Part shown: in pieces, positions 1 through 7,676 of the stretch
How the letters are laid out: each line of letters begins with the position of its first letter
Numbering within the stretch: the first letter of the stretch is position 1
Assembly (NCBI GenBank): GCA_001796415.1
Contig: MGML01000120.1
Span: forward strand, 1 to 7,676
DNA length: 7,676 nucleotides
Direction of reading: 5' to 3'
DNA from: Chloroflexi bacterium RBG_13_46_14
GTDB lineage: Bacteria; Chloroflexota; Dehalococcoidia; Dehalococcoidales; UBA2162
Translations under genes and position numbers: made by a program
The notes under the pieces: model-generated
Told to the model about the DNA's origin: nothing
What the model saw: the letters and a program-made list of their open reading frames with translations, nothing else
The model's database searches: none

Positions 1-11
1 TATGACAGGTT

Positions 12-1772
12 CTACTTCCAGGCATCTATACTGAAGGCATTGCCGCGGTCACCGGCAAGCTGGACACAGGCTTCTTCCTGGCCGCCGCCAATGACGATAC
101 AGAATTCGTTCGGATCATCCCCCGCTGCTGGAACCATATAGTCGTCGGGGAGTTCCTTCCATGGTTTGCCGGATGTTTTTTCTATACCCGTCCAGCCGTT
201 TCTCCGGAAATCTGGCCAGGAACGTCCCCTGTATTTCTTGAGAGGTTCGAAGCCTTTCTCCCATAGGTATTTGTATACATCGTCCTTGGACTTGAATCCC
301 AGGTCCACTAAGTGCTGCGCCATTTCAGGAACCATTACTATCGTCCAGGCCCCTTCGCGACCTGCAAATAACTCGGGTACCAGGTAATCCAGCCAGTTGT
401 GCGGTCCGGGAGTCCCTTTCACATCGAATTTCCGCGCTATTCCGCCGTGACCGCTTTTTTGCAGGGCTCGATACCCGCCGGGTGAGAACTGGGAACCGAG
501 TATTCCGCCGGTTATCATCTGGACCATGACGATATTTTCGTCCTTTTTATACCCGAACTCCTCGTTAAGACCTTTCCATCCCGAAGGAAGACCATCAGCG
601 TTCTCCGCGTAGGCAACGCCGCCATTGTTCAGTGGACTTCCCAGGCAGCCCATCCTATTTACTCCCGGTACCGCTCCTCCAAGATTGATCGCCATTAGTT
701 GATAAGCACGTCCGATCGGTGAATTCGCGACGCTGCCCGGTCCGAACATGCCGCAGCCGGTGTTCATGCCTATTTCCTTAACGATCGATCCGGAAACGCA
801 GACTGCCTGGCTGGGGAAATTGGTCGTGCTGATGGGAGTCCCCGACTGGGCAATCGCAAGCACTATCGGCAGGTGTTCCGGTCTGCATCCTGCCATGACG
901 GCATTGACCGCGACCTGTTCCACAGTCGCCGTACGTTTTAATGGCTGGAATCTGACGACATCGCCTTTCTTTATCTCCAGCCGGCCTCCGCTGGTCGCTT
1001 CTCCCTGGGTTGCCAGCCTGTTGGTCTGGTGGGTGATTATTTCGTCCGGCTTGTGGCTGGTTCCGGTCAGCATCCAGGCTACTTTTTCCTCGGTGGGAAT
1101 TATTATCGGGAAGCCGTCCGTATATTTCGCTATCGGGGCTTGTACAGGTAATGGGATCCACTCGGTCTGCTGGTAGAAGTCCTGAGCTTCCTCGAGCGTG
1201 CCCTCGTATATTATTCTTTGCTGAGGGATAGTGTACAAACCACTCTCTTTTTCCTTGTCGGTCAAAGGTCGTGTGAGAGCTTCGAGCATAGGTTCAATCC
1301 AGTTGTCCACGTCATCGGGACCGGGAAGCATTCGTGACGCGTGCAGATAGCGAATCTTGGGTACGCCGCTTACCAGCGCTTCCTGTTTGACCATCTGTTC
1401 CTGGTCTTCGAGGTCGACCACTACAGTCGGAATACCTGCTTTTTCAAGCTTGGCCAGATAAGGCAACTGCCTCCAGACGGCGCCGCTTCACCAGCATATC
1501 GCCTGTATCAGACCGTCGGCCGTTTTCATTTCTTCTTCCGATATTTCGACCGGTACGATACCGTAGGTCTTCTTGACCTTCCAGTCGACGTTCGGATAAT
1601 CACTCTTCAGTTTTTTCTCCAGCGGAATCGTGATATCCGGTTCGCCGGTAATGCTGATATAGATTTCCTTGCCGTCGAGTGTGTCAAGACGCGGTGCCAG
1701 GGGAAATGTCTTGACGGGTAACTGCATTCCTACCGGGTTGAGACACTTGTAAATTCTGTCCTTTTCAGCCAT
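12..1772 (-). CDS. UGSC-type selenoprotein fused to a large conserved C-terminal domain (586 aa, Sec95)
   Basis: Two minus-strand open frames (1772-1491 and 1487-12) lie in the same frame and are separated only by TGA at 1490-1488, so I read them as one gene with selenocysteine. The start is ATG at 1772, with AGGAG seven bases upstream. Residues 1-130 look like the UGSC (seleno)protein family: an APRLDTLDGK segment near residue 27, then a hydrophobic strand leading to Cys93-Trp94-Sec95-Ser-Gly-Ala, then a helix and strand ending EKAGIPTVVV. Sec95 falls where the first residue of the family's U/C-G-S-C motif sits, and the spacing to the Gly-Ile-Pro segment agrees. Residues about 150-586 form a Gly-rich domain (MAGCRPEHLP, ENADGLPSGWKGLNEE, GSQFSPGGYRA, GIARKFDVKG) shared with the gene at 3924. 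No signal peptide or membrane segment is visible, so it is probably a cytoplasmic redox protein. Its substrate is unknown. The alternative is two separate genes, but that would cut the N-terminal domain in the middle. Confidence 0.85.
1445..1484 (-). promoter_or_regulatory. Candidate bacterial SECIS region just 3' of the UGA
   Basis: Two overlapping hairpins follow the UGA. The first (1484-1462) pairs GGC with GCC and inner GCC with GGC, has a four-base AGUU bulge on the 3' side, and has apical loop GUCUGGA. The loop contains GUCU as in the E. coli fdhF element, but it begins only 10 bases after the UGA, closer than usual. The second (core 1466-1449) pairs UUG-CC with GG-C-CAA around loop UUAUCU, 27 bases after the UGA, but lacks the usual G at the loop start. 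Neither is a textbook match. The position is right; which fold is real is uncertain. Confidence 0.45.
1488..1490 (-). other. In-frame UGA read as selenocysteine
   Basis: The codon order on the minus strand is ATA TGC TGG TGA AGC GGC GCC. The frame is open for 94 codons before it and 491 after it, and protein homology runs straight across. The other six genes contain no internal TGA, so a genome-wide reassignment of TGA to Trp or Gly is unlikely. Recoding as selenocysteine at a redox-motif position is the simplest reading. Confidence 0.85.
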
Positions 1773-1803
1773 TTAGCAACTCCTGTCTTTATTAGTGATG
1801 ATA

Positions 1804-1833
1804 ATTTTCAGGTATATTTGAAATATTTGTCAA
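1804..1833 (-). promoter_or_regulatory. Putative promoter of the selenoprotein gene
   Basis: The minus strand has a perfect TTGACA at 1833-1828 followed, after 18 bases, by GAAAAT at 1809-1804 (four of six matches to the -10 consensus). Transcription would start about 25 bases before the AGGAG ribosome site (1784-1780) of the gene starting at 1772. The -35 element is good and the -10 weak, which would fit an activated promoter. Confidence 0.45.
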
Positions 1834-1846
1834 TTTAATAGAAATA

Positions 1847-1885
1847 CGGTAAAGAGGTATGATAAAAAAAGCCTGTACTTTACCG
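1847..1885. repeat. Inverted repeat between divergent promoters (possible operator)
   Basis: CGGTAAAG at 1847-1854 is perfectly repeated in reverse complement as CTTTACCG at 1878-1885, with 23 bases between that include a run of seven A. It sits upstream of the minus-strand -35 box, so it could be a regulator site or a weak hairpin. It is not obviously a terminator, because no gene converges here. Confidence 0.4.
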
Positions 1886-1907
1886 GTACTCCCATAAAGT
1901 TGATAAA

Positions 1908-1923
1908 TATAATAGTTATTATA
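1908..1923. repeat. AT-rich dyad upstream of the desulfurase promoter
   Basis: TATAATA, two bases, then TATTATA form a perfect seven-base palindrome ten bases before the plus-strand -35 element. The composition is purely A/T apart from the centre. It may be a regulator site, or simply AT-rich promoter DNA. Confidence 0.3.
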
Positions 1924-1932
1924 GTGTTTTCA

Positions 1933-1963
1933 TTGGACGATTGTATACCAGATTCAGTATAAT
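1933..1963 (+). promoter_or_regulatory. Putative promoter of the desulfurase-scaffold unit
   Basis: TTGGAC at 1933-1938 and a perfect TATAAT at 1958-1963 are separated by 19 bases, slightly longer than the optimum. Transcription would start near 1970, leaving a very short leader before the AAGGAG ribosome site at 1973-1978. Confidence 0.5.
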
Positions 1964-1984
1964 ACATGCAGGAAGGAGACATCA

Positions 1985-3328
1985 TTGACCAGCGATCATT
2001 CTCTCGAATGGGTTCGGAAGGATTTTCCATCTTTAAAAAACCTCCAGAACGGAGCCCCGCCTGTCTATTTCGATAATGCCTGCAACACACTTGTCCCAAG
2101 CCGGGTAATAGAAGCGTTTAACGAGTACTATAATAATTTTCCCGCATGCGGTGAAGGCAGGAGCAGGCACTGGTTTGCCCAGGAAGTAACCGATCGTATC
2201 GACGGCAATCCTGACAGGGGAATGAAGGGTTCGCGGCATATAATAAAAGATTTCATCAATGCCGATTCTCATAAGGAAATCATTTTTACCTTGAATTCCA
2301 GCCACGGTGTTAACATCGTGGCACTCGGGACGCAGTTCAAACCGGGTGATGTTGTCCTTCATACCGATAAAGAACATAATTCGAACCTGATTCCCTGGCT
2401 TCGTTTGCAGAAGAAAGGGATCATTAAGGCGATACCCATAGATTCTACAGAAGACAGCGAGATCGACCTGGATATGTTTGAGGATAATCTGAAGAATAAC
2501 CGGGTCAGACTGGTCAGTATGGGATATACGTCGAATCTCACCGGTTATACCCTTCCTGCTAAAGAGATTATCGGTTTAGCTCATCGCTATGGTGCGAAAG
2601 TCCTGCTTGATGGCGCCCAGACTGTACCCCACCAGGCTGTTGACGTTAAAGATCTGGATGTAGATTTCCTGGTATTTTCCATGCATAAAATGTGCGGGCC
2701 GAGAGGTGTCGGAGTTTTTTACGGGAAGGCCGAATACCTGGGAAAAGAAGTCCTTGAAGAAAATGAGACCGAAGACGTGGTATTACCAACCATGCTTGGC
2801 GGCGATACGATTATCGACACTACTTATGAAGAATACAATCTTCTTATGCCGCCGGAGAGGTTCGAAGTCGGTTTGCAGGACTATCCCGGCCAGATAGCCG
2901 CTGGAGCAGCTGCGGAGTACCTGTTAGAAGTAGGTATGGATAATATCAGGGCACAGGAAAAACTACTTAACACATACCTGTCGGAGAAGCTTCTGGAACG
3001 CTACGGTGATCTTGGCTGGTTCAATATACTGGGGCCGAGGGATCCGGCTAAAAGAAGCGGAATACTCTCTTTCGAAATCAAGCGGCCGAACGCCAACGGG
3101 ATAGCCGAGGAACTGAGTGAGAAAAGGAATGTGATGATAAGGGACGGCCAGTTCTGCGTTCATTCCTATCTCAATAAAGTGTTCGGCCAGGGATGGTCGG
3201 GTCCACAGTTACCGAGTAATCAGCGAATGATGTACAGGGCTTCTTTTTACTTTTATAATACTATTGAAGAGTGCGATATATTCCTGGAAACCCTGGATGA
3301 AGTTTTCAGAGAACGTTTTTACATTTAA
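1985..3328 (+). CDS. SufS/Csd-type cysteine desulfurase (or selenocysteine lyase), 447 aa
   Basis: This is a class V aminotransferase-fold PLP enzyme of the group II desulfurase type, which removes sulfur (or selenium) from cysteine (or selenocysteine) as an enzyme-bound persulfide. Visible signatures in order are YFDNACNT at residues 28-35, the EHNSNLIPW motif with His131, LLDGAQ with Asp209 contacting the cofactor, the Schiff-base lysine Lys235 in FSMHK, and the catalytic cysteine Cys391 in IRDGQFC. Length is slightly above the usual 400-420, with extra residues around 255-300. The start is TTG, chosen because AAGGAG lies six bases upstream; an overlapping ATG at 1966 is in another frame. 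The scaffold gene follows after 35 bases. Motifs alone do not separate cysteine desulfurase from selenocysteine lyase. The selenoprotein next door makes a selenium role attractive, but that is inference. Confidence 0.9.
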   Translation: MTSDHSLEWVRKDFPSLKNLQNGAPPVYFDNACNTLVPSRVIEAFNEYYNNFPACGEGRSRHWFAQEVTDRIDGNPDRGMKGSRHIIKDFINADSHKEIIFTLNSSHGVNIVALGTQFKPGDVVLHTDKEHNSNLIPWLRLQKKGIIKAIPIDSTEDSEIDLDMFEDNLKNNRVRLVSMGYTSNLTGYTLPAKEIIGLAHRYGAKVLLDGAQTVPHQAVDVKDLDVDFLVFSMHKMCGPRGVGVFYGKAEYLGKEVLEENETEDVVLPTMLGGDTIIDTTYEEYNLLMPPERFEVGLQDYPGQIAAGAAAEYLLEVGMDNIRAQEKLLNTYLSEKLLERYGDLGWFNILGPRDPAKRSGILSFEIKRPNANGIAEELSEKRNVMIRDGQFCVHSYLNKVFGQGWSGPQLPSNQRMMYRASFYFYNTIEECDIFLETLDEVFRERFYI

Positions 3329-3363
3329 TAACAAACACAGAACTATATGGAGCAGGTCTCGTA

Positions 3364-3771
3364 ATGGATGAAATAGTAGCCGAAAAATACAAGGAATTGA
3401 TGAGAGAAGGCTTTAAAAATGCCGGTTCTTTTGAAAAACCAAGCTACTTTATCGATTCGAAAGCGGAGGGTATACACATCTGCGGTAAGGGCGAGAGCGA
3501 TTATATCAACGTGTACGTCAGGGTCAAAGACGGTATCATCGATGATATACGGTATCTGTGCAGCTGTGATCCTACCGCTAATGTGGTTATCGAAGCCTTG
3601 TGTGAACTGACGAGAGGTCTCACCATCGAAGAGGCCAGAAATATCCCGAAAGAGAAATTCTACGAGTGGATTGGCAGTGAAGGTGGTGGAATCAGGCGCA
3701 AGGTCTGGGGAACTATAGAACTTATCAACCGCGTCTTCAACCGTACTGCAAACTACGCATCCCCTGAATAG
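3364..3771 (+). CDS. NifU/IscU-like scaffold protein, 135 aa, third cluster cysteine missing
   Basis: The protein resembles the NifU N-terminal / IscU family, which receives persulfide sulfur from a desulfurase and builds Fe-S clusters in the cytoplasm. Family-like segments are HICGKGESDY (Cys40, matching the first ligand), the strand VRVKDGIIDDIRYLCSCDP (Cys66, Cys68, matching the second ligand region) and ELTRGLTIEEA, which matches the G-K-S/T-x-x-E-A helix. The third ligand is absent: the K-[IV]-H-C-S region of IscU reads RRKVWGT here (residues 112-117). The Asp after the first cysteine is Lys. An extra cysteine, Cys80, is present. It could be a divergent scaffold, a sulfur or selenium carrier, or a regulator. 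The ATG is preceded by GGAG eleven bases away and AGG nearer. It is probably cotranscribed with the desulfurase. Confidence 0.8.
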   Translation: MDEIVAEKYKELMREGFKNAGSFEKPSYFIDSKAEGIHICGKGESDYINVYVRVKDGIIDDIRYLCSCDPTANVVIEALCELTRGLTIEEARNIPKEKFYEWIGSEGGGIRRKVWGTIELINRVFNRTANYASPE

Positions 3772-3864
3772 GTCAATTTCCTTCCCGAAATTTCTAAATC
3801 AAAAGAACAATATCTTGAATTTTGTGTTCTAAGTATACAAGACATAAATGATAATAATAGTAGT

Positions 3865-3888
3865 AGACTAAGTTGATAGACTTAGTCT
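3865..3888. repeat. Perfect 8-bp hairpin between scaffold gene and truncated paralogue
   Basis: AGACTAAG (3865-3872), an eight-base loop, and CTTAGTCT (3881-3888) make a perfect stem. There is no T-run after it, so termination would be inefficient. It ends 35 bases before the GTG start of the next gene, and could be an operator, an mRNA processing site or a weak terminator. Confidence 0.4.
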
Positions 3889-3923
3889 CTTTATGATACA
3901 CTACGTTACCCGGTCCCGAGAAT

Positions 3924-5216
3924 GTGGAAAGAATCTTGGAACCGATGATGGATGCCCTTGTGCGACCTTTAACCGCCAAAGAACAGGAAGGCGGAATATG
4001 GGAAACTCCCGATCCCAGGATTCTGTTCGAGGGAACTCTTGAGGAAGCTGAAGAGTTCTATATGCAGGAAGAAATAATCCCGCAGATCCAGAACTCTCCT
4101 GTTTGTAAGTATGGCGATGGCCTTCCGATAGTCGTCCCCACCGAGGAAAGAGTTGCTGCTATGCTGAAAGGAACCAGTCACAAACCCGATGAGATACTTA
4201 CCTTCCAGACCGATCATGTTGTCGATGTCCGGCATACCCAGATGGGACGAACCGGTAAGAAGGGTGACCCATGTACGTTCCTGCCCATGGCAAGAAAAGC
4301 GACGGTCGAGAAGATAGCCACCATCGGCGTAATGGCTGGATGCGAACCCAGGCACATGCCCATTCTGCTGGCAATGGCTGAAGCAGGCGGCGGATGCGGT
4401 GACGGACGCGGGGGTATGCAATACGTGATCAGCGGTCCTATTGCCAGGGAAGTCGGAATGAATTTCGATGTGAATGTCCTCGGACCCGGTAACCGTTCGA
4501 ACAGGGCTCTCGGTCGGGCAGCCGACCTGATGTGGAGAAACCTTGGCGGGAATATCCCCGCGGTTACGAATTGCGGTGTCCAGGGAACTGGTATGAACAA
4601 CTGTATCCCCGAGAATGCCGATGCTTTACCACCCGGATGGAAAGGCCTCAATGAAGAGTATGATTTTAAGAATGACGAGAGTGTCATCGTTCACATTGGC
4701 GGCGGTCAGGGTCAGGGATGGCAGGGCTCTCAGTTCTCTCCCGGCGGTTATCGTGCCTTCCAGAAGAGCCCTCATGGTGGTATCGCAAGGCGACTCGGAG
4801 TGAAGGGCGTACCCGGTCCGAAGAACTGGATCGAGTACCTGTTGCCCAGTTTCTGGAGAGGTAGCGAGGGAGGTATCACCTTCCTGATGCTTCCCGAAAT
4901 GGCTTATCACCTCTATGAATGCGGATTCAAGTCCAAGGACGACGTCTACGAGTGGTTGTACCAGAAGAGTTTTATGACCGTTGGAGAGTACCGTACTCAC
5001 TCGTGGCCGGATGTCTGGACCAATGCCTGGAAAGGTATTGAGCGAGTATCGGGCAAGCCCTGGAAAGAGTTATCCGATGACGAGATGGTTCCGGCAATGG
5101 ATAGCCCATACCAGGCCTGTATCATTGTTACTGGTAATGGTGAGGAAATATCTCTCTGGGGCGGCGGCCGCACACCGGCAGTCGATGCCGCTTTCAGTAT
5201 CGATAACTGGCGCTAG
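3924..5216 (+). CDS. Paralogue of the selenoprotein C-terminal domain, lacking the UGSC head (430 aa)
   Basis: The protein aligns along its whole length with residues about 158-586 of the selenoprotein at 12-1772, with roughly half the residues identical. Shared blocks include EPM(M/L)xAL(V/T)RPLT, GTLEEAxxFY, GTSHKPDEI, ATVExxAxxxVMAGC, ENADxLPxGWKGLNEE, GSQFSPGGYRA, CGFKSKDDVY-like, SGKPWKEL and the C-terminal AFSID-W. The N-terminal selenocysteine domain is absent. The in-frame codons before the GTG (3897-3923) still match the paralogue (LPGPEN against LPGPDD) up to a TGA at 3894-3896, so the coding match begins before any standard start codon. GTG 3924 has only a weak GAG upstream; ATG 3945 is the alternative start. 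It may be a working stand-alone domain or a 5'-truncated copy. The clean 430-codon frame and conservation favour function. It follows the scaffold gene by 152 bases on the same strand. The biochemical role is unknown. Confidence 0.8.
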   Translation: MERILEPMMDALVRPLTAKEQEGGIWETPDPRILFEGTLEEAEEFYMQEEIIPQIQNSPVCKYGDGLPIVVPTEERVAAMLKGTSHKPDEILTFQTDHVVDVRHTQMGRTGKKGDPCTFLPMARKATVEKIATIGVMAGCEPRHMPILLAMAEAGGGCGDGRGGMQYVISGPIAREVGMNFDVNVLGPGNRSNRALGRAADLMWRNLGGNIPAVTNCGVQGTGMNNCIPENADALPPGWKGLNEEYDFKNDESVIVHIGGGQGQGWQGSQFSPGGYRAFQKSPHGGIARRLGVKGVPGPKNWIEYLLPSFWRGSEGGITFLMLPEMAYHLYECGFKSKDDVYEWLYQKSFMTVGEYRTHSWPDVWTNAWKGIERVSGKPWKELSDDEMVPAMDSPYQACIIVTGNGEEISLWGGGRTPAVDAAFSIDNWR

Positions 5217-5232
5217 TTGTTTTTAGCAAAGT

Positions 5233-5266
5233 AAAGAAGGCAGATTATTTAACCTGCCCTCTTTTA
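5233..5266 (+). terminator. Intrinsic terminator-like hairpin after the paralogue gene
   Basis: AAAGA-A-GGCAG (5233-5243) pairs with CTGCC-C-TCTTT (5254-5264) around a ten-base loop, with one A-C mismatch, followed by TAT. It lies 17 bases after the stop codon at 5214-5216. The U-tract is short, so strength is uncertain. Confidence 0.55.
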
Positions 5267-5288
5267 TTGCTGATATTACAGACCGGCT

Positions 5289-5303
5289 GTCATTCGTAAT
5301 GAC
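5289..5303. repeat. Small hairpin GTCATT-CGT-AATGAC
   Basis: A six-base perfect stem with a three-base loop lies in the gap between convergent genes. The GTCATT end resembles the tips of the interspersed repeat at 5357-5384 and may be a remnant of a related element. Confidence 0.3.
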
Positions 5304-5356
5304 ATTCGGTTGATATTTTCGCAATACCTGCGCACGTCGTTTTCCGTTAGATTTTT

Positions 5357-5384
5357 CTGGATCCCAGCGGAGGCAGGAATGACA
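5357..5384. repeat. Degenerate interspersed repeat of the CTGGATTCCCGC...GGAATGACA type
   Basis: The 28 bases begin CTGGATCCCAGC and end GCAGGAATGACA. They are a decayed form of the short palindromic repeat seen between genes in many bacterial genomes, which runs CTGGATTCC to GGAATGACA around a GC-rich centre. It lies between convergent genes, the usual place. The assignment is from memory of the consensus. Confidence 0.45.
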
Positions 5385-5439
5385 AAACAGGACTAGAATA
5401 ATCCCCTATGCCGGACCTCCGGTATACTACCAGGAAAAG

Positions 5440-6237
5440 TTAATGAACGCTGAAACGGGCGACACCTGGAGGATTCAGGAACTCCCATTTTCCCGTAACA
5501 CCGAAATTCCTGGCAGCTACGTCTATATGAAGCATGGCAATACCGCAGCATAAGCGCTTCGGCATTGTGGATTCTCGCCTCAGTTTTTTATCGTTCACGG
5601 CTACCGTAATAGAGTTTTCGTCCAGGAGAAACAGCCACGGCTGCCTGTTCACGGCGGACGGAGCGATCCTGGCAGCCTCAAGAGACAGTTTCATCCACTT
5701 CGGCCACTGTGACTTCTTTATACCTCTGGTCGTCTCGGAAAGAGATTTTCGCCTGTGCATCAGGCCGAAACCTGACAGTACTCTCTCCTCGAAATTCAAC
5801 CTTTTCTGCGCGTACCCCACCGGTGTTATCGCATATACCTTTTCATTTTTCCGGAGGTCGACGAGTGAATCGACAAGCTCTCTCTTGAACGTCCCCCCGA
5901 CCCAGCATGTGTTCAGACCGGTCGCTTCCGCATCCAGAACGATACCCTCTCCCATATATCCTAGCTGTTCCTCAACTGCTCGATGCCTGGCGTTGCCGAT
6001 AAAGGCAATAAACGATTTGGCTCCTTTGATCGTGCCATAAGCTCCGACAATTCCCTTGAAAACGTTATCCGGTGGCTCCTGGACGAACACGGAACGTGCA
6101 CTCTCGAAAGGACGGAAATTTTCACAGACAGACTTTATACGTTTCAGGTGATTATCTTTGGGAAGCCGCTCGTCATACCGCCTGCGTGATCTTCGTTGCT
6201 CGATAACCTTGTACCATCTGGATACCGGAATTTCCAT
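5440..6237 (-). CDS. Nitroreductase-family flavoprotein, TM1586-like two-lobed type (265 aa)
   Basis: This family uses FMN and NAD(P)H to reduce nitro or other electron-poor compounds in the cytoplasm; the natural substrate is unknown. The N-terminus has the family's IEQRRSRRRYDERLP segment (Arg cluster binding the flavin phosphate). The middle has GYMGEGIVLDAEATGLNTCWVGG (residues about 94-116) and the VYAITPVGYAQKR strand. The second lobe has ARIAPSAVNRQPWLF and CCGIAMLHIDVAARNFG, repeating the fold, as in the putative TM nitroreductase family (PF14512, recalled). I chose ATG 6237 because the family similarity starts there and GAG lies four bases upstream. ATG 6279 is an in-frame alternative giving 279 residues, but its AGGA is only two bases away. 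It converges on the paralogue gene and is transcribed away from the methyltransferases, so it is probably an independent gene. Confidence 0.85.
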   Translation of the reverse strand: MEIPVSRWYKVIEQRRSRRRYDERLPKDNHLKRIKSVCENFRPFESARSVFVQEPPDNVFKGIVGAYGTIKGAKSFIAFIGNARHRAVEEQLGYMGEGIVLDAEATGLNTCWVGGTFKRELVDSLVDLRKNEKVYAITPVGYAQKRLNFEERVLSGFGLMHRRKSLSETTRGIKKSQWPKWMKLSLEAARIAPSAVNRQPWLFLLDENSITVAVNDKKLRRESTMPKRLCCGIAMLHIDVAARNFGVTGKWEFLNPPGVARFSVH

Positions 6238-6368
6238 GTGACTCACTCTTATTGATCTATTTACCTGAAAGTGTATCATATTCCTGCCGAATTCGCCTGC
6301 TTTTTCTGCCTGAAACGTCTCCTTATTAATTTCCTTCCCTCGTCCCTCACACTGTGCTGTTTACTATA

Positions 6369-6397
6369 TTGACACTCCTCGATAGCCGTCATATAAC
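6369..6397 (+). promoter_or_regulatory. Strong sigma70-type promoter for the leader and methyltransferase genes
   Basis: A perfect TTGACA at 6369-6374 and TATAAC at 6392-6397 are separated by exactly 17 bases. Transcription would start near 6404, about 230 bases before the methyltransferase start codon, leaving a long untranslated leader. Confidence 0.65.
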
Positions 6398-6517
6398 TCA
6401 ACCATCATAATCAAGGGTAAATAATTATCGAAAATGAATAAATATTACCGGAACGCACAGCCTCATACCGTCATCGTTATTACAGGCAAGGGTACCTCGC
6501 CGGGCATGGCGCGTTTC

Positions 6518-6548
6518 CGGTTTTATTATCTGACCTAGAATAAAATCG
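6518..6548 (+). repeat. Ten-pair hairpin in the leader
   Basis: CGGTTTTATT (6518-6527) pairs with AATAAAATCG (6539-6548), including one G-U pair, around the 11-base loop ATCTGACCTAG. It lies 19 bases before the terminator stem. Confidence 0.5.
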
Positions 6549-6567
6549 AATTGAAAAGAAACGACTG

Positions 6568-6603
6568 AGCCCGGGAGGTGAAAACCCCGGGCTTTTCTTA
6601 TTT
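6568..6603 (+). terminator. Strong intrinsic terminator before the methyltransferase
   Basis: AGCCCGGG (6568-6575) pairs perfectly with CCCGGGCT (6586-6593) around a ten-base loop, followed by TTTCTTATTTT. The U-tract is on the plus strand, so it acts on rightward transcription. It lies about 30 bases before the methyltransferase ATG. Confidence 0.75.
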
Positions 6604-6631
6604 TAGGAAAGAATAACTAAAGGAGATGTAT

Positions 6632-7384
6632 ATGGTTAACGACAATAAAGAAAGATTCGAAGGCTACGATCCGGAGTATTACGACCTTACGTTCGGACAT
6701 CATTTCGGTGATATCCCCTTCTACAAGAACATCACAAAAGATATCAAAGGCAAGGTCCTTGAGATTGCCTGCGGCAGCGGCAGGATCTACCTTGAGCTAC
6801 TCAAGGCCGGTGTTGATATTTACGGCATCGATCTCTCGGAGAAAATGCTGGACAAACTTAAGAAAAAAGCGGAAGAAAGGCATCAGGAAGCAAAGGTATC
6901 TCAGGCCGATATGAGGAATTTCAACCTTGACGAGACCTTCGAGATGATCATCATTCCGGCACGATCGTTTCTGCACAACATCACCATCGACGACCAGCTT
7001 TCCACGTTGAAATGCTGCCGCAACCACTTTGATGAAGGCGGCAGGCTGGTAATAAATTTCTTCTATCCCCACCGAGAAGTCATGGCTGCAAACTATGGAA
7101 AAGAAAGAAACAAGGAAATGGCAAATCCGGTTGAAGGAATGGAGTTGATTACCTGGTCGGATTTCGTTAATGAACCCGACCAGGTGATCGTTTCCAAATT
7201 CACCTGGAAACAGGATGGAAAGGTAGTATCGGAATTCAAATCGGAGCTTGCCTATATCTATAAACGTGAATTCGAACTGCTTCTCAGACTGGCCGGATTC
7301 TCATCCTGGCAGGTCTATGGAGGATTCGAGTACAAGCCGCTCGAATCGATTAACCAGGAAATGGTCTGGATAATAAACAAATAA
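6632..7384 (+). CDS. Class I SAM-dependent methyltransferase (250 aa)
   Basis: This is a Rossmann-fold methyltransferase that would move a methyl group from S-adenosylmethionine to an unknown acceptor. Motif I is VLEIACGSG at residues 42-50. The acidic residue ending the second strand is Asp67 in YGIDLS. QADMRNF at about residue 96 is the adenine-side motif, and FEMIIIPARSFLHN is the motif IV strand with the active-site loop. The C-terminal part (ITWSDF, then a long beta-rich stretch) resembles the methyltransferase-25/small-molecule type. I place the start at ATG 6632, not the in-frame ATG 6626, because AAAGGAG ends six bases upstream of 6632 and abuts 6626. It is preceded by a terminator-bearing leader and followed 18 bases later by another methyltransferase, so the two are probably cotranscribed. 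Confidence 0.88.
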   Translation: MVNDNKERFEGYDPEYYDLTFGHHFGDIPFYKNITKDIKGKVLEIACGSGRIYLELLKAGVDIYGIDLSEKMLDKLKKKAEERHQEAKVSQADMRNFNLDETFEMIIIPARSFLHNITIDDQLSTLKCCRNHFDEGGRLVINFFYPHREVMAANYGKERNKEMANPVEGMELITWSDFVNEPDQVIVSKFTWKQDGKVVSEFKSELAYIYKREFELLLRLAGFSSWQVYGGFEYKPLESINQEMVWIINK

Positions 7385-7402
7385 AAACTATGGAGAAAAA
7401 AT

Positions 7403-7676
7403 ATGGATAAGACAATACCCTGGCACGAGGATGACTCGTTCTGGGAAACATGGGGTCCCATCATGTTCAACCCTGGAAAGATCGCCGCCGCGAAGGAGGA
7501 GATGAATAAGGTAATCACCCTGGCGGAATTGCAGCCGGGAGCATCTGTCCTGGATCTCTGTTGCGGGATCGGCCGATGTTCACTCGAACTGGCACGCCGG
7601 AGCTTCAGCGTGACCGGCGTCGACCGGACAGCCAGTTACCTTGCCCAAGCCCGGAAACAGGCTGAACAGGAAAACC
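7403..7676 (+). CDS. Second class I SAM-dependent methyltransferase, N-terminal part (cut by window edge)
   Basis: ATG at 7403 has GGAG seven bases upstream and opens a frame that stays clear to the window end (91 codons). Motif I is VLDLCCGIGR at residues 49-58, and the acidic residue of the second strand is Asp74 in TGVDRT. The N-terminal WHEDDSFWETWGPIMF segment is typical of small-molecule methyltransferases of the methyltransferase-11/25 group. It is distinct in sequence from the methyltransferase just upstream, so the pair is not a recent duplication. The acceptor is unknown and the C-terminal part lies outside the window. Confidence 0.8.
   Translation, partial: MDKTIPWHEDDSFWETWGPIMFNPGKIAAAKEEMNKVITLAELQPGASVLDLCCGIGRCSLELARRSFSVTGVDRTASYLAQARKQAEQEN

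Follow-up and report, generated by a model that had tools for sequence, protein, structure and literature searches.

The window analysed here is a stretch of 7,676 nt from Chloroflexi bacterium RBG_13_46_14 (contig MGML01000120.1). In this uncultured Chloroflexota bacterium the first locus most likely encodes a single selenium-containing protein, which the databases cut in two. The features of the window are these.

12..1772, minus strand: predicted selenoprotein gene of 586 residues with selenocysteine (Sec, U) at residue 95; one TGA is the sole break in the frame.
1488..1490, minus strand: UGA read as selenocysteine, residue 95; also kept in the homologous loci L001, L002 and L003.
1464..1466, minus strand: TTG taken by the gene caller as the start of a 484-codon gene (open reading frame list; database entry P0001), really Leu-103 within the hairpin.
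1461..1472, minus strand: candidate bacterial SECIS (bSECIS) hairpin, AGGC-AGUU-GCCU, 19 nt from the UGA to the apical loop (pairing in 48 genes; MFE fold of the window).
1341..1742, minus strand: UGSC-type domain, residues 11–144, lying across the UGA (Pfam PF24696, E = 4.5e-5; AlphaFold2 Rossmann-like fold).
15..1247, minus strand: C-terminal domain, residues about 176–586 (model pLDDT mostly >85; relatives exist without the Sec domain).
1985..3328, plus strand: divergent SufS/cysteine-desulfurase-like gene (PF00266, E = 1.2e-81; TIGR01979, 306 bits, below the cut-off of 475).
3364..3771, plus strand: NifU-like gene adjoining the desulfurase-like gene (PF01592, E = 8.7e-4, 19.9 bits, below the cut-off of 22).
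3924..5216, plus strand: paralogue consisting of the C-terminal domain, with the Sec domain missing (~50% identity to the C-terminal part of L001, L002, L003, L058 and L059).
5440..7676: a TM1586-type nitroreductase gene and, after it, two methyltransferase-like genes in tandem; the window ends inside the second.

On the minus strand codons 1–94 occupy positions 1772–1491, the TGA 1490–1488, codons 96–586 positions 1487–15, and the stop codon TAG 14–12. Standard gene calling divides this into open reading frames at 1488–1772 (94 codons, from ATG) and 12–1466 (484 codons, from TTG), which share a frame and are separated by the TGA and then seven sense codons. The initial annotation had described this split, with correct coordinates and lengths, and had proposed that the two parts are in phase, joined by a single TGA, and give 586 residues on read-through; inspection of the frame confirms this and places the TGA at codon 95. 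In a search with the whole protein, the matches listed (the best 120 of 2192) are 452–501 residues long and cover at most 83% of it. The closest among the matches listed is P0001, with 484 residues and 95% identity.

The TGA is retained in relatives. By translated search it is present in L001, from Dehalococcoidia bacterium W403 (95% identity over the gene), in L002 (86%) and in L003 (63%). A protein search with L003 among 156 genomes of the order of genome G002 gave matches at E ≤ 1e-30 in three, namely G001, G002 and G397. From 42, 27 and 18 candidates respectively, eight copies per genome were scored, 24 copies in total, of which the query is one. The codon for residue 95 is TGA in every one of the 24, and each gene has exactly one in-frame stop. 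This set was chosen without a DNA motif, and in it codons +2, +3 and +4 after the TGA encode Gly (22 of 24), Ala (23) and Val (23), with third bases that vary over three or four letters. Since Gly, Ala and Val are kept while the third bases are free, the codons between the UGA and the TTG carry a coding signal. Distant homologues, one each in G041 and G064, have 33–34% identity over residues 6–246 and one TGA, in the context UWGAC.

Other loci were collected with a DNA pattern and were preselected for the TGA, the Gly-Ala bases and the hairpin core; the frame filter, based on the residue pattern after the stop, excluded L065 (USGT). Alignment A3, its pairing counts and the pattern-based residue counts therefore describe a selected set. 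For that reason the claims made here on the TGA, on Gly/Ala/Val and on the TTG rest on the 24 loci found by protein search and re-read without the motif. A3 contains 48 genes, derived from 51 frames by removal of L033 (a chance match) and of L032 and L034 (too distant).

With residues 1–160 as query 37 proteins are matched, three of them full-length. Two full-length homologues have Cys at residue 95, P0121 (WCHGAIW, 53% identity) and P0122 (WCSGATY, 47%), and both run uninterrupted across this position, where a true gene boundary had been looked for. In P0132 (35% identity) there is neither Sec nor Cys at the corresponding place. P0121 is placed among the Sec genes in a tree, and its Cys may thus have replaced Sec. 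The N-terminus of P0122 resembles a lipoprotein signal by eye; activity outside the cytoplasm is thus possible for some relatives.

These data bear on the view taken in the databases, that the UGA ends a 94-residue protein and a 484-residue protein is translated separately from the TTG. The lengths of the listed matches agree with that view, as do the sequence GGAGG, which in the window precedes the TTG by 3 bases, and the existence of the C-terminal domain without a Sec domain both in the window and elsewhere. Yet the codons from UGA to TTG evolve as coding sequence, the UGSC profile crosses the break and the Cys homologues are continuous. Moreover the GGAGG is not kept everywhere, other copies having GGGGG, ACAGG or GGGAG. 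Two separate genes are thus very unlikely, and the '484-codon gene' beginning at the TTG is an artefact. The paralogue at 3924–5216 has no N-terminal domain in the 150 bases upstream, which are rich in stops in frame, so that its Sec domain has been lost or was never present. In the tree it lies beside P0121 and L147.

The TGA differs by one base from TGC and TGT, which encode Cys, and there are homologues with Cys; together with the paralogue in the window that lacks the N-terminal domain, this could suggest a pseudogene, or a sequencing or assembly error that has turned a Cys codon into TGA. However, the TGA recurs in many distinct genes of distinct assemblies (all 24 scored homologues from three genomes, and the loci with 95, 86 and 63% identity), and the frame is otherwise intact, leaving this explanation a negligible probability.

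The machinery for selenocysteine is encoded by both of the relatives tested (G001 and G002), in which SelA, SelB and SelD score above their curated cut-offs and tRNA-Sec above its gathering score; this applies to the window by kinship. Among 14 control genomes the cut-off is exceeded by selB in 2, tRNA-Sec in 5, selA in 1 and selD in 2. Searches for SelB, SelD and tRNA-Sec also give matches below cut-off, some match being present in all 14 controls, and so only matches over the cut-off were used. ARAGORN assigns the anticodon tca at the three tRNA-Sec loci examined, and SelD itself carries a TGA in both G001 and G002. Two tRNA-Sec matches in G002 (L012 on C76 and L014 on C84) have identical scores and are both at contig ends, and are perhaps one gene at an assembly break.

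A frame interrupted by TGA would be open under any code in which UGA is read as Trp or Gly (genetic code 4 or 25). Against such a code, every gene scored contains a single TGA, always in the same position, where two homologues have Cys, and the relatives possess tRNA-Sec with anticodon UCA in addition to SelA, SelB and SelD. The other single in-frame TGAs that were met are in SelD, GrdB-type and UGSC-type genes. Reassignment of UGA can accordingly be given almost no weight. Three observations had been set down beforehand as counting against Sec, namely a lack of Sec machinery, a true gene boundary and an assembly error. They were tested for as far as possible and none of the three was found, and the reading of the TGA as Sec is supported.

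The UGA is followed by a candidate hairpin. Its core, GCAGUUGCC, does not vary among the 48 genes of A3, some of which were found by a pattern containing that core. The outer pair is A-U in 29 genes, G-C in 15, G-U in 3 and unpaired in 1; the second pair is broken in 8 of 48, and the inner two are invariant. When the outer pair switches between A-U and G-C, one base alters the amino acid (Arg AGG, Gly GGG) and the other is silent (Pro, CCU or CCC). Because the core was part of the pattern that retrieved many of the 48, the genes found by protein search provide the fair test of the hairpin. In all 24 of these, codon +7 is CAG and codon +8 is TTG. In the 23 that are complete, TTG makes up 13.5% of Leu codons, and of 211 conserved degenerate columns just 3 are restricted to one codon throughout, Gln-102 (CAG) and Leu-103 (TTG) being two of them. 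L160 and L163, which are more divergent and came from the Pfam search, carry GCAGGCUGCC in place of GCAGUUGCC. They have RQAAY for RQLPY and no TTG, and retain the arms AGGC/GCCU around a different loop, with G at its second position.

The rule for bSECIS elements quoted in PMC13188914 is a loop of 3–9 nt, a stem of 4–16 bp, G in the first two loop positions and a distance of 16–37 nt from the UGA. The hairpin agrees with it, having a 4-nt apical loop with G second, a stem of 4–5 bp and a distance of 19 nt. Covariation supports one pair only, the next being the one broken in 8 of 48, and kinship among the paralogues weakens the pairing statistics; the RNAalifold consensus contains just two pairs, neither covarying. 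Folded one at a time, the sequences are not unusually stable (z = −1.05 for the window; −2.21, −0.77 and +0.24 for three homologues), and the hairpin is absent from the MFE fold of the homologue with z = +0.24. Sequence comparison demonstrates translation across the UGA, either Sec or Cys at residue 95 among close family members, and conservation of the hairpin as nucleotides.

The N-terminal part of the protein is a UGSC-type domain. The initial annotation had proposed that a UGSC-like fold runs across the TGA, and the PF24696 profile indeed spans residue 95, aligning over residues 11–144. The window protein scores 24.1 bits, 0.9 bit short of the gathering cut-off of 25, which is passed by some paralogues (25.5 for G002:C3 and 26.6 for G001:C23), and all 39 aligned members of the family match the profile at E ≤ 1. 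With NF041046 the N-terminal 175 residues score 21.4 bits (E = 1.9e-4) against a curated cut-off of 125. The two are homologous over the 134 residues of the domain, and the Sec of the window protein is in the alignment column of the UGSC Sec. The same genomes encode UGSC, USTC and UDGC proteins whose C-terminal parts are long, and a 'UGSC/Unknown_1' fusion receives a mention in PMC2398784. Differences from the UGSC family lie in the motif, in scores below both curated cut-offs for the window and in the many copies per genome found here.

The motif is UxxA and not UxxC. It is USGA in the window, and U-[SHT]-[GN]-A in 23 of 24 relatives with USGT in the remaining one. A Cys two residues before the Sec is not conserved, the sequences there being CWU, AWU and VWU. 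The proposal that Sec occupies a redox-motif position must therefore be amended: it holds by homology, through the column shared with the U of UGSC, and not in the sense of a thiol pair. With that change, the central claim of the initial annotation is well supported as correct.

The domain is also related, by profile comparison, to selenoprotein B of the glycine and proline reductases. The sequence around the Sec aligns with the GrdB family over 82 columns with an hhalign probability of 95.1 (E = 3e-8) that places Sec on Sec, using a GrdB-side profile built from two GrdB and six shorter GrdB-like proteins. The PrdB, GrdH, GrdF and GrdB models give weak single-sequence matches with one or two of 16 members (best E = 0.004). 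The region of homology is that containing the Sec in glycine/sarcosine/betaine reductase selenoprotein B and in D-proline reductase PrdB. In GrdB, however, the Sec is near the C-terminal end, whereas in the window protein it is near the N-terminal end and the UxxC of GrdB and PrdB is replaced by UxxA. Two GrdB open reading frames (L186 and L191) end ...VILTST before a TGA and continue GTDTRCGA or GTSTRSGA; the 347-position Pfam GRDB model ends at about this point, and therefore looks truncated at the Sec codon. Six short GrdB-like genes (L195, L196, L198, L199, L201 and L205) read VDAV(L/I)LTPx, TGA and then PxC or SGC, and look like unannotated PrdB-like selenoproteins.

An AlphaFold2 model of the protein (pLDDT 88.9, pTM 0.90) has a Rossmann-like UGSC-type domain, in which Sec-95 is predicted to lie between the strand of residues 87–91 and the helix of residues 96–111. 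Searches of PDB folds with the model return no match at E ≤ 0.001, and its structural neighbours are generic CheY/Rossmann-like domains. The C-terminal domain has no match in Pfam or NCBIfam.

In the three related genomes the gene is greatly multiplied. The DNA pattern matches 16, 22 and 10 times in G001, G002 and G397, and its reversed control not at all. The Pfam UGSC profile matches 26, 14 and 7 genes, of which 21, 14 and 7 have one TGA, and the union of the two comes to 31, 23 and 13 TGA-bearing UGSC-type genes, in genomes of about 3.3, 2.1 and 1.3 Mb whose assemblies may be incomplete or mixed. The 15 genes added by Pfam in G001 are of the UxxC kind wherever the motif was read. Five of the 26 UGSC matches in G001 lack an in-frame stop (contigs C41, C162 and C106; L164, L179 and L181), and L179 has no Cys at the place of the Sec. 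The closest pairs are 75.5% identical among 21 complete copies in G002, 75.3% among 9 in G397 and 89% among 15 in G001, so the copies are not strain duplicates. Copies from the three genomes interleave in the tree, and much of the multiplication thus looks older than the split of the genomes. By comparison, Table 3 of a 2016 survey (PMC5029168) has 33 UGSC selenoproteins in 26 organisms among more than 5,200 surveyed, and the record totals for one genome, over all selenoprotein families, are put at 57 and 63 in a passage of PMC13188914. No report of such a Chloroflexota family was found in the open-licence literature searched; a groundwater MAG study, listed as reference 66 of PMC13188914, may include such genes.

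In G002, 10 of the 15 copies surveyed (from 22) are directly downstream of a gene for a family-5 solute-binding lipoprotein on the same strand. Such a gene is directly upstream of 0 of 11 copies surveyed in G001 and 0 of 2 in G397. At control loci family-5 solute-binding proteins account for 1 of 27 and 0 of 32 open reading frames, counted per frame and not per copy. Other neighbours of the relatives' copies include CoA transferases, TPP enzymes and an aminotransferase. Contigs C61 (~52 kb) and C53 (~37 kb) of G002 (L139–L142) carry six and five TGA-bearing genes of the UGSC type, several of them preceded by genes for solute-binding lipoproteins. Solute-binding genes like those of G002 are missing from the window. 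Its SufS-like and NifU-like neighbours, which are present also at L001 (the desulfurase-like gene in the same divergent place with 95% identity, the NifU-like gene with 94%), do not point to reductive catabolism of imported compounds; the pair may be linked to the supply of selenium or sulfur.

Bacterial decoding of Sec follows an established route, on which the following mechanism is based. SelB carrying Sec-tRNA(Sec) would bind the hairpin, and Sec would be inserted at the UGA instead of termination. Jointly with the large C-terminal domain, Sec-95 would then attack a small substrate as a selenolate nucleophile in a reductive reaction. As UxxA offers no neighbouring resolving Cys, oxidised Sec would need a distant Cys or a partner thiol. 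Cys-296, the only other nearly invariant Cys in alignment A2, is a candidate for resolving the Sec. Proteins that lack the Sec domain retain it too, so it may have another task. Taken together, a single 586-residue selenoprotein with Sec inserted by means of SelB and the hairpin is very probably the correct reading, with a putative reductive role related to that of GrdB and PrdB.

Its chemistry might still differ from that of a GrdB-like reductase. UGSC proteins generally have been guessed to be thiol-disulfide or peroxide reductases or to have some other role, and the generic nature of the model's structural neighbours would accommodate this. Against it, a UxxC pair is absent, CxU is not conserved, and the GrdB-family profile puts Sec on Sec. 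Thioredoxin is absent from the fold matches listed, though its exclusion does not follow from this. We consider such a role a serious possibility, if a somewhat less probable one than not.

For the GrdB-like reductase, the relationship to GrdB and the neighbours in G002 suggest reductive catabolism of imported small compounds. The close relatives would have multiplied the gene into many paralogues that retain Sec, probably for different substrates. It is conceivable, and we propose it tentatively, that a Dehalococcoidia-like lineage of Chloroflexota has developed a GrdB-related Sec domain without a resolving Cys into a large family of substrate-specific selenium reductases for many imported organic compounds, with Sec retained in nearly every copy. 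The multiplied reductive dehalogenases of Dehalococcoides offer an analogue.

The larger result is a family of paralogues that retain Sec and are held in the databases cut at the Sec codon, so that functional inference from the database entries starts without the probable active site. Numbers of 31, 23 and 13 TGA-bearing genes of one superfamily in single genomes stand against the published totals given above. A Sec lacking a UxxC or CxxU partner in a GrdB-related domain makes the question of UGSC function testable, and the paralogues form a natural series for studies of hairpin recognition by SelB. If the proposal for the lineage is true, these organisms would be heterotrophs that depend on selenium, with a core catabolism that present annotation splits into pieces.
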